Shown here one piece after another: positions 1 to 64,000 of a stretch of DNA of 64,000 nucleotides. The DNA comes from Streptomonospora litoralis (GTDB lineage: Bacteria > Actinomycetota > Actinomycetes > Streptosporangiales > Streptosporangiaceae). Made by a program: the position numbers and the translations under genes. Under the pieces are notes generated by a model. The model had not been told where the DNA came from. It saw only the letters and a list, made by a program, of their open reading frames with translations, and did not search any database. Positions within the stretch are counted from its first letter, which is position 1, and each line of letters begins with the position of its first letter. Location of the stretch: NCBI RefSeq assembly GCF_004323735.1, contig NZ_CP036455.1, positions 2,847,101-2,911,100 of the forward strand, in the 5' to 3' direction.

Positions 1-858
1 GTGTCCGCGATGGGCTCCTCCCGCCTGCTGGCCCGCGGCCCCAAGGCCAAGGGCGCCATCCGCGCCGCCGGGTTGAGAGAGGAGTGGTCCCCGCCCTCGG
101 AGTCCTCCGCCGAGGTGCTGGACTACCTGCTGGAGAAGGGCGTGGCGGGGCTGCGCGTCGCCGTGCAGCTGCACGGCGAGCCGCTGCCCGACTTCTGCGC
201 CGCGCTGCGCATGGCCGGCGCCGAGGTCGTCGAGGTGCCCGTCTACCGCTGGACCGAGCCGGAGGACACCGCCGGGCTGGACCGGCTCATCGAGGACGTC
301 GCCGGCGGCGGCGTCGACGCCGTCACCTTCACCAGCGCACCCGCCGCCGCGGGCCTGCTCGACCGCGCCGGGCACCTGGGCCTGCACCGCGGCCTGGTCT
401 CCCGCCTCTGCGGCGACACCATGGCCATGTGCGTGGGTCCCGTCACCGCCCGCCCCCTCATGGCCGAGGACATCCCCACCCCCTGGCCCGACCGCGCCCG
501 CATCGGCGCCATGGTCAAACGCCTGGCCGAAGAGCTTCCCGAACGCTTCCCCAACCTGCCGGTGGCCGGACACCGGCTGCAACCGCGCGGGCACGCCGTG
601 CTCGTCGACGGCGTGGTCTGCCCCCTTTCGCCCGCCCTGATGCGGGTGCTGCGCGAGCTGGCCCGCCGCCCCGGCGCCGTCCGCGACCGCGCCGACCTGC
701 TCGCCTCGCTGGGCGGCGACGGCGACGCCCATGCGGTGGAGACCGCCGTGGCCCGGCTGCGCGGCGCGCTGGGCGATCCCCGCATCATCCAGACCGTGGT
801 CAAGCGCGGCTACCGCCTCGCGCTGGACACCGGCGAATGCGCGACCAGAGGAGACTGA
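1..858 (+). CDS. hemD: Uroporphyrinogen-III synthase with C-terminal winged-helix domain (5' end outside window)
   Basis: Cyclises hydroxymethylbilane to uroporphyrinogen III in haem, sirohaem and cobalamin synthesis. The visible part begins inside the HemD fold: residues 8-24 (RLLARGPKAKGAIRAAG) are the typical mid-domain strand, so the GTG at position 1 is probably internal and about 100 N-terminal residues lie to the left. HemD sequence continues to about residue 185. Residues 198-278 look like an OmpR-type winged helix (LSPALMRVLRELARRPG, then a recognition helix and the VVKRGYRLAL wing). This HemD/wHTH fusion is a known actinobacterial architecture. The stop overlaps the next start (TGATG), so it is translationally coupled to the chelatase gene. 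Family assignment is firm; what the wHTH binds is unknown. Confidence 0.9.
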   Translation: MSAMGSSRLLARGPKAKGAIRAAGLREEWSPPSESSAEVLDYLLEKGVAGLRVAVQLHGEPLPDFCAALRMAGAEVVEVPVYRWTEPEDTAGLDRLIEDVAGGGVDAVTFTSAPAAAGLLDRAGHLGLHRGLVSRLCGDTMAMCVGPVTARPLMAEDIPTPWPDRARIGAMVKRLAEELPERFPNLPVAGHRLQPRGHAVLVDGVVCPLSPALMRVLRELARRPGAVRDRADLLASLGGDGDAHAVETAVARLRGALGDPRIIQTVVKRGYRLALDTGECATRGD

Positions 859-1550
859 TGGCCCTCCCCACCCTCCTGCTGGCCGTGCACGGAACCCGCG
901 AACCCCGCGGCAGCGCCGCCGCGCGGCGCCTGGCCGGCGCCGTCGCCGAGCTGACCGGCGCTCCGGTGCGACTGGGCTTCGCCGACGTCCTGGCCCCCGA
1001 CGTGGGCGAGGTCGCCGCCGGCATCGACGGCCCCGTCGTGGTGGTGCCCGCCTTCCTCGCGGCCGGCTACCACGTCCGCGTCGACATCCCCGCCCAGTTG
1101 CACCGCGCCGGCCGCGGCGACGCGGTGGTCACCGGCGCCCTGGGCGAAGACGACCGGCTGCTGCAGGCCGCCGTGCGCCGCCTGCGCCGCGCCGGATGGC
1201 GCACCGGCGAGGCCGTGGTGCTGGCCGCCGCCGGCTCCTCCGATCCCGACGCCCGCGCCCAGGTGGACCAGGCGGCACAGCGGCTGTCGCGGCGGCTGGG
1301 CGGCGCCGGCGTGGAGGTGGGCTACGTCGCCACCGCAGAACCCGCCGTCGCCGAGGCGGTGCGGCGGCTGCGCGCCCGCGGGCACCGCCGCGTCGCGCTG
1401 GCCTCCTGGCTGCTGGCGCCGGGACTGTTCCACCAGCGCCTGGCCGAGGCCGGAGCCGACTCCGTGGCCCGGCCGCTGCTGCCCGACGCCGGAGTGGCCG
1501 CCGCCGTCGCCGCGCGATACCAGGCCGCTGCGCTGCTCGCGGCGGTCTGA
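858..1550 (+). CDS. Sirohydrochlorin chelatase / CbiX-like protein
   Basis: 230 residues. Class II chelatase fold that inserts metal (Fe for sirohaem, Co for cobalamin) into sirohydrochlorin in the cytoplasm. Two CbiX half-domains are visible: residues 5-14 (LLLAVHGTRE) carry the first metal-binding His, PAFLAAGYHVR near residue 65 carries another His, and the second half begins around residue 115 (VVLAAAGSSDPDAR). The ATG overlaps the hemD stop, consistent with a sirohaem/cobalamin operon. The second half has ASS where the first has VHG, so only one half probably binds metal, as is common in two-domain members. The metal cannot be told from the sequence. Confidence 0.88.
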   Translation: MALPTLLLAVHGTREPRGSAAARRLAGAVAELTGAPVRLGFADVLAPDVGEVAAGIDGPVVVVPAFLAAGYHVRVDIPAQLHRAGRGDAVVTGALGEDDRLLQAAVRRLRRAGWRTGEAVVLAAAGSSDPDARAQVDQAAQRLSRRLGGAGVEVGYVATAEPAVAEAVRRLRARGHRRVALASWLLAPGLFHQRLAEAGADSVARPLLPDAGVAAAVAARYQAAALLAAV

Positions 1551-1700
1551 GCGGGCGCACCCGCCGCACGGGAGGCCGAGGCCGGTGGCCGCATGCGCCA
1601 AAGGTCCACTACGGTAGTCGGTCGCCGGGCATGATCGAAGCGGCTCCCGCCGATCGCGGCCGCCGGCGGTACCCCTCGACCCCGATCTGCTGGGAGAGCC

Positions 1701-2912
1701 ATGCCCTCCGACCTGTCCCCGGCCACACCCTCCGGCACGCCCGCCTCCGCCGCCAGCGGGCACGCGGCGCCGGGCGCCTGGCAGCGCGACGATCCGCGCC
1801 ACGACCGCGCGGCGGGCGCATGGGTGGGCGCGGCGGCCGCCGCATGCATGGTCGGCGCGCCCGCGGCCGTGGCCCGGGGACTGCTGGCGCCCTCGGGCGA
1901 GGCCGATGCGGTGCCCGCCCGACTGGCCCGCCTGCTTGAGTCGGCCCTGGCCGCCCTCGACGAGCCCGGCATCGAGAGCGCCCCCGGCTCGGCCCCCGAG
2001 CGGGCCTTCGCCCGCGCCCTGCGGGCCGCGGCGGCCACCGGCCGCGTCCCCGACGCCGAGACCGCCGCCGACGGCGACGTGATGGGCGCCGCCTGGCGCG
2101 CCGTCTCCGAGACCCCGGTGCCGCCGCTGGACTCGGCGGGCCGCGTGTTCCCGTGCACCCACCTGGTCGACGCGGTGTGGCGGGCCTCGGCCGTCGGCGG
2201 CGACGAGGCGGCCATGTACGCCGGCGCGCTCGCCGGAGCCCGGTGGGGCGTCTCCGGCGTGCCGCTGGAGGCCCAGCGCCGGCTCTCCGACGCCGTCGAA
2301 CCCCGCGAGTTGATCGCGCGCGCCGTCGTGCTGGCCCGCGGCAGCGACCCCGGCGGCTGGCCGGAGCGGTCGGGCTACCACACCGGCGACTCCGCCGGCA
2401 TCTACACGCCCTTCCGCACTCCGCACCCCCACGACTCCGGTGTGCTGCTGGGAAACCTCTCCCACCTGCGCGAACGCCCCGACGACGTCGACGCGATCGT
2501 CTCGCTCAACCGCCTGGGCCCCGAGGACGTCCACGACGGCGTGCCCGCGCCCGACCGGGTCGAGGTGTGGCTGGCCGACACCCCCGCGGTCAACCCGAAC
2601 CTGCACTTCGTGCTGGAGGAGGCCGCCGCTTCGGTGGCCGCGCTGCGCGCCGAGGGCAAGCGGGTGCTGCTGCACTGCGCGGCCGGGCAGTCGCGCACCC
2701 CGGCGGTGGCCGCCCACTACGCCGCCCGCAGCCTGGGCGCCGACGTGCGCGAAGCCCTGCGCACCGTCATCACCGAGGTCGGCGGCCACCTGGACAACCC
2801 CGAGCTGGCACGCACCGCCGCCGCGCTCAACGGCGTCCAGCTCTCAGACGCCGCCGCCGAACTGTTCCCCGAGGGCCTGCCTCCGCGCCGCGGCGCCGAT
2901 GCCGCGCGCTGA
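1701..2912 (+). CDS. ADP-ribosylglycohydrolase-like domain fused to a dual-specificity/tyrosine phosphatase
   Basis: 403 residues. The C-terminal part (about 225-385) is a cysteine phosphatase: LLHCAAGQSRTP near residue 326 gives the HC-x5-R loop, with DVDAIVSLNRLG upstream as the usual beta strand. The N-terminal part resembles the ADP-ribosylglycohydrolase (ARH) fold: RAAGAWVGAAAAACMVG near residue 35 and YAGALAGARWGVSGVP near 173-188 match its first and last helices. The paired Asp residues that bind Mg2+ (normally GGDTDT) are replaced by GGDEAA, so hydrolase activity is doubtful. GGGAGAG at 1692-1698 is a fair ribosome site. It stands alone between the chelatase gene and a hairpin. The substrate of either domain is unknown. 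Confidence 0.8.
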   Translation: MPSDLSPATPSGTPASAASGHAAPGAWQRDDPRHDRAAGAWVGAAAAACMVGAPAAVARGLLAPSGEADAVPARLARLLESALAALDEPGIESAPGSAPERAFARALRAAAATGRVPDAETAADGDVMGAAWRAVSETPVPPLDSAGRVFPCTHLVDAVWRASAVGGDEAAMYAGALAGARWGVSGVPLEAQRRLSDAVEPRELIARAVVLARGSDPGGWPERSGYHTGDSAGIYTPFRTPHPHDSGVLLGNLSHLRERPDDVDAIVSLNRLGPEDVHDGVPAPDRVEVWLADTPAVNPNLHFVLEEAAASVAALRAEGKRVLLHCAAGQSRTPAVAAHYAARSLGADVREALRTVITEVGGHLDNPELARTAAALNGVQLSDAAAELFPEGLPPRRGADAAR

Positions 2913-3452
2913 GCCGGCGGAGCCGCCTGCGGCGGCGCCTGCGCTGCACTGTGCGGTCGTGGCACCGGGCGGGGTTCAGCTGTCCTGAATGAAAAGCGGC
3001 GGCATCGAGGACGGCGGGCACCCGGCCCGGTCGGCGCGGGCGCCGTCCTCGCTGTCCTTCCTGCGAACGGTTGACCCCCACCGGGGCGGCGGGTAGACAC
3101 GGGAGCGGTTCGTTCGAAGATGCCACAAATAGGGCGTTATGCAGGTGAAACGCCCATGATGACGGCGCAGGGCGCCCCTGTGTCGCCTCCGTGCATCCGA
3201 CCCGCAGCTCTATGCAGCCACCTCAGGTGACAAACTGCACAAACCTTCACCTACTGGACGCGTTACCCTCTTGTGATGAATAATCTCGTCCTCGGCACCC
3301 GGTAGACCCCCGCGGCCTACCGCCCCCGTGCCCCGAGGCCGCTGCCACCACCCCCCTGTCCTGGGTGGCGCCGCCGCGCAAGGCCCGACCGCCCCAGCTA
3401 TTCCGGTCGCATGCGCGGCTGACCGCAGTCCCCGTTCGAAGGACCATCCGCC
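2913..3452. other. Gene-free leader region of the RlpA-like gene
   Basis: 540 bp without a credible gene. It holds the hairpin at 3006-3051, a possible promoter (TTGACC 3071-3076, 17 bp, TAGACA 3094-3099), a small stem-loop at 3132-3155 (GGGCGTT paired with AACGCCC), and a GCCACC/GGTGGC hairpin shortly upstream of the next gene. If the promoter is used, the exported-protein mRNA has a leader of about 350 nt. I looked for the c-di-AMP (ydaO) aptamer often found before cell-wall hydrolase genes and could not match its conserved segments. Confidence 0.4.
3006..3051. terminator. Hairpin, likely terminator
   Basis: CGAGGACGGCG (3006-3016) pairs perfectly with CGCCGTCCTCG (3041-3051), an 11-bp stem with a 24-nt GC-rich loop, about 90 bp after the phosphatase fusion gene. 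There is no clear U tract, which is usual for actinobacterial terminators. Confidence 0.45.
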
Positions 3453-4154
3453 GTGGGCAATCACGCGCCCTCCCGCGCCTCCCTGCGCGAACGCCTCAGA
3501 GCCAACCGCTCCATCGTCGTCATCACCGCGACCGGCGCCGTGCTCATCGCCGCCGGAACCGCCGGCGCCGCCACCGTCAGCGGACTGACCGCCGGCCCCG
3601 AGGCCGCCTCCAGCGAGGTTCGCCTTCCCGCCGCCGAGACCGCCGACGCCCGGCCCGCGCCCCAGCAGACGCAGTCGGCCGGGGCGCAGCAGGGCCAGGA
3701 CCACGACCAGGCTCGCCAACAGCGCGAACAGGCCCGCCAGGCGGCCACGCAGTCCTTCAGCGGAACCACCTCCGAGAAGGAGAAACCCGAACCCGAACCC
3801 ACCCAGGAGAGCTCCGACTCCGGCTCCTCCTCCGCCGGATCGGGCGGCGGATCGGACATGACCCCCACCGGCCAGGGCGGCTCCTGCGAAGCGTCCATGT
3901 ACAGCGAGCCCCAGCCCACCGCCAGCGGCGAGCGATTCGACCCCAGCGCCATGACCGCCGCCCACAAGACACTGCCCATGGACACCATGGTCCAGGTCAC
4001 CAATCCCGCCAACGGCCAGTCGGTCACCGTGCGCATCAACGACCGCGGCCCCTACATCGCCGGGCGCTGCCTGGACCTGTCCACGGCTTCCTTCGAGCAG
4101 ATCGCCTCGGCCAGCGCCGGCGTCGTCGACGTCGAATGGCAGGTCGTCAGCTGA
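3453..4154 (+). CDS. Exported RlpA-like double-psi beta-barrel protein
   Basis: 233 residues, GTG start with AAGGA at 3439-3443. The N-terminus has basic residues (RERLRANR) and one hydrophobic segment (about 21-42, SIVVITATGAVLIAAGTAG), so it is secreted or anchored by a signal sequence. Residues 45-140 are Gln/Glu/Ser-rich and probably disordered, crossing the cell wall. The C-terminal 90 residues are an RlpA-type double-psi barrel: GGSCEASMYSE, TASGERFDP, TAAHKTLP, VTVRINDRGPY, RCLDLS. RlpA of Gram-negatives cleaves denuded glycan strands; activity in actinobacterial homologues is not assured. It has a long leader, so post-transcriptional control is possible. Confidence 0.85.
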   Translation: MGNHAPSRASLRERLRANRSIVVITATGAVLIAAGTAGAATVSGLTAGPEAASSEVRLPAAETADARPAPQQTQSAGAQQGQDHDQARQQREQARQAATQSFSGTTSEKEKPEPEPTQESSDSGSSSAGSGGGSDMTPTGQGGSCEASMYSEPQPTASGERFDPSAMTAAHKTLPMDTMVQVTNPANGQSVTVRINDRGPYIAGRCLDLSTASFEQIASASAGVVDVEWQVVS

Positions 4155-4294
4155 GGCGGCCTTTTGGCCCCGCACAGCCCGCCCACACCCCCCGGCACCG
4201 GCACCGCCGCGCCCGCAACCGCGGATCGGGCCGCGCCCACCGGTGCCGACGTGGCACAATGCGCGAAGGCTGACAGCGGGGAAGGGTGAGGCCG

Positions 4295-7200
4295 GTGTTC
4301 CGCACCGAGTCGCAGCGGGTGATCTCGCCGACCGATCTCGTCGACACCCTGGAGTGCGAACACCGCAGCGCCCTGCGCATCGCCGCGGCGGCCGAGGTCC
4401 CCGGCGCCCCCGCCCCCACCGACATCGACCCGCTCATCGCCCAGCAGGGCGCCGCCCACGAGCAGGCGGAGCTCGACCGGCTGCGCGCCCTCTTCGGCGA
4501 CGGCGTCGTCGCCGTCGCCGACCCGGCGCCCACCGACGCCGCCATGCGCGCCGCGGCCCGGACCACCGCCGAGGCAATGGCGGCGGGCGCGCCCGTCGTC
4601 TACCAGGGCTGCTTCTACGAGCCCATCGCCCCCGGCATCGCCTTCCACGGCCGCGCCGACTTCCTGATCTCCACCGCCGTCGACCCCGCGACCGGCCGGC
4701 ACCGCCCCGGCGCCGAAACCCGCTACGAACCCTGGGACACCAAACTCGCCCGCCGCCCCGGCCCCTCCGCCGTCCTCCAGCTCACCGCCTACGCCGCCGC
4801 GCTGGAGGCCCACGGCCCCGGCCGGGGCGAGCACATGCACCTGATCACCGGCGACCACGGCACCCACACCCACCGCGTCGCCGAGTTCCTGCCCATCCTG
4901 CGGGGCGTGCGCGAACGCCTGCTGGAGGCCCTCGACCAGCCCCCGGCGCTACCCGACCCCCTGTGGGGAGCCCCCCGCCCCGCCTGCGACGGCTGCGGCT
5001 ACAACGCGCTGTGCACCGCCGGCCGCGCCGAGGCCCGCCACCTCTCGCTCGTCGCCGGCATCCGCACCGACCAGTCCCGACGCCTCGACGACTGCGGCCT
5101 CACCACCATCGACGCCCTGGCCCGGGCCGCCGACGGCGACCGCCCCCCGGCAATGCCCCGCCGCTCCTTCGCCCGGCTGCGCGACCAGGCCGCGCTCCAG
5201 GTCCGCCAGGACGCCACCCGCACCGCCTCAGACCCCCAGGGCACCGTCATCGCCGAGGTCTACGCCGAGGAGGGGCTGGCCGCACTGCCCGCCCCCAGCC
5301 CCGGCGACGTCTTCTTCGACATGGAGGGCTACCCCTACTACGACGGCGCCGACGGCCGCGGCCTGGAATACCTCTTCGGCGCCGTCACCCTCGCCGACCC
5401 CGCCGCCCCGCACGCCCCCGACCCCGACGGCCCCGACACCGCCGAGGAGTTCCACGCCTTCTGGGCCCACGACCGCGCCCGGGAGAAGCGCGCTTTCGAG
5501 GGCTTCGTCGACTTCGTCTGCGAGCGCATCGACGCCGACCCCGGCGCCCACGTCTACCACTACGCCTCCTACGAGGCCGACCGGCTCAAACTCCTCGCCG
5601 CCGCGTTCGGCACCCGCGAGGCCGAGGTCGACGAACTGCTGCGCCACCGCCGCCTGGTCGACCTCTACACCGCCGTCAAGAAGAGCCTGCGCGTCTCCCA
5701 GCGCTCCTACTCCATCAAGTACCTCGAACCCCTCTACCAGCCCCCGAACCGCAGCGGCGAGGTCACCACCGCCGCCTCCAGCATCGACGCCTACGCCGAC
5801 TACCTCGCCGCAGCCGAGGCCGGCGACACCGACCGCGCCGCCAAGGTCGCCGACTCCATCGCCGACTACAACCGCGACGACTGCGCCTCCACAGCCCGCC
5901 TGCGCTCGTGGCTGGAGCGGCTGCGCGCCGACCACGGCATCACCGCCCGCCCCGCCGGCCAGAGCGAACTCGTCGCCGAGGACGCCGACGAGCGCGCCGC
6001 CGAACGGCGCCGCCGCCGCGAGGAGCAGGAGGCGCGCCTGCGCACCCTGACCGACCCGCTGCTGGAAGGCGTGGCCGAGGACCCGGCCCGCCGCAGCGCC
6101 CACGACGACACCCGCGCCCTGCTGGCCGCCTTGGCCGGCTACTACCGGCGCGAGGAGAACCCCTCCTGGTGGGACTACTTCCGCCGCGTCTCGGCCCCCG
6201 TCGAGGAACTGGAGGCCGACAACGAGTGCCTGGTCCCGCTGCGCGCGCGGCTGGGCGAGTGGCAGGAGCCCACCGGCCGGCAGAAACTCGCCCGCCGCGA
6301 GGTCGAACTGCGCGCCGACCCCGCCCGCCCCCACCCCTTCAGTACCGGCGACTCCGTCCGGCTGCTGTACGCCGGCGCGCCCGGCCAGGAAGCCGACACC
6401 GTAGGCGCCACCGTCGAGGCCGCCTCCCCCGAACGCCTCACCCTCGTCGAGACCTCCGCACCCGCCGAGACCTACGCACGCGCACCCTCGGCGGTGCTGC
6501 CCGGCGCCCCCGTGCGCTCCACGCCCAAAGACGACGCCCTGTGGACCGTGGCCGACGAGGCCGTCGCGGCCCTGCCCGACCTGCCCCACCGCGCCGGCAT
6601 CGACGTGCTGCGCCGCCGGCCCCCGCGCACTCGCGAGGGCTCGGGCCTGCCCGGCACCGCCGAGCACGGCGACGACCCCGTCGCCGCCGCCATCGCCGCC
6701 GTCGGGCGCCTCGACTGCTCCTACGTGGCCGTGCAGGGCCCGCCCGGCGCCGGCAAGACCTACCTCGCCGCGCAGCTGATCACCCACCTCGTCGCCCGCG
6801 GCCGCAGCGTCGGCGTCTGCTCCACCAGCCACAAGGCCGTGGAGAACGTACTCGCCGCCGCCGTGCAGGCCGCCCGCATCACCGGCGCCGAACTGCCCTG
6901 CGCCAAACGCCCGCCCGGCAGCCGACCCGCCGCCGAGGCACCCTGGGACCAGCCCAAGAGCACCAAGGACCTGGCCGCCTGGCGCACCCGCCACACCACA
7001 GGCCACCTCGTCGGCGGCACCGCCTGGACATTCGCCAACGAAGCGGTCGTCGCCGACCCCCTCGACGTGCTCATCATCGACGAGGCCGGGCAGTTCGCGC
7101 TGGCCGACACCCTCGCCGTCTCCGCCGCCACCCGCGACCTCGTCCTGCTCGGCGACCCCCAGCAGCTGCCCCAGGTGGTCCAGGGCACCCACGGCGAAGG

Positions 7201-7906
7201 CGCCGCCGCCTCGGCCCTGGAGCACCTCGCCGGCGGCGCCGACATCATCGACCCCCGCCTGGGCTACTTCCTGGACCAGACCCGCCGCATGCACCCCGAG
7301 GTGTGCGCCCCGGTCTCCGAACTGTCCTACCGCGGGATGCTGCGCGCCCACCCCAGTGCCGCCGAACGCACGATGAGCGGCGTAGACGCCGGGCTCTACC
7401 GCCGCGAGGTCGACCACAGCGGCCGTGCCACCCACAGCCCCGAGGAGGTCGACGCGGTCGTCGGCATCGCCGCCGATCTGGTGGGCCGCCGCTTCCGCGA
7501 ACCCGGCGCCGTGGCCGAACGCGAGATCACCGGAGAGGACGTCCTGGTGGTCGCGCCCTACAACCTGCAGGTGCGCGCGCTGCGCCGGGCACTGGACGCC
7601 GCCGGGCTCGACGAGGTGCGCGTGGGCACCGTCGACCGGTTCCAGGGCCAGGAGGCACCGGCGGTCATCTGCTCCATGACCGTCTCCAGCGCCGCCGACG
7701 CCCCGCGCGGCCTGGACTTCGTCCTCTCGCGCAACCGCCTCAACGTGGCCCTCTCGCGCGCCCAGACCGTCGCCGCGCTGGTCCACTCGCCCCGGTTGGG
7801 CGCCTCGGCGCCGCGCTCGGTCGCCGAACTGCGCGCCCTGGCCGGTTTCGCGGGCCTGCGCGCAGCCGCCCGCCCCTGGCCCGAGACGGGCCGTCCGCAC
7901 CCGTAG
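4295..7906 (+). CDS. TM0106-type RecB-like nuclease fused to a DNA2-like superfamily 1 helicase
   Basis: 1203 residues from the GTG at 4295, which has GGGGAAGG 9 nt upstream; an in-frame GTG at 4286 overlaps that ribosome site and is less likely. Layout: a RecB-like nuclease core (WDTKLARR...LQLTAYAAAL near 146-175, with the Asp and Lys of the PD-(D/E)XK motif), a Cys-rich CDGCGYNALC near 230, an RNase H-like segment starting FFDMEGYPYYDG near 340, then an SF1 helicase with Walker A GPPGAGKT (about 816), Walker B IIDEAGQ (927), GDPQQLPQ (952), DRFQGQE (1111) and NVALSRAQ (1147). The family is annotated as TM0106-like; a DNA repair or nucleic-acid processing role is inferred. It appears monocistronic. 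Confidence 0.85.
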   Translation: MFRTESQRVISPTDLVDTLECEHRSALRIAAAAEVPGAPAPTDIDPLIAQQGAAHEQAELDRLRALFGDGVVAVADPAPTDAAMRAAARTTAEAMAAGAPVVYQGCFYEPIAPGIAFHGRADFLISTAVDPATGRHRPGAETRYEPWDTKLARRPGPSAVLQLTAYAAALEAHGPGRGEHMHLITGDHGTHTHRVAEFLPILRGVRERLLEALDQPPALPDPLWGAPRPACDGCGYNALCTAGRAEARHLSLVAGIRTDQSRRLDDCGLTTIDALARAADGDRPPAMPRRSFARLRDQAALQVRQDATRTASDPQGTVIAEVYAEEGLAALPAPSPGDVFFDMEGYPYYDGADGRGLEYLFGAVTLADPAAPHAPDPDGPDTAEEFHAFWAHDRAREKRAFEGFVDFVCERIDADPGAHVYHYASYEADRLKLLAAAFGTREAEVDELLRHRRLVDLYTAVKKSLRVSQRSYSIKYLEPLYQPPNRSGEVTTAASSIDAYADYLAAAEAGDTDRAAKVADSIADYNRDDCASTARLRSWLERLRADHGITARPAGQSELVAEDADERAAERRRRREEQEARLRTLTDPLLEGVAEDPARRSAHDDTRALLAALAGYYRREENPSWWDYFRRVSAPVEELEADNECLVPLRARLGEWQEPTGRQKLARREVELRADPARPHPFSTGDSVRLLYAGAPGQEADTVGATVEAASPERLTLVETSAPAETYARAPSAVLPGAPVRSTPKDDALWTVADEAVAALPDLPHRAGIDVLRRRPPRTREGSGLPGTAEHGDDPVAAAIAAVGRLDCSYVAVQGPPGAGKTYLAAQLITHLVARGRSVGVCSTSHKAVENVLAAAVQAARITGAELPCAKRPPGSRPAAEAPWDQPKSTKDLAAWRTRHTTGHLVGGTAWTFANEAVVADPLDVLIIDEAGQFALADTLAVSAATRDLVLLGDPQQLPQVVQGTHGEGAAASALEHLAGGADIIDPRLGYFLDQTRRMHPEVCAPVSELSYRGMLRAHPSAAERTMSGVDAGLYRREVDHSGRATHSPEEVDAVVGIAADLVGRRFREPGAVAEREITGEDVLVVAPYNLQVRALRRALDAAGLDEVRVGTVDRFQGQEAPAVICSMTVSSAADAPRGLDFVLSRNRLNVALSRAQTVAALVHSPRLGASAPRSVAELRALAGFAGLRAAARPWPETGRPHP

Positions 7907-8252
7907 GCCGGCGCGCCGCAGCGCCGCGAGGCCTGTGCGCGAGATCACCGGAGGGCGGCCGCCCAGCCCGTCCATGCAGGCACCGCACTCCGGCGGGCAC
8001 CGGCTTCGGCCCCGGACACCGCTTGATCATCGGCCCCAAGCCGAGTTGGATGGCGACTATGGCACCGACTCGGCCCGACGCACTCCGCCGATGGCGGAGA
8101 ATCGTCTGCGCGGGCCCGCATCCGCCGTGCCCGCGCCGCGCCGGCGGCGGTAGCCTGCCGACCGGCCCGACCGGCACCGCGCCGGCGCGTCCCGATACCC
8201 GCACGCCCCGCGCCGCCCCCGGCGGCCGTTTCGTTGGGAGAAGGTTCCCCCG
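7907..8252. other. Intergenic stretch, no gene seen
   Basis: 346 bp. The only clear structure is a short hairpin, CTCCGCC (8083-8089) with GGCGGAG (8093-8099) around a 3-nt loop. It could end the helicase transcript or precede the TTG-start gene. No reading frame here shows family features. Confidence 0.3.
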
Positions 8253-8567
8253 TTGACGCCTACACAGAACGGAGACCGGCAGATCCGCAACACCCGGCAT
8301 CCACTGGGAGTCCGGATCACCGCGGGACTACTGGGCGCGGGCAGCCTGGTATTGGGACCGATCGGCTACCTGCGCGCCATCGCGGCCAGCGAGGGGTCGG
8401 CCGCCGAGTGGTACACCCTGGGCTTCGGCGTCTCGGTCGGCCTGCCGCTGCTGGCCGCCGCCATCGCCACCGTCGCCGGAGACCGGCGCGCCGCGCTGTG
8501 GTCGGTGGCACTGCTGGGCTGGCCGGTGGTCTATGTGATCGCGATCCACCTGGCCCTGGCGGCCTGA
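8253..8567 (+). CDS. Small membrane protein of unknown function
   Basis: 104 residues. TTG start, supported by GGGAGAAGG (8236-8244) 8 nt upstream; no ATG or GTG would keep the first membrane segment. Three hydrophobic segments are visible: about 20-42 (ITAGLLGAGSLVLGPIGYL), 53-77 (LGFGVSVGLPLLAAAIATVAG) and 82-104 (ALWSVALLGWPVVYVIAI), so it sits in the cytoplasmic membrane. I recognise no family. It lies 100 bp before a second small membrane protein on the same strand. Confidence 0.65.
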   Translation: MTPTQNGDRQIRNTRHPLGVRITAGLLGAGSLVLGPIGYLRAIAASEGSAAEWYTLGFGVSVGLPLLAAAIATVAGDRRAALWSVALLGWPVVYVIAIHLALAA

Positions 8568-8666
8568 GCCGCACCGCCGCGGAGCGGGCACGGCCGCGCG
8601 ACCACTACGTTGGGACCGCGGGCGGAGGCACCCGCCCCGTCGGCGCCGGACTCCAGGGAGGGACGC

Positions 8667-9164
8667 GTGTCGCCCAAGAAGAAGCGCACCAGGACGAAAG
8701 CGAGCGGCCGCGGCGCCGGGACCGCAACGCCGACCGCGCCGCCCGAGGCTTCCGCCGCCCGCGGCGCCACCCCTGCGGGCGTCAGCCGCACCCCGGTCGT
8801 GCTCGACGACCGCCGCCGCTGGCCCGTGGCCGTGTGGATCGCGCTGACCTGCCTCTGGGCGCTGGGCTCGCTGGTGTTCTTCGGACTGTTCCTCGCCGAG
8901 GGCTTCGCCCTCATGGGCACGCAGGGCCGCAACCAGGACTCCGGCTTCGCGAGCATGAACACCGCCGCCTGGTACCTGCTGGGCCTGGTGGTGTGCGCGC
9001 TGGCGGTGCCGCTGGCCGGAGCCGTGTGGGCGCTGCTGCTGCGCCGCAGGATCGCCGCGATCCTCTTCGCCGTCGCCCTCGCGCTCTCGGCTGCGCTGCT
9101 GTTCTCCCTGGACTCCCCGGTGGGTATCGCCCAGGCCGTCGCCAACGGCATCACCGCCGGCTGA
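8667..9164 (+). CDS. Small membrane protein with basic N-terminus, unknown function
   Basis: 165 residues from GTG 8667 with GGGAGGG at 8656-8662. The first 28 residues are Lys/Arg-rich (SPKKKRTRTKASGRG), a cytoplasmic tail. Three hydrophobic segments follow: about 57-85 (WPVAVWIALTCLWALGSLVFF), 106-132 (AWYLLGLVVCALAVPLAGAV) and 136-160 (IAAILFAVALALSAALLFSL). I recognise no family. It may be co-transcribed with the gene ending at 8567. Confidence 0.65.
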   Translation: MSPKKKRTRTKASGRGAGTATPTAPPEASAARGATPAGVSRTPVVLDDRRRWPVAVWIALTCLWALGSLVFFGLFLAEGFALMGTQGRNQDSGFASMNTAAWYLLGLVVCALAVPLAGAVWALLLRRRIAAILFAVALALSAALLFSLDSPVGIAQAVANGITAG

Positions 9165-9244
9165 CCCGCCCGGCACCGGACCCGCCGCCGCGTCGGGCGC
9201 CACGCCGCCGCCCCGGCAGCGGCGCGCATCGGCGATGGGCCATC

Positions 9245-10516
9245 ATGGCGGTCGTGGCCGACGACGAAACCCCTCAAGCCCCGCCCCACGACGAGGACGC
9301 CCCCGCCCCGGGCGTCGCCGAGATCGTCCCCGCCCCGGTCCGCGAGCGCCTGGTAGGCGGCACCCGCAGCGTCCTGGTCGACGAGGACGCCCTGGAGGCG
9401 GTACGCCGCCGCTTCGACGACGAGCAGGCCGGCGCCCTGGGCCGCTACCTGTCCTCGGCCCAGTCCGCCAACACCCTGCGCGCCTACCGCACCGACTGGA
9501 CCGCCTTCAGCGCCTGGTGCCTGGCCGAGGGCCGCCGGTCGCTGCCCGCCGACCCCGTCGACGTCGCGGTCTACCTCGCGGCAGCCGCCGAGACCGTCCG
9601 CACCGACGACCCCCACCGCTGGGCCCTTGCCCCCGCCACCCTGGAACGCAAGGCCGCCGCCATCGCCGCCGTCCACGGCGCCCACGGACTCTCCGCCCCC
9701 ACCCGAAGCGACGTCGTACGCATGACCCTGCGCGGCATCCGGCGCCGGCGCCGCGCCGTCCCCACCCGCAAGCGGCCCCTCCTGCTGCCCACCCTGGAGG
9801 CACTGCTGGCCGAACTGCCCGACGCCGCCGACCCCGTCGGGGGCGTCGCACGGCGCCGCGACGCCCTGCTGCTGCTCACCGGGTTCGCCGGGGCACTGCG
9901 CCGCAGCGAGCTGGCGGCACTGACCTTCGACGCCGTCGCCCTTGCCGCCGACCACCGCACCGGCGACCCGATGCTCGTGGTGCGCCTGGGCGCCACCAAG
10001 ACCGACCAGGACGCGCGCGCCGAGCAGCAGGTGGCCCTGCCGCGCGGCAGGCGCCCGCACACCTGCCCCGTCTGCGCCTTCGCCGACTGGGCCGACCTGC
10101 TCGAATCCCGCCGCGACGGCGGAGCCGAGGCCGTGGCCGCCCAGCTGGCCCACCCGCCCGCCGCACCTCCCGGCGGGCACCGCTGCCACACCTACACCGG
10201 CACCGACCTGGCCGACGGCACCGGCCGGGCGGTGTTCCCACGCGTGGACCGGCACGGACACATCGGGCACAAAGGCGTCTCCGACCGCGCGGTGGCCGAC
10301 CTCGTCAAGCGCTACAGCCGCCGCGCCGGACTCGACGACGCGGCCTTTTCCGGCCACTCGCTGCGTGCGGGCTTCGCCACCCAGGCGGCGATGGGCGGGG
10401 CGGGCGACCGGGAGATCATGCGCCAGGGCCGGTGGAGCAATCCCCGCACGGTGCACGGCTACATCCGCACCGCGAGTCCGCTTGAGGACAATGCCGTGAC
10501 CCGTTTGGGCCTGTGA
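9245..10516 (+). CDS. Tyrosine recombinase (phage-integrase family)
   Basis: 423 residues from ATG 9245. An N-terminal SAM-like core-binding domain (about 60-165; SANTLRAYRTDWTAFSAWC) precedes the catalytic domain. Catalytic residues visible: Arg in GALRRSEL (about 217), Lys in ATKTDQ (about 251), HxxR in HSLRAGFAT (about 372), Trp in GRWSNP, and Tyr in HGYIR (about 405). A segment with two CxxC-like Cys pairs and His residues around 275-315 is inserted between Lys and HxxR. No attachment repeat, excisionase or tRNA is visible nearby, so this looks like an orphan recombinase rather than part of an intact prophage. Confidence 0.85.
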   Translation: MAVVADDETPQAPPHDEDAPAPGVAEIVPAPVRERLVGGTRSVLVDEDALEAVRRRFDDEQAGALGRYLSSAQSANTLRAYRTDWTAFSAWCLAEGRRSLPADPVDVAVYLAAAAETVRTDDPHRWALAPATLERKAAAIAAVHGAHGLSAPTRSDVVRMTLRGIRRRRRAVPTRKRPLLLPTLEALLAELPDAADPVGGVARRRDALLLLTGFAGALRRSELAALTFDAVALAADHRTGDPMLVVRLGATKTDQDARAEQQVALPRGRRPHTCPVCAFADWADLLESRRDGGAEAVAAQLAHPPAAPPGGHRCHTYTGTDLADGTGRAVFPRVDRHGHIGHKGVSDRAVADLVKRYSRRAGLDDAAFSGHSLRAGFATQAAMGGAGDREIMRQGRWSNPRTVHGYIRTASPLEDNAVTRLGL

Positions 10517-10550
10517 TCAACTCGAGTCCGATATATGTCAAGATGCGTGC

Positions 10551-12866
10551 GTGATCGATGAGTTTCGTGCAGCGTTTCAGGAGCTGATCGACGCCTCCGT
10601 CGCGGCGGACACCGGGCGCTTTCCTCCGGCCGTACAGAGCGTGTACCACCTGGCCTCCGAGGTTCCCCCGCAGGAGCGCGAACTCGCGTTGGAGGCGCTC
10701 GGTCCGTTCCTCGGCGGCGGGCACACCGCGCCCGGCATCAGCGCCGACCTGGCCTTGGTCGCCGGCGCCTTCGTCGAGATGGGCGCCTCGCCCGGACCGG
10801 CCGGTCCCGAGGTGGTGCGCCTGCTGCGCAGCTTCGGCCAGGGCGCGGCCGTCTTCCTCTACGCCTGGGAGCGCACCGGCGGCGGGCGCCTGCCCGACCC
10901 CGACGAGGTCAGCGCCACCGCCGAGGAACGCCTCGCCGCCGAACTCGGCGAAGCCGCCTCCACAGCCACCGTGTGCTGGTGGACCATCCGCCGCTTCGGG
11001 CTGGCCGCCAAGACCATGCTGAGCCAGGCCGAGGTGCGCAGCGCCGTGCGTTCCGAAGCCGAACTGCGCGCCGAACTCGTGGCCATCGCCAACCAGCTCA
11101 GCGGCGCCCTGTCGGAGTTCGGCGAGATCCGCGCCCTGCTCCGGATGGCCGAGGCCACCTCGGCGCTGGTCCTGGAGAGCGCCTCGGGTCGGGCCTTCCG
11201 CGTGCTTTTCGACGGCATCGGCGACAATTTCCAGCTGCACACCCTGCTGGCCGACGCGCTGATCGGCGACGAAGGCCGCGGCCTGCCGGGGGAGCGCCCC
11301 GACCCCCGGTGGGTCGCCGCGTTCCGCGACGCCCAGCCCGACCCCGAGGCCCGCGTCGTCCACGGCTGGTGGAACCTGGCGGCGCTGGACGGGGCCTGGG
11401 TCTGGAACGAGGGGGTGCCCGCCGACATCCCCACCGTCGACGGCGAGCACGTGCTGGTGCTGGGCCGGCAGCCCTACCCCCGCTCCTGGAACGCCGGGCG
11501 GCGCCACCCGCAGGTGAGCGGCTGGCTGGAGGTCGAGGAGGAGGTCTCGGCCGAGGAGACCGCGACCTGGTGGCGCCGCGCCTCGGTGGCGCCGGGCACC
11601 CCCGACCGGCCGTCGCCCGCGGCCGCCGAAGGGGCCCCGGAGGCCGCGCCGGAGCTGGCGGGTCCCGAGCAGCCGGCCACCGGGGGAGAGGTGCGCGAAC
11701 CGGCCCCGGAGGAGCGGCCCACCCCCCAGGAGGCACCTCCGTCCGCCGACGCGGCTCCTCCGGCGGCGTGGGCGCAGGACACTCCGGACCCGCAGCCGGG
11801 CGGCGCCGCCGCGGCCGGGGCCGCACAAGACCGCCGCCACGCCGCGGACGAGAGCCCCGGCGCCGCAAGCGCCGCAACCGCATCCGCCGACTCCGGCCCG
11901 CAGCGGCCCGAGGCCGCCGATGGCGGCGCGGGCGCTCGCCCCAAGACACCCTTCGACGGCTTCGCGCTAGGGGGCCCCGACACCGCCGCGGCCGATCCGG
12001 AAGCCCAGGCAACCGGGGAATCCGCCGCCGATGCCGGCGTCCTCCGCCGCGCCGCGGCCCCCGACCGCACCGCCGACGGCGCCACAGGTCCTGCCGAATC
12101 CACGACCGAATCCGCCGGCGCGGCAGGAGTTTCCACCGCCGCACAAGAACCGGCGCACCCGTCCGCGGCCGACTCCGGGAACGCTCCCAGCGCCGCCCTC
12201 GCCGACGCCGCCGAGCACGGACGCGCGCAGCAGGTCCCGCCGGGCGCCCCTGCGGAGTATCCGACGCCTGCGCCCGACCGGGATCGCCGGGCTTCGCCGG
12301 ACGCCGAAACGCCCGGAGCCTTCGGCGGCGGGGAGGCGGACAGCCCCGCTCCGAGCGCGGGCGCTCCCACCATGGCGATTCCGCACCTGGGCGCGGCCGC
12401 CGGCTCCCGACCGCCCGCAGACGTCGGCGAAAGCGACGCGCCGGGCAGGCGGCACCTCGAAGAACCGCCCGAGGCCGATGGCGCCGACGACCATGCTGCG
12501 CCGAGCCCGGAATCCTCGGCACCGACGCACCCCGACGAGGAGCGCGATCCGGCGCACACCACCGCTGCGGATCCCCCTGGCGAGGCGCCGGACACCGGCG
12601 ATGCCGAGCCGGTCGTACCCACGCCGTGGGCGGAGGACACCCCCGCCACCGGCACCGCCCTCGACGGCGAGTCGACGGTCGGCGGTTCCGCCACCGAGAC
12701 CGCCACCGACCCGGACGCCGGGGGAGCAGACCCCGGAAACGGCTCCGATGGGCCGGATTCCGCCGCGGACGAGGCCGCCGCCGAGGAATCGGTGCGAAAT
12801 CCTCTCCTGCCGCCGCTGCCCAAGGGCGTGTCCGACAGCTCGGCCTGGGGCCCCGACTGGCTCTAA
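10551..12866 (+). CDS. Large protein with long acidic, disordered C-terminal half, unknown function
   Basis: 771 residues. GTG start without a ribosome site; CAAGAT lies exactly 6 nt upstream, so the mRNA may be leaderless. Residues 1-345 have normal composition with predicted helices (MIDEFRAAFQELIDASVAA) and Trp-rich stretches (VVHGWWNLAALDGAWVWNEG; ATWWRRASVAPGTP). Residues 350-745 are almost entirely Ala, Pro, Glu, Asp, Gly, Thr and Ser, clearly low complexity. A distinct conserved-looking tail closes the protein (NPLLPPLPKG...SSAWGPDWL). No membrane segment or signal peptide. I do not recognise it. It follows the recombinase by 34 bp, and its TAA stop lies inside an inverted repeat. Confidence 0.7.
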   Translation: MIDEFRAAFQELIDASVAADTGRFPPAVQSVYHLASEVPPQERELALEALGPFLGGGHTAPGISADLALVAGAFVEMGASPGPAGPEVVRLLRSFGQGAAVFLYAWERTGGGRLPDPDEVSATAEERLAAELGEAASTATVCWWTIRRFGLAAKTMLSQAEVRSAVRSEAELRAELVAIANQLSGALSEFGEIRALLRMAEATSALVLESASGRAFRVLFDGIGDNFQLHTLLADALIGDEGRGLPGERPDPRWVAAFRDAQPDPEARVVHGWWNLAALDGAWVWNEGVPADIPTVDGEHVLVLGRQPYPRSWNAGRRHPQVSGWLEVEEEVSAEETATWWRRASVAPGTPDRPSPAAAEGAPEAAPELAGPEQPATGGEVREPAPEERPTPQEAPPSADAAPPAAWAQDTPDPQPGGAAAAGAAQDRRHAADESPGAASAATASADSGPQRPEAADGGAGARPKTPFDGFALGGPDTAAADPEAQATGESAADAGVLRRAAAPDRTADGATGPAESTTESAGAAGVSTAAQEPAHPSAADSGNAPSAALADAAEHGRAQQVPPGAPAEYPTPAPDRDRRASPDAETPGAFGGGEADSPAPSAGAPTMAIPHLGAAAGSRPPADVGESDAPGRRHLEEPPEADGADDHAAPSPESSAPTHPDEERDPAHTTAADPPGEAPDTGDAEPVVPTPWAEDTPATGTALDGESTVGGSATETATDPDAGGADPGNGSDGPDSAADEAAAEESVRNPLLPPLPKGVSDSSAWGPDWL

Positions 12867-13087
12867 GCCGTGTTTAAGAACGCCGGTCTGCTGGGCGGCC
12901 TAATGGGAGTTGCCGGGTCGGGCAGACTCGACGGGAAAGCGGCGGCGACGCCGGAAGCGGGGCCGGGCCCGCGCCCGCGGGACACGGTGCCCGCCGGTGG
13001 CGCAGTCGACGGGGCGGCGGGCGCCGCCCCTGTCACCTACCGCCCATGGGAGCCGAACCGATCCAACCCTTCTTAAACGGCGCTTAG
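12863..13087. repeat. 225-bp element with imperfect 18-bp terminal inverted repeats
   Basis: CTAAGCCGTGTTTAAGAA at 12863-12880 matches the reverse complement of 13070-13087 (CTAAGCGCCGTTTAAGAA) at 15 of 18 positions. The interior has no transposase. Terminal repeats on a short non-autonomous unit suggest a MITE-like element; an extended RNA stem is the alternative. The left repeat supplies the stop codon of the 771-residue protein. Confidence 0.4.
12870..13076 (+). CDS. Doubtful small ORF inside the inverted-repeat element
   Basis: 68 residues, GTG start, between the two inverted repeats; its TAA stop lies in the right repeat. It starts with a short hydrophobic run (NAGLLGGLMGVAG) and continues with Pro/Ala/Gly-rich sequence. 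It has no ribosome site and no recognisable family. It may be just the interior of the element. Confidence 0.2.
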   Translation: MFKNAGLLGGLMGVAGSGRLDGKAAATPEAGPGPRPRDTVPAGGAVDGAAGAAPVTYRPWEPNRSNPS

Positions 13088-13160
13088 CCACCCCAGGCAG
13101 ACTTCGGCTCCTCGGCGGCACGCTGGGGGAGACCCGTGGATGCAGGCCGCCCCGGCCCGA

Positions 13161-13194
13161 GTAGAAAATCTACAATGTAAAGGCGCCTGTCAAC
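13161..13194 (-). promoter_or_regulatory. AT-rich palindrome with TTGACA, site 1 of a recurring motif
   Basis: GTAGAAAATCTAC (13161-13173) is a 5-bp-arm palindrome; on the minus strand it is preceded by CTTTACATT and by TTGACA (13194-13189). Nearly the same arrangement recurs at 20778-20815. It stands out strongly against the GC-rich surroundings. No intact minus-strand gene follows it. Confidence 0.35.
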
Positions 13195-13264
13195 CCTCCG
13201 CCACAACGCGGCCCTAACCGCAGCGGATCCGCCGGGAACGGGGAGCCGGCGGATCCGGGGACGG

Positions 13265-13798
13265 TCACGCCCGGGTCGTGCGCCGATGGTGGCCCGGCCC
13301 ACCTTCGGTGTCGGCGCCGCTGAAGCGATCCCGCTCCTCGTAGTCCTCGTCGTAGAGGCCGTCGAAGTACTCCTCCTCGGTCACGCCCTGCGGTCGCTCC
13401 TTTCGGGCCCACCGCGAGGGCACCAGCATCGGGATGAACAGGGCCAGCCCCAGCGGCAGGTAGGCCCCGATCGACAGCAGCGTCACCGCTCCTTCCACAC
13501 CCGGCAGCCCCGGCACCCGCTCCACCAGCGCCGGGCGCAGCACCTGCACCGCTGTGGCCGCGACCAGACTCAGTCCGGTGATGCCGGGCAGCAGCGGGGT
13601 AAGCCGCGGGGGCACCAGCACCAGCGTCACCAGCAGCGCCACGACGGCCGCGGCGCCCACGGCGACCGCACCGTCCACGGTGGCGATCGACTGCCCGGTC
13701 TCGTCGAGGTCGACGAAGCGCGGCAGCAGCCAACCGGTGCCGAGCATCAGCACCGGCGCCAGCACCAGGCCGACGACGAATCCCACGAAATGTCGCAC
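13265..13798 (-). CDS. Multi-pass membrane protein, unknown function
   Basis: 177 residues from GTG 13798, chosen because AGGAGAAG lies just upstream; the frame stays open further upstream but without protein-like sequence. Four to five hydrophobic segments: about 4-24 (FVGFVVGLVLAPVLMLGTGW), 40-64 (VDGAVAVGAAAVVALLVTLVL), 70-90 (LTPLLPGITGLSLVAATAVQV) and 103-130 (AVTLLSIGAYLPLGLALFIPM). The cytoplasmic tail is acidic (EEEYFDGLYDEDYEERDRF) and then His/Arg-rich. No family recognised. It reads toward the inverted-repeat element. Confidence 0.7.
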   Translation of the reverse strand: MRHFVGFVVGLVLAPVLMLGTGWLLPRFVDLDETGQSIATVDGAVAVGAAAVVALLVTLVLVPPRLTPLLPGITGLSLVAATAVQVLRPALVERVPGLPGVEGAVTLLSIGAYLPLGLALFIPMLVPSRWARKERPQGVTEEEYFDGLYDEDYEERDRFSGADTEGGPGHHRRTTRA

Positions 13799-15138
13799 GA
13801 GTCTTCTCCTCAGGTAGGTAGGTGGCGGCGGGCAGGCACGGCACCGCGCGGCCGGGGCCGACTGGCCCCCCGGGGATCGGGTGCCCCGCGCATGCGGCGC
13901 CGTCCGACGCGACTCCACGGGGAGTTGAGCATGCACCATAGCGACATTTGCCGCTAAATGGGCATAGTAGACACGCTTCGTAGTCGTGCACTGCGTCGTC
14001 TCGTCGCCTCGAACGGTGGTGCGACGCAGTTGAGGACGCCCGAAAATCCGATCTCGCCCATTGCGAAAACCAAGCAAAGTCACGTTGCGTGCTCGTTCCG
14101 GGTGGCGGCGGAGGGCCGCCACCCGGTTGTCGGCGCGAGCCCGACGCGGGGTAGCCGGCGGCCGACATGCAGCCGGATCGGGGCCACGAGATGCACGTAC
14201 GTGCGCCGGTATTCGCCGCGGCGCTGCTCCGAGGTGCCGTCCTCGCACCGTGAGTTCGCGATGCGAAACAACGCGGGTCGTTATGCCCACCAATGCCCGA
14301 TTCCTCGGTGGGTTCGCCCCCGCGCCGCGGCGGCGGTAGCGCACGAGGCGCACCGAATGGCGCGAAAGCGCCCCCGACATCAACTTTTCGTGCGTCTCGT
14401 GGCCGCCGCGCCCGCCGAGGCCACCCGCAAAACGGTCATAGACCCCCAAAAATCCATCCCATCGGGCGGTGGACTCCCGGAGGTGACGCCCGGGCGCAAC
14501 GAGCGACGTGTCGTCACCCCCCCCGCACCCCTCGGGCCGTGCGAGCGCCCGCGACCCCGCCCCGCCGCGCGGCTTCCGGCCTGCGCGGGCCCTGTCGGAA
14601 CACAGCGGCGCCGCCTCCCAGCCCCCGCGCCCGCTATATCCGACGCGCCGGAGTCGGCCGCGACGATCGTGGCGGCCGTGGCGAAAATCCCAAAGAACGC
14701 CGCTGGATCTCGTCATACGGGCACCATCGTCCCGCCGCCCTGCGACATCACGGACACACGGGCGCCTCCCGGATCCCCCGCGTCCTCGCCGACCCCGTCG
14801 CGCGGGTCACCGGCCGGCACCGGAACCGACGCTCGCGGGCTGGCCCTTCGCCGTCCTCGCTGCCGCTTCTCCATATGGCCGCCCGATACCCGGCAGGCCG
14901 ACAAGGCCGCCCAGCAGACCCGAGCCGCCGGCCGCCGCCACCGGCGAGCACCAACGGGCACCCGGCCCGATGACCGCAGGCTCAGCCCGCCGCCGCTCTC
15001 ACCGTCGCCCTTTCCGCCAAGAACGACACCCCAACCCCGCCCGGCACCCAGGCCCCACAGCGCAGAGCGGGCGCCGCCGCAGGCAGCAGCGAACCGGGCC
15101 GATCGGCGCGCGGGATTCAGCCGATTCTAGCGAGGAGC
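13799..15138. other. 1.3-kb gene-poor stretch
   Basis: Frames here are open only because of high GC; none shows a family motif or a convincing start. Structures seen: CATTT/AAATG around 13937-13952, a 9-bp stem ACTGCGTCG (13990-13998) with CGACGCAGT (14022-14030), and the strong hairpin at 14098-14126. A TACTAT on the minus strand near 13965 could be a -10 box for the membrane-protein gene. The composition is less biased than in neighbouring genes, consistent with decayed or inserted DNA next to the tnpB element. Confidence 0.4.
14098..14126. terminator. Very stable hairpin
   Basis: CCGGGTGGCGGC (14098-14109) and GCCGCCACCCGG (14115-14126) form a perfect 12-bp stem with a 5-nt loop. No gene ends here, so the transcript it would stop is unknown; it may be left from a lost gene. 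Confidence 0.4.
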
Positions 15139-15158
15139 CCCGGCTCTGCAGAGCCGGG
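15139..15158. repeat. 20-bp palindrome resembling an IS200/IS605-type end hairpin
   Basis: CCCGGCTCTG followed directly by its complement CAGAGCCGGG, preceded by GAGC and followed by AGGAATC. This resembles the hairpin-GGAGGAA pattern at the right ends of IS605-type elements, and the inverted copy at 18532-18563. A second hairpin, GGTGATC-gtag-GATCACC (15239-15256), lies directly before the tnpB start. Confidence 0.45.
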
Positions 15159-15259
15159 AGGAATCGCTTCTCACCACGGCCCCGCCCCGAATACGAGCAC
15201 GCCTGCGGATATCGGCGTTCGCCCCCCGCCGGGGCGGCGGTGATCGTAGGATCACCGCT

Positions 15260-16406
15260 GTGAAGATCGTCGTGCAGGCCAAACTCGTGCCCGATGCCGC
15301 ACAGGCGTCCGCGCTGTCAGCGACCCTGCGCACCCTCAACGAGGCCGCCAACCGGGTCTCGGCGGTGGCCTTCGAGCACGGCGTGCCGCGCGAGTACGAG
15401 CTGCGCAAGCACACCTACGCCGAGCTGAAGTCTCGCGGGCTGGGCGCCCAGGCCGCCCAACAGGTCATCAAGAAGGTCCGCGACGCCTACACCACGCTGG
15501 CGGCCAATATCGGGGCCGGCCACCTCGGCACACCCGGCAGCAAACGCCGCCGCAACGCCGAGGCGAAGCCGATCGCCTTCCGGGCCGAAGCCGCCCAACC
15601 TTACGACGACCGGTGTCTGAGCTGGCAGTACGACCAGCAGACGGTGTCCATCTGGACCACCGCAGGCCGCTTGAAGAACGTGCGCTTCGCCTGCGCACCG
15701 GAGACCCTCAAAATGCTGGTCGAGCACCGGCAGGGCGAATCGGACCTGGTCGAACGCGACGGCGTGTTCTACCTGATGGCCACCTGCGAAGTGGCCGAGG
15801 CCGAGCAGTATGAACCGGACGGGTTCATCGGGCATCGCCAGCATCGCCACCACCTCCACCGGCTACCGGGCGGCCGGGCGGGGCCTGAACCGCCACCGCA
15901 AGCGCCAGGCCGCCCTGCGGGCCGAACTCCAGGCCAAAAAGACCGAATCAGCAAAGCGCCGGCTCAAGAAGCGCAACCGCCGCGAGCGGCGCCACGTTGC
16001 GAACACCAACCACACCATCGCCAAGCAGATCGTGACCGAGGCTGAACGCACCTCATCCGGTATCGCCCTGGAAGACCTCACGGGCATCCGGCAGAGGGTA
16101 CGGCTCCGCAGGCCCCAACGGGTCGCGCTGCACTCCTGGGCCTTCGCCCGGCTCGCCGCCTTCATCGCCTACAAAGCCAAGCGGGCCGGGGTCCCGCTGG
16201 TGCAGGTCGATCCGGCCTACACCAGCCGGGAATGCGCCGAACGCCACCACATCGACACGAGGAACCGCCTGGATCGGGCCCGGTTCGTGTGCCGGTCGTG
16301 CGGGGTCGTTGCCCACGCCGACCGCAACGCTTCCCGCAACCTCGCCCGCCGGGGCGAGGACGCATGGAATGCGGGGCGTGAGTCACGCGTCCCTGCCGCC
16401 CCATAA
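15260..16406 (+). pseudogene. tnpB: Broken IS200/IS605-type tnpB (RNA-guided nuclease/transposon accessory)
   Basis: The first part (15260 to about 15830) encodes the TnpB N-terminus (VVQAKLVPDAAQASALSATLRTLN...). The frame then breaks and continues two frames away (from about 15832; IASIATTSTG..., ALEDLTGIRQR, HADRNASRNLA). Intact relatives read FIG-VDLG-IASIATTS at this point; the sequence matches loss of about 11 nt that removes VDLG, including the first RuvC catalytic Asp. The RuvC II Glu (ALEDL) and RuvC III Asp (HADRN) remain. The zinc finger is also damaged: ECAERHHID has Arg where the second Cys is expected (CRSC remains). Two lesions make this a true pseudogene. No tnpA lies nearby. 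Confidence 0.85.
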
Positions 16407-16495
16407 GGGGTGTCTGGACGGAGGAGCCCACCCGCCGGCCAGGCGGGCGGCTACCTCCAAGCCCGGCCCTTCAGGGCCCTTCAGGCCGGGTTAAG
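16407..16495 (+). ncRNA. Possible right-end / omega-RNA scaffold remnant of the tnpB element
   Basis: In TnpB elements the guide RNA scaffold covers the 3' end of tnpB and the right end. Here the downstream DNA folds into CCCGCC-ggcca-GGCGGG and then CCCGGCC...GGCCGGG with a duplicated CCTTCAGG loop segment, ending TTAAG. Position and hairpins fit; expression and the exact boundary are not shown. Confidence 0.35.
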
Positions 16496-16496
16496 C

Positions 16497-16526
16497 TGAC
16501 CAACTCGACGAAGGACTAACTAGTCT
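16497..16526 (+). promoter_or_regulatory. Promoter of the leaderless ankyrin gene
   Basis: TAGTCT (16521-16526) sits 6 nt before the GTG, placing the transcription start on the start codon. A TGACC-containing -35-like segment lies about 19 bp upstream, directly next to the presumed right end of the tnpB element. Confidence 0.5.
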
Positions 16527-16532
16527 GGAGGC

Positions 16533-16952
16533 GTGAGCAACGCAGAACCCGCCGACGCCTCCGGACCCGACCCCGACGTCATCGAACTGGCGAGTCGCGT
16601 CTTCGACCTCGCCCGCCGCGGCGAGACCGACCTGCTGACCGCCTACCTCGACGCCGGAGTCCCGGTGAACCTCACCAACGACAAAGGCGACACCCTCGTC
16701 ATGCTCGCCGCCTACCACGGGCACGCCCGCACCACGGCCCTGCTGTGCGAACGCGGCGCCGAGGTCGACCGCCTCAACGACCGCGGGCAGTCACCCCTGG
16801 CCGGTGCGGTCTTCAAAGGCGAAGACGAGGTCGTCGACGTCCTCGTCGACCACGGCGCCGATCCGGGCGCCGGAACCCCCTCGGCGCTGGAGGCGGCCCG
16901 CATGTTCGAAAAGGAGCACTACCTGCAGCGGTTCTCCACCGACCGGCCCTGA
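16533..16952 (+). CDS. Ankyrin-repeat protein
   Basis: 139 residues, GTG start, probably leaderless. Two to three ankyrin repeats are visible from about residue 30: ARRGETDLLTAYLDAGVPVN, NDKGDTLVMLAAYHGHARTTALLCERGAEVD and NDRGQSPLAGAVFKGEDEVVDVLVDHGADP. The protein is soluble, with no signal peptide, so probably a protein-protein interaction module. The next gene starts 3 nt after its stop, so the two are co-transcribed and perhaps act together; the partner is a membrane protein. Family is firm, role unknown. Confidence 0.85.
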   Translation: MSNAEPADASGPDPDVIELASRVFDLARRGETDLLTAYLDAGVPVNLTNDKGDTLVMLAAYHGHARTTALLCERGAEVDRLNDRGQSPLAGAVFKGEDEVVDVLVDHGADPGAGTPSALEAARMFEKEHYLQRFSTDRP

Positions 16953-16955
16953 GCG

Positions 16956-17903
16956 GTGACCTCCTCCGAGCGGCGCCTCCGGCCGGTCATCGACCCCGAC
17001 CTCGCGGCCGAGGAGCGCGACCTACTGGCCGCCCACCCCGGCGTGCTCGTCCCCGCCACGGCACCGGCGCCCGCCCCCACCCGCGACGCCCAACCCTCCG
17101 ATCGCCGGCGCATCCCGATCGTCCTCGGCCTGCTCGCCGCCCTGGTGGGGATCGCGGTACTCACCCGCTCGCCCGTGCTCATCCTCGGCTGTCTGCTACT
17201 GCTCGCGATGGCCCCGGCCGGCCTGTCCGGCGCCCTGCGCCCCGCCGCCCGCGAGCACCCGGCCGCCCGCGCGGCACGCCTGCGCCACGGCCGCTACCTG
17301 CTGGCCGCCGACTTCGACGAACCCTGCCGGGCGCTGCTGGCGCGCGCCCAGCAGGCCGCTGATGACGCCACCGCCTCGACCGAGGAACTCGCCGATACCG
17401 GCCGCATCGAGGCACGCGAGAACACCGTCGTGCTGCCCCGCCAGCTGTGGGACATCGCAACCACCCTGCGCAGCATCACCGACCTGGGCGACCGAGCCCG
17501 CATCGTCGACCCCGCCCTGGCCGAGGAGGTCGCCGACCTGCTGGCCGAGCGCCGCGCCGCCGTGGAGACCGCCCGCGGCGCCATCGAGGCGCGCGTCGCA
17601 GCCCTGGAGCGCTACGCCGCCGGGATCGCCGCGGCCGCACGGCACCAGCGGCGCCTGGACGAACTGCGCCGACTGCTGCACGAGCAGGAGGACTACCGCG
17701 ACCTGCTGGCCGCCACCGCAGCCGACGAACACGCCGCGGCCGACATCGACCGCCTGGCCGAGCGCGCCGGCCTGGCCGAAGAGGACCTGGCCGCCGCCCT
17801 GCAGGCGGCCCTGCGCGAAGCCGATCTGCTGTCCTCCGGCTCATCGCCGCCGGATCCGCCCCAGGCCACCGAGAACCCGGAGGACCCGGAGAACCCCGCC
17901 TGA
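16956..17903 (+). CDS. Membrane protein with long coiled-coil cytoplasmic domain
   Basis: 315 residues from GTG 16956, 3 nt after the ankyrin gene. A 50-residue N-terminal segment precedes a hydrophobic hairpin (about 53-85; IPIVLGLLAALVGIAVL and VLILGCLLLLAMAPAGL). The rest (about 100-295) is Glu/Arg/Ala-rich and helical with heptad character (RIVDPALAEEVADLLAERRAAVETARGA and similar), then a Pro-rich tail. No family recognised. Tight coupling to the ankyrin gene suggests a membrane scaffold plus interaction module. Confidence 0.7.
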   Translation: MTSSERRLRPVIDPDLAAEERDLLAAHPGVLVPATAPAPAPTRDAQPSDRRRIPIVLGLLAALVGIAVLTRSPVLILGCLLLLAMAPAGLSGALRPAAREHPAARAARLRHGRYLLAADFDEPCRALLARAQQAADDATASTEELADTGRIEARENTVVLPRQLWDIATTLRSITDLGDRARIVDPALAEEVADLLAERRAAVETARGAIEARVAALERYAAGIAAAARHQRRLDELRRLLHEQEDYRDLLAATAADEHAAADIDRLAERAGLAEEDLAAALQAALREADLLSSGSSPPDPPQATENPEDPENPA

Positions 17904-17944
17904 GCGGCCGACCCGGGGCGCGGCCGCCGCGCACACCCGGCACG

Positions 17945-18439
17945 TCAGCCCGGCAGAACCGGGCCGCCGTTCTCCAGATAGCAGGTGCGCCCCTTGCCCG
18001 CGGCGGCCACCGCGGCCTCCACCCGGCGGTGCACGCGGGCGTCGAGCAGCTCCGCCAGCTCCTGCGGACGGGCAAGCACCGCATCGCCGAGCTCGTCGGC
18101 CGGCAGTCGCACCCGAGCGAAGTCGGACACGGTGAGTGTGCCGGAGAACACGAACACGGTCGCCGGGCGGTGGTTCGGAGACAGCTCGGGCGGCACCCAG
18201 TCCACGCCCACAAGCTCGGCGAGCTCCGGGGTGAACCCCAGTTCCTCGGCGCACTCGCGGCGGCACGCCGCCAGCGGGGACTCTCCCTCCTCGATCACCC
18301 CGCCGGGCAGCGACCATCCCGGCTTGTAGGTGGGCTTGACCAGCAGCAGCCGCTCGTCGGCGGTGCGCAGCAGCGCGGCGGCCGCCCCGCGGGTGCGGGG
18401 CAGGCCCTCGAAGAATGCGCGTTCGGACTCGGCGACCAC
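17945..18439 (-). CDS. Nudix hydrolase
   Basis: 164 residues. Hydrolyses nucleoside-diphosphate-linked substrates with Mg2+. The complete Nudix box runs from Gly47 to Phe69 (GVIEEGE, then SPLAACR, then RECAEELGF), matching G-x5-E-x7-REUxEExGU exactly. GTG start with TAGCCT 6 nt upstream and no ribosome site, so probably leaderless. It converges on the membrane/coiled-coil gene. The substrate cannot be predicted. Confidence 0.88.
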   Translation of the reverse strand: MVAESERAFFEGLPRTRGAAAALLRTADERLLLVKPTYKPGWSLPGGVIEEGESPLAACRRECAEELGFTPELAELVGVDWVPPELSPNHRPATVFVFSGTLTVSDFARVRLPADELGDAVLARPQELAELLDARVHRRVEAAVAAAGKGRTCYLENGGPVLPG

Positions 18440-18531
18440 ACCCCGAGGCTACGACCGGGACCGCAACCGCCCTCCAGCGGGCCCCGCGGCCGCCCGTCCG
18501 GACACCCCGCCCGCAACCGGCCCACAGGATC

Positions 18532-18593
18532 GACTTCCTCCCCCGGCTGAAGCCGTGGGCTGCGCCGCTAGAAGGATCAGATCACGTGATCAC
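18532..18593 (-). mobile_element. Solo IS200/IS605-type end without transposase
   Basis: Read on the minus strand, AGCCCACGGCTTCAGCCGG followed by GGGAGGAAGTC is a typical IS605-type right-end hairpin; a GATCACGTGATC palindrome (18580-18591) lies just upstream in that reading. No tnpA or tnpB is attached. It is either a remnant of a deleted copy or a non-autonomous unit, inverted relative to the tnpB pseudogene. Confidence 0.45.
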
Positions 18594-18636
18594 GCCGCAG
18601 GCCGTCGAGCCGCCGCCGGCGGCCGAAGGCGCGGAC

Positions 18637-20145
18637 TCACCGCCCCGGGGCCGAACCGCCTCCGGACGCGTCCCCCGAAGAGTGCTCACCCTCTGCCTCC
18701 GCAGCCCCGCCGGAGTCGGCCTGCGCCGCCGAGGTCCCCAACGGCACCCGGCTCACCGGTCGGCGGCCCAAACGCCGGCGCAGCTCGTAGGCCACGAGCA
18801 CCGCGGCCACCGCGGCCAGCGTCGCCGCCAGTGGCAGCCGCTGGTCGGGCAGCAGCGCCATCGCCCCCAGGATGGCGACCAGTCCCGCCAGAGTCGTCCA
18901 GCTCAGGTAGGGAAAGCCCCACATCCGAAACCGCAGCGACTCCGGCTCGTTCCGGCGCAGCCGGCGCCCCAGCACCAGCTGCGAGACCACGATCGTCACG
19001 AACAGCACCAGCAGGATCGCCCCGATGGAGGCCACCAGAAACGCGAACACCGTCTCGGGCCACAGGTAGTTGCCGATCACCGAGGCGTAGCCCACCACCG
19101 TGCCCAGCAGGATCGCCCGCGTCGGCACACCGCGCCGTCCAACCGCCGACAGCGCCCGCGGCGCGTCGCCCTGGCGGGTCAGCACGTGCAGCATCCGCGA
19201 CGAGGTGTAGAGCGCCGCGTTGAGCACGCTGAGCACCGCCACGAACACCACCGCCTCCATGATCAGCGGCGCTCCGGGCACCCCCAACCGCTCCATCACC
19301 GCCACGAAGGGGCTGCGCAGCAGTTCGGCGGTGTCCCACGGCAGTACCGCCACCACCACCAGGATCGAGGCGACGTAGAACAGCGCGATACGCCAGAGCA
19401 CGTTCGTGGTGGCCCGCGCCACGCCCCGCTCGGGCTCGTCGCTCTCCCCGGCGGCGATCGTCACGATCTCCACCCCGCCGAAGGAGAACAGCACGACCAC
19501 CGTCGCCGCCAGGACCGCCCCCCACCCGTTGGGCGCGAAACCGCCGTGGACCCAGAGGTTTTCCACACTCGCCCCCGTGCCGCCGGGCCACAGGCCCAGC
19601 GCGAACAGCCCGCCGAGCACCAGGAACGCGACGATCGTGGCGACCTTGATCAGCGAGAAGACGGTCTCCGTCTCTCCGAACATGCGCACCGAGATCAGGT
19701 TCGCCCCGGTCATCACCAGCAGCAGGACCAGCGCCAGCAGCCATCCCGGTAGCGGCACCCACGCTCCGAGGATGGCCGCCCCCGCCACCGACTCCGCCGC
19801 CACCAGCACGCTGTACATCCACCAGTACAGCCAGCCGATGCAGAACCCGGCACGCGGCCCCAGCGCCATGCGCGCGTAGTCGGAGAACGACCCGGCCGAG
19901 GGCCGGGCCACCACCATCTCGCCCAGCGCCCGCAGCGTCAGCAGCACCAGCGCACCCGCCAGCGCATACGACAGCACCGCGGCCGGTCCGGCGGTGTTGA
20001 TCACCGCGCCCGAGCCGATGAACAGCCCGGCGCCCACCGAGCCGCCGATGGCGATCATCGCCATGTGCCGGCGCCGCAGCGAATGCGCCAACCCCGATGT
20101 GGCGGAAGAGGTCGCAGAAGAGGTTCGGTCCCAGGTCACGGCCAT
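18637..20145 (-). CDS. Amino-acid permease (APC superfamily, GabP/AnsP-like)
   Basis: About 502 residues. Proton-coupled amino-acid uptake across the cytoplasmic membrane. The first segment has the family signature (HMAMIAIGGSVGAGLFIGSG), with about 12 hydrophobic segments in all; later hallmarks are FSFGGVEIVTIAAGES and GDAPRALSAVGRRGVPTRAI. The last 50 residues are a Gly/Ser/Glu-rich cytoplasmic tail. Start is uncertain: ATG 20145 lies only 2 nt after a TAGTCT box, so the GTG at 20139 may be the real first codon of a near-leaderless message. The substrate is unresolved among neutral or acidic amino acids and GABA. Confidence 0.85.
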   Translation of the reverse strand: MAVTWDRTSSATSSATSGLAHSLRRRHMAMIAIGGSVGAGLFIGSGAVINTAGPAAVLSYALAGALVLLTLRALGEMVVARPSAGSFSDYARMALGPRAGFCIGWLYWWMYSVLVAAESVAGAAILGAWVPLPGWLLALVLLLVMTGANLISVRMFGETETVFSLIKVATIVAFLVLGGLFALGLWPGGTGASVENLWVHGGFAPNGWGAVLAATVVVLFSFGGVEIVTIAAGESDEPERGVARATTNVLWRIALFYVASILVVVAVLPWDTAELLRSPFVAVMERLGVPGAPLIMEAVVFVAVLSVLNAALYTSSRMLHVLTRQGDAPRALSAVGRRGVPTRAILLGTVVGYASVIGNYLWPETVFAFLVASIGAILLVLFVTIVVSQLVLGRRLRRNEPESLRFRMWGFPYLSWTTLAGLVAILGAMALLPDQRLPLAATLAAVAAVLVAYELRRRLGRRPVSRVPLGTSAAQADSGGAAEAEGEHSSGDASGGGSAPGR

Positions 20146-20176
20146 CGAGACTATCGGTCGCGCAGTACTCGCCACG

Positions 20177-20221
20177 CCGGACCGGGGCGCCTCCCTCTGC
20201 CGGGGAGGCGCCCCGGTCCGG
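20177..20221. terminator. Perfect 19-bp hairpin
   Basis: CCGGACCGGGGCGCCTCCC (20177-20195) pairs perfectly with 20203-20221 around a 7-nt loop. It lies directly after the stop of the phoD remnant (minus strand) and upstream of the permease, so it is probably the original phoD terminator. Confidence 0.65.
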
Positions 20222-20223
20222 CG

Positions 20224-20593
20224 CTATGCGGCGGCCGCGACGATGCCGCACGTGTGCCGACAGCCGCCGTGGCCGTCCTCCGCCAGTGGCTCGGGCGCCA
20301 GGCGGGTCCACAGCACGAAACCGTCGGGCAGCGGGTCACCCGAGGCCACGCCCAGCGTGAACGACTCGCGGATGCGCCCGTGTCCGCGACCGCGGTCGCG
20401 GACACGGGCACGGGCGGGGGCCGCCCCCAGGGTTCCGGCGCCCAGGGCCGCGGCGCCGAGCGTGGCGGTGCCGGCCGCGAGCGCACCACGACGGGTGGGC
20501 GCCGCGGCGGTGGGGGAGGGGAGGGGTCTGTCAGCGGGGGTCTTCTCACCGGCGGGGATGCGGGGGATGCGGGGGATCGGGGTCGTCCGACAT
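20224..20593 (-). pseudogene. Truncated, frameshifted phoD-like alkaline phosphatase (N-terminal remnant)
   Basis: Translating the minus strand by hand gives a Tat-type leader ([15 protein letters not shown], with an Ala-rich core ending APARA) followed by [19 protein letters not shown] and [14 protein letters not shown]. This is the N-terminal domain of PhoD-family secreted phosphodiesterases/phosphatases. After HGG it runs into unrelated sequence and stops at 20224, where about 500 residues are normally needed. The natural start, ATG 20593 with GAGGAG upstream, is out of frame with the leader: a C-rich repeat (GATCCCCCGCATCCCCCGC) holds the probable frameshift. Without a start codon the frame is easily missed. 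It has at least two lesions, and the perfect hairpin follows immediately. Confidence 0.75.
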
Positions 20594-20777
20594 GCACGGT
20601 CTCCTCGGCGTCGCTCGGGGGCCGCCCTCGACGGGAGTCGGGGCGGGCGGACCGTGCTCTATGACGACATAAGGGGCATGAAACCCCAACCAGCACAGAA
20701 TGAACGTTCGGATTCAGCGAGTGGCGGTTAGCACGCCAGGTCATCGCCCGACTGGGCCTTGCATCCGACTCGGCGCG

Positions 20778-20815
20778 TTAGAAATCTACGATGTAAAGCC
20801 CATCGTTTGTGTCAA
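20778..20815 (-). promoter_or_regulatory. AT-rich palindrome with TTGACA, site 2 of the recurring motif
   Basis: TAGAAATCTA (20779-20788) followed on the minus strand's upstream side by CTTTACATCG and TTGACA (20815-20810). It lies about 185 bp before the phoD remnant start and could be its old promoter. A PHO-box-like GTTCATTCTG on the minus strand (20705-20696) lies between them, as expected for a PhoP-controlled phosphatase gene. Confidence 0.4.
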
Positions 20816-20881
20816 GAACAAACCCTAGAACCGAAAAACGAGCGACTACGCCGCACTCATCACCAAGACCCCACCAAGCGC

Positions 20882-21532
20882 TCAGGCTCGGATATGCACC
20901 GTGACCGGTGGCTCGGGCGCGGGATCACACTCGATGCTGCCCAAGTCGGCGATCACCACTTCGGCGGCGTCCTGCAGTTCGGCTGCCGTGGCAGTCGTGG
21001 TCAGCGCCACGGCACGGGCGCCCGCGGCACGAGCGGAGGCCAGGCCGGCGGGGGCGTCCTCGAAGACGAGGCAGTCGGCGGGGTCGGCCCCCAGCCGGCG
21101 GGCGGCGAGCAGGTAGGGCTCGGGGGCGGGTTTGCCGGTGGTGACGTCGTCGGCGGTGATCAGCAGCGGCGGGTCGATGCCGACGGCTTTGACGCGAGCC
21201 TCGGCCAGGGGGCGGGTGCAGGAGGTGACGATGGCCCAGGCCTCGTCTGGCAGGCTGGCGAGCACTTCCCGGGTGCCGGGCAGGACGCGCAGGTCGGGTG
21301 CGCGGTCGATCTCCAGCTGTTCGAGGCGCAGGGTTGCGGCGGCGACCTCGTCGGCGGGTAGCAGCTCCGCGGCGATCTGGCGAGCCGGTATCCCGTGCCC
21401 GATGACCTGCTCGAAGCGGTCGCGGTCGATGCCGTACTCGCCGATCCACTGGGCCCAGCTCGCCTCGATGGCGGGGCCGGAGTCGACGAGAGTGCCGTCC
21501 ATGTCGAACAGGAGCGCCTGTGCAGAGATCAT
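20882..21532 (-). CDS. HAD-superfamily phosphatase (beta-phosphoglucomutase/phosphatase-like)
   Basis: 216 residues from ATG 21532. Motif I FDMDGTLVDSG (residues 8-18) has the nucleophile Asp and acid/base Asp; motif II is in AIVTSCT (about 100), the Lys in TTGKPAPEPYLLAA (about 130-145) and motif IV in CLVFEDAPAGLASARAAGA (about 153-171). A helical cap between residues 18 and 85 makes it subfamily I. It dephosphorylates a small phosphorylated metabolite, probably a sugar phosphate. It lies 110 bp downstream of the alpha/beta hydrolase gene on the same strand. Confidence 0.88.
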   Translation of the reverse strand: MISAQALLFDMDGTLVDSGPAIEASWAQWIGEYGIDRDRFEQVIGHGIPARQIAAELLPADEVAAATLRLEQLEIDRAPDLRVLPGTREVLASLPDEAWAIVTSCTRPLAEARVKAVGIDPPLLITADDVTTGKPAPEPYLLAARRLGADPADCLVFEDAPAGLASARAAGARAVALTTTATAAELQDAAEVVIADLGSIECDPAPEPPVTVHIRA

Positions 21533-21642
21533 CACGCAGGCGAGTCTAGGCAGCGCTGCGCGGCGTGCGGGCGCCGGCCGGATGTGGGCCCGCCCACTCC
21601 CGGTCCTGCGCCGCGGCTTCGCGGACGGTGCCGGGGCACCGC

Positions 21643-22428
21643 TCAGGGCGCGGGGTCCTGATGGGTGGGGTCCTCCAGCATGGGTGTGGCGCCGGGACGC
21701 CGCGGGGGAGGCTGCGGCCGGCGCAGGGAGGCGACGTCGGCGGCGTCGGCGATGATGCGGGTCACGTTTTCGGGCTGGTCGAGGCTGACCAGGTGGCCGG
21801 CGCGGGGGATGTTGAGCAGGCGCGCGTCGGCGCAGGCGTCGAGAAACCGCTTCTCGTGGATGCGGAAGTGGTCGCGTGAGCCGTTGATGAGCCAGACGGG
21901 TCCGTCGTAGGCGCTGAGGGCGCCGAGGACGTCCATGTCGGCGACGGCGTCGATGACGGCGTGCGCGGCTTCCATGGCCAGGCCCCCGTCGAGGACGGCC
22001 TCGGCGCCGTCGCCGCGCAGGGTCAGGCGGTGGAAGCGTTCGTTGACGGCTTGGCCCTTGTCGGGGAGGCGGTCGAGGAGGGCGGTGGGGATCCGGTAGA
22101 CCTGCGCGAGGGTCTGGGCCGGGCGGGCGGTGCAGCCGGCGGCGACGAGTCCGGCGACGCGGTGGGGGTAGGCGGCGGCGGTGGCGATGGAGACGAAGCC
22201 GCCGAGGCTGAGTCCGGCGACGAGGGCGCGGTCGCCGAGGTCGTCGATGGCGCCGAGGACGGCTTCGACGGCGCCGCCGAGGGAGAAGGGTTCGCCGCGG
22301 CGGCTGCCGTGGCCGGGGAGGTCGCAGGCGGTGACGCGGCGGCCTTGCTGGGTGAGTTGGTCGATCTGGGGCCGCCACATGCTTCCGGAGAAGCGGAGGC
22401 CGTGGACCAGGACGATCGGCAGGCTCAT
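21643..22428 (-). CDS. Alpha/beta-fold hydrolase
   Basis: 261 residues from ATG 22428. Oxyanion loop VLVHGLRFSGSMW (residues 6-18), nucleophile elbow GLSLGG (Ser near 95), acid region INGSRDHF (about 205) and catalytic His in AGHLVSLDQP (about 230) give a complete Ser-His-Asp hydrolase. ACDLPGHGSR near 34 is typical of esterases and peroxidase-like hydrolases. The substrate is unknown. It follows the exonuclease III gene by 61 bp on the same strand. The last 25 residues are Pro-rich. Confidence 0.85.
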   Translation of the reverse strand: MSLPIVLVHGLRFSGSMWRPQIDQLTQQGRRVTACDLPGHGSRRGEPFSLGGAVEAVLGAIDDLGDRALVAGLSLGGFVSIATAAAYPHRVAGLVAAGCTARPAQTLAQVYRIPTALLDRLPDKGQAVNERFHRLTLRGDGAEAVLDGGLAMEAAHAVIDAVADMDVLGALSAYDGPVWLINGSRDHFRIHEKRFLDACADARLLNIPRAGHLVSLDQPENVTRIIADAADVASLRRPQPPPRRPGATPMLEDPTHQDPAP

Positions 22429-22489
22429 GGGTGGCCCTTCACCTGGGTGGGGCGCTGCTGGGGTGGGCGCGCGGTCATCGGGTGGGTGG

Positions 22490-23293
22490 TCATGGGGTGT
22501 AGGTGACGGTGACGGGTGCGTGGTCGGACCAGCGCTGGTCGTAGGTGGGGGCGCGTTCGACGTGGGCTTTTTCGGCGCGCTGGGCGAGGTGGGGGGTGGC
22601 GAGGTGGTAGTCGATGCGCCAGCCGGTGTCGTTGTCGAAGGCGCGGCCGCGGTAGGACCACCAGCTGTAGGGGCCGTGGGTGTCGGGGTGGAGGGCGCGG
22701 ACGACGTCGGTGCAGCCGGTGTCGGTGATGAGGCGGGTGAGCCAGTCGCGTTCGTGGTCGAGGAAGCCGGAGTGGTTGCGGTTGTTGCGCCAGTTTTTGA
22801 GGTCGGCGGGGTGGTGGGCGATGTTGAGGTCTCCGCAGAGGAGGAGGTGGCGGCCGCGGTCGGCGGCTTCGTGGGCGCGGTGGGCGAGGTAGGGGAGGAA
22901 GGCGTCCATGAAGCGGTGCTTGGTGTCTTGGCGGGGGGTTCCGACGTCGCCGGAGGGGAGGTAGAGGCTGGCGACGGTGAGGTCGCCGATGTCGGCTTCG
23001 AGGTAGCGGCCGGCGTTGTCGAATTCGGGGGTGTCGAAGCCGATGCGGTGGGTGTGGGGCGGGGTGCGGGTGTAGATGGCCACGCCGGCGCGTCCGGGGT
23101 CGTCGTCTGCGGGGGCGAGCAGCAGGTGGTAGCGGGGGTGGCGGGTGAGGGTGGTGGGGAGCTGCTCGTGGCGTGCGCGGGTTTCCTGCAGGCAGATGAT
23201 GTCGGCTTCGGTGGTGTCGAGCCAGGTGAGGAAGCCTTTGCGGGCTGCGGCGCGCAGGCCGTTGACGTTGACGGTGGAGATCGTCGTGGACAC
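22490..23293 (-). CDS. xthA: Exodeoxyribonuclease III (AP endonuclease family)
   Basis: 267 residues from GTG 23293; an upstream in-frame ATG at 23311 exists, but TACCCT 7 nt before the GTG favours a leaderless start there. Base-excision repair: cleaves at abasic sites and removes 3' blocks. Motifs in order: NVNGLRAA (about 8), CLQETRA (Glu near 35), YLPSGD, CGDLNIAHHPADLKNW (Asp and Asn near 150-155), WRIDYHLATP (about 225) and SDHAPV near the C-terminus (catalytic His). Length and motif order are normal. Confidence 0.92.
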   Translation of the reverse strand: MSTTISTVNVNGLRAAARKGFLTWLDTTEADIICLQETRARHEQLPTTLTRHPRYHLLLAPADDDPGRAGVAIYTRTPPHTHRIGFDTPEFDNAGRYLEADIGDLTVASLYLPSGDVGTPRQDTKHRFMDAFLPYLAHRAHEAADRGRHLLLCGDLNIAHHPADLKNWRNNRNHSGFLDHERDWLTRLITDTGCTDVVRALHPDTHGPYSWWSYRGRAFDNDTGWRIDYHLATPHLAQRAEKAHVERAPTYDQRWSDHAPVTVTYTP

Positions 23294-23338
23294 GACGGCA
23301 AGGGTAGCCAATCGGGTGGTGGGTTGGGTGTGGGCGGG

Positions 23339-24364
23339 TCAGCCGGTGGTGGGCGGGGGTGTGTCGGTGAGGTCGCGCAGGGCGGTGTAGGTGCGGTTGG
23401 AGCGGGCGGCGTCGCGTTGGGCGGCGGCGGTGGTGTCGATGTAGGTCTGGCTGGAGGTGATGGCGGCGTGGCCGAGGAGGTGCATGATCTCGGTGACGGA
23501 GGCGCCGTCTTCGGCGAGGCGGGTGGCGAAGGTGTGGCGGAGGGCGTGGACGAGGGTGCCGCGGGCGACGCGGTCGTGGATGCCGGCGTGTTTGTAGCAC
23601 TGGCGGACGAGGTATTGGAGGCCGCCGCGGCGGAGGGGTTGGTTGCGGTTGTCGACGAGGAGGGCGTCGGTGCTGGTGGGGGTGTGGTTGAAGCGGGTGG
23701 TTCGGGTGGCGAGGTAGGTGTCGATGAGGGCTTCGAGCGGGGGTTCGATCGGGAGGGATCGGGTGGTGTCGCCTTTGCCGTGGACGCGGATGCGGCGTTC
23801 GCCGGGGCGGCCGCCGAGGGAGTCGATGGTGAGGTCGAGCATTTCGGTGGAGCGCAGGCCGGTGAGGAGGGCGAGGGCGAGGACGGCGAAGTCGCGTTCG
23901 GGCCAGGGGTCGCGGGCGCGGCGGCAGCCGTTGGCGAGGGCGGTGAGGAGTTTTTCGGGGGTGTCTTCGCCGATGAGGGGTTTGGGTTGGTGGGGTTTGG
24001 TGCGGGGGCGGGAGACGGCGGGCATGGGGTTGCCGTCGGTGAGGTTGTGGGCGACGAGGAAGCCGAAGAAGCCGTTCCAGGTGGACCAGGCGCGGGTGAC
24101 GCTGGTGGGGGCGCGGTCGGTGGCGAATGCGGCGAAGGCGTGGCGGAGGAGGGTGGGGGTGAGGTCGGCGATGTGGAGTTGGTCGGGTCGGCAGCGTTCG
24201 GTGTGGGCGATGTGGTCGAGGAGGGTGTGTAGGTCGCGGCGGTAGGCGGCGAGGGTGTGGGGGGAGGGTTTCTGGGGTTGGCGGTAGGTGAGGTATTCGC
24301 TGATGGCGTCGGTGACGCGCATGGTGGGAGCGGTGGGCTCGGTGGTTTCCATGGTGGTAAGCAT
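23339..24364 (-). CDS. Tyrosine recombinase (integrase family)
   Basis: 341 residues. N-terminal SAM-like domain (about 18-115; SPHTLAAYRRDLHTLLDHI) and complete catalytic domain: Arg in LTGLRSTEML (about 174), Lys in VHGKGDTTR (about 202), HxxR in HALRHTFATRLA (about 274), His in LLGHAAI (about 297) and Tyr in SSQTYIDTT (about 308). The spacing is XerC/D-like. An ATG at 24352 is an alternative start; neither has a clear ribosome site. It is unrelated in sequence to the recombinase at 9.2 kb beyond family motifs. No attachment repeats were found beside it. Confidence 0.88.
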   Translation of the reverse strand: MLTTMETTEPTAPTMRVTDAISEYLTYRQPQKPSPHTLAAYRRDLHTLLDHIAHTERCRPDQLHIADLTPTLLRHAFAAFATDRAPTSVTRAWSTWNGFFGFLVAHNLTDGNPMPAVSRPRTKPHQPKPLIGEDTPEKLLTALANGCRRARDPWPERDFAVLALALLTGLRSTEMLDLTIDSLGGRPGERRIRVHGKGDTTRSLPIEPPLEALIDTYLATRTTRFNHTPTSTDALLVDNRNQPLRRGGLQYLVRQCYKHAGIHDRVARGTLVHALRHTFATRLAEDGASVTEIMHLLGHAAITSSQTYIDTTAAAQRDAARSNRTYTALRDLTDTPPPTTG

Positions 24365-24476
24365 TGCCGATGGGGTGGGGTTTCCACACGTGCGTGGTGT
24401 GTCGTCGGGCGGTGTGGCGCTGGCTGCCGGGGGAGTGGGGCGGGCTGGATCGGTGGCCGTGTGCTCGTCGGGTCGG

Positions 24477-25241
24477 TCAGGTGAGTTCGAGGCCGCCGTC
24501 GATGGTGAGGACCTGGCCGGTGAGCCAGGTGTGGGCGGGGTCGGCGAGGTGGGTGATCCAGGCGGCGACTTCGTCCGGTTCGCCGCGGCGGCCGAGGGGG
24601 ACGCGGTCGGCTTCGGCTTGCTGCATGCCGGTGATGGTGTCGGGGTCGAGTCCGGCGGCGGCGAGGGCGTTGCTGCGGGTGGGTCCGGGGGCCAGGGCGT
24701 TGACGCGGATGTTGCGGGGGGCGAGTTCGAGGGCCCAGGTGCGGGTGAGGGATTCGAGGGCGGCTTTGGAGGCTGCGTAGTGGGCGCCGCCGGGTAGGGG
24801 GCGGTGGCCGTAGGTGGAGGAGATGTTGACGATGGTGCCCTGGTGCTGGGTGAGGGGGTCCAGGGCGGCGGCGGTGAGCAGGCTGGGCGCGGTGACGTTG
24901 AGGGCGAAGAGGTCGTCGACGGTGTCGCGGCGGGTGTCGTCGAGGGCCATGACGGCGGTGGCGCCGGCGTTGTTGACGAGGATGTCGAGTCGGCCGTGGG
25001 TGTTGAGGGCGGCGTCGACGGCGGCGGTGGGGGCGTGGTTGTCGCGCAGGTCGGCGGGGTGGGTGGTGATGGCGGGGTGGGTGCGTGCGGTTTCGGCGAG
25101 TCGTTCGGGGTTGCGGGCGACGCCGATGACGTGGGCGCCGGCGTGGGCGAGTGCGGTGGCGGCGGCGCGGCCGATGCCGGAGGAGGCGCCGGTGACGAGG
25201 GCGACGCGTCCGGTGAGGGGTGTGGTGGTCGGGGTGGTCAT
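24477..25241 (-). CDS. Short-chain dehydrogenase/reductase (SDR)
   Basis: 254 residues. NAD(P)-dependent oxidoreductase with the classical motifs: TGASSGIG (residues 17-24), NNAG (about 90), Ser in VNISSTYG (about 138), YAASKAA (Tyr and Lys near 154-158) and the PGP turn after. Of usual length. The start ATG 25241 has GAGG 8 nt upstream. It is divergent from an ArsR-type regulator with a 9-bp-arm palindrome between them, so it is probably that repressor's target. The substrate is unknown. Confidence 0.9.
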   Translation of the reverse strand: MTTPTTTPLTGRVALVTGASSGIGRAAATALAHAGAHVIGVARNPERLAETARTHPAITTHPADLRDNHAPTAAVDAALNTHGRLDILVNNAGATAVMALDDTRRDTVDDLFALNVTAPSLLTAAALDPLTQHQGTIVNISSTYGHRPLPGGAHYAASKAALESLTRTWALELAPRNIRVNALAPGPTRSNALAAAGLDPDTITGMQQAEADRVPLGRRGEPDEVAAWITHLADPAHTWLTGQVLTIDGGLELT

Positions 25242-25257
25242 GGCGCAACCTCAATCA

Positions 25258-25280
25258 TTCGATGTTTGACGAACATCGAA
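25258..25280. promoter_or_regulatory. Operator between SDR and ArsR genes
   Basis: TTCGATGTT (25258-25266) and AACATCGAA (25272-25280) are perfect 9-bp arms around 5 nt, centred between the divergent starts and overlapping a TTGACG box of the regulator gene. Confidence 0.7.
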
Positions 25281-25297
25281 CAATGTATCATGGGGTC

Positions 25298-25654
25298 ATG
25301 AAGCACGCCCATCACCCCGAACCCGAGGACATCTCCCTGGTCGAGGTGATGTCGGCCCTCGGCGACCCGCTGCGCCTGGGTCTGGTGCGCCTACTGGCCG
25401 ACGGGCGCGAACGCGGTTGGGGCCAGCTCGACGCCCCGGTGGCCAAGTCCACGCTCAGTCACCATCTGCGCGCCCTGCGCGACGCCGGCATCACCCGCAC
25501 CCGCCAGGAGGGCACCCGCTGCTTCGTCACCTTGCGCCGCGACGACCTCGACGCGTGCTTTCCCGGCCTGATGAAGGCCGTACTGGAGTCCGCCGAGGCC
25601 CACGACGCGGGCGCCGGGGTCGCGTTGCGCTCGGATCGCGACGCCCCGGTTTGA
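25298..25654 (+). CDS. ArsR-family winged-helix repressor
   Basis: 118 residues from ATG 25298; TATCAT lies exactly 6 nt upstream, so it is probably leaderless (ATG 25283 in frame would overlap the -10 box). Residues 12-90 form the wHTH: SLVEVMSALGDPLRLGLVRLL, then KSTLSHHLRALRDAGITRTRQEGTR. There is no metal-binding CxC motif in the recognition helix, so it probably senses something other than arsenite or another thiophilic metal. It likely represses itself and the divergent SDR through the palindrome at 25258-25280. Confidence 0.88.
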   Translation: MKHAHHPEPEDISLVEVMSALGDPLRLGLVRLLADGRERGWGQLDAPVAKSTLSHHLRALRDAGITRTRQEGTRCFVTLRRDDLDACFPGLMKAVLESAEAHDAGAGVALRSDRDAPV

Positions 25655-25770
25655 GCGGGGAGTCCGGCCTCCGAGGGGGTGTTCGGCAGCAGGTGGGGGT
25701 GTTGGCGCAGGTCGGCCCGTAGGCCACCCACTACTGTCGGTGCCGAAGGCTGCGAAGGAAAGGTGTCGCT

Positions 25771-26565
25771 GTGGTCGTTCCGATGGTGGCGGCTCTGCAC
25801 GGCGAACTCGAGCCGTTCGCCGGAAGTCGTCCCGACGTCGCCGAGCGCGACGCCTTCTCCCTGTTCTACGACCGCTCCTCGGCGATGATCTGGCTCCAGG
25901 AGGCGGTGCCCGACGCCTATCCCGGCCTGTGGGCCATGAACGACGCCGGCCAGGACGGCGAGGCCGACATCGGCCGCGGGGCCACCCGGAGGCTGTGGTT
26001 CCAGGTACACCTGACCGGGTCGCTGGAAGACGACCGCCCGCTGCCGCTGCAGCCGTTCCTGTCCTGCATCGGCGACGTGGCGGAACGGCTCGGTACGCTC
26101 GAGGTGCACGCGCTGCAGCTCCTGGTGCCCGTGCACGAGCGCGTCGCCACCCGACGCGAGGTTCCCAGACACAGCGCCGGTGCCGTGGGCGGGCTGATCG
26201 AGGCCGCGGGCTGGTTCGGCGACGGCGATCCGGGCCTGGCCCGGCGGGTCCAGGTGACGATCGACACCGGCCAGGACCCCGCCGTCGTCTCCGCGGCGCC
26301 CGGTCTACCGGCGTGGATGCGCCGGTGGAAGCAGTCCTTCTTCGTCTGCGATCCCGCATCCGACGAGGGCGACGCCGCCGCGGACCTGTCGCCGCAGATC
26401 CCCGACCACTTCTGGCAAGGACCCCGCTACCACCGCACAAGCCTCTACGGAACGCTGGGCGAGTGGTCGCCGGAGGCCCTGGGCTGGCTGAGCGCGTTCG
26501 CGGCCGAGGCCGCCTGGCAGCAAGGTGTCCGCATCCCGCTGATGATCACCGTTCGCACCCGGTGA
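25771..26565 (+). CDS. Conserved-looking soluble protein of unknown function
   Basis: 264 residues, GTG start with GAAGGAAAGG (25754-25763) 7 nt upstream. No signal peptide or membrane segment. Mixed alpha/beta composition with Trp-rich parts (LYGTLGEWSPEALGWLSAFA) and two central strand-like regions (RLWFQVHLTGSL; EVHALQLLVPVHERVATRREV). I do not recognise the family. It stands alone between the ArsR gene and the oppositely oriented DUF418 gene. Confidence 0.7.
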   Translation: MVVPMVAALHGELEPFAGSRPDVAERDAFSLFYDRSSAMIWLQEAVPDAYPGLWAMNDAGQDGEADIGRGATRRLWFQVHLTGSLEDDRPLPLQPFLSCIGDVAERLGTLEVHALQLLVPVHERVATRREVPRHSAGAVGGLIEAAGWFGDGDPGLARRVQVTIDTGQDPAVVSAAPGLPAWMRRWKQSFFVCDPASDEGDAAADLSPQIPDHFWQGPRYHRTSLYGTLGEWSPEALGWLSAFAAEAAWQQGVRIPLMITVRTR

Positions 26566-26633
26566 GGCTCCTCCCGCGCCCGGGGCGGCACCGCCGCAGG
26601 TAGCGCCCCGAACGCGACGACCGCGCCGGATGG

Positions 26634-27980
26634 TTAGGGGATGCGGGCGGCCACCCATGAGGAGATCTTGTGCAGCGGCCACTCCAGCGGTCCGCGGCCT
26701 ATCGTCAGCCGCCAGGCCGTGGCGAACACCAGGGCGGCTCCCAGCACCGTCCACGCCAGGTTGTCGGTGGCCCACTGCAGGAACGTGCCCTGCCACAGGT
26801 CGTTCTCGGCCACCCAGATCAGCAGCACATGGCCCACGTAGACGGTCAGCGCGAGCGCGCCCACGGCCGCCAGCGGGTAGCCCGCCCGGCGCAGGCCGGG
26901 CTCGGCCAGCAGGCACATGCCCAGCACCGCAATGGCCGCGCCGCCGGCCCCGGCGAGTTCCAGCGGTGTGCCGCTGTGCGGCAGGGCGGTCAGCAGCCAC
27001 ACCCAGTCGTTGGTGGGGACCGATCCGTTGAACCCCTCGGCCATGGCCGCAGCAGTGCTGGTGTAGCCGCCGTGCTCGGCCATCGCGCTCGCGCTGAAGG
27101 TGGCCTCCAACCGGTCGCGGCCGCCCATCGCGTTCATCGCCACCCACGACAGCCCGTAGCCCAGCGCCGCCAACCCGGCGCCGACACCCACGAGCCAGGC
27201 CCGCACCCGCAGCGAGCGCAGGTCGAGGCGGCCGATGGCCAGGCCCGCCAGGACGAAAGGCAACCAGGTCAGAGCGGGATAGGCGCCGGTCACCAGCAGG
27301 TCGACCACGCCGCTGCCCGAGGCCGCCACCAGCGGGTCGTAAGCGTTGATCGCCGCGACGGGCCCGCTGAGCGCTCCCTCACCCTCGATCATGCTGCGCA
27401 GCCAGAACGACACCAGCGGTCCGGCCACCGCGAGGACGGCGGCGGTACCGGCGACGACCTTCCATCGTTCGTCGATCAGCGGTACCGCGAGGACGAAGAA
27501 GGCGGCGTAGTAGGCCAGGATCACCGAGACGGGGGTGCCCAGCATGGTCAGGGCCACGCCCAGGGGGAGCATGATCAGCCCGCGGATGACCACGCGCCAC
27601 AGCGCGACTCCCTTGGCGTGGCCGGTGGCCGGGGAGGGGCCGCCGGAGAGCAGCGCGATGGAGACGCCTGCGAGTAGGGCGAAGAGGGCGGCGGCGCGGC
27701 CGGAGACGAGGCCGGTCAGCGGGTTGGTGCCGGCTTCGCCTAGGCTCCAGCCCAGTCCCACGTGGACGACGAACATGCCGAGGACGGCCAGGCCGCGGGC
27801 GACGTCCACGCCCACGAGGCGATGGCGTGCGGCGTCTGCGGCCGGGGCGGGCGCCGGGCGCTGGGCGGCGGGGGCCTCCGCGGCCGCGGGATCTTCGCCG
27901 AGGTCGGCCGCGGGGTCGGGGAGTGGAGGGCCGTCGTCGCGGGCGTCGCCGTGAGGGGGTGTGCTGGTGCTGTTGGACAC
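26634..27980 (-). CDS. DUF418-type multi-pass membrane protein
   Basis: 448 residues from GTG 27980. A 50-residue acidic/Pro-rich N-terminus precedes RLVGVDVARGLAVLGMFVVHVG (about 53-74), the DUF418/acyltransferase-3-like signature, followed by about 9-10 further hydrophobic segments. The C-terminal block LTVYVGHVLLIWVAENDL...GPLEWPLHKIS is the most diagnostic DUF418 part. Members are predicted membrane acyltransferase-like proteins of unknown substrate. The start is only 3 nt from a TGAAGCATCCCC (plus-strand) motif that also precedes the TPP-enzyme gene. Confidence 0.8.
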   Translation of the reverse strand: MSNSTSTPPHGDARDDGPPLPDPAADLGEDPAAAEAPAAQRPAPAPAADAARHRLVGVDVARGLAVLGMFVVHVGLGWSLGEAGTNPLTGLVSGRAAALFALLAGVSIALLSGGPSPATGHAKGVALWRVVIRGLIMLPLGVALTMLGTPVSVILAYYAAFFVLAVPLIDERWKVVAGTAAVLAVAGPLVSFWLRSMIEGEGALSGPVAAINAYDPLVAASGSGVVDLLVTGAYPALTWLPFVLAGLAIGRLDLRSLRVRAWLVGVGAGLAALGYGLSWVAMNAMGGRDRLEATFSASAMAEHGGYTSTAAAMAEGFNGSVPTNDWVWLLTALPHSGTPLELAGAGGAAIAVLGMCLLAEPGLRRAGYPLAAVGALALTVYVGHVLLIWVAENDLWQGTFLQWATDNLAWTVLGAALVFATAWRLTIGRGPLEWPLHKISSWVAARIP

Positions 27981-28332
27981 CCTTGAAGCATCCCCTAGCG
28001 CATGGCCGGAATGTAGGGGGTTCGGCGTGGGGTGACCGGTTGTGGCCGATCGGTGCGGTGGTGCGCGGCCGCGGACAACGGATGCGGGGGAGTAGGCGTC
28101 TGCGGCGCGCATGAGCCTTCGGCGGCTGGGGCGGGGGTGTGGCCGTTCCGGCGGTGCGCCGGGTTATGGGGAGTGGGGGAGCCGGGCGGTTCACGGGGAG
28201 GGGGAAGCGAACGGGCGCGGGCCGGAGCGGGCGGCTGTGGCACGAGGGTGGCCGGTCGCTGCGGGAGGCCATCCGGGAAGGGGCGCCGATCGATCGTATG
28301 GCGCGGCGGCCGTTGCAGCCGATCTCCGCAAA

Positions 28333-28358
28333 TGATGCATAACACATTTTATGCATCA
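28333..28358. promoter_or_regulatory. AT-rich operator-like palindrome
   Basis: TGATGCATAA (28333-28342) and TTATGCATCA (28349-28358) are perfect 10-bp arms around 6 nt (CACATT), a typical dimer-repressor site. It lies about 350 bp before the DUF418 start, with no intact gene directly beside it. Confidence 0.45.
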
Positions 28359-28707
28359 AACTTGGCTGAGTCGGGGTGAAAAGGGTGATCGGGGCGGGTT
28401 GTGACGCTGCCGGCGACCACACGTCGGTGCACGTAGCCCCGTGGCGACATGCGGGTGCCTCGGGAAACGGAGCTTCACCGCGGCGTGTCGACCGCTCCGG
28501 CGCCGTCCCGACGATCCGGATGCCCGAGGATCATCGTTCCGGCGCCGCCCGCGGCGCGTGTTGCGGCTCGTTCGGTGTCCGCGCGATGGCTCACACGCCG
28601 GGCGGCTGCATCGGAGTCGGAATTGCGCGGGCCGTACTGTTCCCTACGACGGGAAAAGCCGAAACGCCCGTTGTGTGCCCCTTCTGGCTTGCGCCCGCAA
28701 TGCGCCG

Positions 28708-28730
28708 ATAATGTACATTATGTAAAGTAA
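28708..28730. promoter_or_regulatory. 14-bp AT-rich palindrome, distant relative of the CTTTACAT motif
   Basis: ATAATGTACATTAT is fully self-complementary and is followed by GTAAAGTAA, so the minus strand reads ACTTTACAT-AATGTACATTAT, sharing CTTTACAT with the sites at 13161 and 20778. Confidence 0.35.
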
Positions 28731-28825
28731 TGCCCTTCCGCCGCTCTCTCGCCCCCGCGCCGGCGCCGCCGGACAGCCGGTGCCCGTGGTCCATGCCGAC
28801 TCCGAACCGGTAGAGGGCTGTCCCA

Positions 28826-28888
28826 CGCCCTTCGCGGGAAAACTCCCAAGGTGAGGGCCGGTTTTTGGGCGTTTTCCCGCGAAGGGCG
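28826..28888. repeat. Perfect 18-bp inverted repeat
   Basis: CGCCCTTCGCGGGAAAAC (28826-28843) pairs perfectly with 28871-28888; five more pairs (CCCAA/TTGGG) follow inside after one mismatch. The right arm lies within dispersed-repeat copy A. Confidence 0.6.
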
Positions 28889-28923
28889 CCCGAGGAAACG
28901 GACACAGCAGACAAATAGGCGCC
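28855..28923 (+). repeat. Dispersed intergenic repeat, copy A
   Basis: About 69 bp, starting GGGCCGGTTT and containing GTTTTC, CCGCGA, GGAAAC, CAGC and AGG-GCC blocks in the same order and spacing as copy B at 40857-40924; roughly four of five positions agree by eye with small gaps. Both copies lie between genes. Confidence 0.5.
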
Positions 28924-29050
28924 TGTCTCCTGGCCTACCGATGGCGAAACGAGTGCCGCAGGCCGCGCCTCTCCCCCGTTCTCGCCGCGTGGAAGCAGGC
29001 GGTCGCGCGAAGGTCGGTTTCGGGCCCCTCTCCCCTGCCGGATGGCGGAC

Positions 29051-29239
29051 TCAGTCGATGCGGGGGTGCAGGGCCGGGGCGGTCGCGCCGGGAGGACGGT
29101 TCTGGAAAGCGCAGGCACCGGTGATGTCGAGCAGGTCCCTGGCGGGCCGGCGGCGGGTCAGGTTGTGGTGGGCGAGCCGGAAGGCGCGGACCTGGTCGGC
29201 GCCGACGCGCAGGGGCGGCCCGGGGTCGGGGGGTTGGTG
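29051..29239 (-). pseudogene. N-terminal remnant of a winged-helix (HTH_42/YcaQ-like) protein
   Basis: The minus strand encodes VGADQVRAFRLAHHNLTRRR then PARDLLDITGACAFQNRPPG and ALHPRID before a stop at 29051. This resembles the first 50 residues of the AlkZ/YcaQ-like family (compare the intact relative ending at 62559, LNRATLARQLLLERA...GLQAQ). No start codon is found in frame and the remaining 300 or so residues are missing. It is a fragment next to the dispersed repeat. Confidence 0.45.
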
Positions 29240-29474
29240 GGGCTCCCTTTTCGCGTGCCGGCGCCTCGGCGGGAGTCGGTTGCGGTCGGGGGCCGATGGT
29301 AGGCGGCAGGGGGCGAGCCGCAGGCGTGGGCGTGGCGTCGGTCGGGCGGTCTGGTGCGGGGCGGCACCAGACCACCGGGGGCGGGGCGTGGGATGAGCGG
29401 ACCTCGGCCGTCGAGGCGGCGGTGTCGGCGGCCGAGGGCGGCGCCCGGCTCGCGGCGGCGGGGACGTCCGGGGC

Positions 29475-31229
29475 TCAGGCCTTGGGTACGTGTGCGCTGA
29501 CCACGGCCGACTGTCCGGCGCGGACGGCGTCGACGGCTTCCTTGAGGGTGCCGGCGACCTGGTCGGGGTGGTCGATGGTGCGGGCCCAGGCGCCGCCTGC
29601 GGCTGCGGCGATGCCGGGCAGGTCGGCTTCGGGGTCGAAGCCGGTCTGGAAGTCGTCGTGGGTGGCGGCGGCGCCGTCGGGGTGGACGCCGAGGGTGGAG
29701 AGTTTGGGGGATTTCCAGCCGCGGTTGTCGAAGATGACGGTGAGGGTGGGGGTGTTGTAGCGGCGGGCGGTCCATTGGGCGGAGGAGGGCACGCCGAACA
29801 GGTAGGAGCCGTCGCCGACGAGGCTGACGACGAGGGTGTGGGGGTGGGCGAGTTTGGCGCCGATGGCGGCGCCGGCGTGCCAGCCCAGGGAGCCGCCGCC
29901 GGAGCCGATGAGGCTGCCCGGTCGTGTGGCGCGCAGGTGTTCGTTGACGGTGTGGTAGTTGGAGATGGCTTCGGTGAGGACGACGGTGTCGTCGTCGAGG
30001 TCGGCGAGCAGGTCGCGGAGTTGGGCGACGAGGGACTGGGGGGTGATGGTGTCGGCGGCGGGTTGCTCGCGGGCGGTGACGGCCTGGCGGTTTTCGTCGT
30101 GTTCGGCGGCGAGGCGGGTGCGGCGGGCGTCGACGGTTGCGGGGTCGGCCATCGCGGTGTCGGTGATGTGGGTGCTGAGTTGGTCGAGGGCGGTGCGGGC
30201 GTCGGCGCGGGCGAAGGTTTCGGCGGGCACGTGCCACAGGGGCATCTGCTCTTTGAGGGGGTCGGTGTCGATGACGAAGATGCGGGCGTCGGGGCGGGGC
30301 GGGTTGCTTTGCGGGATCCAGGGGACGTCGGTGTCGACGGCGAGGATGGCGTCGGCGCGGGCGAGGACGGGGTTGGGTTCCTGGGTGTTCCACTGGTAGC
30401 CGGCGTGCAGGGGGTGGTCGGCGGGGAAGTTGAGCCGCATGGGTACCGACTCCAGGACGGGGGCGGCGACGGATTCGGCCAGGCGCTTGAGTTGGGTGAC
30501 GGCGCGGGGGTCGCGGCCGAGGTAGGAGGTGACGATCAGGGGGTTGTCGGCTTGGGTGAGGGCGCGGGCGATGGTGTCGGTGGTGTGGGGGTCGAGGGCG
30601 GCGGGTGCGATGGGGGTGGTGCGTTGGAGGTGGTAGCGGGGGTCGTCGGTGTGTGCGGGGTCGAGGTGTTGCTCCATGACTTCGCGGGCGCCGACGAGGT
30701 AGACGGGGCCGGCGGGTTGGCTGGTGGCGATCTGCATGGCGCGGTGGACGAGTTGTTTGACGTTGGCGCCGGTGCGGATCTCGTTGTCGTATTTGGTGTA
30801 GCCGCGGACGATGCCGCGTTGGTCGTGGACGTCTTGGATCCACTGGATGAATTCGTTGCGGCTGCCGGTGTGCTCGCCGTATTGGGTGTAGGGCGAGGCG
30901 CCGGCGAAGACGAGGACGGGGGTGCGGCCTTTGGCGGCGTTGTGGAGCATGCCGCCGATGTTCTGGGTGCCGCATTCGACGTGGACGATGACGGCTTGGG
31001 GGCGGCCGGTGAGTTGGGCGTAGCCCTGGGCTGCGGAGAAGGCGACGCTTTCGTGGGGGCAGATGATCATGCGGGGGAAGCGGTGGGCGTCGCCGGCTGC
31101 GCGGGCGTGGGCGTAGGCCTCGACGATGCCGGGGTGGTCGCTGCCGAGGTTGGCGAAGACGTAGTCGACGCCGGTTTCGGTGAGGGCTTCGAGGAAGGCG
31201 GTGCTGGTGGTGTAGGGCGTGGTGTCCAT
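29475..31229 (-). CDS. Thiamine-pyrophosphate enzyme (acetolactate synthase/benzoylformate decarboxylase-like)
   Basis: 584 residues from ATG 31229. Three-domain TPP fold: PYR domain with the catalytic Glu in ICPHESVAFSAAQGYA (about 58), central domain (about 195-330) and PP domain with GSGGGSLGWHAGAAIG and the GDG...N cofactor motif (GDGSYLFGVPSSAQW...FDNRG, about 470-500). Full length. It is annotated in related genomes simply as a TPP-requiring enzyme; the 2-oxo acid substrate is unknown. The start is preceded by the same 12-mer (TGAAGCATCCCC on the plus strand) as the DUF418 gene, hinting at shared control. Confidence 0.87.
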   Translation of the reverse strand: MDTTPYTTSTAFLEALTETGVDYVFANLGSDHPGIVEAYAHARAAGDAHRFPRMIICPHESVAFSAAQGYAQLTGRPQAVIVHVECGTQNIGGMLHNAAKGRTPVLVFAGASPYTQYGEHTGSRNEFIQWIQDVHDQRGIVRGYTKYDNEIRTGANVKQLVHRAMQIATSQPAGPVYLVGAREVMEQHLDPAHTDDPRYHLQRTTPIAPAALDPHTTDTIARALTQADNPLIVTSYLGRDPRAVTQLKRLAESVAAPVLESVPMRLNFPADHPLHAGYQWNTQEPNPVLARADAILAVDTDVPWIPQSNPPRPDARIFVIDTDPLKEQMPLWHVPAETFARADARTALDQLSTHITDTAMADPATVDARRTRLAAEHDENRQAVTAREQPAADTITPQSLVAQLRDLLADLDDDTVVLTEAISNYHTVNEHLRATRPGSLIGSGGGSLGWHAGAAIGAKLAHPHTLVVSLVGDGSYLFGVPSSAQWTARRYNTPTLTVIFDNRGWKSPKLSTLGVHPDGAAATHDDFQTGFDPEADLPGIAAAAGGAWARTIDHPDQVAGTLKEAVDAVRAGQSAVVSAHVPKA

Positions 31230-31772
31230 GGCGCCTAGTGAAGCATCCCCGGTGGGTGGTGTTTGCGCAGGGTGGGGCGGTGCCCGGGGGGTGGGTTTGC
31301 GCGCCACTCCCCTCTTTTGCGGGGGTGCGCCGGGTGTGTAGGCGTCCGGGGGCGGAGTCGGGGCGGGCACGCCGGTGCCGCGGGCACCCGAGAGCGAAGG
31401 GGACACCTGGTGTGACCAGGGGGGCGAACCCTCGGGTGCCCGACCGCTAGGACCTTACCGGACCGGGCCTGTGCAGATGTGGGGATCGGTCAACTTCGGA
31501 TGCTCGGATCGGGCGGGGTGGGGCTTCGGTCGCGCCGTCGTGTGCGCGACTCCGCACTGGGAGGTTCTCTACAATTACGTAAACGAATGCGTTGTGCGTT
31601 TGTTTGAGGTAGTTTCAGGAACTAGAAGACGTTCGCGTGTCGCAGGGCGGGTCGGGGTGGATCGGTGCTGCTGCTGGGCAAAGCAGGTGGCCCGGTTTGT
31701 CGTGGTGACCCGTGGCTGCGGCGCAGGGCGAGATCGCGCGGGTTGAACGCGGTCCGTCCGTGGAGGTGAGAG
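31230..31772. other. Intergenic stretch before the DUF4180 gene
   Basis: 543 bp. Contains the folded element at 31381-31442 and an AT-rich segment near 31570-31625 (TACAATTACGTAAACG, then AAACG/CGTTT repeats and GTTTCAGGAAC), the likely promoter/operator zone. No gene seen. Confidence 0.4.
31381..31442. ncRNA. Candidate structured RNA element
   Basis: Outer perfect 12-bp stem CGGGCACCCGAG (31381-31392) with CTCGGGTGCCCG (31431-31442); inner hairpin CCTGGT-gtg-ACCAGG (31406-31420); between them near-symmetric internal loops that each contain GCGAA. It matches no RNA family I know. It could also be a DNA-level site or terminator. It lies about 330 bp upstream of the DUF4180 gene. Confidence 0.3.
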
Positions 31773-32147
31773 GTGAGAGGTGTGGACACCGTGCAGGAGC
31801 TGTCCGGCACGCCGGTGCTGGTCTGCGCGCCCGAGGGGGCGCCGTTGGACGGCGAGCGCGCGGCCCTGGATCTGATCGGTGACATGTGGGGCCGCGGCGC
31901 CGCGTGGGCGGCGCTGCCGGCGGAGCGGCTGGGGGCGGGCTTTTTCGACCTCGCCAACGGGGTGGCCGGTGGTGTGGTACAGCGCTTGGCCAACTACCGC
32001 CTGGGGCTGGCTGTGGTGGGCGCGGTCCCCGTCGAGGCGGGGGCGGGTTCGGCTGCGGCCGCGTTCGTGCGCGAAGCCGACCGGGGCGCCCAGTTGTGGT
32101 TCGTGGCCGATCTGGTCGAGCTGGGTCGGCGCCTGGCCCGCGGTTGA
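31773..32147 (+). CDS. DUF4180 protein
   Basis: 124 residues from GTG 31773 with GGAGG (31762-31766) 6 nt upstream. Matches the DUF4180 pattern along its length: VLVCAPEGAPLDGERAALDL near 15-35, ERLGAGFFDLANGVAGGVVQ about 50-70, NYRLGLAVVG and ADRGAQLWFVADLVEL near the C-terminus. Small cytoplasmic alpha/beta protein; the family has no established function. Confidence 0.85.
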   Translation: MRGVDTVQELSGTPVLVCAPEGAPLDGERAALDLIGDMWGRGAAWAALPAERLGAGFFDLANGVAGGVVQRLANYRLGLAVVGAVPVEAGAGSAAAAFVREADRGAQLWFVADLVELGRRLARG

Positions 32148-32242
32148 CGGGCGGTGCCGGGCGGTCGGCGGGCCGTCGCGTCGAGGCGGTCGCGAACGGC
32201 GTGGCGCGGTCGGTGGTCTGCGGCTGTGTTCGCGCGCAGGGG

Positions 32243-32827
32243 TCACTGTGCGGGGTCGGGCACGGTCACCTCGACCACCTCGTCGATGATCTCGGCGAAT
32301 CCGGGGTCCTGCCAGGCCTCGGGCAGGGTGAGGTGTTCGACGATCAGTCCGCTCATGGCCAGGTAGAGCGCCACGGCGCTGCGGCGGCCGCCGGGGTAGC
32401 CCCCCTCGACGTGGAAGGCGATGCTTTGGGTGATGCCGTCGCTGATGGCGGCGGTCAGCGCCTGGCGCACGTCGGGGCGGCGGATGCCTTCCAGGCGCAG
32501 TTCCAGCAGGGCGATGTAGCCGGCGCGGTCGCGGCTGACGCGGCCGAAGAGGTCGTGCATGGCGGTGCGCACGGCTTCGCGGGTGGGGGCGGGTGCGCTG
32601 AGTTCGTCCATGCGCTCGGGGGTGGGGGCGAGGCGGAGGTGGACGCGGGCGCCGGCCTGGGTGAGGAGGGCGTCGCGGTCGGCGAAGTAGTTGGAGGCGG
32701 TTCCGGCGGGTACGGCCGCGGCGGTGTCGACGGCGCGGAAGGTGAGTCCGCGGGCGCCTTGGGCGGCGAGGACGTCGATGGCGGCGTCCAGCAGCGCGCG
32801 GCGGCGGGGTTCGTTGGTGCGGGGCAT
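32243..32827 (-). CDS. TetR-family repressor (divergent from VOC protein)
   Basis: 194 residues from ATG 32827. N-terminal HTH (residues 8-55): ALLDAAIDVLAAQGARGLTF, then AAVPAGTASNYFADRDALL with the recognition helix. The C-terminal ligand-binding domain is helical (about 70-190). It faces a VOC protein gene across about 90 bp holding AGTACT-containing palindromes, so it probably represses that gene and itself. Confidence 0.88.
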   Translation of the reverse strand: MPRTNEPRRRALLDAAIDVLAAQGARGLTFRAVDTAAAVPAGTASNYFADRDALLTQAGARVHLRLAPTPERMDELSAPAPTREAVRTAMHDLFGRVSRDRAGYIALLELRLEGIRRPDVRQALTAAISDGITQSIAFHVEGGYPGGRRSAVALYLAMSGLIVEHLTLPEAWQDPGFAEIIDEVVEVTVPDPAQ

Positions 32828-32866
32828 GGTTCGGCCCTCCCTGGAAAACTAGAAAAGACGATGCGT

Positions 32867-32888
32867 GTAGTACTACGTCCATAGTACT
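32867..32888. promoter_or_regulatory. Probable TetR operator
   Basis: GTAGTACTAC (32867-32876) is a perfect palindrome, and AGTACT recurs at 32883-32888, giving TACTA-N6-TAGTA between them. It sits between the divergent TetR and VOC genes. Confidence 0.6.
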
Positions 32889-32919
32889 TTGTTTGTCGTT
32901 GTTTCGAGGGAGGAGTCCG

Positions 32920-33336
32920 ATGCAGACCAAGAGCATGATCGGCTTTGCGCTGTCGGTGCGGGATCCGGGCGCGTGTGCGGAGTGGTTCGCCGACCACTTC
33001 GGGTTCGCGGTCCGGGTCGACATCGGCTGGTTCGTGGACACCGCCTCGCCCGATCTGGCCGGGGTCAGTCTGGACTTCGTGCAGCGTGACCACGAGAGCC
33101 TGGCCCCGGCGCTGCGCGGGCAGGCGGTGTCGGGGGCGATGGTGGCTTTCCTGGTGGCCGACGTCGACGCCGAGGCCGCGCGGCTGCGCGCCGAGGGTGT
33201 GCAGTTCGCGCTGGAGGTGGTGAGCGAGCCGTGGGGGCAGCGGCGCTGCCAGGTGCTGGGGCCTGAGGGGGTGGTCGTGGAGGTGCTGCAGCTCGTCGAG
33301 CCCGATGCGCAGTGGTTGGCCGCCAACGGCCTGTGA
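32920..33336 (+). CDS. VOC/glyoxalase-family protein
   Basis: 138 residues from ATG 32920, preceded by GGGAGGAG; a longer in-frame start at 32893 would overlap this site and the operator zone. One vicinal-oxygen-chelate domain in two beta-alpha-beta halves: IGFALSVRDPGACAEWFADH, then VAFLVADVDAEAARLRAEGV...EVLQLVEP with a Glu ligand near 120. Small-molecule metal-dependent enzyme or drug-binding protein; the substrate is unknown. Divergent TetR control suggests induction by a toxic compound. Confidence 0.85.
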   Translation: MQTKSMIGFALSVRDPGACAEWFADHFGFAVRVDIGWFVDTASPDLAGVSLDFVQRDHESLAPALRGQAVSGAMVAFLVADVDAEAARLRAEGVQFALEVVSEPWGQRRCQVLGPEGVVVEVLQLVEPDAQWLAANGL

Positions 33337-33358
33337 GTCCCGGCGCGGCGTCCGGGTA

Positions 33359-33407
33359 TTGAGCGGTCGCTCAATTCGGTCTAGGCTGTTTTTGAGCGAC
33401 CGCTCAA
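33359..33407 (+). promoter_or_regulatory. TetR-type promoter with two operators
   Basis: TTGAGCGGTCGCTCAA (33359-33374) and TTGAGCGACCGCTCAA (33392-33407) are two copies of TTGAGCG-N2-CGCTCAA, centres 33 bp apart. The first supplies a -35 box (TTGAGC, 33359-33364); TAGGCT (33382-33387) follows after 17 bp as -10; the second covers the start of transcription. A repressor bound here would block the promoter from both sides. Confidence 0.8.
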
Positions 33408-33424
33408 CCATCGGGAGGTCGACT

Positions 33425-34132
33425 GTGTCCCTGTCCCTCTACATCGAGACCGCGATAGCCGCCGACCTGGAGACGGTGTGGCGACGCACCCGCGACGCCG
33501 AGCTGCACCGCCGCTGGGACCTGCGCTTCACCGGGATCGCCGACCTGGACGGCGAGCGCGAGGAGGCCCAGCGCTTCACCTACACCACCCGGCTGCTGCC
33601 CGGTGTGGCCCTCACCGGCACCGGCGCCACCACCGCCGAGCGCACCCGAGCCGACGGAACCCGCATCTCCGCGCTGCGGTTCGGCTCGGCGCACGCGCTG
33701 AGCCCCATCGCCCACGGCGCCGGCCACTGGCGCTACACCCCCCGCGCCGGCGGCGTGGAGTTCGCGACCGCCTACCACTACCGCACGCGCTGGGGCCGCG
33801 CGGGCCGGATGCTCGACGCCGCGCTGCTGGCGCCGCTGATGGGCTGGGCCACCGCCTGGTCCTTCGACCGGCTGCGGCTGTGGTGCGAGCGCGGAGACAG
33901 CCCCGAGCGGCTGCGCACCGCGGCGCTGTGCGATGCGGGCGCGCGCGCCGCGGCGGTGGCCGCGGGCCTGGTGTGGCTGCCCGGCTGGGCGGGTGCGGCC
34001 GTGGTGGCCGCCGCCCTGCTGCTGCCCCCGCCGCCCATGGTCCCGGCGGCGCGGCGCTGCCGGCGGCGGCCGCGCCCGCGAGGCGGTACCGGCGCTCCCG
34101 CCCCGGCTGCGACCGGCGGAGGTGGGCGATGA
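33425..34132 (+). CDS. SRPBCC-superfamily protein with C-terminal membrane segment
   Basis: 235 residues from GTG 33425 with GGGAGG at 33413-33418. Residues 3-160 fit the START/Bet v1-like fold (SLYIETAIAADLETVWRRTRD, WDLRFTGI, HGAGHWRYTP, VEFATAYHYRTRWG). A hydrophobic segment follows (about 175-205; AAAVAAGLVWLPGWAGAAVV), then a Pro/Arg/Gly-rich tail. It overlaps the DUF4166 gene by 4 nt. First gene of a three-gene operon under the double operator. Confidence 0.8.
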   Translation: MSLSLYIETAIAADLETVWRRTRDAELHRRWDLRFTGIADLDGEREEAQRFTYTTRLLPGVALTGTGATTAERTRADGTRISALRFGSAHALSPIAHGAGHWRYTPRAGGVEFATAYHYRTRWGRAGRMLDAALLAPLMGWATAWSFDRLRLWCERGDSPERLRTAALCDAGARAAAVAAGLVWLPGWAGAAVVAAALLLPPPPMVPAARRCRRRPRPRGGTGAPAPAATGGGGR

Positions 34133-34821
34133 CGACCTCCGCTCCCCCGCTGTTCGTGCGCGCGCTGGGCTCCGACTTCGACCGGCTGCACCCGCGCCTG
34201 CAGGAGCGCTTCTCGGTAGGCCTGGCCGGGGGACGGGCCTGCGTCGGGCGCGGCGTCATGCACCGCGTCTGGCACGGCCCCCGCTACCTCGCCCCGTTTC
34301 TCGCCGTGGGCGCCCTGCGCAACATCCTCGTGCCCGAGACCGGCGAGAACGTGTTCTTCACAATCGAGAACGTGCCCTACCGCGACGCCTACGGCCGCGA
34401 GACCCTCACGTTCGTGCGGACCTTCGCCTTCCCCCGCCGACTGCGGCGCTTCGACGCGACCATGGTCTACAGCCCCCGGCGCGGCGGCATCGTGGACTAC
34501 CTGGGCACCCACCAGCACCTTGCCACCGACCTGCACCCCCGCGTCGACGACAGCGGCGCCCTGGTGATCGAGTCGGGGCGCCACCGCCTGCGGGAGGGGC
34601 CGGTGGACGTGGGGGTGCCCGATGTGCTGGCGGGACGCGCGCTGGTGCGCGAGTCCTACGACGACGCGGCGGGGTGCTTCCGCATCGGCGTGGAGGTGTC
34701 CAACCCCCTCGTCGGGCCGCTGTTCGGCTATGAAGGGTGGTTCACCTGCACCTACCCCGAGGCCGCGGCGTATCGGCCGCGTGCGCGGCTGCGGCCGGTG
34801 CGCGAGGAGCAGCGGCTATAG
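34129..34821 (+). CDS. DUF4166 protein
   Basis: 230 residues, start ATG 34129 inside the SRPBCC stop (ATGA overlap). DUF4166 signature: FVRALGSDFDRLHPRLQERF (residues 9-28), CVGRGVMHRVWHGPRYLAPF, IENVPYRDAYGRETLTFVRTF and the C-terminal LFGYEGWFTCTY. No membrane segment. The family has unknown function and often neighbours SRPBCC or saccharopine-dehydrogenase-like proteins. Co-transcribed with the SRPBCC gene. Confidence 0.88.
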   Translation: MTTSAPPLFVRALGSDFDRLHPRLQERFSVGLAGGRACVGRGVMHRVWHGPRYLAPFLAVGALRNILVPETGENVFFTIENVPYRDAYGRETLTFVRTFAFPRRLRRFDATMVYSPRRGGIVDYLGTHQHLATDLHPRVDDSGALVIESGRHRLREGPVDVGVPDVLAGRALVRESYDDAAGCFRIGVEVSNPLVGPLFGYEGWFTCTYPEAAAYRPRARLRPVREEQRL

Positions 34822-34828
34822 TGCGGGC

Positions 34829-35512
34829 ATGGCCCCCCAGACCCGCGCCCGGCTGCTGGCCGGCGCGCTGCAGACGCTGGTGGAGCAGGGTATCGCCGGT
34901 GCCTCGGCGCGCTCCATCGCCGCGGCGGCCGGGGTCAACCAGGGGTTGGTCTTCTACCACTTCGGTTCGGTGGACAACCTGCTGGCCGAGGCGTGCCGGT
35001 ACGGCGCCGAGCAGCGGGTGGCGCGCTACCGCGGCCGCTTCGCCGCCGTGCAGACCATGGGCGAACTGGTGGAGCTGGGCCGTGAGGTCCACGCCGAGGA
35101 GCGGGCGGCCGGGCATGTGGCCACGCTGGCCCAGTTGCTGGCCGGCGCCCAGCACCACCCGCGCCTGGCCGAGGCCACCGCCGCCGGGCTGGAGCTGTGG
35201 ATCGCCGAGCTGGAGCAGGTGCTGGAGCGCATCGTGGAGCGGGGCCCGATGGCCGGGCTCGTCGACGTTGGCGGGTTGGCCCGTTCGGCCGCGGCGGGCT
35301 TCGTGGGGCTGGAGCTCTACGAGGGCGCCGATGCCGCGGGTGCCGAGCGGGCACTGGGTGCGTTGGAGCAGCTGGGTGCCGCCGTGGGTGTGGTGGAGGA
35401 GATGGGGCCGCTGGCGCGGCGCATGCTGCGCGCGCGGCTGAAGCGCGGTTCCGCCCCCGTTTCGGGCTCGGCCGAGGTCGGCGAGGACGCCGCCTGCGCC
35501 CCGCCGGAGTGA
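34829..35512 (+). CDS. TetR-family repressor of the SRPBCC-DUF4166 operon
   Basis: 227 residues from ATG 34829. HTH at residues 5-52 (RARLLAGALQTLVEQGIAGASA, then AAAAGVNQGLVFYHFGSVDNLL); the rest is the helical ligand domain. Besides read-through from the operon promoter it has its own TATAGT (34817-34822), overlapping the previous stop and exactly 6 nt before the ATG, so a leaderless transcript is likely. It is the natural candidate to bind the two TTGAGCG-N2-CGCTCAA sites upstream. Confidence 0.88.
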   Translation: MAPQTRARLLAGALQTLVEQGIAGASARSIAAAAGVNQGLVFYHFGSVDNLLAEACRYGAEQRVARYRGRFAAVQTMGELVELGREVHAEERAAGHVATLAQLLAGAQHHPRLAEATAAGLELWIAELEQVLERIVERGPMAGLVDVGGLARSAAAGFVGLELYEGADAAGAERALGALEQLGAAVGVVEEMGPLARRMLRARLKRGSAPVSGSAEVGEDAACAPPE

Positions 35513-35551
35513 GGCTCCGGGTTCGCGGCGCGGTGGCGGAGCGGGCCGGCC

Positions 35552-36484
35552 TCAGCGGCGCCGCGGCGGCAGTGTGACGCGGTCGAGGTCGGCGGCCACC
35601 GTGATGGGACCGGTGAAGCCGGCCGCGGCGGCTTCGGCGGCGAAGCGGGGCGCCTCGGCGGGCTCGTAGCGTTCGGAGAAGTGGGTCAGCACCAGCGCTT
35701 TCGCGCCGGCCGCGGCGGCGATCGCCCCGGCTTGCGGGGCGGTGAGGTGACCGTAGGCGGCGGCCAGGGCCGCCTCGGATGCGGTGTAGGTGGCCTCGAT
35801 GACGAGCAGGTCGGCGCCGCGCGCCAGTTCTTCGGCGGCCGCGCAGGGGGCGGTGTCGAAGACGAAGGCCACGACCTGGCCGCGGCGGGGCCTGGCGCAC
35901 TCGGCCAGTTCCACCCGGCGGCCGTCGGGGGCGGTGACGTGGCCGCGGGTTTTGAGGCGGCCGGCGTCGGGGCCGGTGATGCCGCGGCGGGCCAGTAGAT
36001 CGGGCAGCATCGTCCAGCCGTCGGGTTCGGCGAGGCGGTAGCCGTAGCAGGCGATGCTGTGGTCGAGAGCGCGCGCGCTCACCTGCAGGTCCGCGTCGCC
36101 GCCGCATGCGGCGGCTTCGCCGCAGAGGGGTTGTGGGCGGATGGCGTCGGTGTCGCCGAAGGCGCTGGCGTGGCGCAGCCGGTCGAAGTAGTGGGCGCCC
36201 TGGGCGGGGTAGGCGCAGTAGACGGGGTGGGTGACGCCGTCGCGGGCGATGCGCTGGATGACGCCGGGCAGGCCCAGGCAGTGGTCGCCGTGGAAGTGGG
36301 TGATCAGGATGCGGGTGATGTCGTGGGCGGAGACGCCGGCGCGGCGCATCTGCAGCTGGGTGCCTTCGCCGGGGTCGACGAGCACGCCGTGGCCGTCGAA
36401 GCGCAGGAAGTAGCCGTTGTGGTTGCGGCGCGGGGTGGGCACCGCGCTGGAGGTGCCCAGGACGACGAGTTCGCGCACGGACAT
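35552..36484 (-). CDS. rnz: Ribonuclease Z (tRNA 3' processing endonuclease)
   Basis: 310 residues from ATG 36484 (an ATG at 36493 is also possible). Metallo-beta-lactamase fold that removes 3' trailers from pre-tRNA. Metal-binding THFHGDHCLGLPG near residue 63-75, the N-terminal LGTSSAVPTPRRNHNGYFL typical of RNase Z, FDTAPC near 215, ADLLVIEATY (Asp/Glu) and ALVLTHFSERY (His near 275). Length is normal for the short form. Confidence 0.9.
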   Translation of the reverse strand: MSVRELVVLGTSSAVPTPRRNHNGYFLRFDGHGVLVDPGEGTQLQMRRAGVSAHDITRILITHFHGDHCLGLPGVIQRIARDGVTHPVYCAYPAQGAHYFDRLRHASAFGDTDAIRPQPLCGEAAACGGDADLQVSARALDHSIACYGYRLAEPDGWTMLPDLLARRGITGPDAGRLKTRGHVTAPDGRRVELAECARPRRGQVVAFVFDTAPCAAAEELARGADLLVIEATYTASEAALAAAYGHLTAPQAGAIAAAAGAKALVLTHFSERYEPAEAPRFAAEAAAAGFTGPITVAADLDRVTLPPRRR

Positions 36485-36831
36485 GGGCCTCATCCTGCCA
36501 GGGAGGGTCGGTCGGCCGGGGCCGAGCGCGCGCAGCGAAACCTCCGCCGCGAAGAGGGCAAAAGCCGAGGCCGCTTGCCCGCCGACTCCGCCGGCTGGTG
36601 CGGCATGGAGATCCGCGGCGCCGGGCCACACGATGGGCTCCTACCGCAGCCGCCACAGGAACGCGCCGCACGGGTGGGGCGACGCCACGGAGCGGACACG
36701 CCGCGGTCCACGGCGGGTCACGCATCGGTAGCGATACGCATCGGCGGTGTGGCAGCATCCGCGCGCACGGGAACCAGCTGATCGGGGCGGCAGGGTGCCG
36801 TCCCGCCCGAGCGCGAAGGAGCGCGTGAAAC
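36485..36831. other. Upstream region of the symporter gene with direct repeat
   Basis: 347 bp. ACGCATCGG occurs at 36720-36728 and again at 36736-36744, a 16-bp period, about 90 bp before the symporter start; it may be a regulator site. Nothing else recognisable. Confidence 0.35.
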
Positions 36832-38178
36832 ATGGCCGATCGCGTGTCGAGACCGTCGCTGTGGCGGCGCTACCTCGACTTCCCCCTCATCTGGAAGCTG
36901 GCGGTGGGCCTGGTGGCGGGCGCCGCCGTGGGCCTGATCGTCGGCGAGCCCGCCGCCGCGCTGCAGCCGTTGGGCGACGTGTTCCTGCGGTTGCTGCAGA
37001 TGCTGGTCATGCCGCTGGTGCTGGTGACCCTCATCGCCGGGGTCTCGGCGATCACCCCGGCCCGGCTGGGCGGCATCGGGCTGAAAGTGCTCGTGTTCTA
37101 CCTGGTCACCTCGGCGCTGGCGATCACCGTCGGGCTGGTGCTGGCGCTGGCCGTCTCCCCGGGCGCCGGGCTGGCCGCACCCGGCCAGTCCGGTGAGGAG
37201 CCCGAACCGGCGCCGCCGGTGGGCGAGACCCTGCTGGGCATCATCCCCGAGAACCCCTTCGCCGCCCTGGCCGAAGGCAACGTGCTGGCGGTGATGTTCG
37301 CGGCGATCGCGGCCGGCATCGCGCTGGCGTTCATGCGCAGCAGCTCCGATGAGCGCATCCGCGGCCTGGGCGAGCTGCTGCGCCGCGGTGTGGACGCCGG
37401 GGTGGAGCTGGTGTTTCTGATCGTGCGCGGGGTGCTGCAGTATGCCCCCATCGGCGTGTTCGCGCTGATCGCCGCGGTGATGGCCGAGACCGGGGTCGAG
37501 GCGCTGCTGCCGCTGGCCAAGCTCACCGGCGTGGTCTACGGCGGGGTGGCCGTGCAGATCGGCGTCTATGTGGGGCTGTTGGCGCTGTTCCGCGTCGGGC
37601 TGCGCCGGTTCTTCGGCGCCGCGCGCGATCCTATGGTCATGGCGTTCGCCACCCGCTCCAGCAGCGGCACCCTGCCGGTGTCCACCCGGGCCGCGCGGCG
37701 CATGGGCGTCGACGAGGGCGTCTACAGCTTCACGCTGCCGCTGGGGGCGACCGTCAACATGGACGGCACCGCGATCTATGTGGGCGCGGCCACGGTTTTC
37801 GTCGCCAACGTCGCCGGGGTCGAGCTGACACTGGCCCAGTTGCTGATGGTGGTGCTGGTGGGGGTGCTGGCCTCGATCGGCACGGCGGGTGTGCCCGGCG
37901 CCGGGCTGATCATGCTGTCGCTGGCGGTCTCCCAGGCCGGGCTGCCGTTCGCGCCGGTGGCGCTGGTGGCCGGCATCGACGCGATCCTGGACATGGTGCG
38001 CACCATGTGCAACGTGACGGGGGATCTCAGTGCGACCCGCATCATCGCCGGCACCGAGCGCGGCATGGTCCACGAGCCGGATGAGGACGGTCCAGCCGAG
38101 TCGGAACCCGGCGCCGGGGCCGATTCCGCGGAGCCGCCGGCGGCCCCTGCGGGCGGGCACCGGCAGCAGCCGTCCTAG
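36832..38178 (+). CDS. Dicarboxylate/amino-acid:cation symporter (DAACS, GltP/DctA-like)
   Basis: 448 residues, ATG with AAGGAG upstream. About eight membrane helices and two re-entrant loops. Diagnostic parts: LLQMLVMPLVLVTLIAGVS (about 55-73), the serine-rich HP1 tip ATRSSSGTLPVSTR (about 278-291), TLPLGATVNMDGTAIYVG (about 303-320, with NMDGT for cation/substrate) and MVRTMCNVTGDLS (TM8, about 388-400). The last 45 residues are an acidic Pro-rich tail. Substrate is probably glutamate/aspartate or C4-dicarboxylates. Confidence 0.92.
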   Translation: MADRVSRPSLWRRYLDFPLIWKLAVGLVAGAAVGLIVGEPAAALQPLGDVFLRLLQMLVMPLVLVTLIAGVSAITPARLGGIGLKVLVFYLVTSALAITVGLVLALAVSPGAGLAAPGQSGEEPEPAPPVGETLLGIIPENPFAALAEGNVLAVMFAAIAAGIALAFMRSSSDERIRGLGELLRRGVDAGVELVFLIVRGVLQYAPIGVFALIAAVMAETGVEALLPLAKLTGVVYGGVAVQIGVYVGLLALFRVGLRRFFGAARDPMVMAFATRSSSGTLPVSTRAARRMGVDEGVYSFTLPLGATVNMDGTAIYVGAATVFVANVAGVELTLAQLLMVVLVGVLASIGTAGVPGAGLIMLSLAVSQAGLPFAPVALVAGIDAILDMVRTMCNVTGDLSATRIIAGTERGMVHEPDEDGPAESEPGAGADSAEPPAAPAGGHRQQPS

Positions 38179-38284
38179 GCCGCGCCTCTCCCCCGGGCGT
38201 GGCGCAGAGGGGCCGGGCTGTATCGGCGGTGGTCCGGCGAGAGGGCTCTCGGTGCGTCGGTGAACGGGCCCGTTACACCACCGG

Positions 38285-38323
38285 GCGGTCGGCGGCGCGT
38301 GGTGTTCGCGCGCCGCCGACCGC
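38285..38323 (+). terminator. Terminator hairpin after the symporter gene
   Basis: GCGGTCGGCGGCGCG (38285-38299) pairs with CGCGCCGCCGACCGC (38309-38323), a perfect 15-bp stem with a 9-nt loop, 107 bp after the symporter stop. Confidence 0.6.
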
Positions 38324-38390
38324 GGGCGGCCGCCGCCCGCGGGCCGAGGAGGGGGCACAGCGCCCCTCGGGCGGCGTTCGGGGAAGGTTC

Positions 38391-38582
38391 TCAGTCGGAC
38401 GGGTCGTCGGCGGCGCCGACCGGCACGGCCTTGTCCGGGCAGTCGTCGAGCCGCTCCGTGTCGGTGCGGGCGGCCAGGCGCTCGCGTTCCTCGGTGGGGA
38501 CGGGGGCGCCCAGCGGCGTCGCCGCCGGGTGCGGCCGGTTGTGCCGGAGCTCGATCGCCATGTCGTGCGCGGTTGCGGGCAT
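38391..38582 (-). CDS. Small hypothetical protein, probably leaderless
   Basis: 63 residues. ATG 38582 has TAGCTT exactly 6 nt upstream, the same spacing as the other leaderless genes here, which is the main support. Composition is mixed and hydrophilic (MAIELRHNRPHPAATPLGAP; ERLAARTDTERLDDCPDKAV) with a single Cys. No family recognised. It could still be a chance ORF. Confidence 0.45.
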   Translation of the reverse strand: MPATAHDMAIELRHNRPHPAATPLGAPVPTEERERLAARTDTERLDDCPDKAVPVGAADDPSD

Positions 38583-38697
38583 GGTGGAAAGCTATCGGGG
38601 TCTGCGCAGGTCGCGGGCGCGTTTGGGGGAATCGCTGCCCGTTCGGCGGCGCCGGGACCCGGGGCGGCTGTCCGAATACCGGGGCGCGCTGCGGGAT

Positions 38698-38763
38698 GGT
38701 GTGGCTGGGTAGAACCGCAGGGCGGCCGCATGCGGCCGCCCTGCGGTTCTACCCAGCCACACC
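38698..38763. repeat. Perfect 66-bp palindrome with no spacer
   Basis: The 33 bases at 38698-38730 (starting GGTGTGGCTGGGTAG, ending GGCGGCCGCA) are followed directly by their exact reverse complement (38731-38763). There is no loop and no mismatch. It lies 116 bp beyond the start of the small minus-strand ORF and 134 bp before the VOC gene. It may act as a terminator, cruciform or protein site, or be an assembly fold-back. Confidence 0.9.
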
Positions 38764-38897
38764 CGACCTGCTCAGACGGGTGATCGGGCAGCTCAGGGGA
38801 TGCGCTTGGGGTGTTGCGCCGCCGGGCGCCGCGCGGTAAGCATCGGTCGTCGCCGCAGTGGCGGCGGTTGGACCGAAACACCTGGCTTGGAGGCGGC

Positions 38898-39347
38898 GTG
38901 GCCCTGCACTGGAAACTCGTCATCGACTGTGCCGACGCCAACGCGCTGGCGCGCTTCTGGGCGCGGGCGCTGGGCTATGAGCCCGAGGACAACAGTGTGC
39001 TCATCGAGCAGCTGCTGGCCGGCGGCATGATCACCGAGGACCTGCTGGTGGAGTTCGAGGGCCGCCGCGTCTGGCGCGATCTGGCGGCGATCCGCCACCC
39101 CGAGGACCCGGTCGATCCCGAGACGGGGATCGGGCTGGGGCGGCGCTGGCTCTTCCAGGCGGTGCCCGAGCCCAAGAGCGTCAAGAACCGGCTGCATGTG
39201 GACCTGCACGCGGGTCCCGAGCGGCGCGAGGCCGAGGTGGCGCGGTTGGCGGAGATGGGTGCGGCGGTGTTGCGGCGCGTGGACGAACCCGGCACCGTCC
39301 ATGTGGTGATGGCCGACCCCGAGGGCAACGAGTTCTGCGTGCAGTGA
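38898..39347 (+). CDS. VOC/glyoxalase-like protein (Glyoxalase_6 type)
   Basis: 149 residues from GTG 38898 with GGAGG at 38889-38893. One VOC domain: LHWKLVIDCADANALARFWA with ALGYEP (residues 2-28) and the C-terminal half KNRLHVDLHAGPERREAEVARLAEMGA...MADPEGNEFCVQ. The His in HVDLHA and the Glu in GNEFCVQ are the likely metal ligands. Probably a small-molecule enzyme or resistance protein; the substrate is unknown. Confidence 0.85.
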   Translation: MALHWKLVIDCADANALARFWARALGYEPEDNSVLIEQLLAGGMITEDLLVEFEGRRVWRDLAAIRHPEDPVDPETGIGLGRRWLFQAVPEPKSVKNRLHVDLHAGPERREAEVARLAEMGAAVLRRVDEPGTVHVVMADPEGNEFCVQ

Positions 39348-39752
39348 CGTCTTCCTCCGGTAGCGGGTGGGCGGTGAGCGCCGCGGTGCCCGCACGGCGC
39401 CGCGGCCCGGAGGCGGCTTCGTTGAACGGGCGGCCCGAAGCTTCGGGCCGCTACCGCCCCGCTCCCCCGCTCGTCGATATGGCGTCGGCCCACCGCGGGG
39501 TCGCGGGCTTGGGCGTGCTGGGCCTTGCCGATCCCGCCCGGTCTCCTCCAACGTGCCCCGCCGGTCGCGCCGCGGTGGTATGGCGGGCCCGGGGCGGCGG
39601 TGCACCGTGCGCTCGGCGGCGCACAGCGCTTCGCGCGTTCGGGCCTCATTGCCGCGGCTTCTGCGGTGGCCCGCCCCCTCGGGGGCCGGGGGACCTCGCA
39701 TCAGGGTTCCTCGAACCGCGCACGGCGGCGACCGGCCGGGCGCGGCGTGCCG
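39348..39752. other. Convergent intergenic stretch
   Basis: 405 bp between the VOC gene and the oppositely oriented oxidoreductase gene. Apart from the palindromic terminator at 39430-39451 I see no gene or motif. Confidence 0.35.
39430..39451. terminator. 22-bp perfect palindrome, likely bidirectional terminator
   Basis: GCGGCCCGAAG followed directly by CTTCGGGCCGC, 83 bp after the VOC stop, in the convergent region. Confidence 0.55.
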
Positions 39753-40757
39753 CTAACCGCCCTCGCCGGGGTAGGTGACGCCGATGTCGGCGCGCACCGC
39801 GTCCAGGGCCTCGGCGATGCGCAGGCTCTCGGCCCAGGGCATCAGCGGGCTTTCCAGGGCCTGCTCGCGCAGGCGCCGGTGCACCTCCATCACCTCGTAC
39901 TCGAAGCCGTTGGCCCGGTGCGGGAAGGAGAACTCCTCGGGCTCGGCGCCCGCGCGGCGCAGCACGAACCCGGTCGGGCAGAACCAGTCGGTCAGCGCGA
40001 TACTGCCGCCGGTGCCCACGATGTCGGCGCGGCGCGGGATGGGCGCCTCGATCGAGCAGCCCAGCACGCCCAGCACCCCGTTGCGGCCGGTCACCGACAT
40101 CGCCACCTGCGCGTCGACACCGGTGGGCGCCTTGTGCGCCTGGGCCTGGATGCCGGTGAACTCCCCCAGGAACATCGAGGCGAAGGCCACCGGGTAGACC
40201 CCGACGTCCAGCAGCGCTCCCCCGGCCAGCTCGGGTGCGAACAGCCGCCCCTGCGGGTCGTAGTCCATGCGCCCGCCGATGGTGGCCGTGACCATGCGGA
40301 CCTCGCCGATCGCGCCGTCGGCGAGGAGCTTGCGCACCTCGGCCATGGCGGGGGCGAAGCGGGTCCACATCCCCTCCATCAGGAAGCGGCCGCGGCGCTT
40401 CGCGGCGTCGACCATTTCGGCGGCCTCGGCGGCGTTGACGGCCAGCGGCTTCTCGCACAGCACGTGGCGGCCGGCCTCCAGGCACATCAGGGTGGCCCGG
40501 TGGTGGACGTTGTGGGGTGTGGCGACGTAGACGACGTCGACCCCGGTGTCGGCGGCGAGGTCGGCGTAGTCGCCGTGGGCGCGGGGGATGTCCCAGGTGT
40601 CGGCGAAGCGGCGGGCGGTCTCCTCGCTGCGCGATCCGACGGCGACGACCTCGGCGTCGTCGACGGCGCGCAGACCGGTGACGAAGCGCTGGGCGATCTT
40701 GCCGGTTCCGAGGATGCCCCACCGCACGGGGGGTTGGGGAGAGGTGTCGTCAGGCAC
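39753..40757 (-). CDS. Gfo/Idh/MocA-family oxidoreductase
   Basis: 334 residues from GTG 40757; TAGGCT sits exactly 6 nt upstream, so probably leaderless. N-terminal Rossmann fold: WGILGTGKIAQRFV (residues 13-26), VVYVATPHNVHH (about 74-85), GRHVLCEKPLAVNAAEA (EKP near 96-98). The C-terminal substrate domain has GGALLDVGVYPVAFA (about 182-196; DxGxY-like). NAD(P)-dependent dehydrogenase, most like trans-dihydrodiol/sugar dehydrogenases. The substrate is not predictable. Confidence 0.9.
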   Translation of the reverse strand: MPDDTSPQPPVRWGILGTGKIAQRFVTGLRAVDDAEVVAVGSRSEETARRFADTWDIPRAHGDYADLAADTGVDVVYVATPHNVHHRATLMCLEAGRHVLCEKPLAVNAAEAAEMVDAAKRRGRFLMEGMWTRFAPAMAEVRKLLADGAIGEVRMVTATIGGRMDYDPQGRLFAPELAGGALLDVGVYPVAFASMFLGEFTGIQAQAHKAPTGVDAQVAMSVTGRNGVLGVLGCSIEAPIPRRADIVGTGGSIALTDWFCPTGFVLRRAGAEPEEFSFPHRANGFEYEVMEVHRRLREQALESPLMPWAESLRIAEALDAVRADIGVTYPGEGG

Positions 40758-40856
40758 CGTCGCAGCCTAGTCCACGCCCCGGCGCCTTGATCCGGCGGGG
40801 CGGCGGGGCGTTGTCGGCGGGCCGCGGCCGGCCTCCGTCGCGGCATCCCGGGTACC

Positions 40857-40924
40857 GGGCCGGTTTCCGGGGTTTTCGCCGCGACGGCTCCCGCGGAAAC
40901 CGGCGCAGCGGACGAACAGGTGCC
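40857..40924 (+). repeat. Dispersed intergenic repeat, copy B
   Basis: Same orientation as and about four-fifths identical to copy A (28855-28923): GGGCCGGTTT, GGGTTTTC, CCGCGA, CCGCGGAAAC, GCAGCGGACGAACAGG, TGCC. It lies between the oxidoreductase start and the small membrane-protein gene. Confidence 0.5.
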
Positions 40925-40980
40925 GGATCGCCCGCCCGGGGCGGCCGGTGAGTGCCGCGCCCGCGCGGTGTCGTCGGCGG

Positions 40981-41391
40981 TCAGCGCCGCCGCAGTCGGC
41001 GTGCGCGCCGGGGTTCGGGCGTCGTCGCCCCGGCGGGGATGCGGCGCAGGCTCCAGGCGCAGACCGCCGCCCACCCGCCTGCGGCCGTGCCGACCTTCAG
41101 CCGCTGCCCGGGGCGCGGCAGGCGGGTGCCGAAGACGACCAGGTCGCCCAGGTCGGAGGCGACCCGCGCGGCCAGGGCCGCCCGCATCGCCGGCGGGTTG
41201 GGCGCGCCCAGCATAAGAGCGCCCAGGGCCATGTCGCGGACCCCGATCGCGTACATAAGCAGCCGCACGTCGTGCGGCACCCGCCCGTTTGGGGCGGTGT
41301 GGCCGCTGGGGTCGGCCATCAGGCGCGGGCGGGCGATGATCGCCACGCTGAAGGCGATCGTCACCGCCCCCAGGAACCGGGCAAGCAGCAT
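40981..41391 (-). CDS. Small membrane protein, DUF4267-like
   Basis: 136 residues from ATG 41391, chosen for the GAGAGGAGAGG just upstream. Hydrophobic segments at about 3-20 (LARFLGAVTIAFSVAIIA), 42-62 (RLLMYAIGVRDMALGALML), 72-90 (AALAARVASDLGDLVVFG) and about 102-120. The order (short hydrophobic N-terminus, IGVRDMALG, DLGDLVVFG) resembles the DUF4267 family, of unknown function. The C-terminus is Arg-rich. Confidence 0.65.
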   Translation of the reverse strand: MLLARFLGAVTIAFSVAIIARPRLMADPSGHTAPNGRVPHDVRLLMYAIGVRDMALGALMLGAPNPPAMRAALAARVASDLGDLVVFGTRLPRPGQRLKVGTAAGGWAAVCAWSLRRIPAGATTPEPRRARRLRRR

Positions 41392-41593
41392 CGGCCTCTC
41401 CTCTCTGCTGGTGCGGCGGGCCGGCGACCGCTGCCTCGGCTTCTGCCCCGGCGGTGCGCGGCTCACACCGGGCGCAAAGCAGCACGCTGCCCCGGGCCCG
41501 GGAGTGCGCGGGGGCGGGAGGGAAAACGCGTTGCGGCCGCCGCTGGCCTCCTAGTTGGCTGTGGGCGCCCTGTCGGCCGTTCCAAGGAGTGCG

Positions 41594-42361
41594 ATGCTTA
41601 CCGACGACCAGGTCGAGGATTTCGTGCGCGACGGATTCGTGCGCCTTCCCCGCGCCGTGCCGCGGCCGGTGGCCGACCAGTGCCGTGCCGAACTGTGGCA
41701 GGCCACCGGGTGCGACCCCGACGATCCCGCCACCTGGACGGATCCCGTGGTGCGCATCCCGGGACTGTCCACCCGGCCCTTCCGCGAGGCCGCCAACACC
41801 CCCGAATTGCACGCGGCCTACGACCGCCTCGCCGGCAAGGGCCGCTGGCAGGCGCCGCCGGGGTTGGGCACCTTCCCGGTGCGTTTTCCCAGCCGCGAGG
41901 CGCCCGGCGACGACGGGTGGCACCTCGATGCCAGCGGCGTCACCGACGAGCGGGGCGGCCCTCGGGTGACGCTGCGCTCCCACGGCCGGGCGCTGCTGAT
42001 GCTGTTCCTGTTCTCCGAGGTCACCGAGGTGGACGCGCCCACGCGCATCCGCCTCGGCTCCCACTTCGACGTCCCGCCGCTGCTGGCCGACTCCCCTGAG
42101 GAGACCGGGCGGGACTGGTTGGAGCTGTGCGGGCAGGCCGTGCCGGCCGGCGCCGATCGGCCGGAGCGGCTCGCCACCGGCCGGCCGGGCGACGTGTTCC
42201 TGTGCCATCCCTTCCTCATCCACGCCGCCCAGCCCCACCGCGGCGCCGCTCCCCGGTTCATCGCCCAGCCGCCGCTGGTGCCCACCGGCCCCCTGGAGCT
42301 GGAGTCGGCGGCGCCGACCCCGGTGGAGCGGGCGGTGCGCGAGGCGCTGGGGTGCGGCTGA
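41594..42361 (+). CDS. Phytanoyl-CoA dioxygenase-like Fe(II)/2-oxoglutarate enzyme
   Basis: 255 residues from ATG 41594 with AAGGAG upstream. N-terminal helix LTDDQVEDFVRDGFVRLPRAV (residues 2-22) is typical. Iron ligands: HxD in DGWHLDAS (about 108-110) and the distal His in LCHPFLIHAAQPHRG (about 205-215); the Arg for 2-oxoglutarate is probably in HRGAAPRF. Full length for the short PhyH group. Such enzymes hydroxylate small molecules; the substrate is unknown. Confidence 0.85.
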   Translation: MLTDDQVEDFVRDGFVRLPRAVPRPVADQCRAELWQATGCDPDDPATWTDPVVRIPGLSTRPFREAANTPELHAAYDRLAGKGRWQAPPGLGTFPVRFPSREAPGDDGWHLDASGVTDERGGPRVTLRSHGRALLMLFLFSEVTEVDAPTRIRLGSHFDVPPLLADSPEETGRDWLELCGQAVPAGADRPERLATGRPGDVFLCHPFLIHAAQPHRGAAPRFIAQPPLVPTGPLELESAAPTPVERAVREALGCG

Positions 42362-42652
42362 GGCGGCCGTCGGTGCTGCGTCTGCTGCGCCTTGCGGCGG
42401 CCTGCGCCCGGGTAGGCGCTGCGGTCGGCGGGTGCGGCGATACGCGTGCGGCGCAGCAGCGGCCGGATGCGCCGGTGAGCCACGGCGCCGCGCCCGCCCG
42501 AGTCGGGACCGGGATCTCCGGGCGGGTCACCACGGCCGGCGGCGCGCCGCGCGAGCCACACCGGCCTGGCCTCAGGTCCCCGCTCCGGGCTGCTGGCGGC
42601 GGTGGGGATGTCGGCGGGGCCGGCCGTGCGCCTGGCCGCCGACACGCGCTGA
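42352..42652 (+). pseudogene. Possible decayed lipoprotein gene
   Basis: Starting at GTG 42352 (overlapping the previous stop) a lipoprotein-like leader can be read: RLRRPSVLRLL, then AVGGCGD (lipobox VGGC), then RVGTGISGRVTTAGGAP, which resembles the start of an Ig-like carboxypeptidase-regulatory domain. After about 42550 this frame loses protein character, while the next frame reads TGLASGPRSGLLAAVGMSAG to a stop at 42652. A frameshift or internal deletion would explain this. Weak evidence. Confidence 0.3.
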
Positions 42653-42665
42653 CACCCGGCCCGTC

Positions 42666-44162
42666 TCAGCGCAGCCGCGCCAGCGCCCGGGCCAGCACCG
42701 CCGCGCCTTCGGCGAGTTCGGAGGGTGTGCGGGCGGCATAGCCCAGCACGAGGCCGGGTGGTGCGCCCTGGGTTTGGGTGTGCCAGGACAGCGGGTGCAC
42801 TTTGACGCCCTCTTCCAGCGCGGCCGCGGCCAGTTCGGTGTCGCTGAACGCGGCGTCGTCGAAGGTCACCAGCAGGTGCAGCCCGGCCGCGGCGCCGTGG
42901 ACGCGGGCGCCGGGCAGGTGCTCGGCGATCGCGGCGACGGAGGCGTCGCGGCGCCGGCGGTGGCGGCGGCGCAGCATGCGCAGGTGGCGCTCCAGTTCGC
43001 CGGAGGCCATCAGCCGCGCCAGTACCAGTTGCGGCAGCACCGCGTTGCCCAGGGCGGCGAAGCGCTTGGCCGCCACCAGCGCCTCGTGGTGGCGCTCGGG
43101 CACCAGCATCCAGCCCACGCGCAGCGCCGGAGCCAGCAGCTTGGAGATGCTGCCCGTGTAGCAGGTGCTTTCGGGCAGCATCGCCTGCACCGCCGGCACC
43201 GGGGGGCGGCCGTAGCGGTGCTCGGCGTCGTAGTCGTCCTCCACAATCAGGCCGCCTTGGCCCGCCCAGCGGGCCAGTTCGCGGCGGCGCCGGCCGCTGA
43301 GCACCACACCGGTGGGGAACTGGTGGGCCGGGGTGAGCAGGGCGGCGGGCGCGCCGGAGGCGTGCAGTTCGTCGATGCGCAGGCCCTGGCCGTCGACGGC
43401 CACCGGTGGTGTCTGCAGCCCCGCGTGCATCAGGTGGCGGCGGGCGCCCAGCGATCCGGGCTCCTCGACCGCCACCGCGTCCGCTCCCGCCCGGCGCAGT
43501 ACCGGCGCGAGCAGCGTCAGCGCCTGGGCCACCCCGGCCACCACGACCACGTCGTGGGGGCGGGTGCGGATCCCGCGGTTGCGGGCGAGCCAGTCGGCGA
43601 CGGCGCTTCGCAGTGCCCAGGCGCCGCGCGGGTCGCCGTAGCCCAGGTCGGCCGCGGAGAGCCCGTCTAGGACAGCCCGCTCGGCGCGCAGCCACGCGGT
43701 GCGGGGGAAGGCGGCCAGGTCGGGCACACCGGGTGCGAGGTCCAGGCGGGCCGGGGCCGCGCGCAGCTCGTCGAAGGCGTCGTCGCCGGGCGCAGCCGCG
43801 AAGGGGCTGCGTGCCGGGCCGGGGCGGGCGTCGAGCCGGGTGTCGGTGGGGGCCGCCGCTGCGACGGGGGCGGCGACCACCACGGTGCCGGCGCGCCCGC
43901 GCCCGGCGATGTGGCCGTCCTCGCCCAGGCGCTGGTAGGCCTCGGTGACCACGCCGCGCGAAACGCCGAGTTCGGCCGCCAGCACGCGGGTGGCCGGCAG
44001 GCGGCTGCCCACGGGCAGGCGGCCGTCGGCGACGGCGCCGCGCAGGCGGGCGGCCAGCCAGTCCGACAGGCCGCCGCGGGGCGCGTCGGCGGCGTCCAGC
44101 TGCAGGAAGTCCGCTCCGGGCGTTATGGACCCCTCAGGGGATTGCCGATTGGACCTGTTCAC
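42666..44162 (-). CDS. MocR/PdxR-type GntR regulator with aminotransferase domain
   Basis: 498 residues from GTG 44162. N-terminal GntR wHTH (residues 30-95: LSDWLAARLRGAVADGRLPVG, then LGVSRGVVTEAYQRLGEDG). The C-terminal fold-type I aminotransferase domain has GYGDPRG, TPAHQFPTGVVLS, EDDYDAEHRYG (PLP Asp) and YTGSISKLLAPALRVGWML (PLP-binding Lys). Such proteins sense PLP or an amino acid and control divergent genes. The start lacks a ribosome site; CAGAAT 6 nt upstream suggests a leaderless transcript, and GGACC-N8-GGTCC overlaps the start codon, suggesting autoregulation. Confidence 0.9.
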   Translation of the reverse strand: MNRSNRQSPEGSITPGADFLQLDAADAPRGGLSDWLAARLRGAVADGRLPVGSRLPATRVLAAELGVSRGVVTEAYQRLGEDGHIAGRGRAGTVVVAAPVAAAAPTDTRLDARPGPARSPFAAAPGDDAFDELRAAPARLDLAPGVPDLAAFPRTAWLRAERAVLDGLSAADLGYGDPRGAWALRSAVADWLARNRGIRTRPHDVVVVAGVAQALTLLAPVLRRAGADAVAVEEPGSLGARRHLMHAGLQTPPVAVDGQGLRIDELHASGAPAALLTPAHQFPTGVVLSGRRRRELARWAGQGGLIVEDDYDAEHRYGRPPVPAVQAMLPESTCYTGSISKLLAPALRVGWMLVPERHHEALVAAKRFAALGNAVLPQLVLARLMASGELERHLRMLRRRHRRRRDASVAAIAEHLPGARVHGAAAGLHLLVTFDDAAFSDTELAAAALEEGVKVHPLSWHTQTQGAPPGLVLGYAARTPSELAEGAAVLARALARLR

Positions 44163-44168
44163 CGGTCC
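44151..44168. promoter_or_regulatory. Palindromic site over the MocR gene start
   Basis: GGACC (44151-44155) and GGTCC (44164-44168), 8-bp spacer, covering the GTG start and about 80 bp upstream of the divergent methyltransferase gene. Confidence 0.45.
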
Positions 44169-44244
44169 ATTCTGGCAGCAGGGTGGAACCGTCCCGCCGG
44201 CGCCGCCGGCCCGGCGCCGCCTCCACGACGAAAGCGGATGATCC

Positions 44245-45075
44245 ATGACGCTCGGCTATGTGCACGGTTACACCCCGCGCGAGACCCGCCGGCTCGGCGA
44301 CCAGGCCCAGACGCTGTCCGCGTTGCTGCACGGCGGTTCGGCTCTGCCCGCCGGCGCGCGGGTGCTGGAGGTCGGGTGCGGCGTCGGCGCGCAGACGCCG
44401 CACCTGCTGGCGGCCGCACCCGGCGTCCGCGTCACGGCGTTGGACGTCTCGGCCGAGTCGCTGGTGCGGGCGCGTGAGCGGTTGTCCGGCCATCCCGGCC
44501 GCGACCGTGTCGAGTTCGTCTGCGCCGACCTGTTCGACCTGCCGCCGGCCGCGGGCTTGTTCGACCACGTGTTCGTGTGCTTCGTGCTGGAGCACCTGGC
44601 CGAGCCGGTGCTGGGGCTGGAGGCGCTGCGCGCCCTGCTGCGCCCCGGCGGCACCATCACCGTGGTCGAGGGCGACCACGGCTCGGCGCTGTTCCACCCC
44701 CCGAGCGTCTATGCTGAGGCCGTCGTGGCGGCGCTGGTGCGGTTGCAGGCCCGCGACGGCGGCAACGCGCTGATCGGGCGCGAACTGCAGCCGCTGCTGG
44801 CCGCCGCCGGCTTCACCGGTGTCGACGTGGAGCCGCGCACGGTCTATGCCGACCGGAGCCGGCCCCACCTGGTCGAGGGTTTCGTCCGCAACACCTTCAT
44901 CGCCATGGTCGAGTCGGTGCGCGAGCGGGCCCGGGCCGAGGGGATCGTCGCCCCCGCCGACTGGGAGCGCGGCATCGCCGACCTGGAACGCACCGCCGAG
45001 GACGGCGGCACCTTCCACTACGCCTTCTTCAAGGCCGCCGCGGCCAACCCGCCCGCCCCGGGTGCGGTGGGATGA
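44245..45075 (+). CDS. SAM-dependent methyltransferase
   Basis: 276 residues from ATG 44245. Class I fold: N-terminal YTPRETRRLGDQAQTLSALL, motif I VLEVGCGVGAQT (residues 40-51), acidic loop VTALDVS (about 67), motif II FVCADLFDLP (about 91-100), FDHVFVCFVLEHL (about 106) and motif III LRPGGTITVVEGDHG (about 132-146). The last 130 residues form a substrate cap. It resembles small-molecule methyltransferases next to regulators. Divergent from the MocR regulator, which may control it. Confidence 0.88.
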   Translation: MTLGYVHGYTPRETRRLGDQAQTLSALLHGGSALPAGARVLEVGCGVGAQTPHLLAAAPGVRVTALDVSAESLVRARERLSGHPGRDRVEFVCADLFDLPPAAGLFDHVFVCFVLEHLAEPVLGLEALRALLRPGGTITVVEGDHGSALFHPPSVYAEAVVAALVRLQARDGGNALIGRELQPLLAAAGFTGVDVEPRTVYADRSRPHLVEGFVRNTFIAMVESVRERARAEGIVAPADWERGIADLERTAEDGGTFHYAFFKAAAANPPAPGAVG

Positions 45076-45103
45076 GGCCCGGGGCCGGGCCGTGCCGCCC
45101 GTG

Positions 45104-45835
45104 CTAGCGGGGGAACAGTTCGAAGGCGACCGCGGGTCGGTTGCCGAAGTGTTCGGCGGCGGAGTCGGTCATCGAGGTGAGGAAGCCGCGCACGTAGTCT
45201 TCGGGGTCGGTCTCGGTCAGGGCGCCGATGTAGGCGCGGTGGGCCAGCAGCGACTCCACCGCCCGCTCCATGCCGGGACCGGCGTCGACGGCGTGGGTGG
45301 GCCGGGGCGATCCGGCCACGGCCACCCACCGCACGCCCTCCCAGGGGGCGAGGCCCTGCTCGGCCAGTTCGGAAAAGATCCACCGGTTGCCCGCGTCGGC
45401 GGCGGCGTCGAGCACGGCCCGGCCCACGGCCCTGTGGTCGGGGGTGTTCCAGGCGGTGTGGCCGAAGGTGTCGTGGTGGTTGAGGGTGACGACCAGTTCG
45501 GGGCGGTGGCGGCGGATGGCGGCGGCCACGTCGCGGCGCAGCGCGGGGCCGTACTCGATGACCCCGTCGCGGTGGTCGAGGAACTCGACCGCGGACACGC
45601 CGACCACGGCGGCGCTTGCGCGCTGCTCGCGTTCGCGCACCGCGGCGGCCTGGGCGGGCTCCATGGTCGCGATGCCGGCCTCGCCGCGCGTGGCCAGCAC
45701 GTAGGCGACTTCGCGTCCCCCGTCGGTCCAGGCGGCCACGGCCGCGGCCGCGCCGTACTCCAGGTCGTCGGGGTGGGCGACGACGGCGAGGGCGCGCTGC
45801 CAGTCGGCGGGCATGGGCGCGAGCTGCTCGGTCAC
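45104..45835 (-). CDS. PIG-L/LmbE-family deacetylase
   Basis: 243 residues from GTG 45835 with AAAGGAC upstream. Zn-dependent N-acetylglucosamine-type deacetylase: VVAHPDDLEYGAAA (residues 18-31; HPDDxE with two metal ligands), FLDHRDGVIEY (about 85), LNHHDTFGHTAWNTPDHRAVG (about 115-135, third metal His). In actinomycetes relatives act on mycothiol or natural-product intermediates (MshB, Mca, teicoplanin-type); which applies is not clear. It converges on the methyltransferase gene. Confidence 0.88.
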   Translation of the reverse strand: MTEQLAPMPADWQRALAVVAHPDDLEYGAAAAVAAWTDGGREVAYVLATRGEAGIATMEPAQAAAVREREQRASAAVVGVSAVEFLDHRDGVIEYGPALRRDVAAAIRRHRPELVVTLNHHDTFGHTAWNTPDHRAVGRAVLDAAADAGNRWIFSELAEQGLAPWEGVRWVAVAGSPRPTHAVDAGPGMERAVESLLAHRAYIGALTETDPEDYVRGFLTSMTDSAAEHFGNRPAVAFELFPR

Positions 45836-46006
45836 ACTGTCCTTTCGTGCACGGGTCGGCTGGGGGCGTGGCGCCCGGCCCCGGTGGCGGGGCCCGCGCC
45901 AGCTTAGGGGCCCTCGTCGGCCGCGGCGGTGGCCGACTTCGGACAGGACCCGTGCGGGAGGCGCGCAGGGGAGGTGGGATCGCGCGGGTGCGGCGACAAT
46001 GGCGCC

Positions 46007-46813
46007 ATGGACGAGGGCGAGCGGGGGCGCGGCGCCGCGGGCGAGCACCCCTTGACGGGCGGCAACGCCACCGCGGGTGTGGTGCGCGTGGGCGACACCG
46101 TCCGGCGTCCGGCCGGTTTCTGGACTCCGGCCGTGCACGCGCTGCTGGGCCATCTGCACGCCGTCGGATTCCACGCCGCTCCCCGGCCGCTGGGGTTCGA
46201 CGCCCAGGGGCGCGAAGTCCTCAGCTTCGCGCCCGGCACCGTGGTCTGGCCCGACCGCTTCCACCTCGTGCGGCCCCGCCACCGGGTGGTGCGGCTGGGA
46301 CGCCTCGTGCGCGACCTGCATGACGCCCTGGCCGAGTTCCGGCCCCCGCCCGGTGCGTGCTGGCAGGAGCTCATGCCCGCCGACGGCGCCGAGATCGTCG
46401 TCCGCAACGACCTGGCCCCGTGGAACCTGGTGGCGAGCGAGGACGGCGCGTGGGCCCTGATCGACTGGGACACCGCGGCCTGGGGCACGCGGCTGTGGGA
46501 TCTGGCCTATGCCGCTCACGGCTTCGTCCCGCTTTCGGCCGATGCCCACTGGCAAGAGCCCGAGGCCGAGGCGGGGGCGCGACTGCGGGTGCTGGCCGAC
46601 GCCTACGGGCTGGACGAGGAGGGGCGCCGCCGGCTGGTGCCGCTGCTGAGCCTGCGCTGCCGGGCCATGGGCGACTTCCTCGCCCGCCGAGCGCAGGCGG
46701 GCGTCGAGCCGTGGCTGGGGCTGTGGCGCAGCGGCCACGGCGCGATCTGGCGGGCCGACGCCGACTACGCCGAGCAGCGCGAGCCGCAGTGGCTGGCGGC
46801 GCTGCTGGACTGA
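46007..46813 (+). CDS. Aminoglycoside-phosphotransferase-like kinase
   Basis: 268 residues from ATG 46007; GACAAT lies exactly 6 nt upstream, so probably leaderless. APH fold: GVVRVGDTVRRPAGFWTPAV (about 24-43), EVLSFAPGTV, catalytic loop VVRNDLAPWNLVASEDG (about 129-145; Asn replaces the usual His of HxDxxxxN, but Asp and Asn are kept) and metal-binding IDWDTAAWG (about 150). It phosphorylates a small hydroxylated compound; the substrate is unknown and resistance should not be assumed. Confidence 0.85.
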   Translation: MDEGERGRGAAGEHPLTGGNATAGVVRVGDTVRRPAGFWTPAVHALLGHLHAVGFHAAPRPLGFDAQGREVLSFAPGTVVWPDRFHLVRPRHRVVRLGRLVRDLHDALAEFRPPPGACWQELMPADGAEIVVRNDLAPWNLVASEDGAWALIDWDTAAWGTRLWDLAYAAHGFVPLSADAHWQEPEAEAGARLRVLADAYGLDEEGRRRLVPLLSLRCRAMGDFLARRAQAGVEPWLGLWRSGHGAIWRADADYAEQREPQWLAALLD

Positions 46814-47086
46814 GGCGCCGCCTGCCCGACGCGGCCGCGGGTGCGTTCCCCGGACCCCGGATACGGGCGTGCCGGTGGCCGCGCGCGCATCGGTCCGCAG
46901 CGCCTCGGGCACCGGTGCCGCGAACGCGGCGGCGCCGGCGCGCGCCTGGACGGCCGTGCATGCCGACCGCCACGCTCGCCACGCCCGATCGGCCCAGCGG
47001 GTTCCCCACCCGCTGAGCGCGACCGAGGGGGTTCCCACCGCGGTGCGTGCTCCGCTCGGTCGGGACTGCGGGCCGCGGCAGCGGCT

Positions 47087-47677
47087 TCATTGGCCGCGCA
47101 GGGACTCCAGCATGCGGGCGAGCGCGTTCCAGGTGGCGTCGAGATCGCCGGGGGCTGCGGTGTCGGCCAGCCACAGGGCCGCTTCGTTCATCGCGCCGGA
47201 GAGCAGGTGCGTCAGTGGCGCGACCGGCTGGGGGGCGATGGTTCCCGCGGCGATGAGGGATTCCAGCGCGTCGGCCAGGTGCCGGGCCGAGGCGGCCTCG
47301 TCCACGGCGCGCCACTCGCGCCAGCCCAGGACCGCCGGGCCGTCCACGAGCATGATGCGCTGCACCGCCGGCGCTGTGCTCGCCTCCAAGAAGGCCCGGC
47401 ATCCGGCCAGCAGCTGCTCCCAGGGGTCGTGGCGCCTCTGGGCGGCCGCGGCCACCTGCGCGGCGACCTCCTGCTGGATGCGGGCGTGTACGGCGCCAAA
47501 AAGCTCGGTCTTGCCGTCGAACTGGTGGTAGAGGGCGCCTTTGGTGACACCGGCCGCGCCGACGATCTCGGCCAGGCCCACCCCGGCGTAGCCCTTGGCG
47601 GCGAACAGCCGCCGCCCCTGTTCCAGCAGCGCGCTGCGGGTCTGTTCGCGCTGGCGGGTCCTGCGTCCGCTGGACAC
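47087..47677 (-). CDS. TetR-family repressor (divergent from second VOC protein)
   Basis: 196 residues from GTG 47677, chosen because GGGAGG lies 7 nt upstream; in-frame ATGs at 47692 and 47698 would put the start in the ribosome site or operator. HTH at 15-60: RSALLEQGRRLFAAKGYAGV, then GAAGVTKGALYHQFDGKTELF. The helical ligand domain follows. It faces a VOC gene over two TACC-N3-GGTA palindromes. Confidence 0.9.
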   Translation of the reverse strand: MSSGRRTRQREQTRSALLEQGRRLFAAKGYAGVGLAEIVGAAGVTKGALYHQFDGKTELFGAVHARIQQEVAAQVAAAAQRRHDPWEQLLAGCRAFLEASTAPAVQRIMLVDGPAVLGWREWRAVDEAASARHLADALESLIAAGTIAPQPVAPLTHLLSGAMNEAALWLADTAAPGDLDATWNALARMLESLRGQ

Positions 47678-47695
47678 GTGTGCTCCTCCCATTGA

Positions 47696-47739
47696 CATAC
47701 CGATGGTATGCGAATAGCTTTCCGCGTACCAACGGTATG
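47696..47739. promoter_or_regulatory. Pair of TetR operators
   Basis: CATACCGATGGTATG (47696-47710) and CGTACCAACGGTATG (47725-47739): two copies of TACC-N3-GGTA, each followed by CG, centres 29 bp apart, between the divergent TetR and VOC genes. Confidence 0.75.
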
Positions 47740-47756
47740 CGAACGAGGTGCCAACC

Positions 47757-48173
47757 ATGACGCTCACCAGCTTCTACCCGGTGCTGTGCACCGACCGGAT
47801 CGCCCGGTCCCGCGACTTCTACACCCGCTATCTCGACTTCACGGTGACCTTCGAGGCCGACTGGTACGTCAGCCTGCGCCGCGACACCGGGCCCGGATAC
47901 GAACTGGCTCTGCTCGACAGCGGCCACCCGACGCTGCCCGAGCCCTACCGCAGGCCCGTGCAGGGGATGCTGCTCAACTTCGAGGTCGCCGACGTCGACG
48001 CCGAATGGCGGCGGCTCGTCGAGACCGAGGGCCTGCGCCCCGAGCTCGGGCTGCGCAGCGAGGACTTCGGCCAGCGGCACTTCATCCTGGCCGACCCCAA
48101 CGGCGTCCTCATCGATGTCATCACCCCCGTCGCGCCCTCACCCGAGTTCGCGGCGCACTACACCGGCTCTTGA
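47757..48173 (+). CDS. VOC/glyoxalase-family protein
   Basis: 138 residues from ATG 47757 (GAGG 8 nt upstream; GTG 47748 is a less likely start). Two VOC half-motifs: [20 protein letters not shown] with FEADWYVSL (residues 4-43), then [20 protein letters not shown]...[16 protein letters not shown]. Same size as the VOC protein at 32920 but clearly different in sequence. Probably induced when its divergent TetR repressor binds a ligand. The substrate is unknown. Confidence 0.87.
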
Positions 48174-48301
48174 GCGGGCGGTGCACCTGCCGGCCCGCGG
48201 GCTGCGGTGCGGGCGCGCGAGCGGCATGCCGGCGGTATGCGGCTTTGGCCAGGCTTTGGCTACCGGGGCAGGACGCGTCGTCGGCGGGCCTCGCCGCCGA
48301 C

Positions 48302-49129
48302 TCACACCTCCGGCTCGTCCCAGGCGGTCACGGCCACTTCGTCGCCCACCGATATCTTGCCCGGGCGCACCACGGCGAACTCGGCTCCGAAGGCCACACC
48401 GCCCCGGGGTGCGCGCCGGTAGCGGGCCAGTGTCGTCAGCGGCTCCGGGCCCGCCTTGGCGCCGGTGTCCTGGTCGACGGTGGTCACCGCGCAGCGGATG
48501 GCGGGCTTGGCGTAACCCAGCTCGGCGCCGCCGATGCCCACCGCCCGCATGCCGTCCTCGACGTGGGGCTCCGCGTCCCCGTCGAGGACGATATTGGGCC
48601 GGAACCGGCTCATCGGCACCGGATCTCGCCCCCGATCGGCGATGCGCCGGCCGAGTTAGCGCAGCGACGCACGCGAGACGGCAAGCACAGCGCAGCTGTC
48701 GGCGAAGCCGGAGGTACCCGGCGTCAGCCCACCGGTCGCCCGCGCGTGCTCGGGCGGCACGCGCACCAGGCGGCTGGAGGCACCCAGCACGGCGCTGAGC
48801 CACGCGGCGGGCTCATCACCCTGGTCGATTGCGGTGTAGGCGGTACCGAACAGCTCGACCGGGCGCCGCGGACCCCCGCTGTCGACGGAGACCCCCACCG
48901 CGCCGTGGCCGGCGGCGCGCAGCACCAGGCGTGCACCCCCGGCGGTGATCTCGGGGCGGATCACCGCAAGGCGGGGGTCGCGGCGCTGGCTGCGGAAGAC
49001 GCCGGCCACATCGACGACCATGAACGCCCGGTCGTGGCGCAATCCCGCCGCCTCCATGCGGGCCTCGCTCAGCGCCACACCTGCGCAGCCTTTGACCGGG
49101 TAGCACAGCAGGGAGTCGATACGCAGCAC
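48302..49129 (-). pseudogene. MOSC-domain protein gene interrupted by one in-frame stop
   Basis: The frame runs from ATG 49129 through the MOSC N-terminal beta-barrel (SLLCYPVKGCAGVALSEARM; RHDRAFMVVD) to SRASLR, then a TAA (48658-48656), then continues in the same frame as LGRRIADRGRDPVPMSRFRPN with the MOSC core (AIRCAVTTVDQDTGAK, TLARYRR, GVAFGAEFAV) to 48302. Relatives read SLRELNRRI here, so a single GAA/GAG to TAA change explains the break. Without it the protein would be 275 residues. MOSC proteins use a conserved Cys (here in AIRCAV) and molybdenum cofactor for sulfur or N-hydroxyl reduction chemistry. A sequencing error is not excluded. Confidence 0.85.
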
Positions 49130-49178
49130 GTGCCGACGCTACTGCCCCGGCTCGCACGCCCGGATCGGCGGGTGGGTC

Positions 49179-49817
49179 TCAGCGGCGGCGCAGCTTGACG
49201 ACGCTGTCGGCGTGGTGGCCGCCCGCAGAGGCGTGCTCGCGTTCGCGCTCCTCGGCGCGCTGCACCTGCCACTCCTGCTGCGGCAGGTGCAGCGCCTCCA
49301 GCACCTGCGGCGGTGTGGGCAGCGCCACCTGCTGTTCGGCCTCCTGCTCCCAGTGGGCGTGCCCGGCGTGGCCCACCACCAGCAGCAGCCCGCCGGGAGC
49401 CACCCGCGAAGCGGCGGTGCGCAGGATCCGCTCGCGCGGCATGTCCTCGCGAGAGTGCAGGAAGCAGGCCGAGACCAGGTCGAAGCTCCCCTGGGGGAAC
49501 GACTCGGCCAGGTCGTGGCGCCGGGTGTCGACGCGGTCGGCCACGCCCGAGCGCGCCGCGCCGTCGCGGGCGCGCTGCAGGGCGACCTCGGAGATGTCGA
49601 CGGCGGTCACCCGCCAGCCCCGCCGGGCCAGCCACACCGCGTCGCCGCCCTCGCCGCAGCCCAGGTCCAGGGCGGTGCCCGGCTGAACGCCGCCGACCTC
49701 GGCGACCAGGGCGGCGTTGGGCTCGCCGCTCCAGATGCGCTCGCTTTCGCGGTAGCGGTCCTCCCAGTACTCCCGCCCGGTGGGCCGGGGCCCCGCCGCG
49801 TGGGTGTCCTCGCTCAT
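49179..49817 (-). CDS. SAM-dependent methyltransferase (TehB/thiopurine-type)
   Basis: 212 residues from ATG 49817 with GAGGAGG upstream. N-terminal REYWEDRYRESERIWSGEPN (residues 15-34) is typical of small TehB/TPMT-like enzymes; motif I ALDLGCGEGGDAVWLA (49-64), VTAVDIS (70-76), HDLAESFP (about 100), FDLVSACFLHSR and motif with LLLVVGHAGH (about 145). The C-terminus is Gln/Glu/His-rich. Substrates of relatives include tellurite, thiols and small drugs. Confidence 0.88.
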   Translation of the reverse strand: MSEDTHAAGPRPTGREYWEDRYRESERIWSGEPNAALVAEVGGVQPGTALDLGCGEGGDAVWLARRGWRVTAVDISEVALQRARDGAARSGVADRVDTRRHDLAESFPQGSFDLVSACFLHSREDMPRERILRTAASRVAPGGLLLVVGHAGHAHWEQEAEQQVALPTPPQVLEALHLPQQEWQVQRAEEREREHASAGGHHADSVVKLRRR

Positions 49818-49996
49818 CGGCGCATCCTCCTCGTGATCGGTTGCGGGCGGCAGACCCGCCTGCCCGGCCGGCCGCCCGCGACCGGCCGGGCCGGGCCTCC
49901 ACCGGCGATCCTCGGCCATCGCCCGCGATGCGACAAAGATTCTTGCCGTTGCGGCAAACCACGGCGCCGGCCGGAGCCGATCGGCGCCGGCCGCTC

Positions 49997-50872
49997 TCAG
50001 GAGCTCAGCAGTTCCCGCAGCGCCCCCACCACCTGCGTCGGCGCCTCCTCGGCCATGAAGTGGCCGCAGTCGACGGTGGAGTGGCGCAGGTCGCCTGCCC
50101 AGGCCCGCCACAGCGCGGCGGCGTCGTACCCCAGCGCCGCCCCCCAGTCCTGCTGCAGCACCGCCACCGGCATGGCCAGCCGGTTGCCCGCCCGCCGGTC
50201 GGCCTCGTCGTGCTCGACGTCGATTCCGGCCGAGGCCCGGTAGTCGGCGACGATCGAGGCCACCGCCGCGCGCGACTTGGCCAGGTAGGTCTCGCGCACC
50301 TCGGGCGGGATCGCCGCCGGGTCCCGCCCCCACACCTGGAGGAAGTGGCCGAAGAACGCATCGGGTGCCGCCCCGATCAGCTCCTCGGGCAGCCCGGGTG
50401 GCTGGGCCATCAGGTAGAGGTGGAACCCCACGGCCCCGGCCCGGCCGTGCAGCGCCTCCCACATGTCAAGCGTGGGCAGCACGTCCAGCGCCGCCAGACG
50501 GGTGACCGCCTGCGGATGGTCCAGCCCGGCGCGCACCGCCACCAGGGCGCCGCGGTCGTGGCCGGCCAGCGCGAAGCGGTCGTGGCCCAGCGCGCGGGCC
50601 AGCGCGACGACGTCGGCGGCCATGGTGCGCTTGGCGTAGGCGCCGCCGTCCTCGGCGGGCTTGTCGCTGTCGCCGTAGCCGCGCAGGTCGGGGCAGATGA
50701 CGGTGTGGTCGGCGGCCAGGTCGGCGGCCACGTGCCGCCACATCAGGTGGGTCTGGGGGAAGCCGTGCAGCAGCACGACGGCCGGGCCGGACCCGCCCAC
50801 GGCCGTATTCAGCCGCACGCCTTCGGCCACGCTCACCTGCCGGTAGTCGAATCCGCTGATTCCGGGTTGCAC
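49997..50872 (-). CDS. Haloacetate-dehalogenase-like alpha/beta hydrolase
   Basis: 291 residues from GTG 50872, which has GCGAGGAG just upstream. Fold features: VVLLHGFPQTHLMWRHVA (about 32-49), CPDLRGYGDSDKP (about 60-72), nucleophile elbow LAGHDRGAL with Asp (about 103) rather than Ser, the Asp region after AGIDVEHDEADRR, and His in DCGHFMAEEAP (about 270). Nucleophilic Asp with the RGYGDSDKP/GFPQTHLMW pattern is typical of fluoroacetate/haloacetate dehalogenases and related epoxide hydrolases. Dehalogenation is a family-based prediction. Divergent from the SARP gene. Confidence 0.85.
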   Translation of the reverse strand: MQPGISGFDYRQVSVAEGVRLNTAVGGSGPAVVLLHGFPQTHLMWRHVAADLAADHTVICPDLRGYGDSDKPAEDGGAYAKRTMAADVVALARALGHDRFALAGHDRGALVAVRAGLDHPQAVTRLAALDVLPTLDMWEALHGRAGAVGFHLYLMAQPPGLPEELIGAAPDAFFGHFLQVWGRDPAAIPPEVRETYLAKSRAAVASIVADYRASAGIDVEHDEADRRAGNRLAMPVAVLQQDWGAALGYDAAALWRAWAGDLRHSTVDCGHFMAEEAPTQVVGALRELLSS

Positions 50873-50925
50873 AGTGGCTCCTCGCACTCGTCGTCTCTGG
50901 CTCGCCCGAGCCTGCCCGGCGGCGG

Positions 50926-50975
50926 TGAGCAGCCGATCAGCAGATGATCAGCAAACCGCGGTCCGCGGCTAGATT
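50926..50975 (+). promoter_or_regulatory. SARP-type binding repeats and leaderless promoter
   Basis: TGAGCAG (50926-50932), TCAGCAG (50937-50943) and TCAGCAA (50948-50954) are three heptamers at exactly 11-bp intervals, the geometry bound by SARP proteins. TAGATT (50970-50975) is the -10 box, 6 nt before the ATG of the SARP gene itself. Autoregulation is likely; the repeats could also act on the divergent dehalogenase gene. Confidence 0.65.
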
Positions 50976-50981
50976 GGGGGC

Positions 50982-53900
50982 ATGACCAGCCAGGCGACAC
51001 CGGTGTCGCTGCGCGTGCTGGGCCCGCTGGAGGCCCGCGGCGCCGACGGACCGCTCGCGCTCAAGGGGCCGCGCCAGCGCGCGCTGCTGGCGCGGCTGCT
51101 CGTGGCGGGCGGGCGCGTAGTCTCCCTCGACGGGCTCGTCGCCGCCCTCTGGCCCGAGTGGCCCCCCGAGGGCGCCGTCGGCGCGATCCGCACCTTCGTC
51201 GCCGACCTGCGCCGCGCGTTGGAGCCCGACCGGCCGCCGCGGGGCCCCGCCCGGCTGCTGGTGACCGCTGCCCCGGGCTATGCGCTGCGCATGGACCCCG
51301 ATGCCCTGGACGCCCGCCGTTTCGAAACAGCCGCGGGTGCCGGGGCCGACCTGCTGGGCGCCGGGCGCAGCCGGGCGGCCCTGGACTCGCTGGAGCAGGC
51401 GCTGGCGCTGTGGCGCGGCCCGGCCTACGCCGAGTTCGCCGAGGAATCGTGGGCCCGCGGCGAGGCCGACCGGTTGGAGCAGTTGCGCCTGCTGGCCATG
51501 GAGCGGCGCGCCCAGGCGCTGATCGGCCTGGACCGGGCGGGTGAGGCCGCCGCGGAACTGCATGAGCACGTCCGAGCCCATCCGCTGCGGGAGAACGCCT
51601 GGCACACCCTGGCCCTGGCGCTGTACCGGGCGGGCCGCCAAGGCGACGCGCTGGAGGCCCTGCGGCGGGCGCGCCACCGCCTCGCCGAGGACCTGGGCCT
51701 GGACCCCGGGGCGCGGCTGCGGGCGCTGGAGGCCGACATCCTCGCCCAGGCACCCGGGCTCGGCGCCGATGCACCCCCTCCGGCCGGGCCCGTGCGCGGT
51801 CCGGCGCCGCTGCGGCAACCGTCCGCCGCGACGAGCGGGGCCCCGGCGCGGCCCTTCGTCGGCCGCACCGCCGAACTGCACGCGCTGGAGGACGCCGCCG
51901 CGGCGGCAGCCGAGGGTTCCCGGGTGGTGCCGGTGCTGATCGCCGGCGGCGCCGGGCAGGGCAAGACCGCCCTGGCCCGCGCCCTGTTCCGGCGCCTGGC
52001 CGAGGGCGGATGGGCCACCGCCTGGGGCGACAGCCCCGAGCACGACGGTGCGCCCGCGGTGTGGGCCGTCGAACGCATCGCCGCCGACCTCGGTGCCGCC
52101 GGCGCCCCGCCCGCGACAGCGCGATCCCACCCGCGGCGTGCGGAGGGCTCCGCCGCTGAACCGACCCCCGCGGCCCGGTTCAGCGCCCAGCGCGAGGGCG
52201 TCGCGCTGGTGGCGGCGGCCGCCGAACATGGCCCTGTCGTGCTGGTGGCCGATGACCTGCACCGCGCCGCCGAGGAGACCCTGGACCTGCTCACCGCCGT
52301 GGCGGCCGAGCCGCTGGAGCGCCCGGTGCTGCTGGTGGGCGCCTACCGCGGCGACGCGATCGGCCCGGCCCTGGCCGCTGCGCTCGCCCGGCTGGCCCGC
52401 AGGGAACCCGTCCGGTTGTACCTGGACGGGTTGTCCGAGGAAGCCGTCGGCGAGCTGGTGGCCTGCGTCGCCGGGCGCGCGGCCGACGCCGCGACCGTCG
52501 GCGCGATCCGCCGCCGCAGCGGCGGCAACCCCTTCTACGTGCGCGAACTCGCCCGCGTCTTCGCCGAGGAGGGCGCATCGGCCCTCGACGCGGTCCCGGC
52601 GGGGGTGGGCGACGTGGTCCGCCACCGCCTGGCCGGGTTGGACGACGCGACCCGCCGCCTGCTGCGCCAGGCCGCCGTGATCGGCAGCGAGGTGGAGACC
52701 GACGTGCTCGCAGCCGTCGCCGGCGGCGGCGAGGCCGGGCTTGAGGCTGTGGAGGCCGCGGTCGAGGCCGGGGTCCTCACCCAGCCCGATCCGCGCCGAC
52801 TGCTTTTCGCTCACGCTCTGCTGCGCGACGCCGTCTACGCGGGTGTTTCGGGCGCGCGGCGGGCGCACTGGCACACGGCGGCCGCGGAGGCGATCCAGCG
52901 GCTGCGCCCCGACGACGCCGCGTCGCTGGCCCACCACTTCGCCCGCTCGGCCGCCCCCGGCGCTGATGCCCGCGCCGCCCACTACGGCCGCGTCGCCGCG
53001 CAGCGGGCCGAGGAACGCTTCGCCCCCCACGAGGCCGCCCGGCTGTGGGAGGAGACCGTGGCCGCCTACGGCCGCGCCGGCATCGGCGACGAGCGGGCCC
53101 GGTTGGAGGCGGTCATGGGCCTGGTGCGGGCGCTGGCGGTGACCGGGCGCCTGGCGGATGCGCGCAACCGCCGCGCCGAGGCCGTCGCCGACGCCGAGCG
53201 ATTGGGCGATCCCGAACTCACCGCCCGCATCGTGACGGCCTTCGACGTGCCGGCCGTGTGGCCCCGAAACGACGACGAGGACCTCTCCGGGCGCATCGCC
53301 GCCACCTGCGAACGCACCCTGGCGGCCCTGCCCGCCCACCATGAGCAGCTGCGCGCCCGCCTGCTCGCCGCCCTGGCCCTGGAGCTGCGCGGCGACACCG
53401 GGCCGCGCGGTGCGCGCGCCGCCCGCGAGGCCGAGCAGACCGCGCGGCGCCTGGCCGATCCCGCGCTATTGGCCCAAGCCCTCAACGCAGGCTTCATGCA
53501 GTCCTTCCACCGCGCCGGCGGGGCGCGCGGCCGTGCGGCCGTGGGCGCCGAACTCGTCGAGCTCGCCGCGGCCGAGGGACTGGTCGCCTACGAGGTACTG
53601 GGGCGCCTCGTGCTGCTTCAGGCCCACGCCGCCATGGCCGACTTCGCCGAGGCCGACCGCCACGCCGCCGCTGCCCAGCGCCTCGGCGAGCGCCACGAGA
53701 TCGGGCACGTGGAGGTGTTCATCCGCTGGTACGGCGCGCTGCGCCAAGCCGTGTCGGGCAGCTTCGAGGAGGCCGAGGCCGCCTGCCGGGCCGCGGGCGC
53801 ACGGCTGGCCGGCACCGGCATGCCGGGGTTGCAGGAGGGGATCGTGCCGCTGGCCCTGCTGTGCCTGCGGCTGCAGACCGGGCGGCCCGCCGCGGCCGAG

Positions 53901-54296
53901 GAGGGCGCCGACTGGGGCCCCTACGCCCCCTGGGCCGCCGCGCTGATCCGCGCCGAGGGTTCCAGCCGAGCCGATGTGCCCCCACAGGCGCCGGTCGGCC
54001 TGCTCGACGAGGCGCTGACCTGCCTGCGCGCGCACGCCGCCATGGCCGCCGGCGACCGGGAGGCGATGCGGCACTGTTACGAGCACCTGCTGCCCGCCGC
54101 CGACGAACTGGCCGGGGCGGGCAGCGGGCTGCTCACTCTGGGACCGGTCGCCCACTGCCTCGGCGACCTGGCCGATGCCCTGGGCCGCCGCGGGGATGCG
54201 GCCGAGCACTACCGCCACGCCGCGCGTGTGGCCGACCGCGCCCGGGCGCCGCACTGGAGCGACGCCGCGCAGGCGGCGCTGGCGCGAACGGCATGA
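50982..54296 (+). CDS. SARP/AfsR-type transcriptional regulator with AAA ATPase and TPR-like region
   Basis: 1104 residues, ATG, probably leaderless. Residues 8-105 are an OmpR-like wHTH (LRVLGPLEARGADGPLALKG, RALLARLLVAGGRVVS, GYALRMDPDALDARRFE), 106-255 the bacterial transcriptional activation domain (BTAD), 290-600 an NTPase with Walker A GGAGQGKTAL (about 323-332) and Walker B VVLVADDLH (about 420), then a long helical TPR-like tail to 1104. No LuxR HTH at the end. Such proteins switch on secondary metabolism or stress genes; here no biosynthetic cluster is adjacent. The 11-bp repeats upstream suggest it controls itself. Confidence 0.88.
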   Translation: MTSQATPVSLRVLGPLEARGADGPLALKGPRQRALLARLLVAGGRVVSLDGLVAALWPEWPPEGAVGAIRTFVADLRRALEPDRPPRGPARLLVTAAPGYALRMDPDALDARRFETAAGAGADLLGAGRSRAALDSLEQALALWRGPAYAEFAEESWARGEADRLEQLRLLAMERRAQALIGLDRAGEAAAELHEHVRAHPLRENAWHTLALALYRAGRQGDALEALRRARHRLAEDLGLDPGARLRALEADILAQAPGLGADAPPPAGPVRGPAPLRQPSAATSGAPARPFVGRTAELHALEDAAAAAAEGSRVVPVLIAGGAGQGKTALARALFRRLAEGGWATAWGDSPEHDGAPAVWAVERIAADLGAAGAPPATARSHPRRAEGSAAEPTPAARFSAQREGVALVAAAAEHGPVVLVADDLHRAAEETLDLLTAVAAEPLERPVLLVGAYRGDAIGPALAAALARLARREPVRLYLDGLSEEAVGELVACVAGRAADAATVGAIRRRSGGNPFYVRELARVFAEEGASALDAVPAGVGDVVRHRLAGLDDATRRLLRQAAVIGSEVETDVLAAVAGGGEAGLEAVEAAVEAGVLTQPDPRRLLFAHALLRDAVYAGVSGARRAHWHTAAAEAIQRLRPDDAASLAHHFARSAAPGADARAAHYGRVAAQRAEERFAPHEAARLWEETVAAYGRAGIGDERARLEAVMGLVRALAVTGRLADARNRRAEAVADAERLGDPELTARIVTAFDVPAVWPRNDDEDLSGRIAATCERTLAALPAHHEQLRARLLAALALELRGDTGPRGARAAREAEQTARRLADPALLAQALNAGFMQSFHRAGGARGRAAVGAELVELAAAEGLVAYEVLGRLVLLQAHAAMADFAEADRHAAAAQRLGERHEIGHVEVFIRWYGALRQAVSGSFEEAEAACRAAGARLAGTGMPGLQEGIVPLALLCLRLQTGRPAAAEEGADWGPYAPWAAALIRAEGSSRADVPPQAPVGLLDEALTCLRAHAAMAAGDREAMRHCYEHLLPAADELAGAGSGLLTLGPVAHCLGDLADALGRRGDAAEHYRHAARVADRARAPHWSDAAQAALARTA

Positions 54297-54377
54297 GCGG
54301 CACCGCCCGGGCGAGGCCGCGGGCGTTCTTGCCGGCTCTGCTGCCGACCGGCGGGGGCGCGGCATACACTCGAGGGC

Positions 54378-54635
54378 ATGACCGATGGCGATGACGCGCG
54401 CGACCCGCGCGAGAGGTTGCGCGAACGCCTCGACTCCGGAGAGGTCTCACCGGCCGACGCCGAGCGGGCGCTGGCCGCGCTCGATCGGGAGGCCGACCTC
54501 GCGGCGCTGCGCGCCGCCGAGCGCCCCGGAACCATGACGCCCGAGGAGACCGCGCGCATCGTGGACTCCTGGGGGATCGACGACGCGATCGCGGACATGC
54601 TGCGTCGGCTGGGGCTGGAAAGCACGTCCCCGTGA
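54378..54635 (+). CDS. Probable antitoxin of a VapBC-like pair
   Basis: 85 residues, very acidic and helical (RERLRERLDSGEVSPADAER; TPEETARIVDSWGIDDAIAD). ATG 54378 follows TACACT by 7 nt (near-leaderless). Its stop overlaps the start of the PIN-like gene (GTGA), the usual antitoxin-toxin arrangement. It has no clear ribbon-helix-helix or AbrB motif, so which DNA-binding type it is, if any, is open. Confidence 0.6.
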   Translation: MTDGDDARDPRERLRERLDSGEVSPADAERALAALDREADLAALRAAERPGTMTPEETARIVDSWGIDDAIADMLRRLGLESTSP

Positions 54636-55036
54636 TCGGCGGCCGTGTCCTCGACACCACGGCCCTCACCGACTACGCCGCCGACCGCAATTACGCTCGC
54701 GCCCTCGTCGGCGCGGCCCAGCGCTCGAGTGCGCTGGTGCTGGCGGTGCCGGCCGCGGCGCTGATGGCGGCTCGCGGGCGGTTGGCGGGCGCCGCCCGCA
54801 CGCAGCTGGGCCAGCTGGTCACGCTCTCCCCGGTCGTGGTCGACGAGCTGACCACCGAGACGGCCGGCCGCGCGGGCGACCTCGTGGCCCGGGCCCGCAT
54901 CCGGCCGCAGGGCCAGGTCCTCGACGCCGCCCATGTGGCGTTCTCGGCGCGGGTGCGCGGCTGGCCCGTCGTCACCTCCTCCCCCGAGCGGCTTCTCGCC
55001 CTCGACGCCGCCCTGGAGATCGAACACCTGCCGTAG
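54632..55036 (+). CDS. PIN-domain-like putative toxin (VapC-like)
   Basis: 134 residues, GTG 54632. PIN features: N-terminal strand with the first acidic residue GGRVLDTTALTDYA (Asp7), middle acidic zone VVVDELTTET (about 70) and C-terminal QVLDAAHVAFSARVRGWPVVTSSPERL (Asp near 98), the usual place of the third catalytic Asp. The fourth acid after VVT is Ser rather than Asp, so nuclease activity may be weak. If active it would cleave RNA and be held in check by the overlapping upstream gene product. Confidence 0.65.
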   Translation: MIGGRVLDTTALTDYAADRNYARALVGAAQRSSALVLAVPAAALMAARGRLAGAARTQLGQLVTLSPVVVDELTTETAGRAGDLVARARIRPQGQVLDAAHVAFSARVRGWPVVTSSPERLLALDAALEIEHLP

Positions 55037-55279
55037 TGCTCGGCGTCGACGCGGAGTCCGGTGCGGCTGTGACGAAGCGCACCGTTTTCCTGTCCGCGGC
55101 CCCGCAGGCGGACGCCCATGTGGACGGGGGCTTTTGGTCGGTTCCCACAATTTTCGGCGCCCAGCGTGCGCGGTCACCGATATGGTGCCCACCGGGCGGT
55201 AGGCGAAAGGGTGAACACTGTCGGGGACCGCTGTGTTCGCGGTCGCCATGTCCGACGTTCAGCAGAAGGGCTCTCTGGG

Positions 55280-60739
<5,460 letters not shown>

Positions 60740-60769
60740 GCGGCCCGGTCCGAAAGCGCGCACGCCGCC

Positions 60770-60814
60770 GGGGCGTGCCCGGTCGCCGAGTACGTGCGGC
60801 ACCGGGCACGCCCC
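60770..60814 (+). terminator. Terminator of the carboxylase gene
   Basis: GGGGCGTGCCCGGT (60770-60783) pairs perfectly with ACCGGGCACGCCCC (60801-60814), 14-bp stem, 17-nt loop, 30 bp after the stop. Confidence 0.65.
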
Positions 60815-60971
60815 GTTCTCGTTCTCGGCGCCGGCCCGCGGGGGCCGACCCGGGCTGCGTCGCGTCCCGGTCCGCGTGGGCGCGGAGGCGCACCTCACAT
60901 GTGCTCCCGTCACAGTCGGGCGCGGTGTTCCGTCTTAGAGGGCGAAGAACGGATACCGCGAGGAGCGCACA

Positions 60972-61445
60972 ATGCAAGCCCGATTGGACCTCATGGCCAG
61001 CCCGCTCGCCGCCGAGTTCGGCAAGCACCTCGTCGCCGCGGCACGCGTGCTCCAGGAGTCGGCGCTGCCCGAAGCGACGCAGGAGCTGGTGAAGCTGCGC
61101 GCCAGCCAGATCAACGGCTGCGGCTTCTGCACCGACATGCACACCAAGGACGCCGCACACGCCGGCGAGTCCTCGACCCGGCTCAACCTGGTCGCGGCCT
61201 GGCGGGAGGCGACGGTGTTCACCGGGGCCGAGCGCGCCGCTCTGGAGCTCACCGAGCAGGGCACCCGCACCGCCGACGCGGCCGGCGGCGTCACCGACCA
61301 AGCCTGGGCCGACGCCGCCGAGCACTACGACCAGGAGCAGCTGGCCGCACTGGTGTGCGCCATCTCCCTCATCAACGCCATGAACCGCGCCAACATCATC
61401 GTCGGCCAGCCTGCCGGAGACTACCGGCCCGGCGCCTTCGCCTGA
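60972..61445 (+). CDS. AhpD-like carboxymuconolactone-decarboxylase-family protein
   Basis: 157 residues, ATG with GAGGAG upstream. CMD helical fold with the peroxidase motif INGCGFCTDMHTKDA (about 48-62: CxxC plus His), as in AhpD/Atu0492-like alkylhydroperoxidases. LVKLRASQ before it and LVCAISLINAMNRANI near 117-132 are conserved family helices. Likely thiol-dependent peroxide detoxification. Followed 180 bp later by a DoxX-type gene. Confidence 0.9.
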   Translation: MQARLDLMASPLAAEFGKHLVAAARVLQESALPEATQELVKLRASQINGCGFCTDMHTKDAAHAGESSTRLNLVAAWREATVFTGAERAALELTEQGTRTADAAGGVTDQAWADAAEHYDQEQLAALVCAISLINAMNRANIIVGQPAGDYRPGAFA

Positions 61446-61625
61446 TTCGAAGCCGGGGAAGGATGGGCGGCCGCACCGCGCTTGGGCGACGGAGACCCGC
61501 TGCCGGCCGCCGCGGGGCGTGCCGCGGATAGGGCCCGCCCCGCCACTTCGGCTCGGCCGCTCTGAGGCGGCACCCACTCATATCGCCCCTCCACCAACCC
61601 AGTCGCCCCTGCAGGGAGAACCCTC

Positions 61626-62009
61626 ATGAACCTCGCGTTGTGGATCGTCACCGCACTACTGGCCGCGGCCTACCTGGTCGGCGGCGCCGGCAAGATGATC
61701 GTCTCGAAGGAAAGGCTCGCCGCTTTCCCCAGCGCACGGTGGGCCGAGGACTTCAGCGCCGGCGCCGTCAAGACCATCGGAGCCCTGGAAGTGCTGGCCG
61801 CGGTGGGCCTGGTCCTGCCCGCCGTGCTGGGCATCGCGCCGATCCTGGTGCCACTGGCCGCCCTCGGCCTGGTGATGATCATGACCGGCGCGGTGATCAC
61901 CCGCCTCCGCCGTCGCGAGCCCCGGGCCGTGGTGGCAGACCTGGTCTATCTCGTCCTGGCCGCCTTCGTCGCGTGGGGCCGCTTCTTCGTCGAACCCTTC
62001 ACCGGCTGA
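61626..62009 (+). CDS. DoxX-family membrane protein
   Basis: 127 residues. Four hydrophobic segments: about 2-24 (LALWIVTALLAAAYLVGG), 48-66 (TIGALEVLAAVGLVLPAV), 70-92 (APILVPLAALGLVMIMTGAVI) and 100-118 (ADLVYLVLAAFVAWGRF). GGAGKMIVSKERLAAFP after the first segment and GALEVLAAVGLVLP are typical of the DoxX/DoxX-like group. Small membrane proteins linked to redox or thiol stress; mechanism unsettled. Same strand as the AhpD-like gene. Confidence 0.85.
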   Translation: MNLALWIVTALLAAAYLVGGAGKMIVSKERLAAFPSARWAEDFSAGAVKTIGALEVLAAVGLVLPAVLGIAPILVPLAALGLVMIMTGAVITRLRRREPRAVVADLVYLVLAAFVAWGRFFVEPFTG

Positions 62010-62558
62010 GGCGGCGGAGACGACCGCAGCCCCGGAGAGCGGCCGCTCAGCGCTGCACGGCAGGCGGGTCCCGGTGCCGAGTGCGGTTGCGGGCCCGCCG
62101 TGCGGAATCTGCGCATCGCCACGGTATCGGCACCGGCGTTTACGGCATGCGGCAGGGCGGCCTTCGCCGTTGCTCAAGTGGACCTCGTCGGCGCCGGTGA
62201 CACGCCGGGGGCGTGTCCGGTGCGGGCAGGGGCCGGTGGGCGTCGATGTGGCGAGCGGCCGAGCCCACATAGAAACGTTTGTGCATTAACGTTTTATGGA
62301 AGACGTAACTACGAAACGAAAACACGAAACAGCCGTGAGTTCTCACTTCCGATAAGCGGGCCTTATCGGAAGTCAGGAGTGGGGAGGTGCGACAGGGCGA
62401 GCGGGCGGCTGCAACGGAATGGCCGGGGCGCGGCCTATCGGGTCGCCGTGTCCTCTCGCCGGCTGTTGAGAACGGCGGGGTCGGCTTGCCGCGGACGTCG
62501 AGCACACCTTCCAGCGTCACAGCGCTGAGGCCCGGCACCCGATCGGCGCAAAGGCTAA
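62010..62558. other. Convergent intergenic stretch with AT-rich segment
   Basis: 549 bp. An AT-rich part around 62268-62330 holds AACGTTT twice (AAACGTTTGTGCATTAACG) and GTAACTACG, followed by the hairpin at 62345-62373. No gene with recognisable features. Confidence 0.35.
62345..62373. terminator. Perfect 12-bp hairpin, likely bidirectional terminator
   Basis: ACTTCCGATAAG (62345-62356) pairs with CTTATCGGAAGT (62362-62373), loop CGGGC. It is AT-richer than other hairpins here and lies between convergent genes. Confidence 0.6.
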
Positions 62559-63665
62559 TCACCCCCCGAGCCCTTCGATCCGGACGCGGTCGCTGTCGCC
62601 GTCGGAGAGGAACGCCGCCGCCGCACCGCCCTCCGCGGCCACAGCCGTGCGCTCGGCCGAAGAGAGCCGTCGCAGCGCCGCCACGCTCACCGCGCCTTCC
62701 CGCACCGTCCATGTCGCAGCGACCCGCCCGTCGACCAGCACCACGCGTGCCCCGGCGACCGACACACCGCGGTGCTCGTGATCGACGATCCGGCTGCGGT
62801 CGCCGTAACCGAGGATCGCGTTGTCGAATGCCGGAAGAAACCGCACCGGGGCCGGAGTGTCGGGGTCGGGGCGCGGCGCTTCGGGGAGGTCGATCAGTTC
62901 GCGGCCGCGCTCGTCGCGGAAGGACACCAGCTCCTCGCGCATCGCGGCGATGGCACCCGGCAGCCCGGCCAGGCCGCACCAGGCCCGCACATCGGCCGAG
63001 GCCGCCGGCCCGTAGGCGGCGAGGTAGCGCCGCACCAGCGCCTGGCCCACGGGATCGGTTCCTTTCGGGCTCGGCGGATCGATCCCGCGGCCCAGCCAGG
63101 AGGCGAGCGCGACGTTGTCTGCTCCGCCCCGCCTGCGCCACAACCCGCGCGGCGGCACCTGCACCATGGGGACGAGGGCGGCGATCACCGTCTCCCCCAG
63201 CGCCCGCGGCCCGGCCCGAGGCCAGTACTCGGCGAGGGCGCGCCCGATCTCTCCCATCGAGCGGGGCGCGCCGTCGGCCGTGACCGCCCGGCCCGCCGCG
63301 GCGAGCGCGTCGAGGTCCACGCCTTCCAGTTCGCGGCGGTAGACCGCCCGTACCCGCTGGAGCAGCATGGGCGCATGGCGGGCCCGCCATGCCAGGGCAT
63401 CCTCGGCGGTGACCAGGTGGACGGTGCGGCGCATCAGGTGGGTGCGCACCACGGTGCGCTGCAGCAGCGCCTGTGACAACACCGCCGGATCGAACGCGCG
63501 CAGCCGCGACCACAGCCCGACGAAGGGTTCCTGCGGCTCTTGGGCCTGCAGCCCGCACAGGTGCGCGACGGCGTCCCGGGGCGTGCAATCGGCGCGTTCG
63601 AGCAGCAACTGGCGGGCGAGGGTGGCGCGGTTGAGCGCCCGGGAGTCGAGGACGGTCGTCGCCAC
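62559..63665 (-). CDS. Winged-helix protein of the AlkZ/YcaQ-like (HTH_42) family
   Basis: 368 residues from GTG 63665, 1 nt after the DinB-like stop. N-terminal LNRATLARQLLLERA and HLCGLQAQEPQEPFVGLWSR (about 8-50); QAQ fits the QxQ catalytic motif of this DNA glycosylase family. Then MRRTVHLVTAEDALAWRARHAP (about 72-93), RYLAAYGPAASADVRAWCGL (about 205-224) and the C-terminal FLPAFDNAILGYGDRSRIV, all typical. Relatives unhook interstrand crosslinks or remove alkylated bases. Full length. Confidence 0.85.
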   Translation of the reverse strand: MATTVLDSRALNRATLARQLLLERADCTPRDAVAHLCGLQAQEPQEPFVGLWSRLRAFDPAVLSQALLQRTVVRTHLMRRTVHLVTAEDALAWRARHAPMLLQRVRAVYRRELEGVDLDALAAAGRAVTADGAPRSMGEIGRALAEYWPRAGPRALGETVIAALVPMVQVPPRGLWRRRGGADNVALASWLGRGIDPPSPKGTDPVGQALVRRYLAAYGPAASADVRAWCGLAGLPGAIAAMREELVSFRDERGRELIDLPEAPRPDPDTPAPVRFLPAFDNAILGYGDRSRIVDHEHRGVSVAGARVVLVDGRVAATWTVREGAVSVAALRRLSSAERTAVAAEGGAAAAFLSDGDSDRVRIEGLGG

Positions 63666-63666
63666 G

Positions 63667-64000
63667 TCAGGTCGCGGTCCGGCCGTCGATCGCCTCGCGC
63701 AGGATGTCGGCGTGTCCGGCGTGCTGGGCTGTCTCGGAGATGACGTGCAGGATGACGCCGCGCACGCTGAGCCGGGATCCCCCCTCCTCCCACGGTGCCT
63801 CCGGTGCGGCATAGGTCGCCGACAGGTCGGGCACGGAGGCGATGATCTCCTCGGTCCGGGCGGCGACGTCCTCGTAGCCCGCGATGATCCCGGCCAGGCC
63901 CTCGCCGGGCAGCACGCGGAAGCCGTTCTCGTGGTCGATCATCCACTGCGGGATCTCGCGGGCGGTCCCGGCTTCGATGTCGGCCCAGGTGACGCCTTCG
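63667..64000 (-). CDS. DinB/DUF664-family protein (start outside window)
   Basis: The last 111 residues are visible; the frame is still open at 64000 (GVTWADIEAGTAREIPQWM), so the start lies to the right. Four-helix-bundle DinB-like end: GLAGIIAGYEDVAARTEEII and LHVISETAQHAGHADILREA (His ligands in HVISETAQHAGH). DinB-like proteins are metal-binding, often thiol-dependent transferases. One nt separates it from the AlkZ/YcaQ-like gene, so the two are co-transcribed. Confidence 0.8.
   Translation of the reverse strand, partial: EGVTWADIEAGTAREIPQWMIDHENGFRVLPGEGLAGIIAGYEDVAARTEEIIASVPDLSATYAAPEAPWEEGGSRLSVRGVILHVISETAQHAGHADILREAIDGRTAT

Follow-up and report, generated by a model that had tools for sequence, protein, structure and literature searches.

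The locus

The window analysed here, a 64,000-nucleotide stretch of the Streptomonospora litoralis genome, holds a gene for a large SARP and, divergent from it, a gene for an alpha/beta hydrolase. The features of the pair and of the region between the two genes are collected in Table 1.

Table 1 Genes and predicted regulatory features of the SARP–hydrolase locus (positions are those of the window; FPA, first-pass annotation)
Feature	Position	Strand	Remark
Alpha/beta hydrolase gene, divergent from SARP	49997..50872	-	start most likely GTG 50872
Probable ribosome-binding site of hydrolase, GAGGAG	50878..50883	-	from sequence
Putative -10-like box of hydrolase promoter, CAGGCT	50909..50914	-	exactly 9 bp past proximal repeat
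Predicted operator repeat 1, GCTCACC, nearest hydrolase promoter	50924..50930	-	overlaps FPA TGAGCAG, 50926-50932
Predicted operator repeat 2, GCTGATC	50935..50941	-	overlaps FPA TCAGCAG, 50937-50943
Predicted operator repeat 3, distal, GCTGATC	50946..50952	-	overlaps FPA TCAGCAA, 50948-50954
-10 box of SARP gene, TAGATT, leaderless arrangement	50970..50975	+	6 nt before ATG 50982
Large SARP gene: Trans_reg_C, BTAD, AAA_16 ATPase (NOD), C-terminal region	50982..54296	+	

A first-pass annotation, made from the sequence alone, had called the plus-strand gene a SARP, and the domain matches bear this out. Trans_reg_C is matched at residues 30-102 (26.8 against a cut-off of 26.2) and BTAD at residues 109-254 (137 against 22.1), giving the N-terminal OmpR-type DNA-binding domain followed by BTAD that marks the SARP family, and a match to AAA_16 is also present. 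The C-terminal region is taken to be TPR-like; a Pfam TPR match was sought there and none was found. The TAGATT box and its distance from the SARP start are as the annotation described them, and the leaderless transcript that it proposed is probable, TAxxxT lying 6-7 nt before the presumed start in all 11 SARP genes of the ATPase-bearing group that were viewed by eye (the window, L036-L041 and L176-L179).

The start of the hydrolase gene is placed 15 nt inside that of the ORF list (50887), the products of its relatives beginning just before a GFDY motif. Near whole-length PDB matches were obtained with 4bat (E=2e-67), 9c9f (E=1.6e-62) and 3r3u (E=3.2e-60), and the nearest structures are the probable epoxide hydrolase 4bat and fluoroacetate dehalogenases. 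The residues of the alpha/beta-hydrolase triad (the Asp of HDRG, another Asp and a late His) all align in the window protein, which has HDRGAL and HL where three distinct matched proteins have HDRGAR and HW. We take the halide- and carboxylate-binding residues of the dehalogenases to be the second Arg in HDRGAR and, in HW, the Trp. The window enzyme has Leu at both places, and it scores 69.6 bits against the curated haloalkane dehalogenase cut-off of 241. Given the two Leu residues, 'dehalogenase' denotes a family resemblance and not a function: the earlier description of the divergent gene as dehalogenase-like is right as to the alpha/beta hydrolase family but does not extend to dehalogenase activity.

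The repeats in the window

Three heptamers, TGAGCAG, TCAGCAG and TCAGCAA, had been noted upstream of the SARP gene, and they lie exactly where they were placed, at a spacing of exactly 11 bp. A degenerate form of the triple matches once in the 5.8-Mb genome, the reversed control giving 0; the real window has one occurrence, and 60 windows simulated at order 2 have none on either strand. The three heptamers are real and above chance. Sites and period were thus read correctly, but the frame was 2 bp off the register that fits both the relatives and AfsR. Read on the minus strand, that is, in the direction of the hydrolase gene, the pattern is a GYTSATC-type repeat, four nucleotides, a second GYTSATC-type repeat, 9 bp and a box of the CAGGCT form.

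Between the repeats and TAGATT lies an inverted repeat, CCGCGG-T-CCGCGG, at 50956-50968; none was seen by eye in the relatives L036 and L037.

Relatives of the gene pair

The SARP served as query for a scan of a genome collection, and of the 174 loci the best 80 were taken. In six of these (L036-L041) the same hydrolase is encoded divergently next door, with the SARP 51-63% identical over the best segment and the hydrolase 71-81% identical. Beside the other 74 no hydrolase was found within the sequence taken, a few of these loci having little sequence upstream and one, L108, a weak hydrolase match 4 kb off. A further 61 evenly drawn genomes of the family were searched with the C-terminal half of the SARP, and 14 places were taken, mostly those of higher identity. 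The hydrolase directly adjoins the SARP in 11 of them and lies 2.7 kb off in one (L178, genome G060). The remaining two were dropped: L181 (G052, C48) has a SARP relative that lacks its N-terminal part, and no hydrolase, the pair with operator of that genome being on C58 (L192), and L187 (G008) lies at a contig end, its pair being L276. Genomes G056, G050 and G030 were examined separately from the 14 places. Of 47 rows, nine repeated the 90-bp context of another and were discarded, so that 38 remained.

The pair is present in Streptomonospora, Nocardiopsis, Amycolatopsis, Acrocarpospora and Micromonospora. Four of the six genomes of the genus (G002-G005) lack the SARP orthologue, their best matches being at most 41% identical, and the same four lack the hydrolase orthologue (the best match is 54% in G002 and 43% in G005, and G003 and G004 give none at E<=1e-40). 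With both missing from the same four genomes, it seems that the two genes are gained or lost together. In 10 loci the surroundings of the pair were searched at E<=1e-5 for eight other window genes, none of which recurred; several kb on both sides were available in six of these loci, with little beyond the pair in L176, L177, L179 and L253. The earlier remark that there is no adjacent biosynthetic cluster agrees with this as far as the window genes go, with the reservation that four of the 10 loci hold little but the pair. On this comparison the SARP and the hydrolase look like a two-gene unit. A published pairing of a SARP, AfsR or BTAD protein with a hydrolase or dehalogenase was sought in the open-licence literature and none was found, although slash spellings may escape such a search.

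A conserved predicted operator registered to the hydrolase promoter

Alignment of the upstream regions of orthologues, the check that the first-pass annotation had named for its heptamers, was made on 25 hydrolase-linked loci found by protein similarity, and the repeats and their 11-bp period are kept in all 25. The usual repeat among the relatives is GCTCATC or GCTGATC. The repeat pair scores 10 of 10 in 23 loci and 9 of 10 in the other two (L188, p=0.033; L270, p=0.040), and 11 loci have a third repeat, with a core score of 4 or 5 of 5. Loci L253 and L268 were counted among the 25, their genes having been found by protein search; the genome of L268 (G132) had come to attention through a chance pattern match elsewhere in it. 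A single ancestral pair probably gave rise to the linked loci, and the 25 are thus not independent of each other.

The operator was placed by the repeats alone before the gaps to any box were counted. An xAxxxT box follows the proximal repeat at a gap of 9 bp in the hydrolase direction in 25/25 loci (18/18 in an earlier set), and any other gap, from 0 to 39 within the sequence taken, occurs in at most two of the 25. In 18 loci the repeats and box hold 1.40 bits per column against 0.33 in the flanks, the flank figure being too low because the flanks were not realigned across indels. This spacing is no by-product of a short intergenic region, since the distances on either side of it vary: the operator lies 2-285 bp from the SARP start (18 loci, extrapolated from the alignment), and the hydrolase box lies 25-105 bp from the GFDY codon.

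The 11-bp direct repeats, with the 3' repeat 9 bp from the box, have the form of a SARP-family site, given by PMC10936776 as direct repeats 11 or 22 bp apart with the 3' repeat 8 bp from the -10. The same paper places the 22-bp afs box of afsS at -40 to -19, in a promoter whose -10, CACTGT, is poor. The contacts listed for afsS suggest -24 and -35 for the conserved A of GYTSA, in which case CAGGCT falls at -12 to -7. The hydrolase -10 boxes are likewise poor, and we infer their identity, the transcription starts and the direction of regulation from this arrangement. In the SARP direction the same repeat-to-box geometry was looked for and is absent, the gap from operator to TAxxxT being scattered across the loci. 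Its presence on the hydrolase side and absence on the SARP side suggest activation of the hydrolase. As far as alignment can tell, the repeats are a conserved SARP-type operator in register with the hydrolase promoter and not with the TAGATT box of the SARP. The earlier idea of a SARP-type repeat operator is upheld in this form; it had allowed for an effect on the divergent gene, and that side now becomes the main target, while its stress on the SARP promoter loses its footing in the scattered spacing.

Operator, hydrolase and SARP occur together

The repeats-plus-box pattern was found in 37 of 250 genomes of the family, at one site in each, with 0 sites for the reversed control. All but one of the sites are at an orthologue of the hydrolase, the exception (L218) being a chance match: 29 of the 30 pattern loci returned have the hydrolase, as do the other seven (the window, G010, G033 and four that were fetched). 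So strict a pattern misses true sites, since L269, L270 and L274-L276 have the repeats and the gap of 9.

Among the 61 evenly drawn genomes there are 24 hydrolase matches, 20 of which have an adjoining SARP relative (one, in G060, 2.7 kb off). The repeats and box are present at all 20, some of them cut by contig ends, and a full repeat pair at none of the four hydrolases without a nearby SARP. Counted together with relatives of lower identity, hydrolases that lack a nearby SARP number 15, and no 10-of-10 pair was found at any of them.

One of the 15, a hydrolase paralogue (L277, on contig C9 of G030), has a 9-of-10 pair with xAxxxT at a gap of 9 (p=0.08), a near-miss that is either chance or a degenerate operator.

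Parted genes and loss of the ATPase domain

The first-pass annotation saw the repeats as an autoregulatory switch whose main site of action was the promoter of the SARP itself. In the window they do lie just 15 bp upstream of TAGATT. Against this, the spacing to the SARP promoter is not kept and the repeats are oriented as the hydrolase promoter is. Two lineages in which the genes have parted speak to the point: in G060, whose SARP has the ATPase, and G181, whose SARP lacks it, the SARP and hydrolase genes are about 2.7 and 2.8 kb apart, respectively. The repeat pair lies beside the hydrolase in both, and a scan of the fetched stretch gave no pair at either SARP start. With the operator staying with the hydrolase in both lineages, autoregulation as the main function is unsupported, and we regard it as highly improbable.

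A number of hydrolase-linked SARPs lack the whole ATPase domain and retain BTAD and the C-terminal region (loci L180, L182-L186, L188, L189, L249, L250, L252, L254, L255 and L268); in two complete examples, of 654 and 657 residues (L182 and L252), BTAD runs straight into the C-terminal region. A midpoint-rooted tree was built from 52 sequences, each represented by its N-terminal 262 residues. It sets the hydrolase-linked SARPs apart from the others, and in it 23 ATPase-less SARPs, some judged on partial genes, form one clade (support 0.935), which appears on these sequences to be nested among ATPase-bearing SARPs. L211, which scored as having no ATPase, is cut by a contig end and was left out of these calls. 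The subclade keeps both the SARP–hydrolase module and the operator. On the SARP side of the operator, a TAxxxT stands only 3-4 bp away at five of the eight ATPase-less loci found by protein similarity, which makes occlusion plausible: a bound SARP may also repress its own gene there. Autoregulation would be at most secondary, with secondary autorepression possible where the operator abuts the SARP promoter.

At L255 (G239, C4) the operator and hydrolase look intact, and the SARP gene appears to switch frame near residue 100, where matches in two frames overlap, reflecting either a sequencing error or a decaying gene.

Comparison with known SARP systems

The N-terminal part of the window SARP best matches EmbR and AfsR. 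EmbR (PDB 2fez) is the top match of the N-terminal 258 residues (E=3.7e-42); it differs in having an FHA domain in place of the ATPase and C-terminal region, as described in PMC10936776.

AfsR at afsS in Streptomyces coelicolor (PDB 8hvr, 8jke and 8k60), as set out in the same paper, matches the window operator in its geometry. In both systems the SARP carries a nucleotide-binding domain as well as a C-terminal region, and both have 11-bp direct repeats over the -35 region with the 3' repeat near a poor -10. They differ in that the window repeats are GYTSATC-type, with no afs box, and in that the target is one divergent hydrolase. Orthology with AfsR can be set aside, the window SARP scoring 137.3 bits against an NCBIfam AfsR equivalog cut-off of 1430. 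The equivalents of AfsR W74, P79, T88 and R94 are kept in the window SARP; at the R92 position the hydrolase-linked SARPs have D, A or G (mostly Ala), and at the Q48 position the window SARP has Arg. With R92 and Q48 not kept, the base contacts differ from those of AfsR.

Two simple accounts of these differences were tried and rejected. Replacement of R92 by Asp does not explain the change from T to C in the repeat, Asp occurring in few members and Ala in most, and a clean link between Arg or Gln at the R87 position and C or G at repeat position 4 is broken by the window, L183, L188 and L211.

The SARP-LAL proteins PimR, SanG and PolR resemble the window SARP in that a SARP is joined to a large ATP-binding half, and their sites, according to PMC5930380, are heptamers with 4-bp spacers, three of them in the main operator of PimR. 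The heptamer given there is CGGCAAG, and the repeats here are of the GYTSATC type. PimR targets a pathway regulator in an antifungal cluster, and the main operator of PimR lies clear of the -35 box.

In the 74 SARP relatives without a hydrolase (L042-L115), an 11-bp repeat of TTGGA type lies before the regulator's own gene, with a pair scoring 9 or 10 of 10 in 48 of them (the motif was chosen after viewing the sequences, and no shuffles were run). Of these 48, 16 have TAxxxT 9-10 bp further on and 10 have it 20-21 bp further on. The arrangement has the look of autoactivation, the second spacing being longer by about one turn.

The recognition helix separates the two groups, reading [RQ]TFVxxLR(R) in the hydrolase-linked clade against Q[AS][YH][VI][SA][NH]LR in other relatives. 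This bears on whether another SARP or OmpR-type regulator of the cell might use the operator. The genome has eight further SARP matches, seven of them over the SARP domain, and an 11-bp period is common to such regulators; yet the operator and the neighbouring SARP co-occur, and the clade has its own helix, [RQ]TFVxxLRR, where relatives, many with TTGGA-type repeats, have one like Q[AS]YVSNLRR. Use by another regulator is highly improbable on these grounds. Least probable of all is a PhoP operator (PHO box): although PHO boxes share the 11-bp period (direct repeats of seven conserved and four less conserved nucleotides, GTTCACC in S. coelicolor, with PhoP and AfsR overlapping at afsS, according to PMC4415409) and GCTCACC is one base from GTTCACC, the usual repeat of the relatives, GCTCATC or GCTGATC, is not the GTTCACC N4 form, and the pattern occurs once per genome in 37 genomes, at the hydrolase in 36, and accompanies the SARP.

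Interpretation

We put at roughly 85% the probability that the locus is a two-gene module in which the large SARP activates the one neighbouring hydrolase through a predicted operator of AfsR type. This reading draws on the conserved repeats, the fixed spacing to the box, the co-occurrence with the SARP and the operator's staying with the hydrolase when the genes are parted; that the neighbouring SARP is the protein that binds, and that it activates rather than represses, is what we infer from these comparisons. The SARP would be made from its own leaderless promoter (TAGATT), and two to three adjacent protomers would occupy the GYTSATC-type repeats, in an array that overlaps the -35 region and stops 9 bp short of the poor CAGGCT box. 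Bound in this way, the SARP would recruit RNA polymerase in the manner of AfsR at afsS. The ATPase (NOD) and the C-terminal region presumably receive a signal, and the output would be a single enzyme.

What that signal might be can be approached through a more speculative idea, which we think rather unlikely: the locus could be a sense-and-destroy module, in which the C-terminal part of the SARP detects a small molecule, such as an antibiotic or a signal of ester, lactone or epoxide type, and induces the hydrolase, which in turn removes the inducer. If so, the ATPase-less subclade would represent a SARP gated by its C-terminal region alone, without the ATP switch of AfsR.

SARPs are best known for activating antibiotic clusters. 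The SARP described here appears to be coupled to one hydrolase across several actinobacterial genera, and the operator is regular enough for its target, direction and spacing to be deduced from the sequence. With two genes, the pair would make a minimal system for studying which signal a large SARP responds to, and the loci in which the ATPase domain has been kept or lost form a natural series that may serve to test whether the ATP switch is needed.
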